A DNA stretch of 64,000 nt from Lasiosphaeris hirsuta (taxonomy: Eukaryota > Ascomycota > Sordariomycetes > Sordariales > Lasiosphaeriaceae), in contig JAUKUA010000006.1 in NCBI GenBank assembly GCA_030549175.1, forward strand, positions 3,782,001-3,846,000, read 5' to 3'. The translations under genes were made by a program, and so were the position numbers. Within the stretch, counting starts at the first letter, position 1; each line of letters opens with the position of its first letter. Below the pieces are notes generated by a model. That model ran no database searches. It was not told the DNA's origin and saw only the letters and a list, made by a program, of their open reading frames with translations. This document shows, piece by piece, positions 1 to 64,000 of the stretch.

Positions 1-965
1 GGGGTGACCATACCAGTTTGACATGATGTCGGGTTCAGCGCAAATCTCTATGCGTGCGGTAGGTAAATTTGAATGTTGCGCTTTTCCGTGTGTGCGTTGG
101 AAGTTGTTGACAGTGTTGATTGCTGCGGCGGTGAGCTGAAGGTGTTGATGCTGATGCTATTGTCCTAGGAAATACACCGCCTGAGCTGATATTTATACAA
201 GTGCTCGCCTGGATTTATTGCATTTTTTTGGAGCAGCCAAGTAAGTTCATGTCCACCCACATGTGATTAGGCATGTCGCCTGATGAGCCCAGACATTGGT
301 GATAGAGATGGTTGGTCAGGCTTGTGTAATGTGATGGGGCATGCTATGCTTTTGCGTCGATCAACTGATTGAGTTTACCCTTTTATTCTCATTCACAGGT
401 TGGATGAAAGACAGCCCGAGGGCTTGGTTTCAATATAAAAGGGACACGCTGAGCCCCTGAGCCTCTGCCAAATGATACATGATGAAAACGCTATTCCCGT
501 GTTCCAAGACTTTTTCTCCCAGTATTAAAACGATGATACAGGTTGCCATGCCAAACTACATTCCCATTGAGCCCCAATCGTACAAGAAATTCTGAGATGT
601 TGCGTGCACGACTACCAGAACGTTCACAGGTGCATAGCAAAAGCAAGAGGGGCAAGCAACAGATTCAGCTTGTCTTGAAAGTGCACACGAGATTCTGCAA
701 TGGTAATCCCTTTCTAGTTTTGCACTATCGTTTCTATCCTCCCTATCTCGAAGCTACGTAGTAGACTAGATACACATCCCCTGAACCCAATACTAGTTTG
801 GCAGTGGTAAGAGATGCCTCGGGTACCACCCCACCTTGATCCGCCTTGAGGTAGTACATTACAATGCGGGTGACCCGGGAGCTTCACACCTGGATTCCCC
901 TTCGAAGAGTCCCCCCTGCAGGGACGAGTTCCCGCCCATCAAGTCCCTATCAAAATCACGTAACA
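1..965. other. Left-edge intergenic stretch
   Basis: I see no convincing gene here. Open frames are short and lack recognisable motifs. The stretch is mixed-composition DNA with no clear repeat or transposon end. A gene lying mostly to the left could have an untranslated end here, but nothing in the sequence shows it. Confidence 0.4.
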
Positions 966-1745
966 TTACCAGCGGTTATTTGGTGACTTGTCCCAAAGGG
1001 TAAAGTCTTGTGACGCGGTTCTGATCTGGTCGGATGACCCTGAGGAGGTATGATTCGAGTTGTAGCTTCTATCGCGCGTCTTGCTTCCATGGATGTGGAC
1101 TTGAATGTTTCTCTCGGATGCGCTCAGCGTCGGAACGCTGTCTGCTAGGCGCCCGCCGGCTCCCAAATAAGCCAAAGAGTAAGGCGAGCTCAACGGTGAC
1201 GGCGAGTGCGTGTATTTCCGTGGGGGCGGTATGCATGATGTCTTGGGCAGCCCTGCGTCGAGCAGTGGCTTATCAAGATATGATGGAGGAGATGATGGAG
1301 GAGCGGTATAATCGCCCAGGCCTGTATTATCTCGGTATCTTGAGTAATCTGACGTCGAGGTTGAGCTCAGTGGGGACCGTTCGGATGTGTATCTGGGTGG
1401 GGGTGATTTAGGAGTCGAATCGAATGTGTATCGGGGTGGAGGCGAACTAGGAGCTATGTCGTAGGTGCGAGGAGGGCAGATAGGTGGGGGAGGGGAGGAT
1501 GGGAGAGGGTCATCATAGCTCGTAGGGCCTATCGAACTAGAAGGCGCCGGCCGCGTAGGATACCACCCGGAGCCCCCGGATGTTCCGGCATCGGGGGTGG
1601 GTGTTGGATCCGGACTTGAATACAATGGACAACGGGACAGCTCCGAGGCAGAGGTGGTATTAGTTGCTCTTCCCCTATCTCGGCTCGGCTCAAAGCTTGA
1701 ACTGGGCTCGGGACGAGCCAGGCGTCTCCACCAATTGTCGGACAT
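966..1745 (-). CDS. Hypothetical Ser/Pro/Tyr-rich protein
   Basis: A single uninterrupted 259-codon frame starting with MSDNWWRRLARPEP. The product is low in complexity and very rich in Ser, Pro, Thr, Tyr and Arg, with repeated short blocks of the type SPPPRYT at about residues 95-120. No signal peptide, membrane segment or known domain is visible, so it is probably intrinsically disordered. It stands alone, pointing away from the HET gene to its right. The low complexity means the open frame could be partly fortuitous. I do not recognise the family and assign no function. Confidence 0.4.
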   Translation of the reverse strand: MSDNWWRRLARPEPSSSFEPSRDRGRATNTTSASELSRCPLYSSPDPTPTPDAGTSGGSGWYPTRPAPSSSIGPTSYDDPLPSSPPPPICPPRTYDIAPSSPPPRYTFDSTPKSPPPRYTSERSPLSSTSTSDYSRYRDNTGLGDYTAPPSSPPSYLDKPLLDAGLPKTSCIPPPRKYTHSPSPLSSPYSLAYLGAGGRLADSVPTLSASERNIQVHIHGSKTRDRSYNSNHTSSGSSDQIRTASQDFTLWDKSPNNRW

Positions 1746-2752
1746 GATGTCGGTTCCAAGGCGGGTTGACAGTGGTAGTTTGTTAAAGCGTTAGGTTGTT
1801 CAGAGTACTGAGTTCTTAGAGTGGTCGATGATAGTTGGTTTCAATCAGTACCGTGGTAAAAGAGCTGAGCCAGTGGGTGTCGATATTTATACAGAATTTA
1901 AGTTTGACTCATTTAATCCATTGGAGACATCGAAGCAACCTTAATAACTTAAAGAGATCACGTTTACTCATAGCTGGGTACATAGGCGGCATGTTGTATA
2001 ATAAGCGCGGACTCATGTCTCATCGAAGCGAACTACGGGTGGATATATATGAGTTAGGTACTTTCCCATTTAGGAGGCATTCCTATCACCGTGGTGGAAT
2101 CTGTTTGTTTATGGGTTTGATTCATTAATTAAGGTCGGTGGCTATCGAGATGACAGTGTGTTATGTCCAACTCCACTGTTCACATGATGGTGGGTGGCGA
2201 AGATGACAAGATTCTACGAGTGGAATGCAAGTTGTCTCATCAAACTTTTATTTTGGTGTGGCGTTCTTTTTGCATGGTATTTTACATTTGTCCATCAAGA
2301 AATATATATTCTGATGAACGTACTTTATAGTAGCTATTGTGTCGGCCGAAGAAATGCGGGCTTGTTCGTGGGTCTCGGACTTGGGCTCGGGTTTCAAAAA
2401 CCGTTTGAGACAAGCCACGACCCATGCATCGACCAAGAAATACCCTTCCTTGTGTGGCCACGCACACAACAACCTTACTTAATCCTATTCCCTCCCCCTC
2501 CAGCTGCCCCGCTGATGCTGCGCCTCGGATCCTTGCCGGCATGGGGCCAGAAAAAGGTCGGCCGCCCAGGCTGACCAGCCAGGCAGAGCGTCTATTAAAA
2601 AGAAAAAAATTCCTGGTACCCGTCTTGGGCGGAGAGGATGCTAATAAGAAGCATTTTTGGCACTTCAACACTACATCCCCGGCTGGGGATTTCCCCTCGG
2701 CGCGTCGTGCGCGTTCTTGCCTTTCCCACCTTCCGCGCCCTAATGAACGGAA
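1746..2752. other. Intergenic stretch upstream of the HET gene
   Basis: About 1 kb without a supported gene. It is AT-richer around 1830-2300 and becomes GC-richer near 2490, where the promoter of the HET gene should lie. Open frames on both strands here are short and overlap one another. Confidence 0.4.
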
Positions 2753-4990
2753 ATGCCGCGCCTGGAGCCCCTGCTGGCGGATGGCCCTGACAGCACTGGG
2801 AGGAGGAGCACTGGCATTGGCTCCCACTTCAAGTCGCTGACCGGGATTTGGGAAAGCACCATTGCCGCCATTGACTTTATCGTTTTTCTCCCGCTTCGTC
2901 CCGCCATTTTCGCCAAGCAGTATGTGGAGAGAGGGAGCGACGTTTCTCTCGAAGCCCTTTGGGCGCTCTTGACCATCGTCGCGACAAGTATAGCCCTGAT
3001 TTTTGGCGTCTTTGTTCCGTTCCTGCTCGTCTGGACCATTTGCTTCTTCTCGTACTGGGTGCTTTGCATCGTCGACTTCCTATACGAATTTCGTAGCACT
3101 CGTGTCGCAGTCCGAATCGCTGCCGCTGCCGCCATCGTTTTTGGTCTGTGGCACTGCGTCCACCTGCGCCGTGAGCCTTGTTTCGCATCATCCGACTTTC
3201 CGGCCCTCAGCAACTTCGACACCAGCATCCGTCTCCTCGACGTCTTACCGGCCGGTGAGCGTTGGCCCATCGAGGCTCATCTGCGCACCGTGCAGCTGCA
3301 AGACAAACCGCTATACGAGTCTTTGTCGTACGCATGGGGAGGCAACAAGACGACGCATTCCATTTCCGTCGACGGCAAGCGCTTCCCAGCTACAGAAAAC
3401 CTCTGGAAGGCCCTCCACAATGTCCGACACGCCACCGAGCGCAGAACCCTCTGGGTCGACGCGATTTGCATCGACCAGAGCAGTGACGACGAGAAATCCA
3501 GACAGGTTCCCGTCATGCACCTCATCTACCAGCAGGCCACGCGCGTTCTGGTATCTCTGGGGACGCATACCCCTCCGCGTTGGGTTCAGCGGTCGGACCC
3601 CTCAAGGTGGACAAGTGTGTCGGTCATTGAGGGAGCGGCGAGTTACTGGGAAGCAACGCATTACTGGCTAACGCGCATCATGTCGGAAGAGTACTGGAAA
3701 CGCTGCTGGGTCGTCCAAGAAATCGGCTCCGGGCCCTCTATCGACGTGTACGCCGGACGGCAACCTATTCCTTGGGACAGTTTCGTCCAGCTGACAAAGA
3801 TATTCGAATCGAGAGACCCAGAATCCAAGCTGCCCAGGCGGGTCTTGCGCTTTGATGATCTCCGGAAATCCCGCCGCCAAAGCTGCGAGGGCAGCGGCCC
3901 AACGTACGTTCTTTCGAGGCTGCTCGACATATTCAAGGACTCGTTTTGCTCCGAGACCAAAGACAAGCTTCTCGGCTTTGTCGCCATGGCCGTGGACTGT
4001 CGAGGCGAGCGCCTGACCGTTGAAAAGGGGGCTGGGGAGCAGCATATCTACCAAGCCGCCATATCCTTCCAGAACTCGACCAAAACCCAGCCCGGGGACC
4101 TGGAGCCCAGCATCGAGATGTTTTACTTTGCCGCTCTTGTCAGACGGCTGCTTTTCCGCCGGCACAAGCATGTGATGGACAAATTCGTCAAACCCGGCTG
4201 GTATTACCAACCAGAATCATGGACGTACTACTGGTGCGGCGATGACGCACCAAGTCTACAGTTTTGCGTCACGGGGTACCAGCATTTACTGCTCTTGGTC
4301 GTGGACTTTCTCCGCGCTCCGTACGCTGCGTTAAAGCCCATTAAGAAATATCCCAGTCTGGTCTGGAAGCCAGACGAGGCAGAGATCAGGGAAAACTGGG
4401 TCTCGGACTCAGAAGATGGCCTCGCAGGCATCAGGACGATAGGGGTCGTTGTGGGCGAAGTGCAGGAGCTTGGCCCGACATATAGCGAATATCTCGACAA
4501 CCCAGACATCTGGGACGAAAGGCTAAAGACACGGTATCCATCGCAGCAGGCCATGAAACGGGCTGAGGGTCTCAACGACAGGCTCTCGGCGCTGCTAGGA
4601 TCTGTCCATGACTTCAGGCTCAACGACATCGTCGCCTTACCGAGCCGCAACGAATCAGAAAGGCTATCCAGCAGACAGAGGCTGTTCTTTGGGGGCGACG
4701 ACATCATCATGGGCCTGGTTCCGTCAAACACACAAGTAGGCGACAAATTGTGCCAGTTTTGGAACTCATCAGCCATTGCTATCCTCCGCAGTCAGGGAGA
4801 TAATAGGGGTAGCGGGCTGGAAGTGATTGGAAGGGGCGCCATGTTGCAGCATGGCAACGAGACTGACTGGGACGTTCCGCTCAGCAGAACTCTCTTCTTG
4901 CCCAGCTCACCAGGCAGTTTGGAGCTCTTGTTGGATCTGAAGACGCTGAATGACTTGTCATGGGATATCGTGAACCTTCCCGGTTCATAA
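2753..4990 (+). CDS. HET-domain protein with N-terminal membrane segments
   Basis: An intron-free 745-residue protein. Hydrophobic stretches at about residues 38-55, 66-113 and 118-140 suggest two or three membrane spans. The heterokaryon-incompatibility (HET, PF06985) domain follows at roughly 185-325: YESLSYAWG at 188-196, LWVDAICIDQ at 233-242 and RCWVVQE at 317-323, all hallmark motifs. The remaining 400 residues are unassigned, as is usual in this family. HET proteins can trigger a cell-death reaction when incompatible fungal strains fuse; this specific role is inferred from the family. The membrane anchor in front of the HET domain suggests a sensor fixed at a membrane. The start was chosen as the first Met of the open frame, and the frame is intact to the stop. 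Confidence 0.9.
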   Translation: MPRLEPLLADGPDSTGRRSTGIGSHFKSLTGIWESTIAAIDFIVFLPLRPAIFAKQYVERGSDVSLEALWALLTIVATSIALIFGVFVPFLLVWTICFFSYWVLCIVDFLYEFRSTRVAVRIAAAAAIVFGLWHCVHLRREPCFASSDFPALSNFDTSIRLLDVLPAGERWPIEAHLRTVQLQDKPLYESLSYAWGGNKTTHSISVDGKRFPATENLWKALHNVRHATERRTLWVDAICIDQSSDDEKSRQVPVMHLIYQQATRVLVSLGTHTPPRWVQRSDPSRWTSVSVIEGAASYWEATHYWLTRIMSEEYWKRCWVVQEIGSGPSIDVYAGRQPIPWDSFVQLTKIFESRDPESKLPRRVLRFDDLRKSRRQSCEGSGPTYVLSRLLDIFKDSFCSETKDKLLGFVAMAVDCRGERLTVEKGAGEQHIYQAAISFQNSTKTQPGDLEPSIEMFYFAALVRRLLFRRHKHVMDKFVKPGWYYQPESWTYYWCGDDAPSLQFCVTGYQHLLLLVVDFLRAPYAALKPIKKYPSLVWKPDEAEIRENWVSDSEDGLAGIRTIGVVVGEVQELGPTYSEYLDNPDIWDERLKTRYPSQQAMKRAEGLNDRLSALLGSVHDFRLNDIVALPSRNESERLSSRQRLFFGGDDIIMGLVPSNTQVGDKLCQFWNSSAIAILRSQGDNRGSGLEVIGRGAMLQHGNETDWDVPLSRTLFLPSSPGSLELLLDLKTLNDLSWDIVNLPGS

Positions 4991-5467
4991 AGGTGGCCTC
5001 TTTGGTTGGGGACAGGCGTACTCGTGGGCGCGAAAGGGGGGGACTATTGCGCCGCTTTAATACCCAGGGGAAGGATGAGCATGGGGGAGCGACCTCGTTA
5101 TTATTCCTGGCATGACCCATGTGATGAGAGGGCACACTGCTGAGACTCGGTCAGATCATGAGGAAACATCCTACAGTCCTGCAGGGGATTACCAACTTGA
5201 AAGGTATTAAAGGTACACGGAGCTTTCGAACTTTCGTGGTCTGAGACACTTGAATAGACTCACAATAAATGATACCCGATTGAGCCATCGAGGTATGAAT
5301 CCTCTCCGCCAAGTCAGTCATCACGGGCAACTCGATAGGTGCAGCGTCTTGCGCCATGTGGTTTTGTGACACTATTCAGGTGGAGGCTCGCACACGGGTA
5401 GGAAGCCTAATCGTCGTCGTTATCAAAGAGAGTCTGTTCTGCAAGATCCAGAGCGCTGCAGGCGCTC
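4991..5467. other. Intergenic stretch between HET gene and relic
   Basis: Tail-to-tail spacer between the HET gene (plus strand) and the decayed gene ending at 5468 (minus strand). It should hold the 3' ends of both. No gene or repeat is supported. Confidence 0.4.
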
Positions 5468-6212
5468 TTATATCCGCAGCCAGACCCCTGATAGCTCCAG
5501 GGGGCTAGTGCTCCCTGGGCGCGCCCTCTCTACTCCTGGCTTGGCACCTAACAAGCGATCTCGCAGCTCGACGGAGCGATTGTTGAGCTCGGCATATACT
5601 TCTTCCAACTCGACGGGTGGCGAGAATTCTAGGTCATGGTTAGTAGAAGCTCGACGGTGGGTCGGAAGAGCAAACAGATGATATACTCACCCTCGCTGGG
5701 AATATATTCATCTTCAGGAAATATCGTATGCCAGAGTGCGTCCCAGGTGTCGACCTTGAGACTTGCCCGTCGCCCGTTTAAGGAATCCTCGACCTTTGAA
5801 CTGATCCCGTCCTCTGGGTCTTCCGATTGAGGATTCTCTACAAGGTGGCGAATCTCGCTGATGAGAACTCGTAGGTGCTTATCGGGTGCTTCCCTAGTAT
5901 CCGTATTCTGCTGGCACCTTGGGGAGCTCAAGGTTGACACTGGTCGTGAGCTCTTATGGAAGAGCTTGACATGACGCCTAATTCCCATTGTTAGTCTCTA
6001 GAGCACACGATCTGGGGTTAGAGCCCTACTTGAACAGTGAAATATCTGGGAATGTTTATCTAGCACATGACTGGTGATCTCGAATGTTGAAGTGGATAGG
6101 ATTTCTCTTCCGGAAAGGGCAACTGAAACCGTAACTTTTGATGGTCTTACCCCTCGGATCTTTGTCACTGTCGTCCAAGAAGTCCCCTGTAATTCGTGGT
6201 GTTATACTTATA

Positions 6213-8055
6213 ACGTATTTTATAAGCGAACGGATAATATAAGCAAACGGATAATTTTCCGCCACCCTACCCTCTCTACCTTTCGCAACGTTTTCCTCCA
6301 CCACACAATATAGTACTACCTTCAAAGGAAGCACAATTAAACTTAGCCCTTGAAGCTCTTCGAAAAGACCCAAAACTCCGTCTTTCAGCTACAGTAAAGA
6401 TCTATTCTGTTCCTTACACTACTCTCTATAACCGACGCGTCGGTCGGCCTTCACGACGTGATATTCCAACTAATTCACGAAAACTTACAGATCTAGAGGA
6501 GCATACAATTGTTCAGTATATATCTGAGCTATGTACACGTACATTTCTTCCTCGGCTTCGTTTTGTGGAAGATATGGCTAACTAACTGTTACGCGAACGT
6601 GACACGTCCCCTGTCGGTAAGCTCTGGGCTCACAACTTTGTTAAACGCTAACTAGAACTCCGGACGCGTTTTTCACGTAAATATAACTACCAGAGGGCTA
6701 AATACGAAGATCTAAAGATTATTCGTAAGTAGTTTGTCCTTGTACATAACACTAAGGCTAAGTACGACATCTTTGACGAAGATACGTACAACTTTAATAA
6801 GACTAGGTTTATGATAGGTATGATTATTACTAAGATAGATATTACTACCTCTGACGGTTATAGGAAAGCTAAAAAGGTCCAACCTAGCAATCGTAAATAG
6901 GCTATAGTTATCTAAGGGGTAAATGCTTAAGGCGAAGCTATCTTACCATTTATCCTTTTAAAAGGAAAATATCATTAGAAGGGTTGGTATCGAGATTACG
7001 GTCTTCTAGCTACCTAGTATATTGGAACGACCAACAACGGCTAGACTACCAATGAGAAAGGTCTCGATTTTATTAAACATTTCGATCTTTATTTAGTATC
7101 TCGTACAAAGGGAAAATACCGGCTTTTAGTCCTTAACGGCCACGAAAGCCACCATTCTAAGGATTTCGAAGACTATTGCAAGAAGCATAACATTGTTACA
7201 CTCTATATACCTCCTTATTTCTCACATCTAGTCTAGCTATTAGATGTTAGTTATTTTAAGACGTTGAAGAAGGCTTATAGTAATCAAATCGAGGAGTTGA
7301 TACGTATGTATATCACACATATTACTAAGTTAGATTTCCTTTGTACGTTTAAAGAGGCATTTTTTACGGCTTTTATCGACAAGAACATCCAAGGAACCTT
7401 CGCCGGAGCTGGCCTTGTGCCGTACGACCCAGAGAGGGTGATATCTAAGCTAGATATACACATTCGAACTCTAACACTCCCAGCCTCAAGCCGAACTACT
7501 ACACTACCTTGGGTCTCCTAAACGCTACATAACCCTCGAGAAACTACTTCATAGTCAGCGTTTATTAAAACTCGAATTTCTAACCATTAGGGCAGCTCTC
7601 TAACCTCAATGCTAACTGCTATGGATCGATTAGTCAAAGGTACAATGGCTGTAATGTACGAGGTAGCTCTTTTACGTACTGAGGTCTCAGCACTACGTAA
7701 GGCCAATGAGGGACTTAGTAAGAGACGAAGAGCTAAAAAAACACGTGTACGGCTTGGAGGGTCACTTACGGTACAAGAGGCACAGGATCTACTAGATCAG
7801 AAGGCTGTGGGTAAGTAGTTAGCCCAGGAAATACGACAAAGTGGTGGTGATGCAGGGGGGTCTCGAACGAAGATTCGGTGCTGTGGCGTGTGCGGAAAGC
7901 CTGGCCATAATGCACGCACGTACAAGGAGGCTGCAGAATCATCTCATTCATCTGTTTCTGATTCAGTTATTGTTATTTACTAGTGTTGTGGTTGTGTAAT
8001 TGAGGGCAGTTGTGGTGGGGTGGCGGAAAATTATCCGTTCGCTTATAAAATACGT
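6213..8055 (+). mobile_element. RIP-damaged Fot1/pogo-like DNA transposon, copy 1
   Basis: A 1,843-bp element flanked by TA target-site duplications (6211-6212 and 8056-8057). Its terminal inverted repeats begin ACGTATTTTATAAGCGAACG and continue into GGATAAT, with a further near-match through TTCCGCCACCC. The left end carries a second, imperfect copy of the inner motif (ATAAGC(G/A)AACGGATAAT twice). Inside is one long transposase frame with many stop codons. TA duplications, size and the DDE-type transposase match the Fot1/pogo group of the Tc1/mariner superfamily. It is inserted within the coding region of the minus-strand gene around it. Confidence 0.93.
6310..7983 (+). pseudogene. Dead Fot1/pogo-like transposase, copy 1
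   Basis: Comparison with the copy at 24575-26233 shows one 558-codon frame with many TAA/TAG stops. The start codon is now ATA (6310-6312). The first catalytic Asp is Asn (AAT, 6796-6798; YNFNKTRF against YNFDETGF in the other copy). The second is also Asn (LNGHESHHS against LDGHDSHHS). Gly and Glu codons beside them changed by G-to-A as well. The C-terminal zinc knuckle (CGVCGKPGHNARTYK) has lost its last Cys to Tyr. Stops replace Trp, Gln and Arg codons. Nearly all differences fit C-to-T/G-to-A change, the signature of RIP, so the copy cannot encode an active enzyme. Confidence 0.92.
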
Positions 8056-9547
8056 TACGCTTGCCCTTCAGTGCATATGGCACCCGCTCAGATACGGCGG
8101 CGATAACCCCATAAAGGCAGTCTTCGCTGACAATCCATGAACCAGATGTTCCTTTCGCTGGTAGGAGAAGGGGAGAAGGGGAGATCATGTTAGTTTTGCT
8201 AGCTTCAGCCTTCAAGTCATGACAGAAGACAGGCTGATGGGAGCCTACATAGTGGAGCTGACAACTCGATCTTCTTCGTCTGGATGCTGTGTTCTCCAAG
8301 TCTGATTTCGGCCGCATCCGAGAGGAGGAAGCCTTGTATAGGCTCTGCCGCGACGGTGAGAATCTTAATGGGCGCCGGAGTCGGCATTGGGGCAGTCGAA
8401 GAGCTGCTGCACGACCGCAGGGGGTGAGCTTGACCCTTTCCCGCCTAGACTGTATGTATTGCGCAGGTTGAGAGGTCGAGGGATCTTTAACAGTGCAAAA
8501 TCGAATTCTTCGGCCCGAGCGAGCGGATTTTCGACATATGTATAGAGTTTCGACCACTAGTCTATTGAATCAGAATCCATGCCTTCTGTCCCTCGACCGA
8601 GAAAGTTTACCATGCCGGTAGACGTGACCGGTATCCACTTCCTGACGCTCTGCGGATCTTTACAACCCAAGGGATCAAGGCAGTTCCTGGCCGGGGCAGG
8701 TGACGCAGATGAACCGGAACCACAGCAGGAATCTGAGTCGTCGGTGTTGTCGTCCCTGGGGCCTAGATTGGTGCCGCCATTTTCGCTCCCGGATGCTTCG
8801 CTTCCGGAATCAGATTTGGTATCACTTTCGTGCACACCTATATTTGAGTTACGTCCGCTCAGCGCTGAATCCAAGAAGTCGGCATATGCCATGCCCTGTC
8901 GTGACGCCAAAGGCCAATGTTTGGGAACCAGCAAAGCCTAAGACTTCTCGAGCATCCATCATCTCTCCAAGCCTCGAGAACACTTGCACAGGCTCGAGTC
9001 CGTTGCGGAGGAGAGTCAAGCAACACAGCCTCCCACATGCCGAGCTTTCAGAGGTTTCGTCACTATCCACATGAATGTGTAATTTCTTTTGGCCTGGCGG
9101 CGAGAGAGTTCAAGTTGAAGGGGTGTTCGAGGTCAAGGTCTTCTAGAGACACCGAGTCCGCCCCAAGCGTCGCGGCGGGAATTGGTACCCCCTTGTGTAT
9201 TTCGATTTCCAAAGCGATCGGTGCGCAGCCACGTCATCTTAGCCACCTCCTTCTGCACTTTCTTTTTCCAGCATTTGCTGCCGCACAAAATCCAGGTGGT
9301 GGGTTGTCAGGGTTATTGTTGCTGCGCTAGATCTCACGCTGCCCGACATGCGCAGTTCGAGCTCAGTGGCCGAGTCTTTCTTCTTCCGCGATACTTGCTC
9401 CTGTGCGGGGACAAGGTCGAGGGACAAATGCGCCTTGACATCTTCTGTCCACACACGTGCTGCCCTGGGAGGACAAGCGGGCTTCAGCAGCTCGCCTTGG
9501 ATAGGAACCGCAGCAATGTACTTGCTTTCACCACCTTCTTTTATCAC

Positions 9548-10007
9548 TTTCCTTTGTGTTTAAGAGAGCACCTCAAGTTACGGATACCTCACGATAGTGG
9601 GGTTGAGATTAGCACTGACAGATGCCAACAATTCCCAACGGTGTTTGAGAAGGAGTAGGTACTTGTGGATATGTGGACGCAATCGCAATTGTCTCGAATT
9701 TGCCGGCCGCAGAATGTCTCACGCCTCCTTGATCCTTGACATGCATGTTGAACGGAATCTGTGGAGATTACTCGATCCCTGATCCGTAATAAACGGCTAC
9801 TTCGGATGGGGCGTCCAATGATGCGGCGGCACAGCGACGGCAGAGGTTCAGCCTCCTGCAACATTACGGAAATGATGGTGGTGGGCTCGGGCTCTAAATA
9901 CCAGCGCGGTCCCTGTGATTTTGCTACCAAGCAGATTCATCACCACCGACCCAGTCCTTCGTTTTGTTCCAGGTTGGAAGTTGGAGATGAAAAGGGAAAT
10001 GGGAAAG
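9548..10007. other. Intergenic stretch before the secreted Thr-rich gene
   Basis: Spacer between the decayed gene and the secreted-protein gene on the plus strand. A CTCTAAATA stretch near 9890 could act as a TATA-like element for the latter. No gene is supported. Confidence 0.35.
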
Positions 10008-11048
10008 ATGGGACGCATCGCCATCCTGGCAACGGCAGCGCTGGGGCTGCTGCCCACAGCACTTAGCATCAGAGGTCCCATTGGGCCGCCCCTCGACCCA
10101 CCGCCCATTGGTTTCCCCATTCCCGTTCGGCCAGGCTCATGCGCTGGGAAGGCACTCGGCTATCTCACCTGCCACGACAAACACCAGTCGCCTGCATGCA
10201 TCCAGCAGGTCGCCGTCCAAGCCGTCGCCTTCTGCAGCAGCTACCTCTCGCAGACGGCGACCGTGTTCAACACTGTCACCGAGGTCACAACGGCCACTTC
10301 GACAGCCACCGAAACCTACACGTCAGAAGCTACGGCCACCGACACGTCGACTTCCATCTCTGGAACCACGGCGACCGAGACCCAGACGGAAACTAGCACC
10401 TCGACGTCGACATTTACTGTTTCGACTTCGTACATCCCTCCGACCGATACGCTTTTCGCCCGTTTTGAACCCAGTGCCGCCGCGTCCACATCCTGCCTCG
10501 ACCTGTCCACCAGGGCGTTAACCCGCCGCCCCGCCGCCAAGATCTCGTCCGTCTGCAGCTGTCTTGGCGTCACGACCGCCGCCACCACCACCATCACAAC
10601 CGAGACACTCACCACAGGCACCACCACGACCGAGGCCACCACGACCGACACCACCACCACCGAAACAACCACGACCACCGAGGTGCAAGTATCTGTCTCG
10701 ACGACCACGGCCACGACCACGACCACGACGACCTCGGGCACCGTTGCGACCGAGACGGCTATCCTGGATTACTGCGACATCACGTACAACGGCGGCGGCG
10801 TCACCGAGGGCAACACGGTCATCAGCGCGGGCGACCTCAGTGGCCGCGACTGCTGTGTCTTGTGCTGGTATACGGAAAACTGCGTCGCCTCGGCCGTCGG
10901 GGTAGGGTTCTGTCAGCTGTTGGTCAAGAAAACGGCCCTCGACGGCGCGCCCACGAGTGCGGTGTGCCCGCTGGGCGTTGAGGACTACACCTACCTGGAG
11001 GGGCCGGGCACGTTGTATCGGGGGCCTTGTAGTCCGGGACTTAATTAG
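10008..11048 (+). CDS. Secreted Thr/Ser-rich protein with Cys-rich C-terminal module
   Basis: A 346-residue protein. The signal peptide starts MGRIAILATAALGLLP; this Met was preferred to in-frame Mets at 9987 and 9999 because the paralog at 51660 starts at the matching MGRF. A small Cys module follows (GSCAGKALGYLTCH ... CIQQ ... AVAFCSSYL). Next is a long Thr-rich tract of about 120 residues, likely O-glycosylated, divided by a conserved SSVCSCLGV segment. The C-terminal module has GRDCCVLCWYTENCVAS ... CQLLVKKTALDGAPTS ... YRGPCSPGLN, resembling an apple/PAN-like fold; that resemblance is inference. Probably cell-wall-associated or extracellular. The paralog at 50695-51660 has the same architecture and the same C-terminal PCSPGLN. 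Confidence 0.82.
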   Translation: MGRIAILATAALGLLPTALSIRGPIGPPLDPPPIGFPIPVRPGSCAGKALGYLTCHDKHQSPACIQQVAVQAVAFCSSYLSQTATVFNTVTEVTTATSTATETYTSEATATDTSTSISGTTATETQTETSTSTSTFTVSTSYIPPTDTLFARFEPSAAASTSCLDLSTRALTRRPAAKISSVCSCLGVTTAATTTITTETLTTGTTTTEATTTDTTTTETTTTTEVQVSVSTTTATTTTTTTSGTVATETAILDYCDITYNGGGVTEGNTVISAGDLSGRDCCVLCWYTENCVASAVGVGFCQLLVKKTALDGAPTSAVCPLGVEDYTYLEGPGTLYRGPCSPGLN

Positions 11049-11981
11049 ATAACGGTGCTTTCTTCTCTAATCACTGCCATCGTTTTGCTTTGTTGCACCC
11101 CGGCCCCCTGATATTCAAGCCCTGACAAGGCCGTTGCAGCACAGACTAGAATTTTTGAAGCCTCGCACTGATCAAAAATCAAGGGTGGGATTGTACTGAG
11201 ATCTTGAGCATAGCCGTGATACTACCAGCATGATCACTACCATCAATTACAGAAGATCTTGCACGTTGGACAGAGTCGCATTCGGGGCTACGCACTGCAG
11301 TTCGGGTTGGTACCGGCCGATGGTGGCTGCCTCACACAGCCTGGTTGAACTTCAACTTCTCTCCCCACAAAGCGATAAAGATCCGTCCGTCTCTTCAACG
11401 CATTGGACACACAGCTCATCCGCGATCTCTTCAAAAGAATCGAGTTTAGCATCACATATCACAACACAAGCCATGGCGTGATGGAATTGATGAGCAAGCG
11501 CTAGTTCGAGCTCGGCAGAACAAACACAGTCGAGACCGGAGGAGAGAATTTCATCCGAGACGCAAAAGGTCACGGCCATGCGGATGGAATGCTGTCCTCC
11601 CAACCTCTTCAAAACATGGCCTTATCGATTCAAAAGACTATCGCGAGCACGATTGAAGACGCCTCATGGGACCGATTGGCAGTGGGGGCGGATGGTAGAT
11701 TGTCGCCCACCGCTAGACTATCCAGGACGTGACGCCACGAGCGCTCGAGCTCCACCTCCCGCCGACGTGAAGTTCTCTGGATTGCCTGGAGCCCAGCCCA
11801 GCATAGCGCATCCTGATGGCATCACGAATCCAATACAGACACGAGTAATTCCAACAGCTGATGGGTGAAATTGGGATCCATGATGGGTCGCCTGCGTGGT
11901 ATAAATACTACTGCTATATGAGAACCCGCTACCTTATCTAGACCATCACCACATCGTCGACACTTTCCCCACAAGCACACC
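11049..11981. other. Intergenic stretch
   Basis: Tail-to-tail spacer between the secreted-protein gene and the AA9 gene. Only short, motif-free open frames on both strands. No repeat was recognised. Confidence 0.35.
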
Positions 11982-12780
11982 CTACGGACAGACCATGGGC
12001 CGCGGTCCCGGAGCCTGGTAGGGCTTACGCCCATTGTCAGGCACACTATTAACCCAGATCTGGATGAGCACGCTCGGGTCGTCCTGGCGGTACGCGCCGG
12101 GGATGGCGACGGTCTGGGGGGGCACGAAGGCGCCGGGGCCCGAGACGTTGAGCTGGGCGCACGACTGGTAGAACTGGGCGCCGAGCGCGCTGTAGGCCGA
12201 GTGCAGCGCGATGAGCTCCTGGCGCAGGAGGTACTGCCCCGGGGCGAGGCAGGTCGGGATAGTCGCGTACGCCCAGCCCTTGTTGGCGATCATGTTATCA
12301 ACGCCCCACTTGCCCGTCGTCGGGTTGAACGCGTCTTCGGAGATCTTGAACCACTTGAGTCCTGTGGTGGACGATGTGGCTGCGTTGTCTACTCGTGCCA
12401 TGTATGTTGAGATGGGCCCCTTGTGCGACGCCGCGATCGGGTGGTCTGGGTCGCCTGCCCGCTGCGCGCCCCCCATCACGTGGCCCCACCACGCCCCGAT
12501 CTTGTCGCCGGCCTTGACCGGGAGGATCTTGTCCGACTGCGTGCCACGGATGCCGCACGCTAGCTGCGCGTCGTTGACGTTGTAGACGGGGTTGGGCTCC
12601 TTGGGCGCGCGCAGGCCGACGAGGGACGGCTGTTCGACGTTGTTGATGGACAGTTTCTGTTGGTGGTTAGATGATTGAAAAATATCTTGGGTAGGGGTTG
12701 GTTCATGCCTGGAAGATGCTATGGGCGTGGGCGGTAGCCGCCAGGGCAGCGATGAGGGTGAACTTCATCATGGATGTCAT
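11982..12780 (-). CDS. AA9 lytic polysaccharide monooxygenase (formerly GH61)
   Basis: Two exons, 12709-12780 and 11982-12656, with a 52-nt GC/AG intron (donor CAG|GCATGA, branch CTAAC), give 248 residues. The signal peptide is cut after AHA, so the mature protein begins His20-Ser-Ile-Phe, the N-terminal copper-binding His of the family. The second copper His is likely His102 (AASHKGP). His176, Gln185 and Tyr187 (QFYQSCAQ) fit the axial tyrosine region. GLRAPKEPNPVYNV and LRQELIALHSAY are AA9 signatures. AA9 enzymes are copper oxidases that cleave cellulose or related glucans outside the cell. There is no carbohydrate-binding module. The length matches single-domain family members. Confidence 0.93.
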
Positions 12781-13398
12781 GATTTGGTAATGTATCGAAA
12801 ATGCGCAAGGGGCGGCTTACAACCCAGAGAATGTCCGTAACATGAAGCACTACGTACTTATACCAGCTACATAGCCGGGTCCTCGAGCTTGGCAGCGAGC
12901 GGTGGATAGTACTGCAGATGCTCCCTCCTTGGCTCTCAACCAGCCAAATAACATGAAGGGGTCATGAGGAACCACCCCAATCATCCTTTTCCGTCTTTCA
13001 TGTTTCGGCACTTCTGCTGCTCTGTGTATTTGGTGGAATCGGGACCGTGATGGAGATGAAGTCGGCAGTACCCCAGTGTTCCGCGACTGCGATTGGCTGA
13101 GGGCATCTTGGCGGAGGTGCTCCCTCCGCGGTCCCGTTTTCGGTCCCTACCAAGATGTTGAATTGGCATGGGGGAATTGGCATGGGGAACTGGTCCTCGA
13201 GGAGAAAAGTGTTTACATTTAAGCGGCCGAACACCTGGTTGCTGGGAGAATCCGCCATGAAAGGCCCGAGGTTGGGAATGGGCTGAGCTCGCAGCGGCTG
13301 ACATTCAGACAGGTTGACAGGTAATCATCTCAACCTTGATGACTACATAACAAACCAAAATACCAGAGTCAAAGAAGCGTCGTGTCAGATACATGCGA
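12781..13398. other. Intergenic stretch upstream of the AA9 gene
   Basis: Should contain the AA9 promoter; a TATAAGTACG-like stretch on the minus strand lies near 12855-12865. A minus-strand open frame at 12981-13304 has no recognisable feature and is not accepted as a gene. Confidence 0.35.
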
Positions 13399-14752
13399 CT
13401 ATTTCCCAGAGGGGCCATATGTCGCCGCCCAGGCATCGTACGTCGGTGACAACATGAGCTGCTGCATGTGACGCCTCCGAATTCCGACATTGCCACCGTC
13501 AAAGATGGGCAGCACCATGGCCGTGTTCAGCAGCTCGGAGAAGGGCTGCGCCAGATCATAGGCCGAGCTACAGTCCCTGTCAGCACCCCCCCCCCCCCGA
13601 AAACCGCACGGATCCAAAAGCGACTTACATGCCGACCGCGTTGATGGCATCGTTGCAGGCCTTGACCGCGGCATCGCTGCAGTAGATCTTGGCGGCTAGG
13701 GCCAGTTCTCTCCGGGCATCGTACTCGCCCGGTCCTTTTTCCATGGCGTGGGCGGCCTTCCAAGTCAGGGCGCGGGATGCCTCGGTCTGCATCTTGATGC
13801 CCGACAGCAGGTCGGCAAAGGCCTGGCGCTCGAGCAGCGGCACGGCGCCGCCGCGCGAGTCGCGCTTGGCAAAGGCCAGGGCGGCATCGAAGGCGGCGCG
13901 CATCAGGCCCACGCCCATGGCGCCGACGAGCACGGCGCTGACGTCGAACGAGCCAAAGGCAACCTGGGCGCCCTGGCCCGGCGGGCACAGCACGTTCTTG
14001 GCCGGTACCCGCACGTCCGTGTACCGCACGTGCGGGCCCGAGACCGACGTGTGTCCCGGCGTCGAGATGTGCCGGAGCACCTCGAAGGCGCCGGGGCCGT
14101 TGCGGTCCAGGTCGGCGCGCGTCACGAGGATGATCATGACGCTGCCCTTGGGATCGGCATCCAGTGCCGGCGCCTCGGTAACATGGCGGCAAACCACACA
14201 CGCCAGATCGCACCCCTTGAAATCCCACCCGGCGCAGTTGGTCGCCCACATCTTCTCGCCATTGATGACCCAATCGTCCCCCTCCCGCCTCGCCGTCGTC
14301 TGGAAGCCCGGCGCGCCGCGCTCCAGCGCGTTGGCAACGCCGCCCGGCTCGCTAAACACCAGCGACGCCAGCGGGGCACCCTCGCCGCTGAGGAAGGGTG
14401 CGAGGAACTCGGCGTGCTCTGGCTTGCCGGCAATGTTGAGCGGGGTCAGGCCGAGGCCGGTGGCGAATATGGTTAGGGCGGCCGAGGGCTCGACGGCGTA
14501 GCACTCCTCGACCATGATGGCGGCCTCGACCAGGCTCCCGCCGCTGCCGCCGTGCGCGGGCGCGATCTGGCCCTTGAGCAGCCCGCCCTTGACGCCCGCG
14601 GCGTAGGCGGGCCGCGTCGCTTGGAAGCGTAGGTGGTGCTGCTCGTGCTGGAGGTATGCAGCCCGCGCCGGAACCAAGACATGCTGCGCGAAGCCCGCGG
14701 CGGCAGCGCGTGTCGCGGCCTCGCTGGGGCTGAGGTGGAAGTCGATGGGCAT
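13399..14752 (-). CDS. Acyl-CoA dehydrogenase-like flavoenzyme
   Basis: Exons 13629-14752 and 13399-13567 around a 61-nt intron (GTAAGT donor, TGTAG acceptor) encode 430 residues from MPIDFHLS. The three acyl-CoA dehydrogenase parts are visible: an N-terminal helical domain, a middle beta-barrel with LVFSEPGGVAN and WVINGEKMWATN, and a C-terminal FAD-binding helical domain ending LPIFDGGNVGIRRRHMQQLM. The middle motif departs from the common TEPxAGSD form. The class oxidises acyl-CoA or related substrates (including nitroalkanes in one branch) with FAD; the actual substrate cannot be told. The start was chosen at the Met before the family-like N terminus rather than one 30 codons upstream. 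A run of 13 C lies inside the intron. Confidence 0.88.
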
Positions 14753-15470
14753 TTTGTCGTGAGTAGCTATCGAACGCGCGGAGGTGGGATGGATGCGGGA
14801 AGAGCGGATAGAGCTCAGAGCTACCCCTCCTCCTTCCTCCAAGAATCATCGCATTGGAACTTGAAACTACACCTCTGCTGGACTAAAGTGGCAAGTGGGG
14901 TACCATGATCAACCTGATAACTTCCCCATATGGCCACGAGAGCAACCGCACTGCATAGGTACCTGGACCCCAGACGGTTCTCTCCTCGTCATGGGTATAT
15001 TGAGGGGATCCCATATTGAGTGACTTTCATCCGATTAAATTCCACGCCTAACAGAACTCGCCCCAAGGTTTGTATCGTCGTCAAATCTAAAGAAAGCGAT
15101 GCCTGGAGATGGTGCTGATGCATGGTCCTCGTTTGTGTCTGCTCCGTGGCTGTAACCTCGAGATATCCTTGTCGCCTAGGAACGATAATGTGGTTGGTCT
15201 GACATGCACATTCCCGATCGCCGGTTTTGCACTATTTCTAGATGTTTATGGCAGGGGATCGCTGAAGGATCCAAAACTTGAAGGATTTATGCGGGGGAAT
15301 CACGATATTGGAACGATATAAAAACCCCGAGCACCCGTCACATCCGGGTAGCCAACTTCTCCCACTTTTCAGGAGTCCTCAAGATCCTCCCTCGCCGCCA
15401 CCAGAATCACCTCGCCACCACCCAAACCCCAACCCCCAACACCCAACCCCCAACCAACAAGAAGCCAGCC
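14753..15470. other. Divergent promoter region
   Basis: Head-to-head spacer between the acyl-CoA dehydrogenase-like gene and the NTF2-like gene, so it should hold both promoters. A TATAAAA lies at 15317-15323 before the NTF2-like gene, followed by a C/A-rich 5' leader typical of strongly expressed fungal genes. Confidence 0.5.
15317..15323 (+). promoter_or_regulatory. TATA-like element of the NTF2-like gene
   Basis: TATAAAA about 150 bases upstream of the ATG at 15471, followed by a pyrimidine- and CA-rich leader. Confidence 0.5.
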
Positions 15471-15959
15471 ATGGCCACCGACACACTCCACCAAGCCATG
15501 TCCCAAACCCTCGACCGATTCCTCCACTCTTACCTGCACGCCTCGGAGCACAACGACGCTAGCTATGTCTCGGCCGGCCTCACTCCCGACTGCGAGCGGC
15601 ATATCAAGCCGGCATCTTTCCTGACAGGTCTCGGCGCGCCGGCCGACCTGACCTTCGCGCCGCAGGCCTACCAGGACATCTTTTCCGGCGAGATGTCCTT
15701 CGCGCAGACCAAGAGCGTGCAGATCTCCGACGTCACGATTGACACGGCCTCGCGCAAGGCCGCGGCGACGGTGGTGTATGTGAATGAGTTTGTCGATGAT
15801 GGCGAGCGGGTTACCATGGAGTTTGCCTTCTTCTTGTCGTTTACCGAGGATGGCTCCCAGATTACCAAGATCCTTGAGTGGGTGGATAGTGGTGATTGCC
15901 CCAAATACCAGGTCAAGATTCATGAACGGAGGGAGAAGGCGGCTGCTGCTGGGAAGTAG
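15471..15959 (+). CDS. Small NTF2-like (SnoaL-type) protein
   Basis: A 162-residue protein without introns, preceded by CAGCC before the ATG. It starts with a helical segment (LDRFLHSYLHASEHND). The second half is rich in beta strands: KSVQISDVTIDTASRKAAATVVYVNEF, then MEFAFFLSFTEDGSQITKILEWVDS. This pattern of helices followed by a curved sheet, with a closing strand ending in a Trp and an acidic residue, fits the NTF2/SnoaL superfamily, in which small proteins act as enzymes (cyclases, isomerases) or binding domains. No catalytic role can be assigned. No signal peptide is present, so it is likely cytosolic. Confidence 0.72.
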   Translation: MATDTLHQAMSQTLDRFLHSYLHASEHNDASYVSAGLTPDCERHIKPASFLTGLGAPADLTFAPQAYQDIFSGEMSFAQTKSVQISDVTIDTASRKAAATVVYVNEFVDDGERVTMEFAFFLSFTEDGSQITKILEWVDSGDCPKYQVKIHERREKAAAAGK

Positions 15960-15972
15960 TGATGGGAGGAAA

Positions 15973-16070
15973 GGTGCTCGGAGTTAAGGGGGGCAGCTCT
16001 CTCTACCAAAGCGGGCAAGGATTGCTGACGCATGCGCTCGTTGAATCCGAAACTTGATACTTAGGTACAC
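15973..16070 (+). repeat. Dispersed ~95-bp repeat, copy 1
   Basis: Shares an imperfect ~95-base similarity with 36937-37040, including CGGAGTTAAGG and GGGCAAGG(A/G)TTGCTGACG followed by ATGCGCT. It lies just downstream of the NTF2-like gene. Its nature is unknown; it could be a relic of a small non-coding transposon. Confidence 0.5.
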
Positions 16071-16108
16071 TTGAATCTGAATCGTGTTCCCTTTTTCTCA
16101 CCAAGAAC

Positions 16109-16887
16109 TCATTCGTCCTCCTGCTGCTGTGGCTGGGTTCCGGGCTTTTCGTTTTCTCCAAAGCTTCGGAGATGGTGCTCCATCGTCTTGTTTAGCCCAG
16201 CTGCCTTGATACTAACCATTGCCGACTTGAAATGACGCAACTGAAGAGTTCGATACTCGGAATCCTCGGTCAATTCCCCGACGCACCACTCAGTTGCTAC
16301 AGTGACGCACATGTTCTTCAGGTCCGATCCGGTGTAGCGCGATGTCAGCTTGACAAGTTTCCCAATCGTCACATCTGGAGCCAGCTTCTCACCCTTCAGA
16401 ATCAATTTGAGGATGCCATGGCGTCGTGCGGGTGTAGGGATGCCAAGATGTATTTGCATTGGCGCGCGGCGTAGAACGGCTGGGTCCAGATCAAAAAGGT
16501 CGATTAGTTGCAAGGAGAATGAAAGGCGAGTCTTTGCCGCTTGTCAAACCATCCCATTTCAGCATGTCCCGAATGTGTCGCTTTTCATCCGCTTTGCGTG
16601 CACCTAGCATGTCGTCGGCTTGATCGATGAAGACGATTGTTGGATGAATTTTCCGCGCCATGGAAAAGAGCACCTTGATGACTTTTTTCGTCGTCACCAT
16701 GGCACTTTTGCCGCAGCTCAGCCGTCGACGCAAGAATCATATTGAAACCCGACTGGCGCGCGGCACCCTTGGCTAGAAGACTCTTACCTGTTCCCGGAGG
16801 ACCCCAGAGGACGGCACCAGCCACTCTGTTTCCGGCGAGGACACCATGTCCAAAGGCCTTTGGCATGAGCAAGGATATCTTCGTCAC
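16109..16887 (-). pseudogene. Truncated, frameshifted AAA ATPase fragment
   Basis: Reading right to left: Walker A GPPGTGKSLLAK, then LASTAELRQKCHGDDEK, Walker B-like TIVFIDQADDML, LATNRPF, and the C-terminal lid DLDPAVLRRAP ... LTSRYTGSDLKN. This is one AAA domain of the Msp1/ATAD1/spastin type. Two single-base gains break the frame: a run of six A after DDE, and a run of five T after NRP, each one base longer than the frame needs. Gln replaces Glu in the Walker B DEAD-like position (IDQADD). The large N-terminal part expected in such proteins is absent. Probably a dead fragment; sequencing error in the homopolymers is the alternative for the two shifts but not for the missing N terminus. 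Confidence 0.8.
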
Positions 16888-17227
16888 GCGCTATGCATTG
16901 ATAGCGAAGTTTCCATTACAATGACTCCACTAAGGGTCACGGTAATTAGACCCAAAGTTAGGTACCTACCTTAATCTAAATACCGCCCGAGTCATAATAA
17001 TGGAAGGAGCGTTAGCAAAGAATGTTAGGAAGGTGCACTGAAAGTTTGGAACCTTCCATCTAAACTTATTTATGAGCACAAACTTTCACCCTCTCCCACC
17101 ATCAATCAATTTTTAAGATTCCAAAAATTTCTTCTTAGGGATGCGCGGGTGTAAATACAGCTTCCCCTTCCCCAGATTAATTCCTTCCTCCTTCATCGAT
17201 CAAAAGAACAATTTATCATCGACAAAA

Positions 17228-18993
17228 ATGCCTTCTTCATTTGAACCCCCTGACTTCCTCAGTCTCGATCTGTCTGGAAAGCCCGATATGTCTGATTTTG
17301 TGCGCTCCAAGAGAGCCAGGCATCGCTTTACCGAGCACTCATCCTCGGATTCTAGTGGAGCTGGCACTTTCCTTGTGTCAAGCGTCAAGTTTCGCGTGGG
17401 CGCCCCGCCGACTCAGCCCCTCCCAGTCTAATGCGGTTGGAGCACAGCCTGCACCACGGTGCAGGAAACTTTCGGCACCTCTCTGCAAGACCAGGCCGAG
17501 ATCATTGCCAAAGCCGAAGGCGTTGAGCCTCTGAGCGTAGAGCTCCTCGCGCGCTTTGTCCCAGGACTCGGGTCTGACGGCCGAAGTGCTACCATTCTGA
17601 TCGTGGCTGAGTGGAACGAGGCGTCGCCCCTAATCTGGGAAAGCATCGTCAAAAAGACAAAGAAATTCGTTGACTCGTCGACACGCGGCGCATCCCTCGA
17701 AGATGAAGTTTGCGTGGAAATGATCGCTAGGGAGCTTACTTTGCCGAAGTATGTCACTCCGATTCCCACAACGGAGCTCACCAAATCATTTTGTGAGGAT
17801 TGGCCGCGTATCGCGGAAAAGATTCTGGGCATCCTCGATCTCTACCCCTCAACAAAGTCAAGAGCAACCAGTCTCGCCCTGGTCAAATTGGGCTTCTCCG
17901 AAATCTCTTAACGAGATCCCCAACAATGTCTATGTCTCGGTAGACTATGAATCCGAGGAGAGCAAATGGCCCCCCGTTGTTGGCGAGATGCAACAACTTC
18001 TCAACCGCTACCCCCATAACCTCCATGTTCATATGGAACACAACACCACCATGGAGTTCCACTCAGAATTCCCCTGATTGGTGACAAACCTCTGAGCGAC
18101 AAGGAAAAAGGAGCCCCAGTGGGTAAAGTACGCGCTTACTAACTGGCACGTCGTACGCCCTGCTTTTGATGAATTCCAACTTGGTAAGAGTGACAAGGGC
18201 GAAGTGATCATACTCGCGCCGGTCAGAGACTCCGACCTTTGGAAGGCTGATCTCGTAGGGGTGGAACCGGGGTTTGCCTCGAAGAAGGCCGATATCGAGC
18301 ACCCATGCCGCGCAAAGCATTGCTTCGCCGTGCAATATTTGAAGGATGAGATCAAGGAGAACTCCGTCCCATCCGAAACGGCCGAATGTAAAAAGCATTT
18401 GAAGGAGATCATGTCATTTTTCAACAACAATGAGCAACACCTTGGTAGCATTTGCTGGGCATCAGGTTACACTCGCAGGACAGGGAATAATGGGCGTTTG
18501 GACTGGGCGCTCATCAAGCCTACGGGCACCGGTGTCTCTCGGATTGGCCAGAATGCCCTTCCTACCCGTGTAGACTGGCACAAAAGGGATTTGAGCCCCA
18601 CATGCCCAGGGCCAGAGGTTTTCTCAAGCAGCCACTGGAAAACGGCCTTCGGTCTATTCCGAATGCAGACCCAATTTTCAAGGTCGGTACTACCACGGGC
18701 GCTACTTCGGGCAAGTTTTCATACATGAAGGGTCAGCATCGGCTATGCCTCTCGGATGAGTTCCTGCACTTGGCTCACCCGAATGACGGCAAGAACTGTT
18801 TTTCCAAAGGGGCGACTCAGGATCAGTGGTATTCGACATGGATGGAAGAGCAGTTGCGCTGTTGTTTAGTGGACAAATGGCTCAGGCGGTGAATTCATGG
18901 GCGTACATTACACCTATCGAGGATGTTTTCAACGACATCAAAGCCTTTTCCAAGGAGGAAATCACAGATATTCGCATCGTGGAGGATTCGTAA
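17228..18993 (+). pseudogene. Trypsin-like domain gene with many frame breaks
   Basis: A chain of overlapping frames reads as one protein beginning MPSSFEPPDFLSLDL. There is an in-frame TAA at 17429-17431. Frame changes occur near 17905, near 18065-18070 and near 18140, at about 18620, and just before 18811. Recognisable late pieces are DWALIKP, FKVGTTTGATSGKFSY and finally GDSGSVVFDMDGRAVALLFSG, the last encoded from 18811 to the TAA at 18991. GDSGS is the active-site serine motif of chymotrypsin-like peptidases; the preceding blocks fit the fungal trypsin-like families. No single intact protein can be made, so it is called a pseudogene. No exon borders explain the breaks. Confidence 0.72.
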
Positions 18994-19196
18994 GGAGATC
19001 ATAGCAAAACCCCTAATAGTGTACAATAAAACTTTGCCAAACCAGAAAAGGCTTATCCGCCTGTTCCCTTCCGCCTACGCCGTGGTGCCCCATGTAGACC
19101 GTGTTCTGATCACGCCACAAATTACGGATAAGCGACCCAAGTTCTGAGTCAAATCTGTATGTGGGACAATATTCTCACCAGGGCACCAAACCGAAT

Positions 19197-20226
19197 CTAC
19201 TTCCTCTTCCCTGACGACTTTTTTTTCCCGTCTCCCTCATTTTTTCCGTCTTCCTCGTTTTTTCTTATCTCTTCCTCCACTTCGCTGGGTTGCGCCTCGG
19301 CCGCCTCCATGCTCGCAAGCGCCTTGGCCACGCGCTGCTTCGTCTCGGTGTCGGCGTCAGCAGCAAGCTCAGCAAGGCGATGCTTCCACCAGTCCCAGCG
19401 CTTCAAGCTCCACGGGTCGCCCACATCCCCGCGATACATCTCACCCATAAACGGTATCTTCCCTTCCCTATGCACAGCGTGATATCGCAGGCATTCTAGC
19501 GCCGTGTACGCGCTGTGGATGAGCCACTCACAAGCCGTCCACAGCTCACACTCGGCCTCCATCGGGTTCGCTACCGTTGGTGACTCGATAGGTTCGATAG
19601 CCCGCATGGCATAGTAGGGGATGGCGATGTCCCTAGGCATCTGCGCGAACAAGGAAACCCAGCTCTTCCATCTTGCCACCTCCTCGTGTGCCTTGGTGTT
19701 TTCGAGTTTGTGTGTCAGGTAGTAGCACGGCACTGGGCAAAAGTCAGCAAAGACCTTAACATGCAAGTGGAAGGCAAGAGGAAGAAGAGTCGGAAGGTAG
19801 TCAGCAAGAAGGCCAGATACGCATACTTGTGTTGTCCCAAAAGTCCCAGAAGTCGTACTCCAGGCCGTAGAGGCAACTCCACTGAAAGTATGCCAAGTTA
19901 GGCGACGAGAATATGGGCTTATCGCCCAACTCGTAGAGCAAGTTCACGGCGCGAACAAAGATAGTGTGCCACGGGTGGTTCGGCGGGATCCCGTAAATCA
20001 TGTTGATCATGTTTCGCCAGCAAGAATGAAGAAATTTATATCCATCCTTTGCCGACGCAGCCGGCCAGGCACCCTCTCTGATGAAGTTGGCCATGGCTGT
20101 CACCGCAGCCACAATGCCGTCGTCACCGTCTCCAGCCGCCATGAGCAGGTTCCGAAGCGTGATGAAAATGTTGGCGAATTGAGGATCTGCCTCGGCTTCT
20201 GCGAAGCTCAAGTCGACTGCGTCCAT
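19197..20226 (-). CDS. DUF3632-family protein
   Basis: Exons 19827-20226 and 19197-19732 with a 94-nt intron (A|GTATGC donor, CCCAG acceptor) encode 311 residues starting MDAVDLSFAEAEAD. The second exon has the pattern I associate with the fungal DUF3632 family: ELWTACEWLIHSAYTALECL, MYRGDVGDPWSLKRWDWW and RVAKALASMEAAE. The first exon is helical with several Trp and Tyr residues. The C terminus is a charged Lys/Glu tail. The family is fungal and of unknown function. The Met at 20226 was chosen because the frame upstream is low-complexity and unlike protein. Confidence 0.82.
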
Positions 20227-21035
20227 TGCGAGGGAGTGGCCGGGAGAGCTAGGAACGGGTGGAGCTGGGACGACGGAATAGATGACGGAGCCGAGAACGA
20301 ATGAGAGCCGGGAATGGATGGGAGTTGGGATGGATGGGGAGCCGGGAATGGATGATGGAATCTGGGAGAAACGGTGGCTGATGATCGGGGAGCTAGGGAT
20401 GGCGATGATGCGACGAGCTAGGAGGTGGATGATGTGACAAGCTAGGAGAAGAATAGCGACGATGCGACAAGCCGGGGTTTTAGAGCGCCCCCTTTCTTTG
20501 TCCAGAGCGAGCTCGAGATGGGACGGCGAAGTCCTACGGCCACTTACCCCTTGTAGCGAACGCGAGCTCTCACAAAGCGCGGCCTGTAAGCTGCACCAGC
20601 AGGGGGCGATAAAGCCACGGTTCTTTGTTATCCACCTCCTGCCCACCATCGTATCGACGCCGCGAAACAGGGCACCAGCCACCAGCCTCTTCTCAGACGT
20701 GAACAGACAGCCCTCTGGCCTTTGCTCGCCAAGTTGGCCTTTTTATGCGCTATGCTCTGACGATGGTCTCTGGGACATGCGCAGCGATAGAGTCGGAGAT
20801 GGCGGACCGTTGTGTCCAATATAAACAAGATAGGTTGAGATGGAAATATTATAGATGAACCACACCCATCGAAAACAGCTCCCATTGGAATCAACTCTCA
20901 CTGGAACACAGCTCGCATCGCGTATCACTCACCCTGCTTTCATCGTCCTAGCCTCTATCTGCCGTCTTCTATCTACCGTCTTTCTCTGCTGTCTTGGGCT
21001 TCTGCGCTGCTTTTCTCCGATCCGCACCGCCTCCG
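20227..21035. other. Divergent promoter region
   Basis: Head-to-head spacer between the DUF3632 gene and the small hypothetical gene at 21036. Around 20240-20460 it contains imperfect GGGAGCYGGGAATGGATG-type repeats. It should hold both promoters. Confidence 0.4.
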
Positions 21036-21601
21036 ATGTCTTCCAACAGCCGCAAGACCAACTCGTCCTATGTATAACCACTTGAGCCCCTTCTTAGGAT
21101 AATACTAACTCCATGACTTAGTACTGCTTCAACGGGGTTCCCTATAACCAACAAGCCCCCGGTGCCCAGACATGGATGTACGCTGAGGAGGCGAGACGAC
21201 AGCAAGCCAAGGTGGAACTTGAAAAGCTCCTGGAAGGGAGGCAGAAGCCTAGATATCCCAGCAGTTTCTGGAATCACCAAAAAGAGGTTACGCTGTCGAC
21301 ACCTGGGTCTGTAGGACCACATGGTAAGACCGTATGGGAGCACCATCCGCTTATCCCTGGCCAAAACGAACCTTGGAGGGAAGGAGCCGCAGGTGCTGTG
21401 AGGAGCGTCTGGACACGTGGAGATGCAGAGAACTTTGACGTTATCGTCCACGACAAGTCCCGAGGCTTCACCAAAAGAAAGACACCCAAGTTTGCCAACG
21501 CCAAATACCACTCCGCTCTCCCGACCCAACCCGAGAATCAGCAGCAGCAAGATGCTCGCCAAACCAACACCGCTGTCCGGGTTCCACCCGACAATGAGTA
21601 G
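21036..21601 (+). CDS. Conserved hypothetical protein, 171 residues
   Basis: Exon 21036-21071 encodes MSSNSRKTNSSY. A 50-nt intron follows with GTATAA donor, perfect TACTAAC branch and TTAG acceptor. Exon 21122-21601 continues with YCFNGVPYNQQAPGAQTWMYAEEARRQ. The middle has a charged helix (EEARRQQAKVELEKLLEG), then KRKTPKFANAKYHSALP and a Gln-rich tail. No signal peptide or known domain. The clean intron makes this a real gene, but I cannot assign a function. Confidence 0.65.
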
Positions 21602-23084
21602 CAGCAGCGGCCTCGGTAGTGGCGGGCGGAACGGGCGCAGGGGATGGGGCGGCAGCAGGAGTAGTGGCTATATGGCCCTGGCGGTTGGTCCGCTTCTTCC
21701 TCTCTCGGTTGTGTGTCTCTCGGCTGTGTGACTCTTGGTTGTGTTGGATTTCTTCCTCTCTTGCTTGTGTTAGATCTCTCTTCCTCGTTTGTGTCTCTGG
21801 GCGTGTTGCATCTCGTTCTAGGTCCTGTGGCAAATAATAGAATAGAAATGATAGAGTGGTACTTCGGCTCCGTGGTGAATAGAATCCTGGCTGATGGACA
21901 GGGAAGTGCGATGTGTGTAGAGAAAAATGGGAGAAGAGCCAAGCAGTCAGGTGGTAAGTGAACTAGTAGAGCCGAGAACACAGTCAAGCAGAACCGAAAG
22001 AGTCGGGCAATCAAGTTGAGCAGTCGAGCAGCCGAGATGAGTCGAGAGTCAACAAGACGAGAATACAGTTGGTAGTGAGTTCCAGGAGCGTTGGAGGAGT
22101 TGAGCGAGTTGAATGAGCTGTGACTGAGTGGAGTAGCAGTGGAGTGCCGAGAGTCATCAGAACCAAAAGATCAAGCCGAGATGACAAGTTGAGCAGTCTA
22201 TTTCTCGCCCCTTCTTTACCGATGCTTCGCTGCGGACTTCCTCTCTATCAGCACTCAACATAAACAGTCAGTCTCGTACGAAGAGAGCCGTCTCAACCTG
22301 GGAACACGCTCGGCGACCCAACCCCAGCGAGCAAGAGCGTATGAACAGAGGCCTTGTGTTTTATTGCAAATACTGCCCCAAATACCCAGTGCCAAAGCAC
22401 TACAACTGCTCGATTGCAACTAGAAGAAGCAACTGAAGCCGAGGAATACGGGGAACTCTGCCCTGTATAGAGAGGATTTCCAGTTCCGAAGGCACTGGAA
22501 ACAGAAGGCTTATGTAGCCTTATCAAATCCATGCATCTCCTAGGCTCCGTCAAAGCGGGCGTGGGCACACACGTGCCGTGGCCACGTCGGGGATGTACTC
22601 CATTGCGCCCGATCGGCCGCCCTAGGGTAGTCTAGTGACTCTAGTCTGTAGGACAATACCTAATATCCTGGTACAGAAAGTAGGATGGTGTATTATGTAC
22701 TAGGCTAGTATATAACATCGCACATAGTATACTAGCACGTAAAAGATACCAGTAAAATCATCCTTTGCCTAGAGTACACTCGTACAAAACATACTATCTA
22801 AAAATTTATCGGTACAGAGCATAATAGTATACGATAGAGTAGCTTAAAATGTGCCAGTACCGATATTTCGGTTGGGTATGACAGTCTGCGTGAGGTAGAT
22901 AGAGAAGCTGGCAAAGTAAATATTATGGGATCCCAATATTACATCATGCCAGAAACTGGGCTCTTTAGGTACCTCATTGACGGTATCCTGGCGAGTCCTG
23001 AGCAAAAAAAACGTAGGAAGGGGTGGTGTGGTTGGGTGGGGCCGACGGAGGGCACGATTCGGGAGACGCAACAGCCCATTGTTG
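21602..23084. other. Non-coding, repeat-like stretch
   Basis: No supported gene. 21990-22210 is a low-complexity GAGTCGAGCAG-like region. 22290-22620 looks like non-coding transposon debris but has no identifiable ends. 22630-22860 is AT-rich with many TAGTAT/TACTGGTA-type words that recur at 24340-24480 and 26335-26400. Confidence 0.4.
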
Positions 23085-23235
23085 TACCCTAAAGTTGCCC
23101 TCAGCAATTTCCATGTTCGTGCGTGATCCTGAGCCGCTCCTGAGCTAGGGTGAGCTATGGGTGAGCCTAGCTTGCACAGCCGTGTGGCCCAATTTTGTAC
23201 CCTTGACTAAAGTTGCCATCCGGAGATTCCGGTGC
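23085..23235 (+). repeat. Repeat family B, copy 1
   Basis: Begins CCTAAAGTTGCCCTCA and ends near CTAAAGTTGCCATCCGG, with CCTGAG/GCTAGGG words inside. The reverse complement of 30480-30670 starts with the same CCTAAAGTTGCCCTCA and holds similar internal words and a closing GGCAACTTTTC block. Probably a small non-autonomous repeat. Confidence 0.4.
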
Positions 23236-23934
23236 GTTTCTCGGTTTATGGTAGGGTGTGGCCACGTTAGTGGTAACGTTAGTCGTAAAATATGATTATA
23301 TTAGTATATATTGCAGCTTGGACGTTTGACTGTATGTAGTGAGGTAAAGTAAGGGAAGGGGTGGAGAAAGGAATATTTTCGATTTTAATCCACATTTAAT
23401 TTAAATATCTTATCGCTTTCTCGAGGAATAATTCCCTCGTCTACCTCTCTTTTGCTATACTGCTGCAGGGCCGAGCAATCGGCTTAGGAATTTGAGTGCG
23501 GGCCGTAATCTGGGCTCTAAGGTTGAAGCGAAGGGGTAAATTTGTCTTATCGCCTAGAAAGAGCTTACCGCTTACTTAACTTGCCTGGCTTTTATTGTCT
23601 GTAATTATTACCTTGCCAATCTGTCCACGAGCCGTTACAAACCGAGAGACTGCTAAACCAAATTACTTGCATTCCTTTATGTAGCCGCTTTAGTTGCACT
23701 ATCAATTCAACCCAGCGACCATAAAGTCCACAGACACCTGGGTATTTTATCACCTTAGCTGAATAGCTAACTCCAAAACAGACTATCGCTCTGTACTCTG
23801 AGGTACTGCACTACCCGAGAACCGAAAAACAATATCGCGCGTCTCTACTTGATGTCTGGTATCCGGCAGCATCTAGTTTTTGTCAGAAGGAAAGGGGGAT
23901 TCTGGCCGGAGGCTAGAACTCCACGGAGGTCCGG
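23236..23934. other. AT-rich intergenic stretch
   Basis: No gene supported. The DNA is rich in TA and in short stop-filled frames, consistent with RIP-affected old repeat sequence, but no element can be named. Confidence 0.35.
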
Positions 23935-24190
23935 TAAGCTGAACTGAATGGGGCTGAGTATTCTATTCTGGACTACGGAGCTGAATGGAACTGAACGGGG
24001 CTAAGCAGGGTTGAACTGGCACACCCAGTTCAGCTGTGCAGAATGAGCAACTATGATACAAGCTCTGGCAGAGCCAGAGAGCGAGAGACAGAAAGAACAC
24101 ATACGCACAGAACACACACAATACAATCAAGCAGTTGCAACACCATCAAATCCACCAAATCCCAGGCGCAGTGACTTCTGATAGTTTTTA
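23935..24190 (+). repeat. LTR-like repeat family A, copy 1
   Basis: GAGCTGAA/GAACTGAA-rich start, CAGTTCAGCTG, a GCTCTGGCAGAGCCAGAG inverted repeat, then CAATACAATCAAGCAGTTGC, CACCAAATCC and a GCAGTGACTTCTGA end. Copies 2 (27445-27735, same strand) and 3 (30235-30430, opposite strand) share this order. It resembles the end of an LTR retrotransposon (TATAA, hairpin, leader), but no coding region or duplicated target site is seen. Confidence 0.55.
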
Positions 24191-24485
24191 CCTAGTCCGC
24201 CAAGGTACAGGAGCTTTGCAGTATCAAGGGACAGGAGATTTCTACCTCGGCGGGAAACGCCCGCTTAAACATCAGATCAGTGATGAAATACCAGAACCTG
24301 GGATGCTCTGTAAATACGCTGGCAGGTCCATACCGTATTTGTGATCCGGATATTTATTACACTAGTATATTTTAAACTAGCATATTATGCACTGGTATAT
24401 TCTAAGCTGGTATGTTATGTACTGGTATACTCTAGGCTAGCATACTGGGTCCTGGTACATCTAGGTGCAAGTATATTATGTACTA

Positions 24486-26331
24486 ACGTGCGTGATAAGC
24501 GAGTGACACAGATAAGCGAGTGACACACTTTCTACCACCTCAATACAACCAACGTCAATTACACAACCATAATACTAGGAAACAACAATAACTGAATCAG
24601 ACGACTCTGCAGCCTCCTTGCACGTGCGTGCATTATGGCCAGGCCTTCCGCACACGCCACAGCACCGAATCTTCGTACGAGACCCCCCTGAACCACTACC
24701 ATTTTGCCGTGTTTCCTGGATTACCTGCTCACCCACAGCCTTCTGATCCAGTAGATCCTGTGCCTCTTGTACAGTAAGTGACCCTCCAAGCCGTACACGT
24801 GTTTTTTTGGCTCTCCGTCGCTTACTAAGTCCCTCATTGGCCTTTTGAAGTACTGAGACCTCTGTACGTAGAAGAGCCACCTCGTATATCATAGCCATCG
24901 TACCTTTAGCTAATCGGTCTACAGCAGTTAACATTAGGGTTAGAGAGCTGCCCTGATGGTTGGAAATTCGAGTTTTGATAAACGCTGACTACGAAGTGGC
25001 CTGTCGAGGGTTGTGTGGCGTTTGGGAGATCCAATGTAATGCGGTAGTTGGACTTGAGGCTGGGGGTGTTGGGGTCCGGATACGTACATCTAGCGTAGAT
25101 ATCACCCTCTCTGGGTCGTACGGTATAAGACCGGCTCCAGTAAAACCTCCCTGGATGTTCTTTTCTGTGATCGAAGCAAAAAATACTTCTTTAAACCCAC
25201 AGAGAAACTCCAACTTACTGATATGTGTAATGTTCATCCGCATCAGCTGCTTAATCTAGCAGCTATACACTTTCTTCAACGGCCCAAAACAACCAACATC
25301 TAATGGCTGAAGTAGATATAAAGAGTACGGAGGCATATAGAGTGTGATGATGTTATGCTCCTGGCAGTAGGTCTCGAATTCTTCGGAGTGGTGGCTATCG
25401 TGGCCGTCGAGAATCAACAGTCGGTATGTACCTTTCGTACGAGATATTATGTAAAAATCAAAGTACCGAATCCAATCTATGCCTTTCTCATTGGTAGTCC
25501 AGCTATTGTCGGTTGTTACGATGTGCCAGGTACCCGGAAGGTTATACTCTTGATACTAGTTAACAAGGTGATATTACCTAGCCAAGATGATAAATGGTAG
25601 GATGGCCCAGCTTAGAACATTCACTCCTTGGATGACTGTAGCCTACTCTCGATTACCAGGCTGGGCTTGTTTGGCCCTGCCGCGGCCATCAGAGGTAGTA
25701 ACTACCATGGTGGGGATGATAATGCCCATCATAAAGCCGGTCTCGTCGAAATTATACAAATCTTCGTCAAGGATGTCGTACTTAGCCTTAGTATTATACA
25801 CAAGTGTAAACCACTCGCGAATAACCTTTGGATCTTCGTATTTAGCCCTCTGGTAGTCGTATTTACGTGTAAAACGTGTCCGAAGTTTTGGCTGGCGTTT
25901 AACGAAGTTGTGAGCCCAGCGTTTGCCGACAGGGGGCGCGTCGCGTTCGCGTAGTAATCGATTGGCCATATCTTCTACGTACGAAAGCCGGGGATAAAAT
26001 GCGCGAGCACATAGCTCAACTATATATCGAACAATCGTTTGCTCTTCTAAATCGGTAAGTTTACGTGAGTTGGCCGGAATATCGCGTCGCGTAGGTGTAC
26101 CGTCGCGTCTGCGTGCAAGGGTTTTGAAGGAAACATTATAGATATCGGCTGTAGCTCGTAGGCTTAGATTTTTGTCTTTTTCGAGAGCTTGAAGGGCCAT
26201 AATAAGCCTGCCTTCTTTTGATGATGAGGCCATGTTGCGTTGTGGAGAAAGTTATGTTGAAGGTAACGGTGTCGCGTTGTGGGGGGGAGTGTGTCACTCG
26301 CTTATCTGTGTCACTCGCTTATCACGCACGT
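24486..26331 (-). mobile_element. Fot1/pogo-like DNA transposon, copy 2
   Basis: A 1,846-bp element flanked by TA duplications (24484-24485, 26332-26333). Its terminal inverted repeats are about 44 bp, start ACGTGCGTGATAAGCGAGTG, and contain the word GATAAGCGAGTGACACA twice in tandem. The size, TA target and transposase are shared with copy 1, but the terminal repeats differ outside a GATAAGCGA-like core, so the two belong to sister subfamilies. It sits inside AT-rich repeat DNA. Confidence 0.93.
24575..26233 (-). pseudogene. Nearly intact Fot1/pogo-like transposase, copy 2
   Basis: One 552-residue frame, MASSSKEG... to ...DSVIVVS, with four in-frame stops: TAG at about 25643, then TAA and two TAG codons between 25590 and 25255. 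The N terminus has a Psq/CENP-B-like helix-turn-helix (ALEKDKNLSLRATADIYNV) and a second DNA-binding half (RRDIPANSRKLTDLEEQTIV). The DDE_1 catalytic residues are all present: YNFDETGF, LILDGHDSHHS and QPLDVGCFGPLKK. The C terminus carries a CCHC zinc knuckle (CGVCGRPGHNARTCK). The few stops fit TGG-to-TAG and CAA-to-TAA changes, so the copy is younger or less RIP-exposed than copy 1. As it stands it is not translatable in full. Confidence 0.9.
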
Positions 26332-26333
26332 TA

Positions 26334-27444
26334 TGCCATAATATGTACTGGTATATTAAGTACTATCCCAGTTTTGGGGCTAGGATGCTACGCACTATAC
26401 TACATATATAATCACAGAAAATGCAGGGTGCCAGACCAACTACGAAGAACCAAACCGACTTGGGCAGGAGGTGGACCTGAGGACCCGAACCTCCAGATGT
26501 TAGGACCTCAGCTTTTAAGAATCATATAGATTTTCATAGCTAGCCTCTCTTCCTGAGCTTTTCGTAACTGAAGCAATCATATTGATACATTCTGTGTCTG
26601 CATGTGATGATCCTGCGTCACGACCGGCCCGTTCCAGGACCCGCAGGAGGAACGGTGCCGGTGGACAGTGCGACACTGTCACATAGACTGAATGATCTGT
26701 GGGCCTTGGCGTCTCTCTCATCAGAGCCCCGAAACCCCACAGATCCCCGCGCTACCACAGAGCTGGTACGTTTTACCTGAGAAAAGCGTAGTATAGATAG
26801 CTATCATCGTGCCCACGATGGCGTGGAGGAACTCTTGGTCGCTTTGTCAATTGATCTTCACTCTTCAATTGTGTCCCACTGCAAAGTCAGCTCTGCACAT
26901 TGGCGATATACGACCCGTTGACACTGAACCCCCGTCTGAGAGGACTTGCTTCAACATCCTATCATACTTAAACCCCAGCACCAGGGAGTTGCCTCTCGTC
27001 CCCGGACGACACTCAACCCCCGTGACTCTGTCTAGACCCCTTGGGTCCAGGTCGTAACACTGTAACACTTTATTACAAGTTCCCCTGTAGATCCTACACT
27101 TGCAGTCTGTTGTTTAAATACGAAACTGTAAATCTTAAACGTCGCACCAATCTTGGTCCTTATATCTGCTTTTAGGCCGAATCCAATTGCCTTTTTCGTA
27201 AATACCAGATTTTCAGCCAACGGGTATAAATAGGGCAAGGTTTCCGTTTGTTCCTCCCTGATGGGGGGGGGGGGGTATCTGGAGGTTGACTGGAAATTGT
27301 TAACACAACCCTAAAATTTGGCCCCTCCCATTGGTCAGAACAATGGGTCAACATCTGCCGAACCGACAAGACCTACAAGACACCCCAATCCCAGCAGTTC
27401 TATTGGCCCGAGACAATTCTGTCAGAAAGAGAGGGTTTAACCAA
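26334..27444. other. Repeat-rich intergenic stretch
   Basis: No gene supported. 26335-26400 continues the AT-rich TACTGGTATATTA-type repeat that surrounds the transposon. A 12-13 base G run lies at about 27263. Open frames here are short and lack motifs. Confidence 0.35.
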
Positions 27445-27735
27445 CCGAGCTGAGTGGAGCTCAGCAGAGCTAAGCTCTGGTGTGGGCATCTGAGCTGAAA
27501 GAAGCTCAGAGGAGCTGAACTGAAGTAGTCAGTTCAGCTGGCGTGAGCTACCATTTGCCACCATTTGCCACCATCCACAGATATAATAGAAGCTCTCTGG
27601 CTCTGCTAGAGAGCACGACAAGAAACCTTCAACAAGCAATACAATCAAGCAATTGCAACCCCCATCATTTCCACCAAATCCAGAAGTGCAGTGTTTCTGA
27701 GAAATTCTGATATACGTGAGTAGATGTGGTAAATT
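27445..27735 (+). repeat. LTR-like repeat family A, copy 2
   Basis: Same order of words as copy 1: GAGCTGAA-rich start, CAGTTCAGCTGGC, CCATTTGCCACC twice, ATATAATAGAA, the GCTCTCTGG/CTAGAGAGC inverted repeat, CAATACAATCAAGCAATTGC, CACCAAATCC and GCAGTGTTTCTGA. It lies downstream of the hydrolase-ankyrin gene. Confidence 0.55.
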
Positions 27736-27874
27736 GACCTGCCTAGGAAGGAGCCCCAAGAGTCCAACTTTCGAATCCCCTGTCAACCGTGGCGCGCACG
27801 TAGGCCACGCGGATGACTAAAGTATCTAAGGAACATCCAAGAAATCTTCCGGCAGCAGATTGAAAGAAAACACC

Positions 27875-29993
27875 TTACAAGACAACAATGTCCGCCTCTG
27901 GATTGGCCTTCAAGACCCTTATCGCCCTCATGGCAAGATGACCTTCCACCTTGTTAGGGTCCGTCTTCTCTGCCAACATTCGAATGATGTCCCTTCGAGC
28001 CTCCACACGTCCTGACTTGGCCTTGGTGTTGTCAAGGTCGATTTGCAGGCTGTAATGGAACGGAAGCAAGTTTCGCAGATCCTTCACATTCGCGTCGGCT
28101 TGGCATTCTTCCAATAGGACCCTTACAGCCCCGACGTGATTACAGATAACAGCAAGATGAAGCGGTGTCCTGTAATCCGAGTCCTTGTCTGAAGTCTTGA
28201 ACCCTAGTTGCTGGAGCTTTGGAAGAAGGTCCGCTTTGCCGTTCATGGCCAACCAGTGCATAAGCGTGCGGCCGGTGTCGCTGTCACGGTGCAGGCTACC
28301 CTTGGTGAGACGCAGCATGGCCTGGAACACGGCAGTCTGTTGTTCAAGACTGTGAAATACATCCACCTGTTCCACGAGTGCATCTCCGTAGTGTTGCATA
28401 AACGCAGCAATGTCGGCTTGGTACCTCAAAGTTTCTGGGGTCGGTGCAGGAACCTCTGTTGTGGGCTCAGTTGGACGTCCCGCAAGGTTATGCCACATGG
28501 AGGCTTCCAGCGCAGCCCGGATTTTGGATTCCTCGAGCTCTTCCCGAAGCTGCCGGGCGAGGTTCATAGTGCGCTCATAGTCGTGATTCGCAGGTATGAC
28601 AGATCCGACATGCCATTCAGGTTGAAATGACAGTCCCGCCGTGTCAAATTTGTGCCGCCAAGGTAGTATGTTGAGTCCTGCATTATTCAGCTTTCTATCA
28701 ATACCGCTGTCGCATATTCATTCTCATGGCGTCAAAATTTCTCTGTGGTATAGAGTAAATAAATCCCAGGCTCACCTCCAGCTTTCAGCTTGGCTTCCCA
28801 CCTCTTAAGAAGTCCAACAGGATTGGCTGCAATCCCAGACTCCAGTTCAGAAAACCTTACCATTCCTCTATGATCAGCATTTATAGGCTCAGGCGGATTT
28901 GCTTTCTGATAGAGGATGGTGGCTTCCATTTCGCTCACGACCTAGCCATGGACGGGGTTAACTCGCATGATCCTTGTTGGGGTAGGAAACTAAGTTAGGA
29001 AGTACACGAAGAGATGATTGGGGGATCGGTGACAAATGAATATGAAGGTTAGAATCATGGAAACCTACCCGCCCAGATAATCCTGGCGTTCCCAGCTGCT
29101 CATAATAAGTAGCAATTAGGAGCTTCTGGTCCACGAACGGCTTGGTATTTCGAAAGCCGTCTGCAAGATCAAGGGCTTCATCTGAGCCAGCTCGAAGAGC
29201 ATCCTCCAGCTTCGGTGGTATTTCCAGGAAGGCCGCCAGACACATCTTCTTCATTATGTTAACTCGACTCTTCCCAAGAACGGAGCTGCCGCCGTGAGGG
29301 GTACCGAAGAAGACGAAACCACGAACTGCATCGTGGAGATAGTGGAGATCATTCACACCTGCCATACTTGCCTGCGCCATGGCGACAAGAGCCTGTGATT
29401 TGAAGGTTATCATTCGTTGCTTTACCAACCCGTCCCTCGGTGGAAGGGCACAAACCGCCTTTGCCACCAGGCCTCCTAAGCTGTGGCTCACGAATACAAG
29501 GGGCCGATGGATTTCCTAGGTCGAAGTTGAAGTCAGCTGTTCTGACAGCCACATGTCGAGCCAGGTCAGGGTCAGGTATACCAAACTCTTGGACCTGGCA
29601 TTGACGAGAGCGCCGTTAAGGAATGCTGCAATTCCTTTGATTCGGATGAAGTTGGAGATAAACTCCGATTGAACACTCGAGTTGTACCCGAAGGTCATGA
29701 CGCGGGACTGTGGCAAGACTCGACGAAGTTCTGCCGGCCAGAAAAATCCGTTTTCATGGCACCAGGTCTTCTTAGCGTGTCCGTTCAGTCCATGGACGAA
29801 AACAATGCTGGGAGTGAATCAGCGCCGCCTGTATAAAACACCACCCCATTTGGTGAGGTGTTAGTTGATCCGATGCTTACTCGACGCCGAACTCTACCGA
29901 TTGGGGCCCACGCTTTGCCGTATTGTCAAACAGAATTGTGAGGCCGTCTTCTGACACCTCCGGGCAAATGTATGGGGGGGTTTCTGCGGCCAT
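27875..29993 (-). CDS. Alpha/beta-hydrolase with C-terminal ankyrin repeats (SERAC1/NLR-like)
   Basis: Five exons (29881-29993, 29582-29807, 29069-29515, 28776-28941, 27875-28677) give 584 residues with no frame break. The introns are 73, 66, 127 and 98 nt. The N-terminal half is a SERAC1/PGAP1-like hydrolase: DIVFVHGLNGHAKKTW at 38-53, nucleophile Ser125 in VFVSHSLGGLVAKA, FFGTPHGGS, and His286 in NADHRGM as the likely catalytic base. The usual GHSLG is SHSLG here, a departure at the first Gly. The C-terminal half has two or three ankyrin repeats (TLMHWLAMNGKADLL, TPLHLAVICNHVGAVRVLLE). Many fungal NLR proteins have this hydrolase before a NACHT domain and ankyrins; here the NACHT is missing. 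A role in non-self response is inference. Confidence 0.82.
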
Positions 29994-30234
29994 CTGAACT
30001 GGTGTGTGGGTTAGTTAAGGCGGTAGCTTTCCTATCTCTTGTGCGCCCGCAGGTGATTGAGGTGCGGGCATCCTCATCGTCCTTACGTTCTAAGGCAACG
30101 GTGAAAATAAAGCGGGGTAAAGACAGAACTACTAGGCCGGCTTCAGATTGGGTGTCAACTGGCAGGCGGAATTGACCGCCTGCGCCATTGGCTCAGAGGA
30201 GCTAGCCTTTGGAGGTCGGATCGCTCAGATCCGA
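29994..30234. other. Promoter region of the hydrolase-ankyrin gene
   Basis: Short upstream region bounded by an LTR-like repeat, which therefore lies close to the promoter of this gene. Confidence 0.35.
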
Positions 30235-30430
30235 AGCAGTGCCAGAAGTCACTGCACCTGTGATTTGGTGGATTTGATAGAATGGAATGGGATTGCAATT
30301 GCTTGATTGTATTGCGTGTTTGTTGTCTGTTTTGTCGGCTCTCTGGCTCTGCTAGAGAGCCTTCCTTATAGTCGTGGAAGATGGTAGAGTTGGTGGCAAA
30401 TGATGGCAAATGGGGGACGTAAACTGGATT
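30235..30430 (-). repeat. LTR-like repeat family A, copy 3
   Basis: On the minus strand it reads CCATTTGCCATCATTTGCC, a CTATAAGGAA TATA-like word, GGCTCTCTAGCAGAGCC, CAATACAATCAAGCAATTGC, CACCAAATCAC and GCAGTGACTTCTG. It is inverted relative to copies 1 and 2. Confidence 0.55.
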
Positions 30431-30479
30431 TTATGTGACTTTGGGGGAAGGAAGAGGATAGTTGGGTTGGGGTGGGGGT

Positions 30480-30670
30480 CCCAGTTTTGGGCCACCCGTG
30501 TCTAAAACTGGGACCTGGCGAAAAGTTGCCATTCAAAGCGCAGAGTACTACCTACTCGTCTAAACCATATTTGGCGATTTCTCTGATCATTTCCTGAGTA
30601 ACGCCTGAGCAAGGTGGCTAGGGGTGGTGCAGGTGACTGGGGTGGGTGAGGGCAACTTTAGGGGAAATCA
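30480..30670 (-). repeat. Repeat family B, copy 2
   Basis: The reverse complement starts CCTAAAGTTGCCCTCA like copy 1 at 23085. CCCAGTTTTGGG and CCCAGTTTTAGAC words flank the other end. Confidence 0.4.
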
Positions 30671-32095
30671 ACAGGCGAAGCCTTAATATCCCTAGTCAAG
30701 GTCGGGGGGTTCAGGTCCTGATAGTGTATCCTAGAAATCAGAATTGTCTGACGCCCCGAAGAGATCCGCGGAGAAGTCGTGTCTTAGCGGACTGCCGCCG
30801 TTATTTGCTCCACTGCTTCGCGATGCATCCTCAGCAATGCTATGAGCTTCGTCCTGATCTTCTCTTTGATCCCGCTCGTTGCTATAGTGCAGTGGATTGG
30901 ACGTGGTCACAGTATTTTCTCCGACTTGACTTAGTCCCTGGCCCACAACATTCTCGTCAGGTGCCGCCTGTGCCGCGGGAGCTGTCAAAGGTGCTGGCGG
31001 CACTCGAGATACCGGTGGCGGCTCATCGGTCTGGCCCGTCGGATTGGAGGCAGTGCTGTCGTTCTCTGACTCCTTTCCCTTGTTCTTTGATGCATCATCG
31101 CCTATGCGGGATGCTTGTTCGCTAGATGGTGTGGCCCGGTGTGTTTGGTGGGCATCCACTCAGCCCTGGAAGGTAGCTTCAGCGGCTAAATTAAATGCGC
31201 ATTGTGCAAATGCTTCCAGTTCTGCAGCAATCCGCTGGGCGCACTCCGGATCTGGATCTTCACCGGACGCCGTCCCTGCGTCGGGTAAGAGGCCGTGGTT
31301 GCGGATGACGTCTCGGACCTATCAAAGATGTCAGCTATATTGCCGTCTAAAAATTCCGTTTCCAGGCAAAGATCCGGGGACCTACGATATCGTGTCCACG
31401 GGCTGTGATGAGCTGTTGGTACTCCAGGATATGGTCGCAGACATCATCGCCCACAAGACACCTGCTCGGTTGCGGCGTGTCTGGAAACAGAATCCTCCAG
31501 ACACTGAACCATCGCTCAGGTAGACTTAGCGTCTTGTCTACTCTCGCCTTCACGGCGGTCCATGACAGTGCCGTCTCATCCCGGAAAGGGCGCTCCTCGC
31601 AGGCTCGTGTAGCTATGTACTGCATAACGTGTTCCCCTATCTTCTGCGCATCATCGAACTCGGTCTTACAGTTCGGGCAGTAAATGAGTGAGCGGATGTG
31701 GCAGCGACGGATATGCTCCTTGACGTGGGCGATGGTGTCGAACCTGCGGATTGCACCCCCGGTACCGCAGAAGAAGTGTCTCAAGGTATGTCTCTTCTGA
31801 AATGGGCAGGCGAGCCGCTTAGCCCCGTCTCCGATGGTTTTTCGCTTTTGGGGTCGCGGCTTTTTCGGCTCGTCGTCATCTTCTTCCCGCCCTTGTTTTT
31901 GGCGTGCACCGCCTCTCTGAGACGATGCTTGGGAAGTCAACTCGGTCTGAGAGCAATGAATACCAGAAGACGCGAATGAGCTAGAGGATGAGAATGGTGT
32001 ACTCTCCGGTGGTGAGGATTGGGGAGCATCGGTAGGGTCGGAGGTTGGGCAAGCTGCTTCACAAGCAGTAGTGATGTGCGGCTCACTCTTAATAT

Positions 32096-33675
32096 GGGAT
32101 CTGATGGAGGCGCACTATCCAACTGATGCGGGCGCACTATGCAGGCGCACTTGGTCAATTCTGCCAGTCACGTCTCCTAGATATACCCCCATAGCATTCT
32201 AGCCATCAAAATCGCCAACAAATAGTGTCAAATCCGATGCACCAATTGACACTGCAAAATGTAAAATAACAACACTATCAACATCACAAGGCCCTGTATG
32301 CCGCGCAATTGAATTGAAAGGCCCAAGGCCCTGAAAATGCCAAATCCGCAGTCTTTGAAGTGCCACACGATATAACTACCTAAGCCCTGGCCCCTAGAAA
32401 CGCCGAATCTGCAGTCTTTGACGATAAACAACACTATCCTGGGCACAGGATCAATCTAACCCTAATGCCCTGGCTGTCGGCCGCACCTCCCGACCGCTGC
32501 GAGTGGTTCTCTTGATGACAGGAGGCTCCAAAGAGGCGGGTGCACGCCTTTTTTTCGGTGGCGGCTGGCTCCTGCGTGCTGCCACTGATCATCAAACCGC
32601 TCCTGGGCTTTGGCTTGATGGCAAGCCTACTACTAGGCACTGGCGATAGCTCTGGCGCTGGCCTGGGCTCTGGAACTAGCGGAGGGTTCGTGATAGTGGG
32701 CTTGGTGTTGCGGTTCTTGGATCCGCGTGGCTGACCCCTGGCCTTCTTAGGTCCCTGCCCCTGGACCTACATGCCCTGGCCTTCCTACGTACCCTGTATA
32801 TTATCCTCCTCTTGATCCTTATCTTCCGATATCTAGATCGGCCTTCCTTACGTGCCAAATCTGCCACTGGGAATAGCGTCATCCTCGCTGAGGTTCAGCT
32901 CCTACTGTGAGAGCTCACGCCACACGCTCTGGCACAGAGGTGAAGGAGCACCCGCCTTCACTAGCTCCGACGTAGTGCGCGTGCGCTTTGCCTTGGCACT
33001 GGCGCTCTTGGGCATGGATCTTCCTAGCGTACGTAGACCAGGGGTCTTAGGATCTTACACAGGCAATAGCATAGCCACTGCTATTGCCGCCTGGACGTTC
33101 TTTGGCCTGCCGCGTTGCCGTTCTACGATCTTAGGGTCTCGGATTCGAAGGTATGGATCTTCATGGTCCTATAATAAGCGGTTAGCGATAAAGCTATTCG
33201 CAAATCTCAGAGTACTCACAAGTCTAGTCTTCAGATGCTAATTCGTCAATGGCAGTCGTACGTACGCGGCACGCGGGGTCGGATTCCTACGTCGGCATCT
33301 TATATCGGCCTCCTAAAGGCGCGCGCAACGGTATTTAGGCTGGAAAAAGTCGAATTCGATGCTTTCGATAGTATAAGGTTAATCTATAACGACGATATTA
33401 GCCTTGAACGCAGTTGTGTGTAGGTGTGGCATCACGAACCTTCGTTACGTGGGGAAATAGTTGGTAACTGAAAGTGGTGGGGTTGGACGATTTGATGGCT
33501 GGATCGCTCAATTGGCACTTGGCTAGCATGGAGTGGTTGCACCCTAATTGGCATACCCCCTCCGTTTGGGAGCTTGAAAGCGGTGAAGATTTCCCATACA
33601 TAGCCCTAACCCTGCAGTAAGTGCGTCTGCATAGTGCGCCTGTATCAAAAGGGTAGTGCGCCTCCATCAGATCCC
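32096..33675 (-). mobile_element. 1.58-kb DNA element with 57-bp inverted repeats (hAT- or Mutator-like)
   Basis: Imperfect terminal inverted repeats of about 57 bp (32096-32152 and 33619-33675) start GGGATCTGATGGAGGCGCAC. Each contains the word GCGCACT or a one-base variant three times. Flanking 8-mers CTTAATAT (32088-32095) and CTTATTAT (33676-33683) match at 7 of 8 positions, as an aged target duplication. An 8-bp target would suggest hAT; the long repeats and the Arg-rich tail also fit Mutator-like elements. The superfamily is unresolved. Confidence 0.72.
32434..33240 (-). pseudogene. Degraded Arg/Lys/Pro-rich element-encoded frame
   Basis: Inside the element the minus strand keeps one long frame with several TAG/TAA stops: LRFANSFIANRLL, DPYLRIRDPKIVERQRGRPK, SELVKAGAPSPLCQSVWREL and a basic tail KARGQPRGSKNRNTK ... 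KPKPRSGLMISG. RGRP-type motifs resemble AT-hooks at the C terminus of some fungal Mutator-like transposases. No catalytic core is present, so the element is non-autonomous or internally deleted. The assignment to a transposase is inference. Confidence 0.5.
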
Positions 33676-35400
33676 CTTATTATAAGCCACTGTGAGAGCC
33701 CAGACAGCCTCTGACTGGATCGAAGAGAACCGCGAGCCATCGATAGTGACATCCCAAAACTCAAATGTATCCGATGCCCCAGTTCGTTCAGTGCTGGTTT
33801 GACTCCCGGTATCATCCGTCGAGGGAGAACTCTGGTCACCGGATACCACCGAGGATAAGTCAGATCGTTTCACTGCCGAGACGATCGAGACCGCAGCCGG
33901 AGACTTTTGGCCGCTGTCTACATCCGGGCTGGCCGCGTACCCAGTGAATAGTTCGCCAATGTCGACCATTTCGTTGCTTGCTGGAAACTTCCCGACGCCC
34001 GTGTGAGAGGGTTGCATTTGCGTTTGCGTCTGCGGGGACAGGGCCGGCCCAACAACGTGCTGGCTACGGTAGATGGGTTCGTCGTCGGCCGCATAGAATG
34101 CATGCGCCTGCTGGCCCTCCAAGACGCCTGATACTCTGTCGCTAAAAGCACTCCGACTACTATAGGACGATGGTATGGAGAGATCTGTACTGTAGGGCGA
34201 AGGGCCTGTGGAAATGGAGTCGTCCGTAAAGAGGCTCGAAGCGGAATTTTCCATCGTTATAACAGTCGGGGAGGGGTCTCCGGGGGAAGTAAAACTATTG
34301 GAGTTGTTGCACCCCAAAGTTCGGGGCCACTACCAGCGCCTATGTAGACATCAAGGAGACATGGCTCAAGCGCGGAAAATACGTTATCCTTCCTTGTTCG
34401 GTAGGACCGCCTTCGTCTCACTGCGGAAGCCAGCCTCGCCATTGAGTTTGCCTTTGGCAGAGGCAGCCCACACCTCTTGGCTTTTGGGCTGACCTTCGTC
34501 AGTAGACGAGGCGGTCGAGTCTTGGCCGTGTCTCCAATCGTGGTAGAAGCCCTTGAGGAAGTCGGTGATAGTACTTGGCGTGGTCCGTTCACCAAAGACT
34601 CTCTGCCGTTCGATAAAATCGAAAAGATTTTGGGAGCTGGCAGATGTCAAGTGCTGGTAAAAGAGGAATAGGTCCGCACTGGAGAAACCTGTTTCAACGT
34701 AGGGTGACTTTGGCGCAGGGCGTCCTGGGAACAGGATATGAAATATCTCGAGCCAACCATATTCAGTTGGCGTACCTCGTTTTCCCACGCCATTGACGGC
34801 GTACCAGTTGGGTGCGCTGATGGAATAGGTGAAGCTCTTCCCGATCGGACCAAACGAGTCGGGACGGGCTGTGCACTTGCTTGAGTCGATATGCTCCCGG
34901 AGATCGACTTCCCCCGAAAAAAACCCCTGAACAAGTCTTGCAGGTGTATGATGGCATGTAGTGACATCTTTTCAGATGCTGCTTGACATCCGCCAACCTG
35001 GAGAAACGGTTCTTGAAGCAGTCTCGGTATTTGGTTGGGTCAAACTTCCAGAATGGACACGCCAGGGACTGGGTATCATCGTGAGCAGCGCTTGACCTCA
35101 CCACCTTCCGTGGCCTTTTACCGGCAGCCGGGAGGGAATCATTTTCGGCATCGTTGCCGAGGTGGAGTGGACTATCATCAACTGCACAGTGATATAAGCC
35201 AGAGCTTCGTGTGGGTTCAGTTGGTCGCGGTACTCAACGACCGGAGCCTTTCCCGCGGACACATACCTCGCTTGTGCTTCACGAGGATGTTCTCCGCGCG
35301 ACGAACCGCACCTGATGGCATGTTCAGATCCCGAAGGATTGTCTGGAAGTACCTATCTGGATCCTGGCCAGGTGCTTTGAAAGGCGAGGTATTGCTGCCT

Positions 35401-35974
35401 CGACAGGGTGAGAGTCATGCCATTTTCTCAAGCCATGGCACGTGACGGCTGCAAGGCCGTCCATCCAAAGGCACATTTGCGTCTTCATCTCTGCAGGCGG
35501 CCAATGGGAAGATGGTCCAGTCTGCGGCCTTGGCACCATCACAGGTCGGCCTGGGCGAAGGCACAGTGGGAGCGAAACCGAATATTTCTCCGACTCTCCT
35601 GTTCGTCCTTCTGACTCTTGATACCAAAGAACCCGCTACTGATAGATGTGTCTTGCTGCTCGAGAAAGGCAAAAGGAGAGGATGGAGGAACTGCTGGGCT
35701 ATAAAAGATGTTGGGGTTTCTGTGAGAAAACGTACGGTACAGTACTTGGACGTCACTAGGCGCACGTTCTGAGATTATTTCAATCCGTGAGCTTCACTGA
35801 CATATAATCATACTACCTTCGCTTCCCTTTCACGATTCCATCCACCTACCTAAGATGCCGTCAACATCCGCCTCTAGAACGGTCCGGACAGGAGGTCGCT
35901 GGCAGGTGGTCCGTGCGCCACTGGGAACAGCAGCGAGCTGACAGCTGAACAGAAATGGGCCAGGCTCTGAATAA
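35401..35974. other. Region upstream of the zinc-finger-like gene
   Basis: May contain further N-terminal coding sequence of the zinc-finger-like gene. A minus-strand frame at 35415-35765 ends in TGA and is then in frame with the recognised exon, but I see no conserved motif to prove it. Confidence 0.3.
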
Positions 35975-36379
35975 ATGGCCTGTGTGGTGCTGCAGAAGTA
36001 CCTCAATGACTCGCCATCTGTGGCCGACGGACTGTTGTCTGGCGTGACTGATAAACCCGCCGTCATCAAGGCTCGGAAGGCAGCTACCAAGGACATGCTT
36101 ACCACTTGGCAAAGCACGTGGGAAAAGCTCTCTCACGAGGAGGCGGAACGGCAAGTATCTCAACACAAACCAGGCGATTTCAGAAAGCTGAATTGTGTGC
36201 AAGACGTTAGAGTTGGCCGTACCGTCCCGGGGGTGGGACACACTTTTGTGCTACCAGCTTGGCGGCTGCATGCCATGTCACAAGCGGACTTCTTGACGAG
36301 GGAACGGGCGTCGGAAACCCAGAACGATGGAGTTATCGATATGGGCGGCGCTCGATTGCTGGTGTCCACGAGTAGGTAG
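35975..36379 (+). CDS. Possible small hypothetical protein
   Basis: A 134-codon open frame starting MACVVLQKYLNDSPSVADG, with a charged helical middle (KARKAATKDMLTTWQSTWEKLSHEEAERQV). No signal peptide, membrane segment or known domain. It lies between repeat-rich DNA and an AT-rich relic. The protein-like composition is the only support. Confidence 0.25.
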   Translation: MACVVLQKYLNDSPSVADGLLSGVTDKPAVIKARKAATKDMLTTWQSTWEKLSHEEAERQVSQHKPGDFRKLNCVQDVRVGRTVPGVGHTFVLPAWRLHAMSQADFLTRERASETQNDGVIDMGGARLLVSTSR

Positions 36380-36936
36380 GTAGGTTTTAAAAAGAGAGCG
36401 TCTCCTCGTACCGTAGCGATCGTCTCTTTATACTATCCTACAACGGAGGACCGCTACAGATAGTGTAGAGGAGAAATAAGGTGTAGCTCGACCTGTTCGA
36501 GGGCTTCGCAGACAAGCTGCCAGGAAGAAAAATACTAGCGGCGACGGCGGGAAGAAAATGCCGCGTAGATTGACAATGACGAAGAAGAGGCCATGGCTAC
36601 GACAGAATGAATTAGAAGGTGGCTTTTCTCTACAGATGTTTTATATAACTTTAGCTTGATGGGTGAGTGAGCTGGGCAGGTGGGACTCGGGAGAGACATT
36701 TTTTTTTTTTTCTGTTACGGGGTTCGGAGCTCAGGGCGGAGGATGGTATCGTCGGTCTAGGAACGCGGCTTGGGAACGCTTACGACTGGGTCTATTTAGA
36801 TTTGTTATAGATAAGCTAAAAAACTTTAAATTCATGGTTAAGGCTTTAAAGGCGAAGTTATAAAGGAAACCGTCGTTATAATAAAGCGTTAAGCCTTACA
36901 ACCAACGCAAGTATTATGGCTGTAGAGGAATTCAGG
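36380..36936. other. AT-rich relic DNA
   Basis: AT-rich stretch, notably 36780-36900, with TAA-filled frames. It resembles RIP-degraded repeat DNA, but no element can be identified. Confidence 0.35.
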
Positions 36937-37040
36937 TATGTGCTTCGGAGTTAAGGGAGGGCTGGCATACTTGCCCAAGTGGGCAAGGGTTGCTGACGTA
37001 TGCGCTTGTCGAAACAGAACCTGAAACTAAATGGAAGCCT
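36937..37040 (+). repeat. Dispersed ~95-bp repeat, copy 2
   Basis: Imperfect partner of 15973-16070 (CGGAGTTAAGG ... GGGCAAGGGTTGCTGACG ... ATGCGCT). It lies about 160 bases upstream of the amidase start. Confidence 0.5.
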
Positions 37041-37203
37041 AGCATATTGCGTGTACCGTTTCGCTGGGACGGAACCAATTCATTTAGATACTGATTGACG
37101 CGTTTGTGACATTGCGAATCTTCTGTGCTTTGTCAACGTACAGTATTTCCCATTTTGAGCACGGCTCCTCCCGAAACCAAAGAACAACTTGAACTTGGCC
37201 AAA

Positions 37204-39081
37204 ATGTCTCACTTCAACGTTCTGACGACAAGCGCGACCGAGCTGCAACAGCTCCTCGCATCAAACAAAACAACAAGCGTCCAGATCATCACCGCATACC
37301 TCTCTCAAATCGAAGCGCACAACTCCAAAGTCAACGCCTTCATATCCATCGCGCCTCACGACATCCTCCTTCGCATCGCCACATCCCTCGACAACGAGCG
37401 CGCCCAAGGCCGCGTGAGGGGCCCGCTCCACGGCATCCCGATTGTACTAAAAGTAAGAACCCCGGCCACGACAACTCAGACTCGCAAAACTAACCACGCG
37501 GCAGGATGCCTTCATCACGGCCTCCGAGCTCGGGATGGGCACGACGGCGGGGTCGCGGGCCTTGATTGGAGCAAAGGCGTCCAAGAACTCGGCCATTGCG
37601 CAGCGGTTGGTCGATGCCGGGTTGATTATCCTGGGGAAGACCAACATGACGGTACGTCGCGCCTCTTGTCTGGATTGGCTGAGTTGAGTTGATGTGCGTG
37701 CAGGAGTTTGCGGGTATGAAGATGACCATGATGATGCCGGGATGGTCTGCGGCCGGCGGGCAGACGCTGTCGCCCTATGTCGGCCGGATTGAGGAGGGCG
37801 AGACGCTTTTGGGGCACTCGGTGAGGAATTCCCTACCACCCCCGAAGAGATTGCGGGCTGCTACTAAAAAAGGCTGGACCAGGCACCCGGAGGATCGTCA
37901 ACCGGCTCCGCTGTGGCCGTTGCCGCTGGTTTCAGTCCGCTGGCCATGGGCACCGAGACCATCGGCTCCATCATCACGCCCGCCTCGCGAGCCGCGTTGT
38001 ATGCATTGAAGCCCACGACCGGTCTTCAAGACGCGACCGGGCTCTACACCCTGACCGACTCTTTCGACAGCCCGGGGCCCATGGCCAAGAGCGCTGCCGA
38101 TGTGATGGCCTTGACGGAAATCGTACTCGGCCAGTCGTATCCCCGTCAGGGGTTTGGGACTTGGGAAGGACTCTCGGCTGGCTTCCTCGATCCGGCGGTG
38201 TGGAAGGCCGACGAGGGGATTTGTCGGCAGCATGAAGGAACGGCGAAGCAGATGGTATGATGGTGTTGAAAAGCCAAGACATTGCCGAGTCAAAGCTTAG
38301 CTGATGTAACAACAGAGAGACGACTACGAGTCCGCCATTGCCAAGATCAGAGACCGGGGATGCTCGGTTAGGCACCCCATTGAGCTTGCTGCCGTCTCGG
38401 ACTTGGTGGTCGACGGCGAGGCTGCAATCATGCCGATTGCGTGTAAGTCGTCCTATCTTCCGTGGCGCCCATCATGATCTGACGACGACCCCTTATAGTC
38501 TGGGAATTCAAGAGCATCTGCATACCGAGCTTCCTCGGCGCATTTGACGAGTGTCCCGTCGGCAACCTCAAAGACATTGTCAAGTTCAATGAGGAAAACA
38601 AGAGCGAGTGTCTCCCGCCTCGTGAGTGCCTGAATACGAGATTATAACAGAGGCCTTGCGACTTACCAGACTCTAGCTTACACTGAACAAAACGACCTGC
38701 TCAAGGCTCTTTACAACAACGACGACAATGAAGAGCACATATCGACGCTACGGGCAGGGCTCAAGGCGGTGGCCAGGAACATGGTCGATACGGCACTGGA
38801 ACGGGAGAATGTCGACATGATTGCTGCTCCGTCGGACTCGCCTCTGTGCATCCACGCCGCAGCAGCCGGTACGTAGTCTGACAAGAGGTTAATGTAATGC
38901 AATTAACAGAGATAACACAGGCTACCCAATCGCCACGGTGCCGCTAGGACAGCTTCGGTACAACAAACGACCATTCGGGTTGTGTTTGATGGCCAGGGCA
39001 GGCGACGATGAGAAGTTGTTGCGGTTCATGGCTGCTTACGAGGCGTCTGTTTCTGGACCGCGGCCAGTTCCTGATCTCTAG
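37204..39081 (+). CDS. Amidase-signature family hydrolase
   Basis: Eight exons: 37204-37452, 37505-37651, 37704-37820, 37883-38254, 38316-38442, 38499-38621, 38677-38868, 38921-39081. The seven introns are 52-62 nt. The product has 495 residues. The Ser-cisSer-Lys triad is visible: Lys83 (GIPIVLK), Ser176 (APGGSSTGS) and nucleophile Ser200 (GTETIGSI), with the 24-residue spacing known between the two serines in this family. The length is normal. Amidases of this group hydrolyse carboxylic amides, releasing ammonia or amines; the substrate is unknown. The IG in GTETIGS departs from the common GG, and SSTGS from SSGGS. No signal peptide, so cytosolic. Confidence 0.88.
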
Positions 39082-39533
39082 TAACATTTTGTCTAGAGAT
39101 GTATGTCATTGTGCTGATGATGATGAACCAAGTCTTTGGGGTTAGGGATACGGTAGTGGTCTTATAAGGGCAAAGTTGGTCAGCGGATGAGTAATCCCCC
39201 GCCCGCTCATTCTCTTTCGTCCGTGTTTTCGTCCGCTTTTGGTCCGCTTTTAGTCCGCATTCGCCTAGAATTGGTCCGGAGGAGCCCCACACCGACCAGC
39301 AGCCCCCCCCCCCTTTGCCGCTCTTAGCAATCGAGACCGAAAGAACTTTCCGAGCACTCCTGAATGGGACATTGAATTGTCTAAATATCGACAAGCTCCT
39401 CGTTCGGCCGGTTACGGACGGGCGCCGCCTTCTTTCCGAGTCCCCAGTTCCCACCCGACAGCCAAAGATCGCAAGTCGTCTAAAACAGTCCACGCACTAG
39501 CCCCCTAACCCCCAGATCCGCTGCCGTCGGAAA
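39082..39533. other. Promoter region of the Zn2Cys6 gene
   Basis: Spacer between amidase and regulator on the same strand. It contains a repeated TTTTNGTCCGCTTTT pattern at about 39220-39260 and a C run at 39304. No gene supported. Confidence 0.35.
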
Positions 39534-42038
39534 ATGTCTGAACAATCACTGCGCGCTGAGGCTGAGCTAAGGCGGAGAAAGGTCCGAAAGGGGACACACA
39601 GCTGCTGGGAATGTACGATGCTCCTCCCCGCTCCCTCCACTTGCCGTAGAGTCTAATGCCATGCCAAATCAGGTCGCAGACGCAAGATCCGCTGCCAGTA
39701 TGGCCTTGGAGATGACCCCGTATGCCTGCCATGCCAAGCCCGGGGGAGTGCCTGTCGCAGCCAGGAGTTCATGGACGAGTCGTGGGGCCAGCAGCCGGAC
39801 CGGCGCCTGACGCAGCGGCTCGGCCAGCTCGAGGACCTCATGTCCAAGCTCGTCGACCGCATCATGCCCGAGTCGACCCCTGCGCGATCCAAGCCCGGCC
39901 GCGGCCCGCGGAGGCCATCCCCCACGCCCACGCCCTCGGACGCCGACGCGGGGTACCAGCGCCGGCTCGACGCCCTCGAATCTTCCATCATGGGTCCCGT
40001 GATGCAGGAGTCGCCCGCCACCCTCCTCCAGAACATCCAGGTCCAGGCCCAGGCCCAGGCCCCGCAGCAGCCCCTGACCATGCTCACGCCCGAGTCGCTC
40101 CAGACCAACCACGCCACCCCGGGCAGCACTAGCACCGGCTCGGCATCGTCCCCGCTCGAGCGGGCGTCGCAGAAGCTGTACGCCCTGTTCCCGTCGCAGC
40201 ACGACGTGACCATCATCACGAAGGCCAGCGCGGCGCCCTACTTCCTGACCTCACTCTTCTACTCGTTCCGCGATGTGTTTGAGGGCCGGGCCGAGACGGC
40301 CGATTCCGTATCGGTTATCCCGCCGCTGACGAGCCACCCGACGGTGCTGGCGCGGCGGCTGCTGCAGATCATCGTGTGCATGCAGCAGCTGCCACCGACC
40401 TTTGACACGCGCCGGCTGGAGCTCAAGAGCCCGATCCCGGCGGTCATGGTCGACATCTTGTCCAACGTGTCTCGGCTGGTCAACTCGGATGACGAGGTGG
40501 TCGGGACGGTCGAGGGCCTCGAGAGCCTCGTAGTGCAGGGCCTCTGGCACGCCAACGCCGGGAACCTGCGCAAGGCCTGGCTGAGTTACCGACGCGCCAT
40601 GAACGTGGCCCAGCTCATGTGCCTCGATCACGAGTGCACGCGGTCGCTGCGGTCGGCCGACCCGGCGCGCACGTGGCTGCCGACGCCGCGGGGCATCTGG
40701 TACCGCATCGTCTCCTGCGACCGCTTCGCGTCGCTGCTGCTCGGGCTGGCCGTCGGCAGCACCGACAACAGCTACGCGACCGACGAGGCCATGAAGCGCG
40801 ACACCAAGATGGAGAAGCTGGAGAAGCTGCAGACGGTCATCACGGCGCGCATCGTCGAGCGCAACGCCAACAAGAAGGCGACGGCCGACGAGGTGTACAC
40901 GGCGACGTGCAGCATCGACGGCGACCTCGACGCGTGCGTGCGGCTGATGGAGGACGGGTGGTGGGACGAGCCGGTGCTGGACCCGTTCGAGGGCAAGGAG
41001 CACAACCTGGGCCTCATGTTCCGCCTCTTCCGCCAGGTGCAGCACTACGACCTGCTGATCCTGCTGCACCTGCCCTACATGCTGCGGCACCCGGCCGAGA
41101 GCCGGTACGAGCACAGCAAGCAGACGTGCATCCGCTCGAGCCGCGAAGTGCTCAAGCGCTTCGTATCGTTCCGCACCCTGTACAACTCGGCGTGGTCGTG
41201 CCGCCACATCGACTACTCGGCCCTGGTGGCGTCCATGACGCTGCTGCTCAGCTACCTGCGCCAACACCAGGACGCGCTGCAGCCGGTGCCGTCGTGCGCG
41301 CAGCGCGCCGAGGACCGCACCCTCATCGACGTGGTGCGCGCCCGCATGCAGCACATCGCCGTCATCAACCAGGACAAGCTGTCGCAGCAGTCAGCCGAGA
41401 TTGTGGGTCAGATGATGACCATCATCGACTCGGTCAACGCGGCTACCCTGGGCGAGCGCGGCCTGGCCGAGTTCAACGAGAACGCCATCAACCACCTGCA
41501 CCTCAACATCCCCTACTTTGGCACCGTCGACATCCACCCCACCATCAAGATGGCCGCCAAGACCGCGTGTCCCGCCGGCGGTGGCGACGGCGCGGGCGGG
41601 AGCGCTGTCTGTGAGGGCGAGGGCGAGGGCGAGGGCGAGGGCGAGGGTGAGGGCGAGGGCGAGGGCGAGGGTCGCGTCTGCGAGGGGGCCGCGGCCGTCG
41701 CGCTGTCACGGGAGATCAGCATGGCGGACCTGCAGCAGCTGCCGCCGGCCATGGCGGGCCTGTTGACGAGTGTTCAGACGATGACGACGACATCGCAGGG
41801 CGGTGTCGGGGAGCTGTCGCCGGATGACGGCATGCACAACATGGACTTTGGGAGTGCTGAAGCGAACATGTTTTCTGCCGACACGGGCATGCTGAGCGGC
41901 ATGTACATGCAGTTTGACCACCAGCCCCAGGAAGGCGTGCTCACCTTCCCTGTGACGGCCGAGGCCGATGACTGGATCTTCCAGGGCGTGGATACCACGT
42001 ATTGGTCGCTGCTGAATGAGAACAATACGGCTGGGTAG
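39534..42038 (+). CDS. Zn2Cys6 transcription factor with fungal-specific middle region
   Basis: Exons 39534-39612 and 39673-42038 (60-nt intron; GTACGA donor, TCAG acceptor) give 814 residues. The binuclear zinc cluster is formed across the splice site: Cys24, 27, 34, 44, 47 and 54 (SCWECRRRKIRC, VCLPCQARGSAC). A helical linker follows (LTQRLGQLEDLMSKLVDRIM), likely a dimerisation coil. The fungal_trans region (PF04082) spans about residues 250-480, including YRRAMNVAQLMCLDH and GIWYRIVSCDRFASLLLG. Residues from about 690 include a Glu-Gly repeat coded by a GAGGGC hexamer. It binds DNA as a nuclear regulator; targets unknown. It follows the amidase on the same strand, but a link is only conjecture. 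Confidence 0.92.
41613..41671 (+). repeat. GAGGGC hexanucleotide microsatellite in coding DNA
   Basis: About ten GAGGGC units with one GAGGGT variant, coding for a (Glu-Gly)n stretch in the regulator. The frame stays open because the unit length is a multiple of three. Confidence 0.9.
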
Positions 42039-42444
42039 GCAGGTACCAAGTAGGTACGTACCGAGGGAAGGAAGGCGTAGGCTCGACTTGGGTTTCTGGC
42101 CCAAGATGGGAAGGGATTGGACGGGCTGGGTGGGAAGGAGCGGGCGTTTCAAACTGGGGCCCTCTGTCAAATATCTAGGTAACAAGGAAGGACTTTTCCC
42201 CCAGGTCCATCAGCAACGAAACATCCAGAGGAAGATGACAAAATTTCCATGTTCACAGCCCGCTCCCCCCCCAACCTTGACAGCGTTAACGTTCTCAGCA
42301 GGTACGTGTTTTTCAGCGCATGCCAGGCCAGGCTTAATTTAGCCATGCAACCATGACATGGCCTGGTTAGAGTGTAAATGCTCTTTGGGTGACATTCATA
42401 AGAACTCAACTATGCTATAGCTGTAATTTCTCGTCTTTTAGCTA
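42039..42444. other. Intergenic stretch
   Basis: Downstream region of the Zn2Cys6 gene, between convergent genes. No gene or clear repeat seen. Confidence 0.35.
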
Positions 42445-42870
42445 CTATCGTAAAACATCATCTCGTAATGGTAGTGCATCATCTTGTAAATGTCTCCGAT
42501 TGTGTGAGTCCGGAGATTTGGGGATCCCGGGGGACGGCCGAGTGCAGCACAAGAGAGACTCCTTGGGAGATGCCTTGTTGTTCCAGACGGACATCATGAT
42601 ACAACTGGCATCGCTGACATCTGGGGTCCCATCCCTGTTCCCCATCCGAGCGCGTAGGCAGAAGTACATGCCGCAGACGAGGATAGCGATCCAAACATTC
42701 ATGACGGCCGACTTTGCCAGAAGCGTGTAAATCGAGTTGATCTCATTGCGGAATGTGGCGGGGACGGCGATGACAGCGATGGCATTTATCGATCCAGTCG
42801 GTGTTGGGAAGCTGAACCAAGTCCAGGTCATGTACGTGAACCCCGGCTGTGAGACCTGCGTGAAGGCCAT
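42445..42870 (-). CDS. Possible truncated membrane protein
   Basis: A 141-codon frame from MAFTQVSQPGFTYMTW. Two hydrophobic segments, about residues 18-38 (FPTPTGSINAIAVIAVPA) and 50-72 (LLAKSAVMNVWIAILVCGMYF), fit membrane spans. They are followed by a basic cytosolic-looking segment and a tail without features. The composition of the first 75 residues is protein-like and resembles N-terminal parts of larger fungal multi-span proteins, so this may be the first exon of a longer or broken gene. Two long A runs lie just upstream of the start (42887-42911). Function unknown. Confidence 0.4.
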   Translation of the reverse strand: MAFTQVSQPGFTYMTWTWFSFPTPTGSINAIAVIAVPATFRNEINSIYTLLAKSAVMNVWIAILVCGMYFCLRARMGNRDGTPDVSDASCIMMSVWNNKASPKESLLCCTRPSPGIPKSPDSHNRRHLQDDALPLRDDVLR

Positions 42871-44561
42871 GGTCAGGTCATGAACTTCCAAAAAAAAAAA
42901 CAAAAAAAAAACAGAACTCTAGTAAGCTCGACGCTTCTTTAGGTACCGTAGCCCACACAGAGAAATCCGCTGTCAAAAGTTGGCCGTGTCTCGACTTGAC
43001 ATCGCGGGTGGGAAATAAGCTTTCTTATTGCCTTCTTATTAGCCTCAGCCCTACGAGCTCCTCAGTATGTCTGTGGGTGTGCGGACAGCTGCAAATGGCC
43101 AAGGTATGTTTCAGAGCTGTAATGTGATATGAGAAGCCGTATGTCTGTCGAGCGTATTGATCTGCGATGCAGAACGTCGGCATTTGCGTTGTCTTGTCAA
43201 TCCCGCTCATTTGGTTGGTATTGGTGTGCCATCATGCATCGGGTAGTCCCGTGGGAGCCTGAACCCATTCATTCGCTCGGCCATTTAATATGGATATGTC
43301 CTCGGCACGCCCCCAACTGATCCGCCAATGCCGCCAGGTTTGCGGAAAGTCCACCTACCTTAGCCATCTCCCCGAATTTGATGACGGTGGTTGGGGAGGG
43401 ATTCATGCCGGGATTGGTTTATTTGGTTCAGCTGCATTTGATTTGAGCCAGGCGCTACATGTTTTCTAGCCTTCACAACTATGTGGCAGGATATATGCGC
43501 CCCATTGGCCAGGTGGGCGCCAGTGGCGGCCATGGTGCAACCCCAAACTCCAAAATTGGGTGCCCAGCGCAAGAAAGGCTGCCAGCTTCCAAGGTGTAAG
43601 TCTGACCTTGATATTGGCCGACGGTGTAGTTAGTAGTGTGATATGACCCTCTTTCTTCTGACAGCTCGCCTACGAGACTAATAAGGTTCAATGACTGTAT
43701 AGTCCCTAGGTTTGCGAAGATGTTTGCGGTGAAAGGCCAAGAGCGCCGAGGGGTTAGAAAAGTGCTCACAAGGTTCCCAAGTCCAATATTTCTTCTGGGG
43801 GTATCGTTCCTATTTAGCGAGATACTTTACAACTCGCTCGAGACAACTCGCTCGAGCAAGGTAACGTCCATTACGAACTCCTCAGGACACATACTATCTA
43901 GTCTAGGACCTCCTGTCAGACGATTATTACTAGAGAGCAAAGGGGTCGACGCAGAGTTCGACAAGTGACTTGATCATGCCATAGAGCAGCAAGAGGCGGG
44001 GGTCAATTGTCTTTTAGATGGGACGACATGTGTACCGTGAACAGAGGTACCTACCTAAACTTGAACATGAGATATTTCCTTGACACCAGGTTGTAACACA
44101 TCAATGGTTGACCACGTAGAATAGAACCAGCCTTGACTACTATACGTGGCAAAGTCGATGACCAAGCTGTGAACGTGGTGGTGATGTGTTAGGTCTCTGT
44201 CGTTGCTTGTTGTGACATTGATGCCGTGACAGGGGTTACTGCGGCTCAGGCTCAAAGCAGCAGCAGCTCAGGACCATACACGCCTAGATAAATTGCAAAT
44301 GGAAAAATTAGCAAGAGACACATGTCTATTATCGTGTCTCGGTCACTGTTCACACAATAGGTGACATGGAAGACAGTCTATGATAAGCACCATGGATGTA
44401 GGGAGACAATGAGCTTGACGTTCTCATGATTATAAGAATGAGGACCCATCGAGCTCGACAATTATCTACAAGGAACTCGTATCCGAACTCTACGTTGAAT
44501 TCTATTCCTTCAATGAATTCTATTCCTTCAATTTATTCTCAGATACCCGCTAATTGTCGCC
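42871..44561. other. Intergenic stretch, 1.7 kb
   Basis: No supported gene. A minus-strand frame at 43479-43769 has protein-like composition at its start but no family I recognise. A tandem AACTCGCTCGAG duplication lies at 43831-43856. Confidence 0.3.
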
Positions 44562-45017
44562 ATGGTCACCATCTCTGCTTCGACATTACTTTCTATTTAC
44601 GGCTTCTGGGCCCACATATCTGCTTTTCCTGCTTCGGCAAATGCGACCGTTCATGTAAGAACAGTCTTTGCTAACGTTATGCTTCGCACAATTGACAATG
44701 AACTCGAAAGGACTTGGCTGGTATCAAAAGCAAAGATGTGCCCCGACTACGAGGTCGACATCGACACAGAGCAAACATGCACAGCCTCAAAGACAGGCGA
44801 ATGTGGTTACGTTCTATCTCAGTCCAGATGGAATGACGATATCTGCACGAATGACTACGACCGCGGTTGGACCGTGTCATGCTCGGGCAAGAAGACTCCT
44901 GGTGACCTGAGAACATCGAGTGAAGAGCATTGGGGGAATTGCTACAAGCCGTCCGGACCTAGCTTCTGCGGCTCGACTCCCGGTTTCGTTACGGTCTATT
45001 CCAACGCGTATTGGTGA
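44562..45017 (+). CDS. Small secreted cysteine-containing protein
   Basis: A 151-residue protein with a hydrophobic N terminus (MVTISASTLLSIYGFWAHISAFPASANA) that reads as a signal peptide cut near residue 28. The mature part has seven cysteines (AKMCPD, EQTCTA, GECGY, DDICTN, VSCSGK, GNCYK, SFCGST) and is rich in Asp, Thr and Trp. No known domain. Size, secretion signal and cysteines match the loose class of small secreted proteins, which in plant-associated fungi includes effectors; that role is only a possibility. A GTAAGA at about 44656 could be an intron donor, but no acceptor keeps the frame, so the continuous reading was kept. Confidence 0.65.
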   Translation: MVTISASTLLSIYGFWAHISAFPASANATVHVRTVFANVMLRTIDNELERTWLVSKAKMCPDYEVDIDTEQTCTASKTGECGYVLSQSRWNDDICTNDYDRGWTVSCSGKKTPGDLRTSSEEHWGNCYKPSGPSFCGSTPGFVTVYSNAYW

Positions 45018-45590
45018 TGCAGATGCGACTTTGCGAAGGCTGTCATCCCAAATCCCGAGTCTCAAAGTGCAACTCCACTCAGCTTACCTTGGCCAAATGT
45101 GGGCAGCTTTATTTTAACGTATGGGCATGTGTAGCGAAATCACATGGCCAAATGCCGGCGCTTCGTTCGACCCCGTATTGACCCCATGTGTCAATTACTT
45201 GCACGTTGCATCACAGGATTTCGCTGCCATCACGTCATCATGTGTCTTTATGTAACAGTTTTGCCACGAAGACACTGAAGACCTCATGACCAAATTGTCT
45301 CCAGTTGTTTGTTGTCATTGGTCGTGAGGCAATCGATTGGGTAAACACCTTGGCGGCCGGGGACCGTGCTGGGGAAATAGCGGTCGGAGCTTCACTAAAA
45401 GCCAACAGAAGTTGCCGATGAAAACACACACAATGCTTCCAACTTTTTTGGCTTCAAATCATTTCAAGCCGCTTCGATTCTTTGTAGTTCGAGTCTTTTT
45501 CTGCAAATCCAAGCCGTTCCCACAAGACTGTTGCATTCATCACTGCCCCTCGGAACTTGAACCAGACCCCTGCGCAAACTGCCCGCCGCC
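45018..45590. other. Promoter region of the BTB gene
   Basis: Spacer between two plus-strand genes. No gene or repeat supported. Confidence 0.35.
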
Positions 45591-46645
45591 ATGGCGCCGA
45601 GGTACGATTACACGCTTGATCCCACAGGCGATGTGGTTCTCACCTTGTTCAATGCCAACGCCCCATTTGCCGTCTGGCCCCAAAAAACGTCATCGGCCTG
45701 CCACCCAAACGCCATTTCAGCCAAGGGCCAGAGTTCCGAGTCGCAGGACGCCGAGGAAGATGACAGCTCGTTCGACTTTCTTGTGTCATCGCGGCACCTG
45801 ACTCTCTCCTCGCCCGTCTTCAAAGCTGCCTTGACGGGGAATTGGGTGGAAGCGACGGTCGGTGAAGACGGGCTTCGTCATCTCTACACCGATGACTGGG
45901 ATGTGCAGGCCATGGTGATTGCTATGAACGTCATCCACGGCCATTCCCGCAAAGTGCCCCAAATCGTCTCGCTGGAGCTACTGGCGAAGCTCTCTGTTGT
46001 GGTGGATTACTACCAACTACACGACGCCTTCTACCTGTATGCCTGTGTCTGGATCGACCGGCTGAGGGCTCAGCTTCCTGACCAGTACAATCGCGACCTT
46101 GTCCTCTGGATCTGCGTGTCTCACGTCTTCCAAAAGACCGACATCCTCTCCTCCCTCACCAAGACAGCCACTGCGCGCTACACCGGGGAAACAGTCACAG
46201 GACTCCCGGTCCCCCCAAAGATCTTTGGTAATTTACACGTTACCGACTGCCCCTTATGCATTGGCCGGTCGAGCTAACCAAGCGAATAGACGAGATCGCG
46301 TGGAACAAACGGGGGTTGCAACTATCTGTGGCTTGGAAGTCGTTGCAAGCCCTCCATTCCCAGCTTACGCTCGACGAAAAGTGCCTGGGAGGCTGGAAGA
46401 ACTGCAATTGCCGGACGGCCCACCTCAGCGCTCTTGTTGCCTTTTGCCACAGCTGCCCGGGCTTGGACCTAAACAACCTGCCGAGAACGCTGTCCTCAAA
46501 ACTCGGTGTTTCCGACATGGTGGAGCGCCTGGGGAAATTCGAGTATCCCAATCAGAAATCGAGGGAAATGGGACGATGCAGCCATTCGCTGAAAAGGGCT
46601 GTCGAATCAATCATCCGAGGTCTTGGGGGGGTAGTACCGGCCTAG
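45591..46645 (+). CDS. BTB/POZ-domain protein
   Basis: Exons 45591-46227 and 46290-46645 with a 62-nt intron (GTAATT donor, GAGCTAACC branch, AATAG acceptor) give 330 residues. The first part fits a fungal BTB/POZ fold: TGDVVLTLFN, then after an acidic insert FDFLVSSRHLTLSSPVFKAAL, LYTDDWDVQAMVIAMNVIHG and LELLAKLSVVVDYYQLHDAFYLYACVWIDRL. These are the LxxxSxxFxxxL and helix-rich BACK-like segments of the family. The second exon has a Cys-rich stretch (CLGGWKNCNC ... CHSCPGL). Such proteins mediate protein-protein contacts, sometimes as ubiquitin-ligase adaptors; the partner is unknown. Confidence 0.82.
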
Positions 46646-47898
46646 CCCATCTCTCGCCAAGGGCACTGGCAGAGCTGGTTCTCGGGGGGACTCGGGTTTC
46701 ATGATGGAATGCAGGCATGGCCGACGAGATGAACACACAAGAGTCCGATGAGTATCAAGAACACGGAGTACATTTGGGGATATTAGGCAGATGTTGAAAA
46801 CAGGACAACAGGAGCCCCTTGGAAGGTGGTAATTCAGTCTGTCAGTCTTTATTGAGCCGGACTTGCGTCGCGGCATGGGCGGGACTTGGTATTGTGTACA
46901 ATTAGCACCTAGCGTTGTGCGTTTGGAAACTTACGAAATAGAGAAAAAAGAACCCAGACCCGCCTTATCCCACGTCGACAGCCGTTTGGGAGAATCCTCA
47001 ACTAACCAATGCGTTCAGCTACTATTGACCGAGGGCATTGGAGAACGGTGTCGACGCTCAATCTCCACGAATGTAGTTGAGAGTCCCCTCCAGGATCCTG
47101 GAGCTAGGCTCGGAATGGGGACGGAGTTAGGTTCCGTTTTCCTGTGATGAGCGAAATTTCGATCGACAAGTTTGAAGAATGGCCAGGCCTTCACATAAAC
47201 ACTCATCTTCGAGCAACGACCCGATATTCCAGCACAGTTGGGATACTCGACCATCTTTCCAACGAAACAGTCCAGACGGGGAGCTGGGAAGGATCGCTTC
47301 GCGCCGGTTGGAGCGGCCGGTACCATACGCACAAAACGATGGTATATTCGAGACTTGATGGGGGCTTGCAACTTGTATTAGTTATACAATCGGCCGTGCG
47401 ATACGTAAAAAAAAAAAAAAAAAAAAAAAGAATGACATTGAACAAAAAGGAAAATGTTCAACAAAAGAACGATAGGGGAGGAACTCGCGCGGGACATTGG
47501 GTAATGGAAGTAAAGGACATGGTAGCCATGAACTAGGTGCCGGTGCCAGTGGTCCAGGTATGCAAAGGCGGGGCCCCACGGGCGGTAAATTCCAACGCGC
47601 GCCGACTAAGCACTTGCCGTTCATGCCCGAGGGACACGTTGAACAGGGCGATCTAGGCGTGGGAGGGCAGGACGATCTGATGGTTTGGTTGAGCAGGGGA
47701 TAATGGAACAGCGCCTCTCAGAATAGCGGTTTCGGGACGGGAAGTCCTGCGTCGGAAGTGGGGGTCGTTTATTGGTGTTGCGGACCAATCGCGTGTTCAT
47801 CTATCCGCGGATAGCCCACATCATCACCATGATGATTTGATTGGCAGAAGGATTGATCCATCCATGGCAGAGATCGAGGCAACCCCTCAACGGGCAAC
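46646..47898. other. Intergenic stretch, 1.25 kb
   Basis: No supported gene. An uninterrupted A run of about 21 bases is at 47407-47428. Open frames on both strands overlap and have no motifs. Confidence 0.35.
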
Positions 47899-47906
47899 TA
47901 TAAAAA
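47899..47906 (+). promoter_or_regulatory. TATA-like element of the tannase gene
   Basis: TATAAAAA about 75 bases upstream of the ATG at 47980. Confidence 0.55.
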
Positions 47907-47979
47907 TACCACCGCTCGACTCCCCTCCCAGCTCAGCTCTTGGACAGCATCTCAACTTAACCAAGAACTTGAGTCCATC

Positions 47980-49747
47980 ATGGCCACATTACTTTCCACT
48001 CCATGTGTGCCGACATCGTTCGGCATACCATCTGTATTCGGCCTCCAAATCCTCTCCGTCTCGGCCTCGATGGTAGCCAACTACAACGCCAGCGCCCCAG
48101 CAGCCTACAGATTCACGCAGCCATCAACCCAGCTCCAAAGCGCAACCTTCTGCAACATAACCGTCTCGTACACCCACCCCGGACAAGACGACAATGTCAT
48201 CGTGGAAGCGTGGCTCCCCACGGCCGAGAACTGGAATCACCGGCTCCAAGCCGTCGGCGGCGGCGGCTGGGCTGCCGGTCGGTTTTTCCTGTCGTACCGA
48301 GCAATGGAGGGTGCTCTGGCCGATGGCTACGCGACCCTTACGACGGATGCAGGGCTGGGGTCGTCACGGGACCCGGCGCCGTGGGCACTGGTCAGTCCTG
48401 GGAACGTCGACTTGTATAATCTCCAGAACCTGGGTTCCGCGTCGCTGAATGACGAGGTGAGTTTGAATTTATTTGTCATACCTAGTTGGAATCCGAGACT
48501 AAGCTAGACTGGTGGGGAATGACAGGCCCGCATCGGCAAACAGCTCATCCAAAGCTTCTACGGCAAGGGCCCGGATTACTCGTACTGGAACGGGTGCTCG
48601 CAAGGCGGCCGCCAAGGCCTGATGCTCGCACAGCGGTACCCGACGGCATACGACGGCATTGCCGTTGGCGCGCCCGCGATATACTGGCCCCAGCTCTTCG
48701 GCTCGGTCATCTGGCCGCAGCAGGTCATGAACATGCTCGGCGCGTATCCCCACAGCTGTGAGATGGACGCCATCACGGCCGCTGCCGTCTCTGCCTGCGA
48801 TGGGCTGGATGGCGTGGTCGATGGTGTCATTGGCAGTGGCCGGGATGTCGAGGCTTGCCTGGCTGCGTTTGACCCGTTTGCGCTGGTCGGTACGTCCGTT
48901 GCCAACTGCTCGTCCTCGCCCGCGGCGTGGAACATCAGCCACGCCGCTGCAGCGGTTGTGAATGCGACGTGGCGCGGGGCGGTCACGGCTGAGGGGAGGC
49001 ATATATGGCACGGGCTCAATCCCGGCGCTGATCTCACCGGCGCGAGCCCGTCCTCGAATGGACAGTCCGGCGTTGCGGCGACGAACTGCAGCAGCAATGG
49101 GACGTGCGTGGGTGTACCGAATGAGCTGGGTTTGCCATGGCTGAATTTATTCATCAACAAAGATCCGAGCCAGACTGGCTTTGGCAACCTGACGCATTCC
49201 CAGTTTGACAATCGTGTCAAGGCCGGCCTTCGGGAGTTCGGGTCTATCATCGGAACCGACGACGCAGATCTGTCTGCTTTCCAGAAAGCTGGTGGGAAGA
49301 TAATCAGCTTTCACGGACTGGTTAGGCTTGTCTCTCCCCGTATGCATACAAAAACTGACGGTCAAGAAGATGGATAACGTGATCCCCCCGAAAAGCACCG
49401 AGGAGTACTACAAGGCCGTAGCCGACAACACGGCGGATGGCACACAGGTTGGCGATTTCTTCCGTCACTTTGAGGTTCCCGGTCTGGGCCACTGCTTTGG
49501 TGGCATGAGCGACCCACCGACTAGCCTCTTTACTCAACTACGCGCTTGGGTGGAGAACGGGACGGCACCCGAGCGGTCATCGGTGGTCCTGAACGGTGTG
49601 GGTGGGACGGGGGAGAACCGTATTTTGTGCCCATACCCCCGGTTTGCCTGGTTTGATCCGACCTGCGGTGATTCCGCGGTCGAGGAGTGCTGGTCTTGTT
49701 GTGTTGGTGATAGCCACGGGGTTAAACCTCCCGAGACAGAACTCTGA
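47980..49747 (+). CDS. Tannase / feruloyl esterase family enzyme
   Basis: Exons 47980-48456, 48526-49320 and 49370-49747 (introns 69 and 49 nt) give 549 residues. The CS-D-HC pattern of the family is complete: nucleophile Ser184 with Cys183 in NGCSQGGRQG, Asp426 just after the second intron, and His465 with Cys466 in PGLGHCFGG. RLQAVGGGGWAAG, AVGAPAIYWPQL and DNVIPPKSTEEYY are further signatures. A hydrophobic N terminus (FGIPSVFGLQILSVSA) may serve as secretion signal, and many NxS/T sites suit an extracellular enzyme. The family hydrolyses gallate or hydroxycinnamate esters in plant polyphenols and hemicellulose. The second intron has a weak GTTAGG donor and AAG acceptor. Confidence 0.9.
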
Positions 49748-50379
49748 GGAGGGTGTTGGTCCCTCGCAGGCACATCAGAAGCTACCGTCGGCGTTGCTCT
49801 CAGTCGCAGCTGCTCCGATCGTGTGAACGGCACTGAGATTACTATGACATCGGAAATGCTTAAATTGGGCAATATCAGCTGCTACATCGTGTTCTCCGCG
49901 GTCGTCCTTCTCTCTGTGGTGATCGATCCGCTGCCTCAATCATGGCATCCAATACTAAGTTACAGTTGCCCAGTAACGTCTACCGAATTTAAACGACTGC
50001 CCAGCGTATCCGAACCGCGCCTCACATCCCGGGTTCCCCGGGAAGCGCAGGTAAGGCCTGACGTATTCCCCATTCATGATGCCATCCACGTAACGATCCC
50101 CAACAAAGTGGTGATAGGGGTCATCCGAGTCTGGGCTATCCCGGCACCACCGCAGGATGTAGTGGACTTTCCCACCTAACAAGATGCAAACGTCGTTTCG
50201 CCTGGTCATATCGGCCGGCCCCGCGCCCATTTTAGGCTGTCGACGATGCAAAAGAAGCGCCGGCCAAGGCAGGAGCCTCGGGTGTCGAGAAATATCCTCC
50301 AGCCTCCGAGGGTAGCAATCCGGTGGAACCTTCTCGCGAGAGCTTCCATCTCAGCAGCACTCTATGGACACGCGCGGAG
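49748..50379. other. Intergenic stretch
   Basis: No gene supported. Possible leftovers of the tannase duplicate downstream are too diverged to align by eye. Confidence 0.3.
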
Positions 50380-50525
50380 TACCATCTTTCGCTTCTGCGG
50401 CAAAGGCCCGGACTATTCCCACTGGAACGGCTGCTCGCAAGGCGGTCGCCAAGGTCTGATGCTTGCACAGCGGTACCCGACCACATAACGACGACATTGC
50501 CCGTTGGTGCAAACTCTGATGAATA
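50380..50525 (+). pseudogene. Fragment of a second tannase gene
   Basis: FCGKGPDYSHWNGCSQGG ... LAQRYPTT matches the active-site exon of the tannase gene (YGKGPDYSYWNGCSQGG) almost residue for residue, with mostly third-position base changes. It then meets a TAA (PTT*) and shifted remains of the next block (GACGACATTGCCCGTTGG). Neither the beginning nor the end of the gene is present. It is a relic of a tandem duplicate, including the nucleophile motif but not an enzyme. Confidence 0.85.
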
Positions 50526-50694
50526 CACTGCACACATCCTACATGTAATTGTAGGTAGACACAGACTGGAAGAATCGCAGCGAATAACCAGGGGCCGTGG
50601 GGCCGGAAGCCAACTGAGATCAGCTACAACATCTTTTTCTTTCCAATAATTACCTACCACTCATAAGGTACACGACACCCCCCCTATGCCACCG
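50526..50694. other. Short spacer
   Basis: Spacer between the tannase fragment and the end of the secreted-protein gene. Nothing recognised. Confidence 0.3.
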
Positions 50695-51660
50695 CTAATT
50701 AAGCCCCGGACTGCACGGCCCACGGTAGATGACCCCAGGACTCGGCCCGAACGGGTAGTTCTCGATGCCGAGCGGGCACTGCGGACTGGTGGGCGCACCG
50801 TCGAGAGCGGTAATCTTTATCAGGAGTTGGCAGCCTGCCGGGTAGGCGGCGGCGACGCAGTTCTCGGTAATCCAGCAGAGGAGGCAGCAGTCGCGGCCGC
50901 TGGCGACGCTCGGGAGTGAGACGAGGGCATCACCGGTTCCTGGGTCGTTGCCGCTGTAGGTAGTGTCGCAGTAGTCCACAACGGTAGTACTTGTCGCCAC
51001 CACGTCGGTTATAGTGGTAGTTGTCGATAGTGCGGTGATGGTCGATACCGAGACTTCTAGGTCGATCGAGGTCGTGGTCGAGATTGATGTGCTGGTGGAG
51101 AAGTCCGTCTCGGTGGAGCTGGCGGTGATGGTTTCGAGCGTTACCACGGTCGTCGCCGTCACGCCGAGGCAGCTGCAGACAGAAGACAGGCTCGAGGCCG
51201 GGCGCCGGCTCAGGGGCTTCTTGGACAGGTCGGGACATTTCCTGCCCCTGCGCTTGATCTTGCCGGGGAGTTGTTGCTCGGGGGGTACGTAGGAGGTAGT
51301 AGTGACAGTGGATGTTGCCGAGGTGTTGGTTTCGGTCGAGACGTTGGTGATGGTCGTGTCCGAGGTCGTTGTCGTGGTTGAGATTTCGGTGGTCTGCGAC
51401 ACGGTGATTTCGACGACGGTCGTGGTCGTGACCAGCAAGTCGGTAGAGAATGACGTGGCCGTTAGAGACAGGAAGCTGCTGCAGAAGGCGACGGCTTGGG
51501 CGCCGACCTCTTCGATGCACGTCGACGAGAGCGGATAGCGGCAGGCGAGGTAGCCAAGCGCCTCGTGCGAGCACGTCTCCCCATTGCCACCGACCTGGAT
51601 GCCGAGCGCCGCGGGTACCAACACCGCCGCTGCCGTTGCAAAGGCTGCGAATCGACCCAT
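50695..51660 (-). CDS. Secreted Thr/Ser-rich protein, paralog of the 10 kb gene
   Basis: A 321-residue protein without introns. It starts with the signal peptide MGRFAAFATAAAVLVPAALG. A small Cys module follows (CSHEALGYLACR ... CIEE ... AVAFCSSFL), then Thr/Val-rich tracts broken by a basic segment (PGKIKRRGRKCPDLSKK) and the conserved SSVCSCLGV. The C-terminal module is GRDCCLLCWITENCVAA ... CQLLIKITALDGAPTS ... YRGPCSPGLN. Order and motifs match 10008-11048. The Met at 51660 was chosen over one 42 codons upstream because it aligns with the paralog's start. The basic KIKRRGRK segment, absent from the paralog, could be a proteolytic site. Probably extracellular or wall-bound; function unknown. 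Confidence 0.82.
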   Translation of the reverse strand: MGRFAAFATAAAVLVPAALGIQVGGNGETCSHEALGYLACRYPLSSTCIEEVGAQAVAFCSSFLSLTATSFSTDLLVTTTTVVEITVSQTTEISTTTTTSDTTITNVSTETNTSATSTVTTTSYVPPEQQLPGKIKRRGRKCPDLSKKPLSRRPASSLSSVCSCLGVTATTVVTLETITASSTETDFSTSTSISTTTSIDLEVSVSTITALSTTTTITDVVATSTTVVDYCDTTYSGNDPGTGDALVSLPSVASGRDCCLLCWITENCVAAAYPAGCQLLIKITALDGAPTSPQCPLGIENYPFGPSPGVIYRGPCSPGLN

Positions 51661-52677
51661 TTTTGCAGCCGGGAGGACAAAAGAAGGACTGGGCTGACAA
51701 ACGAATGCCAAGAGGAAAAGCAATCGCAACAATCGAGGAAGGCGAGGGTATTTACGTACGCGCGCCTCCAGGATAACGATGCCCATGATGCAGGGAGGCG
51801 CGTCTCATTTCCCCGGGATGATTGGGCGCCTTATCCGCCCCCTCGGCACTAACACTGCAAAGTGTCGGGCACAATCTCCACAATTGAAGGGATTCCGACC
51901 AAGCTTTACCAAGCTTTCATCAGTGGCCGGGATTGTTCAGCCTCAATCGTCTAAACAAGTCAAGCTTTTGGAGGCTGTCTCAACTAGCGATCGACTTCCA
52001 TTGGATGGTTGCATCGTTCCTTGCCTCTGGGTGCCGACGCTGTTCCAGAGGGAGGCGGGCGGCACGTGCTGAGTATCGGCTGGTAGGCCGGCTCAGCCCA
52101 GATTTTCGGTAGGGGGGTGAGGGGCTGCAGATGCGCCGGGGGTAAGGCACTTACTTCCACTGCTTTTATTTGATTCTGCATATCGACATCCTTATTGCCG
52201 TCGATTTTGACGACATTCAAGCAGGGAAAGAGCTACCTCTCCAGGGATGCTGTCCCTTAAACTCGTGGTTGGTCAGCCCGAGTCTCGCTCTTGCTTCTTT
52301 TACCAAGTCAAGGGTCACACGTCAAAGAAAAACCAGGGTTAGATTGTGTGGATTGTGTGGATTGCGCACCTTCCTCATCGTTTCCACTGCATGGCAAAAC
52401 CGCACAAAATCGTTGCGGCAAATGGCACTGTCCAGAAGTCGTTTCGCGCCAATTCATGCACAAGTCAGGACAAACAACGGTTCGGAAAAAGCTTCTTGTA
52501 TAACTCATGGTAAGAGATCTAACCCTCTTCTATCAACCAGACAGCAAGGAGAACAAAGGCAACACCGACGAATGCGAGTCCAGAACCCTTCCCATCATGC
52601 CAAAACCGAAACCAAAGCCGTCTATGTCTAGCCGCCCGAGCACCGCCGACACACCGTCACCACAATGGGAAGGTAAC
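51661..52677. other. Intergenic stretch, 1 kb
   Basis: Region between the secreted-protein gene and the 3' end of the subtilase gene, both on the minus strand. A tandem GATTGTGTG duplication lies at about 52343-52361. No gene supported. Confidence 0.35.
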
Positions 52678-53982
<1,305 letters not shown>

Positions 53983-56513
53983 TGCGGCGGTTTAGGCGTT
54001 CGGGAGTGGGATGGAAGGTGCGGAGTTTCGGAAGGCGTGGAGTATCGGACGGCGGCGAGGACTCGAGGTGTTGATGATGTTGGACCGGATTGAGCTGCTG
54101 TCTGTTCTGTTTCGACATTCTGGACGGCGACAGGTCCAATATTTATCATTTCTCGAGCCAGACGGCGAGACAGAAGCTTCCCTAGACCTTCCCCATGCGG
54201 ACTTGAGGTTATCCATCATGCGTGATACCCTCAGCTGCAAGACTGGGAAGGTCATGGCGTCGAGGGACGAGAAAGGAGCCATCGTGTCAAGGCAGCGGTG
54301 CGGCATGCTGCCGTATCAGAGCTCCTACCTACCCAACAAGGCTTGGCCTTTGCATCCAGGGGCTTGCGTGATCGGAGCCGCTCGTGATGTCGTCCCCCAG
54401 ACCTCCGCCCCGCAGCTGCTCCCCCCCCCCCAAGGCGCACCGGCATTGAAATGACGGAAGTGGCACAGTTTACCTTTAATGGTACAGGTCAGCATCGAGG
54501 TGGGTGGAAGGTCGCATTGGATAAGACGTTGTGTGCTGGTGCCGCCTTGGGGATTTCTGGAGTCACGAATCCCCCCTCCCCGCCGGGCCGCCGAAAGGAC
54601 CTTGGCAAGACCACAACCCCATTGTTCGTTCTTTGTCCCGATTGACCCGTCGACGAAGCATGCCCGAGGAACGCGGCAGGGCACCGTTCCAGCAAGAGAC
54701 AGTGCCCTGTGGCGCGTGGAATCGCAGCTACCATGAGGCCCATGCCCAAGCCGGGCTTTCTTGCAAGTGCGGCAGTTGGCATCCCTTGGGTTTACATGTG
54801 AGGAACCCAGAGACCGTGACAGCGGGCAGGCCCCCGTGGGGGCGCCGTCGAAGCCGGCAGCCCGGTTGCCGTCGAGGTCGATGCGTAGACGGGAATAGAA
54901 AGTGGTAGCCAACAGCAAAAATCCAAAACGACGAGCGTGCCCAAGGGGGATTCGACCTGGTCGGGGCGCGTGACTGGCATGTCACAGATGGGGCCGCTTC
55001 GGCAGATCGCCAAGAGATTCCACTGGTGGTTGAGGACCTTGTGTCACCGTCACCTTCCCGGTTGGGAACGCGGATAAATTGCATTCAATGTCCAAGCCGA
55101 CGCTCCCATCACAAAGTTGTGAAATCCCAGACTGAAATCCCAGACCCCTATCCTGCAACTTGCACAGCTGGCTGCGAGTGCGCCCGTCCTGGTGGTCTAG
55201 GCACATCAGAAGTCCGAATGACTGATGTCGCCGAGGTTGTTGATCATTCAGCTGTCGCATTCCACAATGTGCATCGCAATTCGACTCGTCGTCAGGAATG
55301 TTGGAAGCCCTACACAGGACTTCCTAAATGGGCTTGTTATTAATTACGTCTGCAGGCTCGAGCCACAACCGTGGCGGTCGGGAAATTATATTGCCCTCAA
55401 TCTATCTTCGCGAATCAGAACCAACAAGCCCGACTCCTGACACCGCCTTCAGGGTAATAATAGCTACCAGGAGCCAGGGAGGGATGGGACATTGTCAAAG
55501 CTTATCTCGGTCAAGATGGGTGGGTCTGGTGACGAGCCCGTCATGTTTGGGTTGATGCTGACATTTTGTTTCTATAATCGCTCAATCCTCGAGAAGGTAT
55601 GACAAGCTCGCATCTTCGACATTGGGCCATTTTCTTTGGAAAAGTATCGCCCTGAAAGTCTCAATGTCTCAGTGCTGTGCCCAATCTCAACATCGCACCC
55701 GCAAGAGTAGACTGGGCCTCGGGAAACTTGGAGCGAGGAAGGTCGACATGGAGGCGCGGTATCCCCCAAGAGCCTCACCCCCATAGTGTCTCTGTCTTTC
55801 AGAATCAGTGCCAAGATGACAACAACACTTGTCTGCCGGCGCTTTACTTTGCTGCATTACGCAAAAAAAAAAAAAAAAACCTGTCGCTCGATCTAGGTGC
55901 CAAGCCAACGGTGGAGTGCACATGGTTGGAAGCGCTTCACACAAACCAAAACAAGCAGATATGGCCGTGTTTTGATGATCTCAGGCTGTAGCTAGTTTGA
56001 GTCAAGCGCTGGCCAAATCTTGCTGGGCAAAGCATCGCTGGCCCTAGGTATATACTGACAGGTAAAAGACCGCTTACAGCGCTCCGCATCTTCCTGAAAA
56101 TTGGAACTCTCGCTGATTCGAACTGTTTCTTTTCCTGACTCCCTTCTAATGCCAACGCGTTTTCGAAAGGGCAAAGTCATTAGTGGAGCGCCTTGCCCGG
56201 TAAGGTACTACTAGTGTATTGAAGCGAATCCATGATGAGAGCATCATTCCCTCGACATGGTGCAATAAATACCCATTTCACCATTATGTATCACTTCAAC
56301 AACAATGAAAAAAGTGGTTTGTTGGTAAATGGCTAACAGGTTCTGAGTTCAGATGAAAACTATCATTCACCTAGGAAGTGGGGGCGTTTGCCGCATTTCA
56401 ACCCCTTGACCTGCATTTCCATTGTACCACCTACACTTTGACATGACAATCAGCAAGTAAACATCGCCATCAGCGTCTCAGCTCCGGTTCGCGCTGTATA
56501 AACCAGTATCACC
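53983..56513. other. Long stretch without a recognised gene, 2.5 kb
   Basis: 53983-54150 should hold the subtilase promoter (minus strand, an AATATTTATC stretch near 54141). The rest has many short overlapping frames, an 11-base C run at 54420, an 18-base A run at 55862-55879, and no motif I trust. It could hold fast-evolving or non-coding genes that cannot be supported from sequence alone. Confidence 0.35.
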
Positions 56514-57670
56514 ATGGATCGCTTTCCTGACGAGCTCATTCATATGATCGTGTCGTTTTTGGCCGCCATCGACGACGACCTCAACAAGCCCTCACGAAAC
56601 CTATCCAGGGTTGCCACGCTTTCAAGCGCGTGGCAGACTGCTGGTGAGCAGCGGACATTTCAACACATCAATCTCAGAGGCACTGAAGTGGACTTGGGTT
56701 CATTTTCCTCCATCTTGGGTGTTTGTCGTCGCCGCAGCTAACTACCTACGGACCCTCGATTTTGGTGTTTTCCTTCCTTCGGCTGCCCCATCCAGCCGCA
56801 ACAGTACGAGACCGACAGAGGTAGGTCAGCCAATATTGCGGGCATTGACCAAACAGGTAGCAGATATCCTGGAGAGTGTGTCGTCGTGGGATCCTAACCC
56901 AAGGATTACCTTTAGACTCGACCTCACAACCAGCCCCACTGCCGACTGGGCCAGCACGCCCGAAGGCGATGAGCAAGGACTCTTCACTCCATACTACTGG
57001 AACACCTCTTCCCGGGCCAACACCCACTGGACAGAGGTACGAATTCTCGTACGTGCGACTCTTGTCTTCTCGGAGCGAGCTGCTAAAGGCGCCATGTGTC
57101 GTCCATTTTTTCTTCACTAGCTGCTTCACAAAGACTTCACCCAGCTGCCATGGTGGCCATTACCGCCTGCTTTCCCTCGGTGGGGGCTGTCCATTGGATT
57201 CATTCAGAGCATGTCTTGTTCCTCGCCCTTCGGAATCAGCTGCGTGCCGAGTTCGGCCAGGCAATCTCGGAACTTCACCCTCCCTACTTCTACGAAATAC
57301 CTGGAGATGCAGTGGTACATGCCCTGCGTGTGGCACGACCAGCGCCAACCCAGAGATCAATGGGCTCCACTCGCCTGTGATGCATTCTGCTCCGCTTTTG
57401 GCCGTCTCGTCCAGAAGTCCAAGCTAAAAAAGGACTCGATTACAGCGGCCTGGTCGATCCATCCTTTTTTGCCCCGCCGGGAATCGTTTTCTTGGACTCC
57501 TCTGGGCTTTGGGAGTCCCCTGACGAGTTGAGACAAGTGCTCCGGGAAGAAGTGGCCAAGAAGGATGAAACCTACCCGGATATTCGGATTCGGGCAAGCA
57601 CTGGGCTGATGAATTGGATGAGGGCCCAAAGGAGGACGTCAACGAGGACTTCACCGAGGAATCCGGGTCG
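56514..57670 (+). pseudogene. Frameshifted F-box-like gene
   Basis: Starts MDRFPDELIHMIVSFLAAIDDD ... LSRVATLSSAWQTAGEQRTFQ, a typical fungal F-box opening. At about 56735 one base is out of step and the protein resumes as NYLRTLDFGVFLPS. An intron with GTACGA donor at about 57037 is likely. Later blocks (AITACFPSVGAVHWIHSE; MPCVWHDQRQPRDQWAPL; GLDYSGLVDPSFF; SPDELRQVLREEVAKK) lie in changing frames, with one switch at a run of six A near 57425. No single intact frame can be made. F-box proteins recruit targets to SCF ubiquitin ligases; this copy appears dead. Confidence 0.65.
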
Positions 57671-58092
57671 GGTTGAGATGGGAACAAATACTCTTGTCCC
57701 CGGATCATGTAATACCTCTGTCCCCGGATCATGTAATACCTCTGTCCCCGGATCAAGTAATACCTCAATCACAGCATTTGGAAAGCATGCCACCTGGACA
57801 AGTTTAGCGTAAAGGATTGTGGTTTCAAAAGAGTGTACCTAGACTAATACAACACCCAGACCCGTACCATTCGTCTCTCATTAGTAATGCCCTGGTTCAT
57901 CAAATAATGTCACGCCCTCACAGCCCAGTTCTCGATGCCTAGCCAATCCCCCCGAACATCCCATCTCCTCAACATCAAGCGTCCCCGGGAACCCTTTGAG
58001 AGTAAGAGTCGACAACCAATTATGCCAGGCTCGCCCCATTGCACTTTCAAGACAGGTGCCGTAGCAGCTGTCTCTGATTTCCCCCATGAGAC
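57671..58092. other. Spacer left of the peptide-precursor gene
   Basis: Contains three tandem CCCCGGATCATGTAATACCTCTGT-like units at 57698-57770 (about 24 bp each, the last diverged). It also holds the 3' end of the precursor gene. No gene supported. Confidence 0.5.
57698..57770 (+). repeat. Short tandem repeat, three ~24-bp units
   Basis: Three copies of a unit containing CCCCGGATCA(T/A)GTAATACCT, nearly perfect. Non-coding and AT/GC-balanced. It lies between the F-box relic and the precursor gene. Confidence 0.75.
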
Positions 58093-58643
58093 TTACTTGT
58101 TGACCTCGATGACGTAGTCCTCGACGCTGCCACGCTTGTTGACCTCGATGACATAATCCTCGACGGCATCCCGCTTCTTGTCGACGGAAATCACGTAGTC
58201 CTCAACGGCATCCCGCTTCTTGTCGACGGAGATGACGTAGTCTTCAACAGCATCCCGCTTCTTGTCGACGGAAATCACGTAGTCCTCGACGGCATCCCGC
58301 TTCTTGTCGACAGAGATGACGTAGTCTTCAACAGCATCCCGCTTCTTGTCGACGGAAATCACGTAGTCCTCGACGGCATCCCGCTTCTTGTCGACGGAGA
58401 TGACGTAGTCTTCGACAGTGGAACGCTTGTCGATGGGGATGACGTAGTCCTCAACGGACGAGCGCTTGTCAATGGGGATTACATAGTCCTCGACAACCCC
58501 GTTGCGCGCCGACAGAATGTTGGCCTGTTAATGTTAAGAGAGACGAAACTCGGGCATTGTGATGGTAGAGTTCTCACGGTGGGTGCAGCCAAGGCTCCAG
58601 CGAAAAAGGCCGAGACAATGAGCAAGGCGTTGGAGTGCTTCAT
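58093..58643 (-). CDS. Secreted repeat precursor of a dikaritin-type RiPP (KEX2-processed repeat protein)
   Basis: Exons 58578-58643 and 58093-58524 with a 53-nt intron (GTGAGA donor, TTAACAG acceptor) give 165 residues. A signal peptide (residues 1-20, ending GALAAPT) is followed by ten units, each VEDY plus a short core. Cores begin at Tyr36, 49, 62, 76, 90, 104, 118, 132, 146 and 159. They read YVIPID twice, YVISVD six times and YVIEVN twice. Units end in KR or KKR, the cut site of the Golgi protease Kex2; the last ends with the protein. This design is that of ustiloxin/phomopsin (dikaritin) precursors, and YVIPID is the core known for phomopsin A, a toxic cyclic hexapeptide. A UstYa-family gene lies 4.5 kb away. 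That a cyclic peptide is made, and whether it is toxic, is inference. Confidence 0.88.
58130..58490 (-). repeat. 42-bp coding repeats arranged as 84-bp pairs
   Basis: The six YVISVD units differ at silent sites in an alternating way: on the plus strand GGAAATCACGTAGTCCTC alternates with GAGATGACGTAGTCTTC. Units therefore multiplied as 84-bp pairs rather than singly. The flanking YVIPID (right) and YVIEVN (left) units are more diverged. Confidence 0.85.
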
Positions 58644-58768
58644 GATGGGCGTCGGAGTTGGTGAGGCAGCTGAAGGTCAGTGGGCTTCCTGTTTGTTGGC
58701 GAGTTTTATCAAAGACTGATGGATGGCTGTGTCTTGGTGATGTCTCTTTCCCTCGGCTTCATCATGTT

Positions 58769-58775
58769 CTTTATA
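58769..58775 (-). promoter_or_regulatory. TATA-like element of the precursor gene
   Basis: TATAAAG on the minus strand, about 125 bases upstream of the ATG at 58643. Confidence 0.5.
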
Positions 58776-59742
58776 GACAATATTTCCATTGCCATTGCTT
58801 GTGTGCCTTGCCATATTGCCGCCGTATGTCCAAACTTCCAACCAGGCGCTCGATGTTGTGCCCCCCCCGTCTCCGCGCTCGCCAAAACTGCACAAGGCGC
58901 TACTGGCCGTGGAATGTTGACGCCCCAGGTACCCAGGGTACCTAACACTATGGCAAACTAACGCACTACGGACTCCGCACACGAAACCGCACGCTGTCAA
59001 GGCGCGATGGGCGCCATGCAGAAGTCACACGGTGAAGATGGCGATCAGCAGGGAGTGGGGGAGTCTTACGGCGCGTAGAATTTGCCGCCGACCTCGGAGA
59101 ATTCCTCGAGCGAGACGCAGGATGACGGGATGTAAACACGCGCCTCAGCGTGTGACTGTGATTGGCTGCGCCATGTGTATCCCATTTCACGATCGGGCGC
59201 CAGCCAACGAAGAATGCTGCTAAGGGGTGGGTCCTAAGTTTCCTGCGACGCGCTATCTTGGCATCAGGACGGTCACTAGACGACCAGCCGAGCTCAGGGG
59301 CACGTTAAGGATGATCTTGAGTTGCTGGTCTAAGTTGTTGTGCAAGACGTGAGCCCTAACCCTTGATCCGGTTCATATCACGTCTTCTGAAGACTCCTGG
59401 CAAGGTAAATAAGTTCTAGCTAATTGTTTCCAAGTTCCTTTTTTTCGCAGGGCGGTTGGGTTGTACATTGGAGAAAGAATCCCTAGAGAAGGTGCGGAAC
59501 AGGAGGCTTCAGCGTATCCATCACAAGGATCGATATCATGATAGAACTAGTCAATGCATGTATCACACGCCAGTGTAAATTTTTTGCTACGTAATTTTTC
59601 CAGCGAGTAGGTATTGACCTGTAATCCTGACAACTCGGCCCCCCCCCCCCCAGGCGAGATGCAATTCAACTCGCCGACTCTCACGATAACTACCACTCCC
59701 TAATATAACATGCCACTGACATATATACCACTCCCGCCAACC
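58776..59742. other. Spacer between precursor and regulator genes
   Basis: Upstream region of the precursor gene and 3' region of the regulator, about 1 kb. Regulatory sites of the cluster would be expected here; I cannot single one out. C runs at 58861 and 59640. Confidence 0.4.
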
Positions 59743-61551
59743 CTACGAAAACAAGCCACCCACGCCCCCCCTCCTCAACACCGGCCTCCACTCCGCCACG
59801 CCCCCCTTATCCACCTCCCTCCAACACTCCTCCACAACAGCAACAAAATCCCACATCCCCTCCCCAGCCCCGCGCCGAAACACTTCCCGCTGCGCCCCCG
59901 TCGCCAAGCTAGCACACACGCAATACGGCCAGGCCAGCGCGCGGCCCACCCCGCCCCCGTGGCACTCCCAGGCCGCAATGGCGCGGTCGATGCCCTCGCG
60001 GATCTCGGGCACGCCGGTGCGCGCGCCCGACACGACCGTGTGCAGGTGGGTCAGCAGGGCGGCGGTGAAGATCTGGGTGGCGGGCGCGGTCGTGGTGGCC
60101 AGGTGGGTCTCGATGGATGCCTGCAGGGCGGCGGCGCGGGTGACGAGGGTCGGGATGGAGAGGTGGGCGAGGGCTTCTTGTTCTTGTTTCCAGACCTCGA
60201 GCGCCGTGGTGTCGAGGAGGGCGAGGGGGAGCCAAGGGGGGTGGCTGGTTGAGGTGTGGAAGGGGGTGGTGAAGGCGGGGGTGGTGAGGAGGGCGCGGTA
60301 GGCGGTGCTGGCCGAGGGGAGTTTTTGTTGCGACGAGGAGGTGAGGATGTCGTTCCAGATGAGGAGGGCGCGGGAGGTGTTGAGGGCTTGGAGTTCGAGG
60401 GGGGAGGGCGGTGTTGGTGGTTCGCTGTGCGTGATGAGGAGTTGGGCGGCCGAGTCGAGGTACGAGTGGCAGCTCTGCGTGTTCTTGCCGAGGGCCTGAT
60501 TGGAACGGGGGTTAGCTTTTTTATTTTTTATTTATTTTTGTTTCTCCCGTGTGGATAGCGTGCGTCTCACCTCCAACAAGGCAATTTGGACTGCACATAT
60601 CAGCGTCTCACCAGAGAATGACGGCAGTGACATTGCTTGCATGTCGGAGAAACCTTGTAGGGCGCGGGCCCGGTGTGCCTGGTAGTCCTGCAGGGCGGCG
60701 GCGCGGCCCGGGCTATCGGCCGGTAAGCTGAGCGAGAGGCGGTAGGCACTCATGCCAAGCGACGCGTGATAAAAGGTTGGCGATCTCAGGAGGAGAAAGA
60801 GGATCCAGCCGTTCTCTGGAGAAGCGTGCCCGATGAAGCGCATGATGAGATCAATGTCCTTCTCCGAGGGGATGGTATGCTGGGCTTTGGGTTGAGAACT
60901 GATCTCTGTTGAGGTGAAACTAAAGGGGGGCGCTTGTGGTGCTTGTGGTGCTTGTGGTGCTTGTGGTGCTTGTGGTGCTTGTGGTTCTTGTGGTGCTTGT
61001 GGTGCTTGTGGTGCTTGTGATGCTTGTGGCTCAGGGAGTTGTGACTGTGTCAACTCTGCTAGGGTACTGGTAGGATTTGCTACCGACCACATGTCTTCCG
61101 AGAAGGGAGGAATGTTTGCCGGCTCGGGCAGGGCCAGGCCGAGGGCTTCGAGTATGTCGAAATCGGCGGCATCTTGGGCACCGGCAGGCGGCGACAGGGA
61201 AAAGGAGAAGTCGGACGGAATAGGGGAGAACACCGGAGACCCAAAGAGGAGCGGTGGCGGCGTCACGGCCTCGATGGCGGTGGATGATGCCGACGTCGAC
61301 GACATGGACCTGGAGGACTCGGGGACGTGGCCGGGACTTGCGGTAGACCGCCGTCTCCTGGTGTGGAGCTGCAGCCTACCCGCCTCTTCTTTCTCCCGGT
61401 CTCCGCGGTCCTTCCAGCTGGGCTTGGGCCCGTAGCCATGGCAGAAGATGCCCCGGGCCTGGCAGTTGTTGCAGGGAGGGCCGGCTTCGTTGCACTTTTT
61501 CCGCCGCAGTCGGCAGGTCCAGCAGCCGCTTTTGCTCCGCTGTCCGGGCAT
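59743..61551 (-). CDS. Zn2Cys6 transcription factor, candidate cluster regulator
   Basis: Exons 60571-61551 and 59743-60495 with a 75-nt intron (GTGAGA donor, ATCAG acceptor) give 577 residues. The zinc cluster is at the N terminus: Cys10, 13, 20, 27, 30 and 37 (GCWTCRLRRKKC, PPCNNCQARGIFC). A Ser/Pro-rich linker follows, with a Gln-Ala-Pro repeat coded at 60931-61029. The region from about residue 230 (SEKDIDLIMRFIGHASPENGWILFLLL) onward is helical, as in fungal regulators with a C-terminal DUF3468-like half. It lies between the precursor and the UstYa gene on the same strand, so it may control them; known ustiloxin-type clusters also carry a Zn2Cys6 gene. That link is inferred. Confidence 0.87.
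60931..61029 (-). repeat. Imperfect 9-bp tandem repeat coding Gln-Ala-Pro
   Basis: About eleven GCTTGTGGT units on the plus strand with few changes, giving (Q-A-P)n in the linker of the regulator. Length variation between strains would keep the frame. Confidence 0.85.
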
Positions 61552-63106
61552 GGCACGTCAGGTTGGGTGAGAGCGCCTAGCGTCAACATGTTCAGTGGTG
61601 CGGCCACAGGCCACACAGCTGGCGCTTGGGGATCCGATATAAGGCACGAACGACTTTTCGCAATCAACAACAGTCCCGCTAGAGACGAAGACGATGGGGA
61701 TGGCGTTATTGCCCACGGTGCACAGTAGCCGCGCATTCTCGCGACCTGCTCAAGCTCCGTCGATCATAAACCGCTGAGCCAGTGCCGATGGTTTGCAGCA
61801 ACTCCAGACTCGCGCGACCTGCAGTCCATCCATGTCGCCGCGGGCCCCAACACGGCCAAGCTTGAATCGCGCGGTTGGCGAAAGGGGAGAATCGGGATCA
61901 TGTGTGGTGCCTGGGCGAGCTACATGTGTTAGTCGATGCCGTCCGCTCTAAATGGTGGCGCCGCCTGAGGCAGAGCATTGGCCAATGGAATTCAAAACAG
62001 CATGATTCCGGGCTTGACGCTGGGTCGGTCTGGTGGCCGAGCTGCGGCAGGGATGCCCGTTGAACTCAAAACGGTTAGTTATCAGCTGCAGCTCATCGTC
62101 ACACCAGAAGGCGACGGAAGCGGGGTGGTGCTTTTCGCCATCTCAGATCGTAGCCAAATCGTTCAAGCGGTGATGGTATCTTTTGGATATAGCTTTGAAG
62201 AAAGGGTGCTATCTCAAGGCCCCGCTAGTTTTCTTTCTCTTGTTTCTCTCAACGGGTGCAAGTTGTTAGCAGCAGCGGTTAACCATTCTAACCTTTGCCC
62301 CATCTTGGATAACAAAAAATGGGATTCAGATGGAGGGGGTCGTATCTGCCGGTACCCGCGGATTTTGACAAATCAACTCTGATCTCATCCGATGAGGGAG
62401 AAGCCAAGATGGGATCTTGGGGAAAGTCACTAACAAACAAGGCAGGGAACATATGCCCGCATGATCGGCAGTGCGTCCGCCTCGGGATGTGCTTCTGCAT
62501 TGTCAATCTGCGTGCATTGGCCCCTGGGGGGCTCCTGCTGTTCAGGAGATAGATTGTCGGATACGATACGTAATTTCTACCCCTGGCGCCCTGGTCAGTC
62601 GTGCCGTTGGTCAACCAACCCCACCGTCTCCTCCCTGCGTGTCTCACTTCTACGCGAGACAAGCTTGAACAAGTCAACAAACAACAAGCAAGACATTTGC
62701 CAGCCATCCGCTTTTTTGTCGGGGGCAACTTACACTGGGTACAATTGAACGATGCAAGTCTTCGGACTTGCTGGCAGACAAACCAGAAGACTTGATCTTG
62801 GCGATAACGAGGACTGGTAGGCCGAATTCGAAATCAATGTCGACGACGTGATATGTTGCCCGTTGATTCCACGATGAAGTCTCGCGTCCAGAGGGATCCA
62901 GTCCCGAGACACCTAGTACTATCCGCACGGCTTCCATGCACGTACTACTGGTAAAACAGATTCAAATAACAAATGCAAGACATACGATACCGAGACCTGT
63001 GGCCGGTAAACGAATCTGAATGAGACAAAGGACGTTGGCGTAATACCAAACAACGTGCTGTACCACTGCTTACACAACGTGCCACAGGCCACTAGGCCCC
63101 CTCCAC
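61552..63106. other. Spacer inside the putative RiPP cluster, 1.55 kb
   Basis: No gene supported. Short overlapping frames only. It should include the regulator's promoter and the 3' end of the UstYa gene. Confidence 0.4.
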
Positions 63107-63983
63107 TCAATGAATCCACTTATTATCCGTCAACCGATGCTCCTCCGCCCAGGCATAAATGGCGCCAAAGTCCTTACACGTGTGGCGGTATCCCCAGCCG
63201 GTGCTGCCCGTGTCCTCGGGCGCGAGCCACTCGAGCGTCGTGTCGGCCGAGCACATGATGCCCTGGCGCAGGTAGTCCCAGCAGTGCATCAGGTGCGGCA
63301 CGTTGACGTCGTCGAGGTTGCCCGACCGGGCGGCGAAGTAGCCCGCTCGGGTCATGTACTATGCATTTCGTCATTGTTAGAATCAGGGGGGGGGGTTGTT
63401 GTCGAGGGGGACAGGGGATTACCAGGCAGTGCAGCTGGTGGAACATGCTGATCATGGCGTGCTTGTCGCCCCGCGCTGACTTGTCTAGCCGTGGCAGATC
63501 CGGCAGGGTGGTTTGGTTGTTGATGATGACAAATCCTTTGCCCTCTGTGGGAGATGGGGTTAGTTCCTGGGATCAAGGGGGTTTGTTTTGGTACTTGCTT
63601 GGAATCAAGGCAGTCCAGGCATCGTCAACCACGGTGCTCGGATCGGCCCCGTAGAGGGTCTCGAAGCGGAAAATCTCGGTACGGATGTGCTCCGGGGGCA
63701 GGAGCCCCATATTCTGGTCGGTTGAATCTAGGGATTGCTTGTGATGCGGAAGGAGGAAAATTGCGGTAAATAACGACAGAAGCAGGATGTTTGAAATGGC
63801 AAGAAGAATGGTGAGGAATGATAGACTGAAACGAGTCAGGAAGCTCGGGCAGCTCCGTCCCGGAGATGAGCGAGACGGCGAGCTCGCCTCGATGAGATGC
63901 TCTTTTTCTTCCTCCATGAACTGAGTGCTGGAGGACCTTGATGTCAATGAACTCTGGTCATCTCTGTCATGGTAGTGATCCAT
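63107..63983 (-). CDS. UstYa-family protein (DUF3328), RiPP oxidative cyclase type
   Basis: Exons 63599-63983, 63423-63544 and 63107-63358 give 252 residues. The first intron (54 nt) is GC/AG with a perfect A|GCAAGT donor and restores the family motif LIPKGKGFV; the second (64 nt) is GT/AG. The N terminus is Ser-rich and cytosolic, followed by one membrane span at about 48-78 (FLTRFSLSFLTILLAISNILL). The lumenal part holds both HxxHC motifs that define the family: His164-Gln-Leu-His167-Cys168 and His191-Leu-Met-His194-Cys195, followed by WDYLRQGIMC. UstYa proteins act in oxidative macrocyclisation of Kex2-released peptides in ustiloxin, phomopsin and asperipin pathways. With the precursor on the same strand this is the second key part of a dikaritin cluster. 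Confidence 0.93.
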
Positions 63984-64000
63984 TGTTGGGGGCGATGCCG
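63984..64000. other. Window edge inside the putative cluster
   Basis: Only 17 bases upstream of the UstYa start are visible. Its promoter and any further cluster genes lie beyond this end. Confidence 0.6.

What the first reader, a model, noticed from the sequence alone, without database searches (positions are those of the whole stretch)
58093..58643. A phomopsin-like RiPP precursor with three different cores
Seen: signal peptide, ten repeats, Lys-Arg sites, and cores YVIPID (2), YVISVD (6), YVIEVN (2). Known: dikaritin precursors have exactly this layout, and YVIPID is the core of phomopsin A. Inference: one precursor may give a mixture of cyclic peptides, of which the most abundant core (YVISVD) differs from the phomopsin core at two positions. 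I do not know of this core set being described. Since phomopsins are antimitotic mycotoxins, the locus also matters for toxin surveillance.
Basis: partly seen in the sequence, partly recalled or inferred. Interest (0 to 1): 0.95.

Follow-up and report, generated by a model that had tools for sequence, protein, structure and literature searches.

The report
Fungal cyclic-peptide precursor with three cores
In the genome of the fungus Lasiosphaeris hirsuta, one gene encodes ten near-identical short peptides of three kinds beside genes for the enzymes that turn such peptides into small rings, so it looks like a new member of the phomopsin and ustiloxin family, although its role may be sexual development rather than poison.

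Summary
Window 58093-58643 (-) encodes a 165-aa protein (signal peptide, one 53-bp intron, ten EDYVI repeats, nine Lys-Arg sites) with cores YVIPID x2, YVISVD x6, YVIEVN x2. The genome matches Lasiosphaeris hirsuta, order Sordariales. The locus is one end of a roughly 20-kb cluster running past the window's end: Zn2Cys6 regulator, four UstYa proteins, oligopeptide transporter, methyltransferase (40% identical to PhomM'), S41-like peptidase (weak S41 match) and tyrosinase. The gene classes a review lists as conserved in dikaritin clusters are all represented. EDYVI shows only synonymous changes while the last three core residues vary, which suggests one Tyr-Val-Ile ring with three tails.

It is a new member of a known kind. 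YVISVD is not unique: a Hypoxylon rubiginosum protein has it three times, and multi-core precursors are in print. The toxin inference is unproven. A studied relative in the same order, Neurospora poi-2, acts in sexual development, and its cluster also has a zinc-finger gene of neighbouring number and an oligopeptide transporter. Both roles are open; product, transcription and activity are untested.

The parts
58093..58643 (-). Precursor gene (165 aa, two exons): signal peptide, short spacer, ten EDYVIxxx repeats with nine Lys-Arg sites
   Evidence: translation and splice-aware model; similar precursors in Colletotrichum and Hypoxylon
58578..58643 (-). Exon 1: signal peptide ending ALA-AP
   Evidence: signal peptide judged by eye from its hydrophobic core and AxA motif, no predictor run
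58525..58577 (-). 53-bp GT-AG intron
58108..58495 (-). Tandem repeat array (39-42 bp units, 84-bp double units in the YVISVD block)
   Evidence: Tandem Repeats Finder; codon table
58644..59350 (.). Upstream region of the precursor with 7 WGGCGC matches (candidate regulator site)
   Evidence: motif chosen after the fact
59743..61551 (-). Zn2Cys6 transcription factor, PhomR/UstR-like in domain make-up (model 528 aa; the intron at 60899-61045 is doubtful because a 341-aa frame reads through it)
   Evidence: PF00172 E 1.1e-7, PF11951 E 1e-14; model
63107..63983 (-). UstYa protein 1 (248 aa, hydrophobic segment, HQLHC and HLMHC motifs)
   Evidence: PF11807 E 2.7e-22; model
63984..64000 (.). Window ends here. 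The cluster continues in L039/L040: UstYa2 L039:7178-8121(-), OPT transporter L039:8421-L040:748(+), methyltransferase L040:1131-2024(+), UstYa3 L040:2520-3461(+), S41/CPAF-type peptidase about L040:3567-5832(-), tyrosinase about L040:6272-7613(+), UstYa4 about L040:8597-9815(+)
   Evidence: starts of the last three models are uncertain (several were tried)

Best explanation
This is the precursor gene of a dikaritin-type RiPP cluster in Lasiosphaeris hirsuta. The precursor enters the secretory pathway through its signal peptide; a Kex2-type protease cuts after each Lys-Arg; the S41-like peptidase and others trim to the core; tyrosinase plus UstYa proteins join the Tyr phenol to the Ile side chain; the PhomM'-like enzyme methylates the N-terminal amine; the oligopeptide transporter may move product or intermediate. 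All ten units keep EDYVI, so one ring (Tyr-Val-Ile) with three tails (PID, SVD, EVN, or only P, S, E if trimmed to four residues as in ustiloxin) is expected, about 2:6:2 if processing is uniform. Shown here: precursor anatomy, gene content, open frames, homology of the methyltransferase to PhomM', and synonymous-only change in EDYVI against replacements in the tail. Inferred from named relatives: every processing and chemical step. What the peptides do is left open between a toxin and a developmental signal.
For: Precursor anatomy. Four UstYa genes within about 15 kb on contig C11; all four modelled proteins match PF11807 and each shows two HxxHC motifs. Tyrosinase model E 7.7e-41. Methyltransferase 40% identical over 96% to Diaporthe PhomM'. 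Zn2Cys6, OPT and CPAF/S41 domains. PMC6514808 (passages) lists PhomA, PhomQ, PhomR-like zinc finger, S41 peptidase and DUF3328 as the conserved dikaritin set. Upstream regions share an enriched WGGCGC motif, 32 matches against 7.1 +/- 2.8 in shuffles.
Against: No transcript, peptide mass or activity was available. No L. hirsuta protein for this gene came back in two database searches that scored 7,992 and 7,996 capped candidates, so it may be unannotated and its expression is unknown. The S41 match (8.2e-5, 22.7 bits) is below Pfam's cut-off of 24; the CPAF-like PDZ match (3.3e-21) carries the call. PhomA, PhomQ and PhomR were not compared directly; PhomA was not among the hits. Phomopsin has five DUF3328 genes, here four were found. 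UstYa and tyrosinase domains are common in this genome: the cluster holds 6 of 41 exon-level UstYa matches and 3 of 42 tyrosinase matches, so single genes mean less than the combination.
Confidence: 0.87

Rival explanations
1. The cluster is the Lasiosphaeris counterpart of the Neurospora poi-2 cluster: its cyclic peptides act as a signal in female sexual development rather than as a mycotoxin.
For: POI2 is described as homologous to the ustiloxin and phomopsin precursors and essential for female structures and perithecial development (PMC7329392, Discussion section read). The N. crassa cluster holding poi-2 has a zinc-finger gene of neighbouring number (NCU05767/NCU05768) and an oligopeptide transporter opt-5, and is coordinately expressed in sexual development (PMC9239088 passages); here a Zn2Cys6 gene is the next gene found beside the precursor and an OPT gene lies in the cluster. 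In a tree of 31 hand-picked named rows of the 117 methyltransferase hits, L. hirsuta groups with Lasiosphaeria hispida (100/99), then Bombardia (85/89), then Neurospora and Sordaria (80/84), as vertical descent within Sordariales would give.
Against: In N. crassa no knockout phenotype was seen for any gene of that cluster other than pre-2 and poi-2 (PMC9239088 passage), which speaks against a role that needs the modified peptide. POI2's sequence was not obtained, so the repeats were not compared, and the class of the N. crassa zinc finger is not stated in the passages. The pheromone receptor pre-2 belongs to the N. crassa cluster; here the STE2 receptor is on the same contig but 1.8 Mb away. 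That the Neurospora methyltransferase lies in the poi-2 cluster was not shown. Support on the deeper forks is moderate.
Confidence: 0.4
2. The cluster makes antimitotic phomopsin-like mycotoxins, used against grazers or competitors.
For: The phomopsin sequence YVIPID is present twice, the ring residues are kept in ten of ten units, and the phomopsin enzyme set including a PhomM'-like methyltransferase is present.
Against: Eight of ten units have other tails. No product is known. A functional precedent in the same order is developmental. YVIP cores also occur in Zymoseptoria, Sordaria and Colletotrichum, for which that paper's Discussion reports no toxin.
Confidence: 0.4
3. A linear Kex2-processed signal or pheromone-like peptide; the neighbouring enzymes belong to something else.
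For: Some Kex2-processed repeat proteins give linear peptides with known roles (PMC7329392).
Against: Cluster gene content and the PhomM'-like enzyme fit a modified product; repeats of UstYa-accompanied precursors contain Tyr in 65.6% against 38.2% otherwise; Tyr and Ile are the ring-closing residues in ustiloxin and phomopsin.
Confidence: 0.06
4. Decayed or silent locus.
For: No L. hirsuta protein model for the precursor was returned.
Against: All ten genes could be modelled with open frames; changes in EDYVI are synonymous only.
Confidence: 0.06

Closest known systems
Hypoxylon rubiginosum F4820DRAFT_428436 (P0003); a putative ustiloxin-like RiPP cluster in this species is in print (PMC8403587, passages)
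   Same: Signal-peptide-like start, EDYVI repeats with Kex2-type sites, core YVISVD (3 copies) and a Glu tail (YVIEVD); a methyltransferase 48% identical to the one here bears a locus tag ten numbers away and the same listed contig length
   Different: Four units, no YVIPID, linkers of the form DKxKR; YVIEVD where L. hirsuta has YVIEVN
Phomopsin cluster of Phomopsis (Diaporthe) leptostromiformis
   Same: YVIPID sequence, tyrosinase, methyltransferase (PhomM' 40% identical), DUF3328, S41 and zinc-finger genes
   Different: PhomA has eight repeats and the cluster five DUF3328 genes; here ten repeats with three cores and four UstYa genes; an OPT gene is present here and is not mentioned in the phomopsin passages seen
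Ustiloxin clusters (Aspergillus flavus, Ustilaginoidea virens)
   Same: Repeat precursor, KexB processing, C6 regulator; the U. virens precursor already mixes two cores, YVIG x5 and YAIG x3 (PMC4740483 passages)
   Different: Core YA/VIG; in U. virens the variation is in ring position 2, here it is in the tail
Neurospora crassa poi-2 cluster (SMC no. 20)
   Same: Precursor of the ustiloxin/phomopsin type, zinc-finger gene of neighbouring number, oligopeptide transporter; L. hirsuta is in Sordariales, the order of Neurospora (recalled)
   Different: Pheromone receptor pre-2 in the cluster; POI2 sequence not compared here
Colletotrichum precursors (P0001, P0121-P0125, P0127, P0129)
   Same: Signal-peptide-like start plus DYVIPIDKR repeats ending in IDK-stop
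   Different: 2-5 units, YVIPID throughout except one YVTPID unit in P0121

Membership tests
Dikaritins (ustiloxin/phomopsin type) | Secreted precursor with tandem repeats separated by Kex2-type sites | tested here: met
   (signal peptide by eye)
Dikaritins (ustiloxin/phomopsin type) | EDYxI unit / core Y-x-I | tested here: met
   10 of 10 units EDYVI; EDYXI as the conserved core: PMC6339444
Dikaritins (ustiloxin/phomopsin type) | UstYa/DUF3328 genes next to the precursor | tested here: met
   four genes
Dikaritins (ustiloxin/phomopsin type) | Tyrosinase (PhomQ/UstQ class) | tested here: met
   PF00264 E 7.7e-41 on the spliced model; PhomQ itself not compared
Dikaritins (ustiloxin/phomopsin type) | S41 family peptidase | tested here: inconclusive
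   largest exon: PF23658 CPAF-like PDZ 3.3e-21; PF03572 S41 8.2e-5, 22.7 bits against a cut-off of 24; spliced protein not scanned
Dikaritins (ustiloxin/phomopsin type) | PhomR-like zinc-finger regulator | tested here: met
   PF00172 and PF11951; PhomR itself not compared
Dikaritins (ustiloxin/phomopsin type) | Tyr-Ile ether-linked product | not testable with these tools
   needs LC-MS/MS and NMR
Phomopsin producers in the strict sense | YVIPID as the core | tested here: inconclusive
   2 of 10 units only
Phomopsin producers in the strict sense | PhomM-type methyltransferase | tested here: met
   40% identity over 96% to PhomM'
Phomopsin producers in the strict sense | Five DUF3328 genes | tested here: not met
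   four found near the precursor by PF11807; the six-frame search can miss short exons
POI2-type developmental precursor | Sequence homology to POI2 | not tested
   POI2 sequence not obtained; homology of POI2 to ustiloxin and phomopsin precursors is from PMC7329392
POI2-type developmental precursor | Zinc-finger gene beside the precursor and OPT gene in the cluster | tested here: met
   against PMC9239088
POI2-type developmental precursor | Pheromone receptor in the cluster | tested here: not met
   STE2 at C11:2043288, 1.8 Mb away
POI2-type developmental precursor | Needed for fertility | not testable with these tools
   needs gene deletion

The most novel reading that the evidence does not exclude
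One precursor encodes a constant ring with a deliberately varied tail, a built-in small library (PID, SVD, EVN) used as a species-typical blend in sexual development, so that phomopsin-type toxins would be an offshoot of a mating or fruiting signal kept in Sordariales.
Probability: 0.17. Interest if true: 0.7.

Novelty: new member of a known kind. Interest (0 to 1): 0.42.

Why it matters
It adds a complete-looking dikaritin cluster from a Sordariales species, the order of Neurospora, and a precursor with more core kinds than any of the 12 relatives found here. It shows where the variation sits: ring residues fixed, tail free. A rule keyed on YVIPID alone (PMC7099791 names that query, with ustYa/ustYb as further ones) would catch this gene through 2 of its 10 units and would not match the Hypoxylon type with YVISVD and YVIEVD only. 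Because Neurospora POI2 is described as the same precursor type, the locus offers a testable link between toxin-type RiPPs and fungal sexual development.

Tried and rejected
Search for the precursor in bacterial and archaeal genome contigs: 44 pattern matches, none a relative. Search of the own genome for a second copy of this precursor: only this locus; the two further matches are at E 2.05 and 3.81. The first paper search for core strings was swamped by the genus name Phoma; repeated with better terms. A PDB search of the methyltransferase gave only general methyltransferases; an NCBIfam scan of five frames gave general methyltransferases, OPT models for the transporter, and nothing for the other three. 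First gene models truncated several genes and were redone with fixed starts. A short open frame upstream of UstYa1 was read by eye as a possible second precursor and rejected: no repeats seen, and the repeat scan of the window, L039 and L040 listed only the known precursor. No repeat precursor was found by that scan at the UstYa-rich stretch C13:700-720k. Considered and set aside: asperipin and epichloecyclin classes, because the Tyr comes first and the Ile is internal, as in ustiloxin and phomopsin (PMC9233826 passages).

Limits on novelty claims: searches found no held paper printing YVIS/YVIE beside another core or YVISVD/YVIEVN anywhere; YVIPID was in one (PMC7099791). The library lacks most subscription papers, and figures are not searchable, so the core tables of Ding 2016 (not held; nothing read) and the figures of PMC7329392 could hold them. 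Kim and Nelson 2005 on poi-2 was not held either (nothing read).

The S41 row went from met to inconclusive.

Full report
WHAT IS THERE. On the minus strand, 58643-58093, two exons around a 53-bp intron (58577-58525) encode a 165-aa protein: a signal peptide ending ALA-AP (judged by eye), a short spacer, ten units with EDYVI, nine Lys-Arg sites and a last unit ending K-stop. Cores, read as the six residues from Tyr, are YVIPID 2, YVISVD 6, YVIEVN 2. Tandem Repeats Finder finds the array with scores up to 488; the best-scoring period is 84 bp, a double unit, and the codon table shows two alternating codon patterns in the six YVISVD units, so the block probably grew by duplicating pairs.

MORE THAN CHANCE. 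Across the ten copies the five EDYVI codons show at least six codon changes, every one synonymous; the fraction of single-base changes that would be synonymous is 0.11-0.33 per codon. Multiplying these gives about 3e-5, a rough figure of mine that ignores transition bias (which would weaken it) and the relatedness of the copies. Core positions 4-6 carry replacements (P/S/E, I/V, D/N). In ustiloxin and phomopsin the ring is closed between Tyr and Ile (PMC7329392; PMC6514808), so the part kept is the ring part and the part that varies is the tail.

ORGANISM. The methyltransferase in the cluster is 100% identical over 297 aa to B0H67DRAFT_495731 of Lasiosphaeris hirsuta, whose listed contig length, 4,599,326, equals that of contig C11 here. 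The species belongs to Sordariales, Lasiosphaeriaceae. No L. hirsuta protein for the precursor itself was returned by two searches, each of which scored a capped list of just under 8,000 candidates, so it may be unannotated.

THE CLUSTER. The window ends inside it; contig stretches beyond the window were fetched. In order: precursor (-), Zn2Cys6 regulator (-), UstYa1 (-), UstYa2 (-), OPT transporter (+), methyltransferase (+), UstYa3 (+), S41/CPAF-type peptidase (-), tyrosinase (+), UstYa4 (+). Spliced UstYa models 1, 2 and 4 match PF11807 at 2.7e-22, 3.4e-45 and 2.8e-37 and model 3 at 4.5e-28; each shows two HxxHC motifs. The tyrosinase model matches PF00264 at 7.7e-41 and needs a GC-AG intron. 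The methyltransferase is 40% identical over 96% to PhomM' of Diaporthe leptostromiformis. The main peptidase exon has a CPAF-like PDZ domain at 3.3e-21 and S41 at 8.2e-5, the latter just below its cut-off. These models are my own from a simple script; several starts and one regulator intron are uncertain. UstYa and tyrosinase domains are frequent in this genome (41 and 42 exon-level matches, of which 6 and 3 lie in this cluster), so it is the combination that counts. Upstream, 10 of the 22 open frames of 150 aa or more between 45.3 and 57.4 kb (list) were scanned and two matched tannase/feruloyl esterase, one of them just under the cut-off; beyond UstYa4, 7 of 14 listed frames of L041 and L042 were scanned and matched nothing. 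The cluster borders are therefore likely but not proven.

A SHARED UPSTREAM MOTIF. AGGCGC is the most enriched hexamer after the poly-C run in eight intergenic stretches (4,292 bases; 17 seen, 2.55 expected). WGGCGC matches 32 times there, counting both strands so that GGCGCC can count twice; 8 of 8 stretches have at least one and 6 of 8 at least three. Shuffles gave 7.1 +/- 2.8 (1000, maximum 17); elsewhere it is 1.2 per kb, and 3.7% of 489 windows of 537 bases have three or more (some of the loci used overlap one another). Against: the motif was picked after the fact, gene bodies of the cluster are also raised (2.35 per kb), for AGGCGC alone the largest shuffle value equalled the observed 17, and scattered kilobases outside the cluster reach 4-5. 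It is a lead for the site of the cluster regulator.

RELATIVES. Two searches returned 12 distinct precursor relatives. With the window's own that makes 13: 5 of 13 hold more than one core by the count (L. hirsuta, P0003, P0121, P0126, P0128), and only L. hirsuta holds three. YVISVD is in 2 of 13, the other being Hypoxylon rubiginosum F4820DRAFT_428436 (YVISVD x3, YVIEVD x1). So the core set as a whole is new to what I could search, but its main core is not unique.

WHAT IT DOES. For a toxin: YVIPID is the phomopsin sequence (PMC7099791) and the enzyme set fits. For a developmental signal: POI2 of Neurospora crassa is described as the same precursor type and essential for female structures and perithecia (PMC7329392 Discussion); its cluster contains a zinc-finger gene of neighbouring number and an oligopeptide transporter and is coordinately expressed in sexual development (PMC9239088 passages); the regulator ADA-6 acts positively on poi-2 and pre-2 in sexual development (PMC6468284 passages). 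The methyltransferase tree, 31 hand-picked named rows of 117 hits, puts L. hirsuta with Lasiosphaeria (100/99), Bombardia (85/89) and then Neurospora and Sordaria (80/84). Against the link: in N. crassa no knockout phenotype was seen for the cluster's genes other than pre-2 and poi-2, POI2 was not compared by sequence, and the STE2 receptor is 1.8 Mb away on the same contig, whereas pre-2 belongs to the N. crassa cluster. Deletion of the ustiloxin cluster or the asperipin precursor gave no phenotype in A. flavus (PMC7329392 passage), which helps neither reading. I rate the two about equal.

VERDICT. A real, complete-looking dikaritin cluster; new member of a known kind; the multi-core idea has precedents (U. 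virens YVIG/YAIG, PMC4740483; Penicillium, Neurospora and Beauveria). The surveillance argument is not supported by anything tested.

Noticed in passing
L058:8937-9439 (G000:C7:260937-261439, +): A second repeat precursor in the same genome: 145 aa, signal-peptide-like start, eight DATQYYD units with KR or KKR sites between them, one intron; a UstYa match lies about 2.3 kb away (C7:258141-258638)..
   Followed up: partly
G000:C13:706204-715414: UstYa-rich stretch with eight exon-level matches within about 9 kb; no repeat precursor found by a simple scan.
   Followed up: partly
window 58644-59350, 61552-62300 and further cluster promoters: WGGCGC hexamers enriched upstream of the cluster genes, a possible binding site of the cluster regulator.
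   Followed up: partly
L040:7331-7383 (tyrosinase gene): The last intron fits best as a rare GC-AG intron, which gives the motif DPLFYVHHAQLDRMWW in frame.
   Followed up: partly
L039:6415 onward (+), upstream of UstYa1: Short open frame beginning like a signal peptide (MRSLTIVFMAVCLHSAVG), no repeats seen; nature unknown (read by eye).
   Followed up: no
window 60932-61029: 9-bp repeat (about 11 copies) inside the regulator gene; the script's model puts it in an intron, but a 341-aa open frame reads through it.
   Followed up: no
window 57687-57766: 24-bp repeat, 3.3 copies, downstream of the precursor gene.
   Followed up: no
G000:C11:2043288-2044188: The only STE2-type pheromone receptor found in the genome is on the same contig as the cluster, 1.8 Mb away; in N. 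crassa the receptor pre-2 and poi-2 are listed in one cluster.
   Followed up: partly
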